From positions 1 through 10,328 of the forward strand of contig SVMQ01000054.1 of NCBI GenBank assembly GCA_015067375.1: a stretch of DNA of 10,328 nucleotides. Reading direction: 5' to 3'. Below, piece after piece: positions 1 through 10,328 of this stretch (the first letter of the stretch is position 1; every line of letters begins with the position of its first letter). Position numbers and translations under genes: made by a program. The notes below the pieces were generated by a model. It saw only the letters and a program-made list of their open reading frames with translations. It was not told the origin of the DNA and made no database searches. This DNA comes from Oscillospiraceae bacterium (GTDB lineage Bacteria > Bacillota > Clostridia > Oscillospirales > Ruminococcaceae).

Positions 1-480
1 TCTTATCGTTTTGTTGGAGTTATTCCAGATACGGGTCAGTTCTTCGCTTTCAAGCTTCTTTATCTCCAGAAGAACAGGTTCGGTTGCATCCGCAAGCGTT
101 CCGACAAGAAATTCTCTGGGTATAGACGGAATATCTCTGATTGCCTGCATTGCGCGTCCGATCATTCTGTATTCATCAGAATATTTCTGTATCGCAGGTG
201 CCTTTGAATGTGCAGATATCAGCACCTGCAACTTCAGCTGCATCGGTGAAAATCTCTCGATCAAAGGATTATCAGGGTCGGCATGGAACCCTGTCCTTGT
301 GCCTGTATCCTTTACCATCTCGATGTTATACACCCAGACGGTAAGCTGGAAATCCTCGGGCGACTGCGGCTCGCATATTCCGATATGCTCTTTTTTAGCG
401 ATAGGCTCAGGCACCATCTCGCTTCTGAGCATATTTACGATGGACTCTCCTACCTCATATATAGCGGTATAATCTGACAT
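1..480 (-). CDS. Pvc16/DUF4255-family CIS cap (tail terminator) protein, 3' end cut off by window
   Basis: The 5' part of a gene: 160 codons are visible and the reading frame runs open off the left edge. The protein starts MSDYTAIYEVGESIVNML. It has the usual layout of the DUF4255/Pvc16 N-terminal family: an opening helix, a strand region around residues 45-56 (QLTVWVYNIEM), a central helix with a P-x-Q-L-K-L-Q-V-L-I strand at about 79-89, and a closing helix ending in E-E-L-x-R-I-W at about 149-155. Family members are about 180-200 residues, so only a short C-terminal piece is missing. Known Pvc16/Afp16 proteins cap the distal end of the contractile tube and sheath and set or stabilise its length. 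Start ATG at 478-480 follows an AGGGAGAG Shine-Dalgarno sequence at 487-494. The upstream gene ends only 15 bases away, so co-translation is likely. No signal peptide is seen, as expected for a particle protein assembled in the cytoplasm. Confidence 0.85.
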   Translation of the reverse strand, partial: MSDYTAIYEVGESIVNMLRSEMVPEPIAKKEHIGICEPQSPEDFQLTVWVYNIEMVKDTGTRTGFHADPDNPLIERFSPMQLKLQVLISAHSKAPAIQKYSDEYRMIGRAMQAIRDIPSIPREFLVGTLADATEPVLLEIKKLESEELTRIWNNSNKTIR

Positions 481-495
481 TATATTCTCTCCCTG

Positions 496-1830
496 TCAGT
501 CGATGAACTCTCCGAACGGAGCAAAAACATCGACTTTATATGTACCAGCAGGTATGTTGTTTACATAAAATGTGATCTCTGCATAGTCGCACTCATCAAC
601 GTATTGTATTACGCTGCAGGCACCGCCTGTGCCACCGGTAGATATCATTCTATTATTATAGGTCATCGTCCAGCTGACGACATCTTTCTCCCTGACATAC
701 ACCCCGTATGGCAAAGCAGCAACGCTGTACACATTACCAGTCGCTGTCCTTGACATCACCCACAGACCGCTGCCCGACTGCTTATCGCTCACTGCAGACT
801 TGTATGCCTTCGCTCTGCCGTCGCTCAGCGAAAGTCCCTTTGTCAGCGCTCCGCCGCTTGCCTTATCAAGCTCAAGAAGCGACTTTGCATAGTCTGCTTT
901 TGCCTGCGACGCGGTCATATATGCCGCGGTCTTTTCGCCTTTAAGTGCAGCAAGCGTATCAGCGGTAACAGTGCCTAGCTTTAACTCTGCTTCGCTTTTT
1001 TTCAGTGCATCAGCTGCTGCTATGTACTCCCGCATTGCGCTGCCCAGATCATAATAACACTTGACTGCAGCGTTGTACTGTCCCGAGATATCAGCTATCT
1101 CGATCTCGTTAAGCTCGCTGCCCTCAGGCATACAGATGCTTGCTCCGCCGTATATTCCCGTAAGCTCCTCAGCCACCAGCTTTGTTGCATCTGTGATAAG
1201 ATATGCACTGCTGAAATCGAAGTCAGAAGTGAGTGTTTCTCCTGTTATCGCCTCTATTTCGGTCTTCAGCGCGCTTATCTCATACAAAAGCGCCTGTATC
1301 TCATAGTATTTGCTCTCGGTATCCTTCTTTGCCGCCTCAACATCCGTGAGCTGACATCCACCTACTTTAAACAACGCTGCACAGCTTTCATAACCGTTCT
1401 TGCAGGCTTTATAATCATCATAGAGCAGCTTCAGCTGCTTTAACAGCATATCATAATCAATGAGCATAGGCGCAAGCTCATACTCCAGTGCGTCTATCTC
1501 TGCCGAATACCCGTCAAACAGCGCCAGCCTTTCCATGTAGAGCGCGGCCAGCTGCTCCTGCAGGCTTGCCTGTTCTTCGCTGTCCGCCGACTCTTCTGCC
1601 GAGGATGCTGTGCTTGACGTTGTACGCGTATCACTGTTATCCGCGCTCTGCGCATGTATACTGCCGAGCAATGCATCGAACCGAGTGCTGATATCCTTTA
1701 TCGCGGGTGCGTGCTGCGACATCAGTGATACCGCGGCTTCGCTGTCGCAATAATTCGTATATGCTGCCGCGCCTATACCCGATAGTAAAAATACAGCTGC
1801 AGCGCCTGCCGCAAATATACGCCTTTTCAT
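496..1830 (-). CDS. Exported alpha-helical protein with two TolC/outer-membrane-efflux-like helical hairpins and a beta-rich C-terminal domain
   Basis: Protein of 444 residues. Residues 1-23 are a basic, then hydrophobic signal peptide or anchor (MKRRIFAAGAAAVFLLSG), with a possible signal peptidase I site after the AAA at 21-23 and no lipobox. A Ser/Thr/Glu-rich disordered stretch (about 60-88) is followed by long helices at about 89-200 and 245-330. Two 61-residue segments (140-200 and 269-329) align without gaps. Each has a helix, a turn of the form K-x-G-x-x-x-(T/A)-D-x-x-x-A near the middle, a second helix, and an ending on a Gly-x-x-Leu turn (TGETL, SGGAL). This is the internal duplication typical of TolC-type efflux proteins. 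Residues 355-444 look beta-rich and may form an Ig- or FnIII-like domain. No beta-barrel strands are visible, so a true outer-membrane pore is not supported. There are eight cysteines in all. The start follows AGGGGG at 1838-1843, 20 bases after the MORN gene. The role is unknown; context suggests an extracytoplasmic part of the CIS membrane module. Confidence 0.7.
   Translation of the reverse strand: MKRRIFAAGAAAVFLLSGIGAAAYTNYCDSEAAVSLMSQHAPAIKDISTRFDALLGSIHAQSADNSDTRTTSSTASSAEESADSEEQASLQEQLAALYMERLALFDGYSAEIDALEYELAPMLIDYDMLLKQLKLLYDDYKACKNGYESCAALFKVGGCQLTDVEAAKKDTESKYYEIQALLYEISALKTEIEAITGETLTSDFDFSSAYLITDATKLVAEELTGIYGGASICMPEGSELNEIEIADISGQYNAAVKCYYDLGSAMREYIAAADALKKSEAELKLGTVTADTLAALKGEKTAAYMTASQAKADYAKSLLELDKASGGALTKGLSLSDGRAKAYKSAVSDKQSGSGLWVMSRTATGNVYSVAALPYGVYVREKDVVSWTMTYNNRMISTGGTGGACSVIQYVDECDYAEITFYVNNIPAGTYKVDVFAPFGEFID
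844..1413 (-). repeat. Diverged internal duplication (protein level) in the TolC-like protein
   Basis: Codons 140-200 (1231-1413) and 269-329 (844-1026) encode two equally long helix-turn-helix segments. They align without gaps: Tyr at the start, a K-x-G turn at units 16-18, A-x-K at 27-29, and Gly...Leu at the end. The DNA copies have diverged, so this is an ancient duplication and not a recent tandem repeat. The spacing matches the two-hairpin plan of TolC-family proteins. Confidence 0.5.
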
Positions 1831-1850
1831 ATCAGCACCCCCTGTCTTAA

Positions 1851-3620
1851 TTATTCTTCATCCTCAGCGTCGTCTGCCGAAACAAAACCAAGGCTCTCAA
1901 AGTCCTTTATATCCAGTCCCACTTCTTCAAACAACGCCGCTATCTCCTCGAATGTAAGCTCTGTACCCGACATATCCACTGTGCCTGGTGCGTCGCCTGC
2001 ATTTATAGCACCATCCGCGGATTTAAGCTTCAGCTCTCCGCTGTTCTTATCTACCCAGTAGTACGAGGTCGTCGTTTTGTAGACCGCCGCATAGCACACA
2101 AGGTCCTGCGCGTTAACACCGAACTTCTTTTCAGCCCATGCGTCGATCTGCTTGTCGATCTTGCTGACGGATATTGCGGACGAAGCCGTGATATCATTCA
2201 CCGACTTTATCACAGAACTGCCTGCAAAAGGTCTGGTATAGACCATTGTTGCTGCAGCAGGCGTGGTTTCGGTCGCAAAGCTGAACCTGACAGCCATACC
2301 GAAATCATCATCCTCCATATAAAAGCAATCCGTGTCTATCCTCTGCTTTAGTGACGGTATCATCTCACCGAATACTGCGGAATCCTGTCCGATAAGGCGG
2401 CTGTAATCAAAATCGCCGTCGTCGAACATTCCCAGATATCTGAAGCTTCCTGTAACATTGGTGAGCGTACCCTCGCCGTCGGGAATGCTTTCATCAAAGC
2501 AGCCCTCATATTTCATTCCGTTGATATAGGTGCACACCGCCGTACCGCTTATCTCACCGTCGGTAAAGCTGCCTGTTATTATGCTTCCGTCGCTTCCGTA
2601 AAGCGTTCCGCTGCCGTTGTACAGACCTTTTTCAAACTCGCCTGAATACAGCTTTCCATCTTCGTTGTAAACAGTACCTGTGCCACTGTACTTGCCCATC
2701 TCAAAGCTTCCCGAATACAGCTTTACGCCCTCATCGGTGTACAGTATGCCATCACCATTATAAACTCCCGATGTGAACATACCGTTGTATCTTACCACAC
2801 CATCCTCGGTGTATTCCATAGCCATACCGTGAGGAAGTCCACCGCTGAAAGCTCCGCTGTAATGCACTGTGCCGTTGGAATAATACTGCTTTCCGTTACC
2901 CTCGGGGATGCCTTTTACGAAATCGCCTGAATAGCAGAGCTTTTCGTCCTCGCTTATCGAGCCGCTTCCCTCAAGCTTTCCGTTCACGAATGTTCCCGAA
3001 TATTCCTTGCCGTCCTCATCGGTCAACGAGCCTTCACCGTTGAAGTTGCCCTTTTCAAAGCTGCCTCTGTAACGCACAGAGCCGTCCTCATAATACAGGA
3101 TGCCCTGACCTGACAGATTACCTTCTTCAAAGCTTCCGTCATAACGCAGCCTGCCGTTTTCGTAATATGCGATGCCATCCTCAATAGGCGCACCGTCAGA
3201 AAGTCTGCCCTCAAACTGCAGATTCTCAAACTCCTCATCGAAGTACACTCTTACTCTGCCGTTATAATCCGACAGCGCTGCATCCTGAGTGTAAAAATCC
3301 TTGACCCAGAACCAGCTTGTAAGCAGCGGATGCAGGATAAATATGTACAGCAATGGTATCAGGATAAGCAGCACCAGGATCAGCATTACAAGCGATTTTG
3401 CAACGTAAATGCTGCCCCAGTCGAAGTAATCCTCCGCCTTTTCGGGCTTTGTCTTTAGTATCTTTGGCAGCTTCTTTACAACACCCGGCAGGGCTGTAGC
3501 TACCTTGCCTCCGCTGAAAAAGTGCGTCAGCTTATTATTAACTACCCTAAACGGGCGCAGCAACAGATTTTTAAGCACGCGCCCCATCATCTGTATGCTG
3601 CTGATTATCCTTTTTATCAT
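1851..3620 (-). CDS. Membrane-anchored MORN-repeat protein
   Basis: Protein of 589 residues. Residues 1-60 are strongly basic and amphipathic and should lie in the cytoplasm. One strong membrane segment spans about 73-98 (SLVMLILVLLILIPLLYIF). Residues 135-405 contain about 12 MORN-type units of 21-24 residues with the pattern Y-x-G-x-F-x-x-G-x-x-x-G-x-G-x-x-x-x-x-D-G; units 2-9 are the clearest. The remaining 410-589 region is acidic, has no motif I recognise, and ends in DDAEDEE. By the positive-inside rule the MORN domain faces outside the membrane. MORN repeats in general form elongated beta-hairpin rods that bind membranes or proteins. No SET, kinase or hydrolase domain is fused to them here. 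The start follows GAAGGG at 3631-3636 (10-base spacing), 46 bases after the cyclase-like gene. A scaffold or docking part of the CIS membrane module is the best inference. Biochemical function cannot be stated. Confidence 0.85.
   Translation of the reverse strand: MIKRIISSIQMMGRVLKNLLLRPFRVVNNKLTHFFSGGKVATALPGVVKKLPKILKTKPEKAEDYFDWGSIYVAKSLVMLILVLLILIPLLYIFILHPLLTSWFWVKDFYTQDAALSDYNGRVRVYFDEEFENLQFEGRLSDGAPIEDGIAYYENGRLRYDGSFEEGNLSGQGILYYEDGSVRYRGSFEKGNFNGEGSLTDEDGKEYSGTFVNGKLEGSGSISEDEKLCYSGDFVKGIPEGNGKQYYSNGTVHYSGAFSGGLPHGMAMEYTEDGVVRYNGMFTSGVYNGDGILYTDEGVKLYSGSFEMGKYSGTGTVYNEDGKLYSGEFEKGLYNGSGTLYGSDGSIITGSFTDGEISGTAVCTYINGMKYEGCFDESIPDGEGTLTNVTGSFRYLGMFDDGDFDYSRLIGQDSAVFGEMIPSLKQRIDTDCFYMEDDDFGMAVRFSFATETTPAAATMVYTRPFAGSSVIKSVNDITASSAISVSKIDKQIDAWAEKKFGVNAQDLVCYAAVYKTTTSYYWVDKNSGELKLKSADGAINAGDAPGTVDMSGTELTFEEIAALFEEVGLDIKDFESLGFVSADDAEDEE
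2406..3218 (-). repeat. MORN-repeat-encoding region, about 12 units
   Basis: These are roughly 70-base units encoding Y-x-G-x-F-x-x-G blocks. The best units start at residues about 158, 182, 206, 229, 252, 276, 300 and 324 of the 589-residue protein. The first and last two units are degenerate. Unit DNA sequences differ clearly from one another, so the array is old and held by selection on the protein and not recently expanded. Confidence 0.85.
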
Positions 3621-3666
3621 ATCGGTTATTCCCTTCCCGACCTGTTAATAGCCAATATACCACCTG

Positions 3667-6402
3667 TCAGCTGCCGAATTCATTGAATACGACATAAGTA
3701 AGCTGTGGCTTTTCGGAAGTACTGTTATATTCCGCGAGATACATATAGTTGCGCGATACTCCATCATCCGACGCATACTTCACTATATCCATGAACTGTG
3801 ACTTTGCGTGTACGAAGTCCTTCTTCTCAAACAGATTCACAGCCAGCTCAAACCTCATCATGTACTGCTCCTTGAGCTTGATAAGTGAATACGGATCGCT
3901 GTCAAACATATCATAAAGCTTGACTTCACCCAAATCCTCTGAGTTGTATCTGCCGATGCAACGATTTCTGTATTTTCCTTCGGGCAGCGATCTGAACACG
4001 CTTTCTGTGCAAATTATGTACAGTCCGCTGTCGCGGCAGAGCTTTTCGATCTCTTCTGCCTGGTTTATCGCACCTGCAACCGCTGTCGGCTCCATTCGTG
4101 ACTCATCACCGATAAAGCCGAGCATTACATTATCCTCGCTTATAACGACGCGCATATCCACACTGCGCTTGCCCATAGCCTTTCTCGCCTCGTTGTACGC
4201 GGAGATGGACTCACGCACACGGATAGCAGCTTGCAGCGCATCCTCGGCAGACTCAGGGAAGATAGCATAGAATCCGTTGTACAGGAAGTTATATGCAGTA
4301 CCACCGTTATTGCTGATAATAGGCACGATCTGCTCAAAAACAGAATTGATGCTTTCAAATATCTCTTCAGTTTCCATGCCCGCCAGATTCTGAGAAAACT
4401 CAAAATTCAGGTACATTACAGCCATCTTACGCTTCGCGTTAAGGGACTTGCTTACCCTCTCTATCTGTGTTTCGCCAAGATTTTTAAGGAAGCTGAGCGG
4501 CACGAAACGATAATAGGAGTTGTTCAGCTTTTCAAGGCTGGTCGTTTTTTCTACGATATGCACCGAAAGCGCTTTTACAGACTTGGAAAGATCCTCGACC
4601 TCATCGCCCGTGTTGATGGTGACTGCCGCATCATACTCGCCCGAAGCGATACGGTCTACCGACTTTTTCAGCTTTCTTACCGCGCCCGCGGTTATGTTCT
4701 CGATGATAACGAATATCGCCACAAGAACGATACCGCCGATAAGCAGGAATCTGTTGATGACAGCACTGATATCATCAACCGCCTCCGAAAGTCCGCTGAG
4801 TCTGAGGCCGACAACGATATAAGTCTTATTCGCAGTCATCGGGAGAGATATCTCTCTTATCAGATACAGCTTTTCACCATCAAGGCTCCTTCCGCTGATG
4901 AACAGTTCACGCTCAGTCATCTGATCCAGCTTTTCTGTCAGATCCATAAGATAGAAGAGCGAATCAGCAGGATAGCCCTTTGGATACATCTCGCCCGATG
5001 CTATGATATTGCTCCTGTTCTCAGAACGCTCAATAATATGGATCTGTGGCTTCTCGTTATCGCCCGCGAAATCATCCTCATCCTCCTGCGCGATGACCTC
5101 ACCATAGCTGCGCAGATAGCTTTCGTATTCCTCGTAGCTTGCCTGCACATTTCCAATCGAACCGCTCAAGCTGTCTTCAAAGCTGTTTGCTACGATCTGT
5201 GCTTCATGTCTGTAGTTTGATGTAACTATGTTTTCCACCTGCGGAATGATGATGAAATTCGACAGTGAGAACAACATTATCGATATCAGCATTATTATCA
5301 GCAGTGACTGACGAAGCAGGATGGACATATTCATCTTGAGGATACCACAATAGAAATCCCACGTCAATATCGTCAATACGATAATCAGCACCACTACCAC
5401 TGCCAGCACAAGCACGCTGTTGACAAGCGCACCTCTGTCTACGCTGTCTGTGTAGACACGGTACATAAGCGAGAAGCTGCCCGTATAAAGCTGCTCGCTC
5501 TCACTTCTGACAGTACCGAAGATATTGCCTGTTATTCCTACTGAAATGTCATCCATATCAGATATGGACAATCCGTCCTCAGCGTTTATAACTCGTGCAC
5601 CGCTTACAGTATACGATACGGAACGATCGCCCGACACCGTGTAGATATCTCCCGTAGCGGAATCCATTGCATAAAACTGATCGATACCATTCCAGAAGCG
5701 GTCAAATATTGCATCAGTATTCTTGAAAATGATGTGCGAGCCGTTTTCATCGTAAACCGTTATACCATCAGCAGTACCGACATAAAGCTCCTTTGCATCG
5801 GATGTATATGCGCCATATATCTGCTCATCGGTCAGGGAATACTCAGCTACCTTGGCAGCAAGCTCCGAATTGCTCTTGGGTGCGGAGAACACCTCCGCTT
5901 TCTTTCCGTCAACGAGCGCAAAAAAGATGTTTGTATCATTCTCACTGAACGATGAGATAACGTTTGAGCGACTGTTCATGTAACGTGATATCTTCTGATT
6001 GAATATGCGCTCTGCATAGCTGCCGTCCTCATGGAATGTATGTACCTCGACATTTTCCACGAACATGGTCTCCTTGTTGTAGCTATACACCGTCAGATAG
6101 ATATTCTTGTCGTGTTCGACATATATCTGACCGACATAAAAGCTATCTCCAAATGTTTCAGCATCAAGACTGCGCTCATACAGCCTTTTTCCGGAGGAGT
6201 CTATGCAGATCAGGGATCTCTCTTCGCCGTCATCACTGATGTAGTATATATTTCCTGCACGATCCATGGCATAAGCAGTATTGAGCGTTTCGTTTTCACC
6301 GCCAAAGCCCAGCCCGAAATTGGATGTGCTGAAGATCGCTGCCGCGCCCAACACAGTGTATGCAACTAAAATTATGATAAAGCTAATGATCTTTTTTACC
6401 AT
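3667..6402 (-). CDS. Polytopic HAMP receptor with degenerate class III adenylyl/guanylyl cyclase domain (pseudo-cyclase)
   Basis: Protein of 911 residues. TM1 is at about 5-25. An ectodomain at about 41-315 carries about six repeated blades of the type Y-A-M-D-x-x-G-x-I-Y (for example 44-53 and 244-254), NHL/PQQ-propeller-like. TM2 is at about 326-348 and TM3 at about 362-386. A second ectodomain (387-548, Cache-like in placement) precedes TM4 (551-570) and HAMP (571-620). The linker YRFVPLSFLKNLG (631-643) is the one that precedes many bacterial class III cyclases. The cyclase domain spans about 655-810. Both metal-binding aspartates appear replaced (N666 in MYLNFEF; N709 in FLYNGFYAIF), the substrate lysine is N705 and the transition-state arginine is E784. 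T773, N780 and the G-F-I-G-x-x-x-R-M segment (762-770) are kept. A TPR-like C-terminus (846-890) follows. It probably senses or relays a signal across the membrane without making cyclic nucleotide. Start follows GGAGG at 6411-6415. Confidence 0.85.
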   Translation of the reverse strand: MVKKIISFIIILVAYTVLGAAAIFSTSNFGLGFGGENETLNTAYAMDRAGNIYYISDDGEERSLICIDSSGKRLYERSLDAETFGDSFYVGQIYVEHDKNIYLTVYSYNKETMFVENVEVHTFHEDGSYAERIFNQKISRYMNSRSNVISSFSENDTNIFFALVDGKKAEVFSAPKSNSELAAKVAEYSLTDEQIYGAYTSDAKELYVGTADGITVYDENGSHIIFKNTDAIFDRFWNGIDQFYAMDSATGDIYTVSGDRSVSYTVSGARVINAEDGLSISDMDDISVGITGNIFGTVRSESEQLYTGSFSLMYRVYTDSVDRGALVNSVLVLAVVVVLIIVLTILTWDFYCGILKMNMSILLRQSLLIIMLISIMLFSLSNFIIIPQVENIVTSNYRHEAQIVANSFEDSLSGSIGNVQASYEEYESYLRSYGEVIAQEDEDDFAGDNEKPQIHIIERSENRSNIIASGEMYPKGYPADSLFYLMDLTEKLDQMTERELFISGRSLDGEKLYLIREISLPMTANKTYIVVGLRLSGLSEAVDDISAVINRFLLIGGIVLVAIFVIIENITAGAVRKLKKSVDRIASGEYDAAVTINTGDEVEDLSKSVKALSVHIVEKTTSLEKLNNSYYRFVPLSFLKNLGETQIERVSKSLNAKRKMAVMYLNFEFSQNLAGMETEEIFESINSVFEQIVPIISNNGGTAYNFLYNGFYAIFPESAEDALQAAIRVRESISAYNEARKAMGKRSVDMRVVISEDNVMLGFIGDESRMEPTAVAGAINQAEEIEKLCRDSGLYIICTESVFRSLPEGKYRNRCIGRYNSEDLGEVKLYDMFDSDPYSLIKLKEQYMMRFELAVNLFEKKDFVHAKSQFMDIVKYASDDGVSRNYMYLAEYNSTSEKPQLTYVVFNEFGS
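3958..4455 (-). other. Class III nucleotidyl cyclase homology domain with lost catalytic residues
   Basis: Codons about 650-815 of the 911-residue receptor. The fold-level landmarks are in order: first strand KMAVMYLNFEF, helix with INSVFEQIV, hairpin GGTAYNFLYNGFYAIF, helix with A-x-x-A-A-I-R-V-R, then the strand and loop GFIGDESRMEPTAVAGAIN. The two Asp metal ligands are Asn, the base-contacting Lys is Asn and the catalytic Arg is Glu. The fold looks kept while the chemistry looks lost. Confidence 0.75.
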
Positions 6403-6447
6403 CCGGAAATCCTCCGTTTCACTGAATATATTGAAAATGTGCTGCTA

Positions 6448-7185
6448 TCAACACATGATATCTCTTTTTCTTAGCTTCTTCTCCCTCATATATCGGAAAA
6501 GACTTGTAAAGAAGCTCTCCTTTGCATACAGCTTAAAGGTCTCCTCAGCGTTTTTGCTGACCTCACGCCAATCCGAATAAGCATCAACGCAGCTTTCGTA
6601 TTTGCCGCTGAGAAGCCTGATGATATACTCATCGATCTCAAGCGGAAGCATTTTGCCCTGAGGAAATATCATGCAAAGCAATTCGCCCAGCCATTTAGAA
6701 CGGAAGCCTTCTCTGAATTCTGCCTTGACCGGCATCATATAATTGATACCTATCCTCATAAGTCCCTTATCCACAACGACATTGCTCACATTAGTCACTC
6801 TGTGAGCAAGCCTGTCGTCAAGCAGATCCAGCTGCAACGACTCCAGCAGCAAGCTCTGTGCAAGCTTTTGCCGCTGCTCAAATGTAAGCGAGGAGTTTTT
6901 CGAGAAAAATTCCGTAAAAGACTCGCCCTCGTTATGATCGAAGACCACTGATACACTGCCGTTCGCCGTTATAAGCTTGCGAAAGCTGCTGCACTCCTGC
7001 AAACGCTCATTATATAACAAAGGAAGAAATGTCTTGATTGCTTCACGACTTTTGTAGGTGTTGATAAGGCATGACCTGTAGCCGCTGTACACCATTACGT
7101 CTATACAAAGACATGCCTCGTAGCTGTCGTCAGACTCAAGCACTTCTATGACTTTATATTTTCCGCTGTCAATTAACCCCTGCAT
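6448..7185 (-). CDS. Protein-kinase-like fold lacking catalytic residues (putative pseudokinase)
   Basis: Protein of 245 residues with no signal peptide or membrane segment, hence cytosolic. Its order of elements resembles a small protein kinase. YKVIEVLESDD (10-20) occupies the first-strand position. SCLIN (38-42) occupies the VAIK strand, with Asn in place of the ATP-binding Lys. A hinge follows at about 80-93, then an alpha-E-like helix at about 104-125. HRVTNVSNVVVD (128-139) aligns with the catalytic loop HRDLKPSNILLD: His, Arg and the metal-site Asn are kept, while catalytic Asp is V130 and Lys is N132. RIGINY (144-149) takes the DFG position without the Asp. The C-lobe is short and ends in a very basic tail (RYMREKKLRKRD, 231-242) that could touch membrane or acidic partners. 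Start follows CAGAGG at 7191-7196, 21 bases after the preceding gene. The next gene is 45 bases downstream. If the alignment is wrong, this is simply a CIS-linked protein of unknown fold. Confidence 0.55.
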   Translation of the reverse strand: MQGLIDSGKYKVIEVLESDDSYEACLCIDVMVYSGYRSCLINTYKSREAIKTFLPLLYNERLQECSSFRKLITANGSVSVVFDHNEGESFTEFFSKNSSLTFEQRQKLAQSLLLESLQLDLLDDRLAHRVTNVSNVVVDKGLMRIGINYMMPVKAEFREGFRSKWLGELLCMIFPQGKMLPLEIDEYIIRLLSGKYESCVDAYSDWREVSKNAEETFKLYAKESFFTSLFRYMREKKLRKRDIMC

Positions 7186-7206
7186 AAAAACCTCTGAAAG
7201 AAATAA

Positions 7207-9048
7207 TTACTCCTCAACGATGACAAAAGCGGATGTGCGGCTGTCTTCATCGGCATTGCTGAATGCCACGATCTCATATGTACCGGGAGCGGAAGGCGCC
7301 TGATACAGTCCGTTTTCATCGATATTACCACCGTCAGTATCGTTAACAGACCAAGTTACGGTCTTGTTCTCGGTACCCTCTACCTCAGCCTTGAAACGGA
7401 TGCGCTCAAGCGGCTTGAGCTTCTGGATATCGGGAACTATCCTTACTACAACGTTATCCTTTGCGCGCATCTCTGCGGTATCTCTGGTAGGCTTGTAAGC
7501 AAACCAGCGCACTCTTACATTATGTCCCTCAACATAATCCAAAAGGCGCAGACCTACACGGAAAGTACCCTTATCGGGATTGAGCAGTGCGGCAGTTTCT
7601 ATTCTGGGTACCGCCTTGTTTTCGCCCTTTGTTGCAAAGACCTCACCGCTACCGAACAGCAACATACGCTGTCCTGCATCGCTGTACTCCACAGAAAGAG
7701 AGATGCTGACATCTCCGATACCGAGATTATGAGGTATCTCCTGAGAAGTGAATCTTGCATTCACTCTTATCGCACCTGAAATAGGAATATCCACAACGCC
7801 CGAGGATGTTGCGTAATCATAAGCCTCTGACGAGGGTATGCCAAATCTGAAGCTGAGCTTCTTGTTCTTCTGGTTGTAGGAAGCGTTTACCTGAGGCTTC
7901 TGCCAATACTCAAGCGTCTCCACCTCTGTGGAGATACCGCCCTTCAGGAAATTGCTATCCGTTTTTGCAGCGCTCTGAACTATAGGTGCGGAGCTTTCGG
8001 CAATAGCAGCAGATGCTGTGCCTGCATCCTCAGAACGAAGCCCCGTCCTCTGCGCAAAGGGGAGCGGAGTGATATTTCTGATGATAAATCCCGTACCGAT
8101 GTTAAGGCAGTCTATCTTAGCAAGGTAGATAGGTGTATTGTCGCCGCTTATATGCTTTTCAAGCGTGCTCATGCGAGTGTTCTTCATGCTGTCAAAGCTC
8201 TCGGCGTCAGCACAGATGTATACCTCTGCAGCATTAACGGTCATCTTATCCGAGATATCGCCCATCTTTACAGATATCTCACCCTTGCTCTTGCTGATGG
8301 GTGCGATCATATCAGAAACACCTACTGCCCTGAGCGTGAAATCAACGGTGAACACGTCTTTCTTTACGCTGCTGTCCTCTGTGAACTTCAGCTCGATATC
8401 GCTGGAGCTTCCGCTGCGGAAATATTCTGACTGGAAAGTGTATGTAAAGGATACAGGCTGGCTGTCGATGCCCTTGAGAACGATAAATCTGATGTCCATC
8501 TCATCGCCTGACATTGCAAGCTTCGGCACCACCATAACAATACGCAGTCCATGCGCATTATACACTACCGAAACCGTGTTCATGCCTGCAGCGCCATAGA
8601 TATCTTCAAGCGTGGGATCGTCAGTGCTGAGATACAGTCTGTAGCCTTCTTCGATCTTATTGAACTGCTCGCTGTCGTGATCGGATGCGCCGATATTGTT
8701 GACAGGCTCGCGGTCAAACTGTGAATATTTAAGGCAAAGGTAAGCCTGCTCGGACTTTTCAAGGCTGTCGTAGCCATCCACCATCTGCAGCTTTCTGATT
8801 ATCGGAGTAGGAACAACTATCTCTCTTCCGAGGTAATCAAGCGCCATGCCTGTTTCGATAGAAAAGGATGTGTCATCATTCTGATAAACACCCAGACCAC
8901 ACACTACGCCTGCGCCGAAAAGAACGCGGTTAAGGAGTCTGCGCTTGTTATTGTAATACCGCTGCTCTATCTCAAAATCACGGGCAGTCAGCATTTTTCC
9001 GTAAAAGTATCTATTTCTTTCAAACGGGAAAAAATTATTATTGTTCAT
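7207..9048 (-). CDS. CIS baseplate-associated protein with YFYGK...DFE.EQRY N-terminus and C-terminal Ig-like domain
   Basis: Protein of 613 residues with no signal peptide. The N-terminus (about 6-55: FFPFERNRYFYGKMLTARDF, then EIEQRY, NKRRLLNR, GAGVVCGLGV) matches a block I associate with uncharacterised proteins beside eCIS baseplate genes. It is followed by a G-x-A-L-D-x-x-G-R-E-I-V-V segment (67-79) also seen in that group. The middle (about 160-335 and 370-525) is beta-rich, with an Ala/Ser linker at about 338-368. Residues 534-612 form a bacterial Ig-like domain: V-x-P at the start, TVTWSVN at 563-569, GGNIDENGLYQAPS at 573-586, then GTYEIVAFSN. It probably decorates the baseplate or mediates contact with a surface or the membrane module. 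The ATG at 9046-9048 is chosen because AGGAGG lies 8 bases upstream, inside the previous gene. The two genes overlap by 11 bases, pointing to coupled translation. Confidence 0.75.
   Translation of the reverse strand: MNNNNFFPFERNRYFYGKMLTARDFEIEQRYYNNKRRLLNRVLFGAGVVCGLGVYQNDDTSFSIETGMALDYLGREIVVPTPIIRKLQMVDGYDSLEKSEQAYLCLKYSQFDREPVNNIGASDHDSEQFNKIEEGYRLYLSTDDPTLEDIYGAAGMNTVSVVYNAHGLRIVMVVPKLAMSGDEMDIRFIVLKGIDSQPVSFTYTFQSEYFRSGSSSDIELKFTEDSSVKKDVFTVDFTLRAVGVSDMIAPISKSKGEISVKMGDISDKMTVNAAEVYICADAESFDSMKNTRMSTLEKHISGDNTPIYLAKIDCLNIGTGFIIRNITPLPFAQRTGLRSEDAGTASAAIAESSAPIVQSAAKTDSNFLKGGISTEVETLEYWQKPQVNASYNQKNKKLSFRFGIPSSEAYDYATSSGVVDIPISGAIRVNARFTSQEIPHNLGIGDVSISLSVEYSDAGQRMLLFGSGEVFATKGENKAVPRIETAALLNPDKGTFRVGLRLLDYVEGHNVRVRWFAYKPTRDTAEMRAKDNVVVRIVPDIQKLKPLERIRFKAEVEGTENKTVTWSVNDTDGGNIDENGLYQAPSAPGTYEIVAFSNADEDSRTSAFVIVEE
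7213..7449 (-). other. Bacterial Ig-like (Big/BACON-type) domain
   Basis: Codons 534-612 of the 613-residue protein. The segment shows the V-x-V...P opening strand, RFKAEVEGT, VTWSVN, the G-x-I-D-x-N-G-L-Y-x-A-P loop and GTYEIVAFS, in the order and spacing usual for Ig-like surface domains. Such domains are often found on phage tails and secreted adhesins, where they extend or bind. Confidence 0.75.
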
Positions 9049-10180
9049 CTTTGCTTCCTCCTAAAATGATCTCATTGGAAATACGCGTTCCGACATCTGT
9101 ATTCGCATAGCTGTAACCGCTAAGCACTGAATTTACGCCAAGGTAGGTATGCTTTTCAAGTATGGTATTATTTCGTGTTATCACGACCTCAGGCTCGGTA
9201 TAAGCAGGGATCCTGCGTTTTAGCTTATCCATAAAGAGATTTGCCTCATGAGTATCAGCAAAAGTCTTTTCAGGAAGCAGCACAAAGAATTTGTAAGGAT
9301 TATCACCGAACAATCTGTGATATACCTCCTTGTCCCTGCCCTCGTGTACCAGCTTATCTACACTGTAATACTCAATTATATTCGGTGTGACGCCGTATTC
9401 ATCCTCTATCCAGCTTATCAGACCGCGCTTAACGCCGATAAAACGATATTCATCCGCGGTATGACTTATCCTCTCACGCAGCCTGTCCTCGGAAACGTAT
9501 GCAACGTCCTCTATGCACAGCCAGCTGCTCAGATATCTCAAAAGGTCGCCTTGTGCAATGCGATAGTCAAGGCTCTGTGAGGATCTTTCGATTGCGCTGT
9601 CCATATCGAAGAATATACCGTCAAATATGGAAAGAAAGCGTGTCAGAAAGCCGTTCTCCCCGTCCTCCTCACGATATACCGAGGGAAGATAATCCACCAT
9701 CTGCTCGCCCTTTATCTGCAGCTTCAGCTTATTCACGCTCAGCTCACGGCGTTCAAGGATGATGAACTCAAGCTTGATCCATATATATCGTCCATGCAGA
9801 TCTATAGGTCCGTCAAAGCAGTTGCTGAAAAGCGGCTTGAACAGATCATCCACCGCCTGCAAGCGTGCTGACGCATCCACCGAGCTGTCTTTGAGAAAGC
9901 TGTCAAGCTCAGCCGTCCTGCCGTTGATAGAAACCGCTGTGTTATCGGATGCGTAAGCGCTTACCTGCATTACGATATTGTCGTCGAGCTGCGCATCTAT
10001 CTGCAGATTTCGCCAGCAGAAGTTATGCTCCGTAGAATCAACAGATCCTGTTATCATCACGCACGAACCATTCTCAAGCGTCGGTACGATACTGTTGCCC
10101 TTTACGCAAAGCCCCTGCAGCAGACAGCGCTGCCACTCGCGTTCGCGGTTGAGCGTGATAAACAAACGATTTCTGTTCAT
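9038..10180 (-). CDS. Phage tail protein I / TIGR02242-like CIS baseplate wedge protein
   Basis: Protein of 380 residues. Residues about 163-270 carry the tail-protein domain typical of CIS and phage baseplates: Y-L-P-S-V-Y-R-E-E-D (164-173), FLTRFLSIFDGIFFDMDSAI (178-197), LLRYLSSWLCIED (213-225), then R-E-R-I-S-H-T-A-D-E-Y-R-F-I-G-V-K-R-G-L (235-254) and the YGVTPNIIEYY strand (262-272). The N-terminal 160 residues, with several Trp and Cys and mostly predicted strands, resemble the extra beta domain of larger eCIS members. The C-terminal part (about 295-335: FFVLLPEK...RRIPAYTEPEVVI) is also typical of the family. It is expected to form part of the wedge joining the central spike hub to the sheath, comparable to Pvc12/Afp12 or P2 gpI. 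Start ATG at 10178-10180 follows AAAGG at 10190-10194, 26 bases after the upstream stop. Confidence 0.85.
   Translation of the reverse strand: MNRNRLFITLNREREWQRCLLQGLCVKGNSIVPTLENGSCVMITGSVDSTEHNFCWRNLQIDAQLDDNIVMQVSAYASDNTAVSINGRTAELDSFLKDSSVDASARLQAVDDLFKPLFSNCFDGPIDLHGRYIWIKLEFIILERRELSVNKLKLQIKGEQMVDYLPSVYREEDGENGFLTRFLSIFDGIFFDMDSAIERSSQSLDYRIAQGDLLRYLSSWLCIEDVAYVSEDRLRERISHTADEYRFIGVKRGLISWIEDEYGVTPNIIEYYSVDKLVHEGRDKEVYHRLFGDNPYKFFVLLPEKTFADTHEANLFMDKLKRRIPAYTEPEVVITRNNTILEKHTYLGVNSVLSGYSYANTDVGTRISNEIILGGSKDEQ
9057..9062 (-). promoter_or_regulatory. Consensus Shine-Dalgarno AGGAGG inside the upstream gene
   Basis: On the minus strand AGGAGG lies 8 bases before the ATG at 9046-9048. 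It sits within the last codons of the tail-protein-I gene, which stops at 9038. This fixes the start of the 613-residue protein and supports coupled translation of the two baseplate genes. Confidence 0.85.
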
Positions 10181-10206
10181 GGCTTCACACCTTTCGTGAT
10201 AAGATC

Positions 10207-10328
10207 TTATGGCTCTGTAACATTGAAATATACATCACCGCAATATGCTATTGCATTAGGAGGAATCACAAGCCGACCGTAACGATCACGGCTGCATCCT
10301 GCCATCTCAGTGCTGATATTGATATGCT
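10207..10328 (-). CDS. C-terminal end of an upstream gene, possibly a baseplate J-like protein
   Basis: Only the last 39 codons are in the window: the readable frame begins at 10326 and stops with TAA at 10207-10209. The visible end reads STEMAGCSRDRYGRLVIP and continues PNAIAYCGDVYFNVTEP. That is a short beta-hairpin tail with D-x-Y-G-x-L-V-I-P. In many CIS loci the gene before the TIGR02242 tail protein encodes the baseplate J-like wedge protein (TIGR02243, Pvc11-like), and a C-terminal strand pair of this kind would fit. The fragment is too short to prove it. The next gene begins 26 bases later, so it belongs to the same operon. Confidence 0.6.
   Translation of the reverse strand, partial: HINISTEMAGCSRDRYGRLVIPPNAIAYCGDVYFNVTEP

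What the first reader, a model, noticed from the sequence alone, without database searches (positions are those of the whole stretch)
496..7185. A putative membrane signalling and docking module embedded in a CIS operon
Between baseplate genes (9038-10180, 7207-9048) and the Pvc16 cap gene (1-480) lie four genes that are not standard CIS structural parts: a kinase-like cytosolic protein, a four-TM receptor with HAMP and cyclase-like domain, a TM-anchored MORN protein and an exported TolC-like protein. All share strand, gaps of at most 46 bases and good ribosome binding sites. Their topologies cover cytosol, membrane and outside. This suggests a particle that is anchored to, fired from, or gated at its own cell envelope, in place of a freely released one. 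Domain content is seen in the sequence; the joint function is inference.
Basis: partly seen in the sequence, partly recalled or inferred. Interest (0 to 1): 0.85.

Follow-up and report, generated by a model that had tools for sequence, protein, structure and literature searches.

The report
Membrane module of clostridial injection machines
Four neighbouring genes in a gut bacterium's contractile injection operon look like a membrane-spanning docking and trigger unit that recurs beside the baseplate genes of a whole branch of clostridial injection machines, which suggests that these machines work from the cell's own envelope instead of being shed.

Summary
Between Cis12/Cis13 baseplate genes and a Pvc16 cap gene lie four same-strand genes: a kinase-fold protein (KIN), a four-TM HAMP/cyclase-like receptor (RECEP), a one-TM MORN protein and an exported OEP/TolC-like protein. 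Of 58 related CIS loci with at least 8.5 kb after Cis13, 57 carry KIN, 57 RECEP, 58 MORN, 56 all three. With an independent marker (Pvc16_N), 12 of 24 CIS loci carry at least two of the three genes, 8 none, 4 could not be judged. In a Cis11 tree the module rows form one clade (SH-aLRT 99). KIN and RECEP look like pseudo-enzymes: kinase catalytic Asp absent in 77 of 77, first cyclase metal Asp in 70 of 70; of seven RECEP relatives outside CIS, five keep both metal Asp. This argues for structural coupling and against second-messenger signalling. Four module-less CIS have fibre-size proteins instead, with S74 chaperones in the three scanned; four others have neither. Best reading: an envelope docking and firing-control module, working like Streptomyces CisA or the haloarchaeal T6SS anchor but built differently. 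Attachment and triggering are inferred, not shown.

The parts
1..480 (-). Pvc16_N sheath/tube terminator (cap) gene, cut by the contig end
   Evidence: PF14065 58.7 bits
496..1830 (-). Exported OEP/TolC-like protein with a signal-peptide-like N-terminus and a C-terminal domain of its own (slot between MORN and Pvc16)
   Evidence: hydrophobic N-terminus; homologues L103 and L165 hit PF02321 OEP above cut-off; alignment A7; the window protein itself has no OEP hit
1851..3620 (-). MORN-repeat protein: basic N-terminus, TM at about residues 67-90, repeats predicted outside by the positive-inside rule (read by eye)
   Evidence: PF02493 86.3 bits; TM scan; MORN profile found in 58 of 58 loci with enough flank
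3667..6402 (-). Receptor: TM1, all-beta ectodomain (about 40-316), TM2, TM3, alpha/beta sensor (about 424-535), TM4, HAMP, helix, class III pseudo-cyclase (655-832), helical C-terminus
   Evidence: AF2 model pLDDT 83.7; folds; profiles; catalytic residues lost
6448..7185 (-). Pseudokinase-fold protein (KIN); no TM here, a C-terminal TM and short outer tail in other clades
7207..9048 (-). Cis13-like baseplate protein
   Evidence: CIS13_fam 88.5 bits, under the equivalog cut-off
9038..10180 (-). Cis12-like baseplate protein
   Evidence: TIGR02242 63.6 bits, cut-off 51.85; CIS12_fam 73.4, under its cut-off

Best explanation
The four genes encode a cell-envelope docking and firing-control module of a clostridial CIS. 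The assembled particle sits baseplate-down at the inner face of the producer's cytoplasmic membrane. The pseudokinase KIN and the pseudo-cyclase end of RECEP form the cytosolic face that meets Cis12/Cis13 (in other clades KIN is itself tethered by a TM). The outer beta domain and second sensor domain of RECEP read an outside cue or contact and pass it through TM4 and HAMP as a mechanical change that releases the baseplate. MORN and the exported OEP-like protein build the outer part and guide the tube through the cell wall. Shown: gene content, folds, predicted topology, loss of catalytic residues, near-universal linkage in the sampled loci and single-clade distribution. Inferred: contact with the baseplate, anchoring, the trigger, the wall conduit.
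For: KIN/RECEP/MORN in 56 of 58 loci with enough flank, usually right after Cis13 (median Cis13-KIN gap 29 bases over the 75 loci that passed a strand and distance filter). Independent marker Pvc16_N: 12 module-bearing, 8 module-less, 4 undetermined of 24 loci over two samples, and the module rows are one clade in a Cis11 tree (SH-aLRT 99). KIN and RECEP lack catalytic residues, whereas five of seven RECEP relatives outside CIS keep both cyclase metal Asp, which points to repurposing as scaffold. KIN has a TM in 15 of 76, and three KIN-like proteins scanned from outside CIS carry LysM (two) or PKD (one) domains beyond a TM. In a second CIS type (G037/G026; partial contigs of the window's own genome match it) RECEP sits between a Cis7-like gene and gp25 inside the baseplate set. 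Precedents: CisA, a membrane protein encoded just downstream of baseplate genes and needed for Streptomyces CIS contraction (PMC12237407, passages); the haloarchaeal CIS binds the membrane and a clade-specific putative 6-TM anchor goes with the T6SS mode, with Cis11 closest to Bacillota (PMC11566945, passages).
Against: No interaction, localisation or firing data. Four module-less loci (G709, G521, G434, G642) show no fibre-size protein at Cis13 either, so the module is not simply a replacement for fibres. KIN was not found in G483 and G124, G037/G026 or L158, and RECEP not in L163, so parts can be missing. A regulatory or assembly role would give the same synteny. The 80 loci are the best 80 of 527 by Cis13 similarity, which favours close kin.
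Confidence: 0.6

Rival explanations
1. A sensory module that controls when the CIS is made or assembled: RECEP senses the outside and KIN passes a signal to expression or assembly factors, with no physical docking.
For: Receptor architecture with HAMP. In the second CIS type a response regulator and a SpoIIE/HATPase sensor follow a few genes after Cis13. Geller et al. report LuxR-type (GerE) regulators beside 25.8% of eCIS loci, some with a histidine kinase (PMC8213781, passages).
Against: Kinase and cyclase residues lost; no DNA-binding or response-regulator domain above cut-off among the window's proteins; MORN and OEP-like exported proteins have no place in a pure regulator.
Confidence: 0.17
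2. A release portal: the module opens a path through membrane and wall so that particles leave without lysis, and the particles act as free eCIS.
For: Exported OEP-like and further exported proteins in the slot; an envelope module is needed in either case.
Against: A particle is far wider than an OEP tunnel (general knowledge); nothing in the proteins suggests a gate of that size.
Confidence: 0.1
3. Protection of the producer: the proteins hold or block particles so that they do not fire into the producer's own membrane.
For: Pseudo-enzymes as binding scaffolds; linkage to the baseplate genes.
Against: A large outer sensor and exported wall proteins are not needed for inhibition.
Confidence: 0.08
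4. Unrelated membrane genes caught between CIS genes by chance.
For: The window alone cannot exclude it.
Against: 56 of 58 loci across several families, single clade, RECEP among baseplate genes in another CIS type.
Confidence: 0.01

Closest known systems
CisA of the Streptomyces coelicolor CIS (type IId)
   Same: Membrane protein encoded just downstream of baseplate genes in a Gram-positive CIS without clear fibre genes; needed for contraction (PMC12237407, passages read)
   Different: CisA is one bitopic protein with an unstructured cytosolic N-terminus and a substrate-binding-like outer domain; here there are at least four proteins with pseudokinase, receptor, MORN and OEP-like make-up. Sequence homology to CisA was not tested.
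Haloarchaeal CIS with T6SS mode and Hbor_38620
   Same: CIS at the producer's own membrane; a clade-specific membrane protein goes with that mode; Cis11 closest to Bacillota (PMC11566945, passages read)
   Different: The putative anchor is a single 6-TM protein with a cytoplasmic domain of about 150 residues, encoded upstream of the core cluster
Type VI secretion system membrane complex (TssJLM, recalled)
   Same: Would work alike: cell-attached contractile machine with a dedicated trans-envelope complex
   Different: No TssJ/L/M-type Pfam domain among the seven window proteins
Rv3910 intracellular pseudokinase and bacterial Ser/Thr kinases
   Different: No PASTA or other Pfam domain in KIN; no catalytic Asp; sits in CIS operons
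EssB/YukC of type VIIb secretion (recalled)
   Same: Topology of the TM-bearing KIN forms: cytosolic pseudokinase, one TM, outer tail
   Different: No Pfam YukC hit at E up to 5 for nine KIN proteins, nor for the window KIN at E up to 1
Receptor adenylate cyclases with HAMP (for example G156, 939 aa)
   Same: 4 TM, HAMP, class III cyclase fold
   Different: That protein keeps the metal and transition-state residues and no CIS gene was seen in its 20 kb; the CIS members have lost them

Membership tests
Contractile injection system (eCIS-type) | Sheath, tube, spike, gp25, baseplate J and cap genes in one operon | tested here: met
   Window: Cis12, Cis13, Pvc16_N. Whole operon in relative G042 with the same gene order: AAA, sheath, two gp19 tubes, CIS_tube, GpV, gp25, Baseplate_J, DUF4280 above cut-off; hub (GPD) and PAAR below cut-off
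Type VI secretion system | TssJ/TssL/TssM membrane complex | tested here: not met
   No such domain in the seven window proteins; the rest of the genome was not searched for it
CisA-type membrane adaptor | Sequence homology to CisA | not tested
   CisA sequence was not fetched; resemblance is by genomic position and membrane location only
CisA-type membrane adaptor | Required for contraction | not testable with these tools
   Needs a mutant and cryo-ET
Protein kinase superfamily | Kinase fold | tested here: met
Protein kinase superfamily | Catalytic HRD Asp and beta3 Lys | tested here: not met
   0 of 77 KIN sequences have Asp at the aligned HRD position; no Lys at the four beta3 columns examined (positions from the alignment to PknB)
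EssB/YukC | YukC Pfam profile or fold | tested here: inconclusive
   No YukC hit; EssB not among the rows listed by the fold searches, which does not exclude it
Class III adenylate/guanylate cyclase | Cyclase fold | tested here: met
Class III adenylate/guanylate cyclase | Two metal Asp, base-specifying Lys | tested here: not met
   First Asp in 0 of 70, Lys in 0 of 70, second Asp in 26 of 70 (one of 71 rows gapped); the window has Asn at all three
HAMP domain | Pfam PF00672 cut-off | tested here: inconclusive
   24.6 bits against 25; the family profile also matches solved HAMP proteins
MORN repeat protein | PF02493 above cut-off | tested here: met
   86.3 bits, 5 stretches
Outer membrane efflux protein (OEP/TolC) | PF02321 above cut-off | tested here: not met
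   Window protein: no hit. Of seven homologues or slot proteins scanned, L180, L103, L165, G026, L181 (22.1 against 22) and L182 pass it, L107 does not

The most novel reading that the evidence does not exclude
A branch of Bacillota carries a Gram-positive, cell-anchored contractile weapon: a T6SS-like machine that arose from an eCIS by adding a trans-envelope complex built from pseudo-enzymes, in which a former receptor cyclase and a former receptor kinase serve as a mechanical contact-sensing trigger, with MORN and OEP-like proteins forming a conduit through a single-membrane cell wall.
Probability: 0.42. Interest if true: 0.9.

Novelty: new variant of a known kind. Interest (0 to 1): 0.74.

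Why it matters
For most CIS found in genomes the mode of action is not known, and in Gram-positives the question whether they are shed, fire inside, or fire from the envelope is, to my knowledge, open outside Streptomyces. A conserved multi-gene membrane module next to the baseplate genes gives a genetic marker for a possible envelope mode and four targets to delete in cultured gut anaerobes. Pseudo-receptor-cyclases as mechanical triggers would also be an unusual use of that fold.

Tried and rejected
Rejected: second-messenger signalling by RECEP or phosphorylation by KIN as the main idea, because catalytic residues are missing. Not supported: KIN as a YukC/EssB family member by sequence; EssB was not among the rows of the fold searches, which does not exclude it. 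Rejected: a clean swap of fibres for the module; G709, G521, G434 (Cis13 of about 610-630 aa) and G642 (723 aa, no Pfam hit) show neither. At first some relatives seemed to lack RECEP (G034, G001, G024, G033, G008); in G034 two paralogues were found with a broader profile, so in G034 the absence was a detection limit; the other four were not re-searched with it, though G001, G024 and G008 have 800-860 aa proteins at that place. An early list of ORFs hid Cis13 and KIN in G034 and Cis13 in G021 behind spurious opposite-strand ORFs; re-read. The class-wide genome search with the KIN alignment missed KIN in G297, G185, G256 and G318; a profile search of the fetched loci found it. The class-wide RECEP search matched 223 of 245 genomes, mostly in the HAMP region, so only strong or neighbouring matches were used. 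RECEP-like proteins with strong scores lie in 20 kb stretches without a CIS gene in G295, G156, G183, G197, G266, G142 and G104: the architecture is not exclusive to CIS. Of these seven, G266 (L187) and G104 (L189) do not keep both metal Asp, and G197 and G142 have Lys in place of the Arg. The fold search of RECEP was filled by its cyclase domain; the beta ectodomain and second sensor were hardly tested, and a propeller is suggested only by the strand pattern of the model and a weak profile match to a two-component sensor (E 0.004). Promoter scans were near the shuffled mean; terminator-like sites were 17 against 7.7 expected, scattered inside genes and not used. Paper searches showed no description of the module in the held open-access library; subscription papers and preprints were not searchable, so prior description elsewhere is possible. 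PMC8213781 was seen in passages; PMC12210884 was searched for six terms with no hit.

Full report
1. What is in the window. The window is a complete 10,328-base contig of a draft genome (73.8% complete, 313 contigs). Seven genes on the minus strand fill it: Cis12, Cis13, KIN, RECEP, MORN, OEP-like, Pvc16. Gaps from Cis13 to Pvc16 are 15 to 46 bases and starts have purine-rich upstream stretches.

2. The rest of the operon. Relatives G021, G057 and G042 keep the order Cis12-Cis13-KIN-RECEP-MORN-OEP-like-Pvc16; G028 shows it up to its contig end; G004 has Cis12-Cis13 on one contig and RECEP-MORN-OEP-like-Pvc16 on another, with KIN not seen. The G042 contig shows a whole CIS: AAA, sheath, two gp19-type tubes, CIS_tube, a hub-like protein (GPD below cut-off), GpV spike, gp25, a Cis11-like protein (named by place and size), Baseplate_J, then the module, then a DUF4280/PAAR-like protein, a TM protein, a GNAT enzyme and an ABC_sub_bind protein that looks like a lipoprotein by eye.

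3. Is the module tied to CIS? A scan of genome contigs with a Cis13 alignment gave 527 relatives, of which the best 80 were kept. They include Anaerotruncus colihominis DSM 17241, Oscillibacter valericigenes, Flavonifractor, Agathobaculum, Lachnospiraceae, Desulfosporosinus, Heliorestis, Herbivorax and Marinisporobacter. Of the 80, 58 hold at least 8.5 kb after Cis13: KIN in 57, RECEP in 57, MORN in 58, Pvc16 in 56, the window's OEP-like family in 7; all three core genes in 56, on the Cis13 strand in 54 of those. By position the order is KIN-RECEP-MORN(-OEP)-Pvc16 in 48 of 58 and KIN-MORN-Pvc16-RECEP in 6; four loci have other or partial orders. The 22 loci with less flank were left out of this count. 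Selection by Cis13 similarity favours kin, so I also used an independent marker.

4. Independent marker. Pvc16_N was sought in 245 genomes of the class (11 loci in 10 genomes) and 398 of the phylum (15 loci in 15 genomes, two of them also in the class sample): 24 loci in all. Twelve have at least two of KIN, RECEP and MORN in the fetched stretch (G000, G297, G256, G185, G318, G124 first locus, G695, G420, G680, G674, G541, G483; nine of them have all three), eight have none (G232, G337, G296, G124 second locus, G642, G709, G521, G434), and four cannot be judged because the contig ends or the structural genes are out of reach (G294, G503, G634, G639). In a Cis11 tree of 35 rows, rooted by me on the fibre-type loci, the 26 module-bearing rows form one clade with SH-aLRT 99; G709, G521 and G434 lie next to it, G642 and the other module-less rows further out (quick tree, no bootstrap; two long branches flagged as meeting).

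5. What the module-less CIS have. G232, G337 and G296 carry proteins of 873 to 1,958 aa at the Cis13 place, most beginning with a Cis13-like domain; G124's second locus has proteins of 964 and 1,809 aa there. Of six such proteins scanned, five end in a Peptidase_S74 chaperone as in tail fibres (G296 one of one; G232 three of three and G124 one of two); G337 was not scanned. Module-bearing loci have Cis13 of roughly 520 to 625 aa. But G709, G521 and G434 have Cis13 of about 610 to 630 aa and G642 one of 723 aa without a Pfam hit, and none has the module, so fibre and module are not strict alternatives.

8. MORN and OEP-like. MORN has a basic N-terminus, a TM and repeats predicted outside. The OEP-like gene of the window has a signal-peptide-like start. 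Homologues in Desulfosporosinus (L103, L165) and proteins in the same slot in G185, G256, G318 and G026 pass the Pfam OEP cut-off. A second exported protein follows in several loci, with a Cu_amine_oxidN1 domain above cut-off in G026 and below it in G256. The slot between MORN and Pvc16 thus holds exported proteins in some loci, not in all.

9. A second arrangement. Contigs C118 and C71 of the window's genome match a second CIS type seen in G037/G026. There RECEP lies between a Cis7-like gene and gp25; MORN, OEP and Pvc16 lie together on the other side; no KIN was found in the 40 kb; and a gene with an APH phosphotransferase domain (50 bits, cut-off 23.2) follows Cis13. That RECEP is embedded among baseplate genes in a different order strengthens its link to the particle.

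10. Mechanism and what is inferred. The parts span cytosol, membrane and outside, sit by the baseplate genes, and two are built from folds of enzymes that lack their catalytic residues. The simplest joint role is docking of the baseplate at the producer's membrane and release of contraction on an outside cue. Contact with Cis12/Cis13, anchoring, trigger and wall conduit are inference. Precedents that such a role exists: CisA (PMC12237407, passages including part of the abstract) and the haloarchaeal T6SS (PMC11566945, passages). CisA's outer domain is described there as like substrate-binding domains; whether the ABC_sub_bind gene after the module is related was not tested.

11. Verdict. Observation confirmed; interpretation partly supported; new variant of a known kind; interest 0.74.

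Noticed in passing
G042 L063:8276-11278; ABC_sub_bind-like or TM-protein hits also in G674, G483 and G634: Downstream of Pvc16 and the PAAR-like gene lie a TM protein, a GNAT enzyme and an ABC_sub_bind protein, a possible extension of the membrane module beyond the window.
   Followed up: partly
G000 contigs C118 and C71 (L082, L083); fuller in G037 (L070-L071) and G026 (L072-L073): A second, different CIS in the window's own genome type, with RECEP between Cis7-like and gp25 and an APH-domain gene after Cis13, followed by MatE, a response regulator and a SpoIIE/HATPase sensor.
   Followed up: partly
L190-L195 (G110, G114, G147, G119, G294, G152): Six KIN-like domains outside CIS loci, each with one TM; of three scanned, two carry LysM and one PKD, and the kinase-like part has no Pfam hit.
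   Followed up: partly
G034 L080:4363-9386: Two RECEP paralogues side by side in one CIS locus, both with four TM, possibly a heterodimer.
   Followed up: no
L155 and L170, between Cis13 and RECEP: KIN lies on the opposite strand to its neighbours in Marinisporobacter and Heliorestis.
   Followed up: no
L171: A contig labelled Bacteroidales carries a clostridial-type CIS with the module: transfer or binning error.
   Followed up: no
80 loci, between RECEP and MORN: Many loci have an extra small one-TM protein (about 90-145 aa) between RECEP and MORN.
   Followed up: no
G042 L062:4178-8650: A 1,490 aa protein with long internal repeats at the tape-measure position.
   Followed up: no
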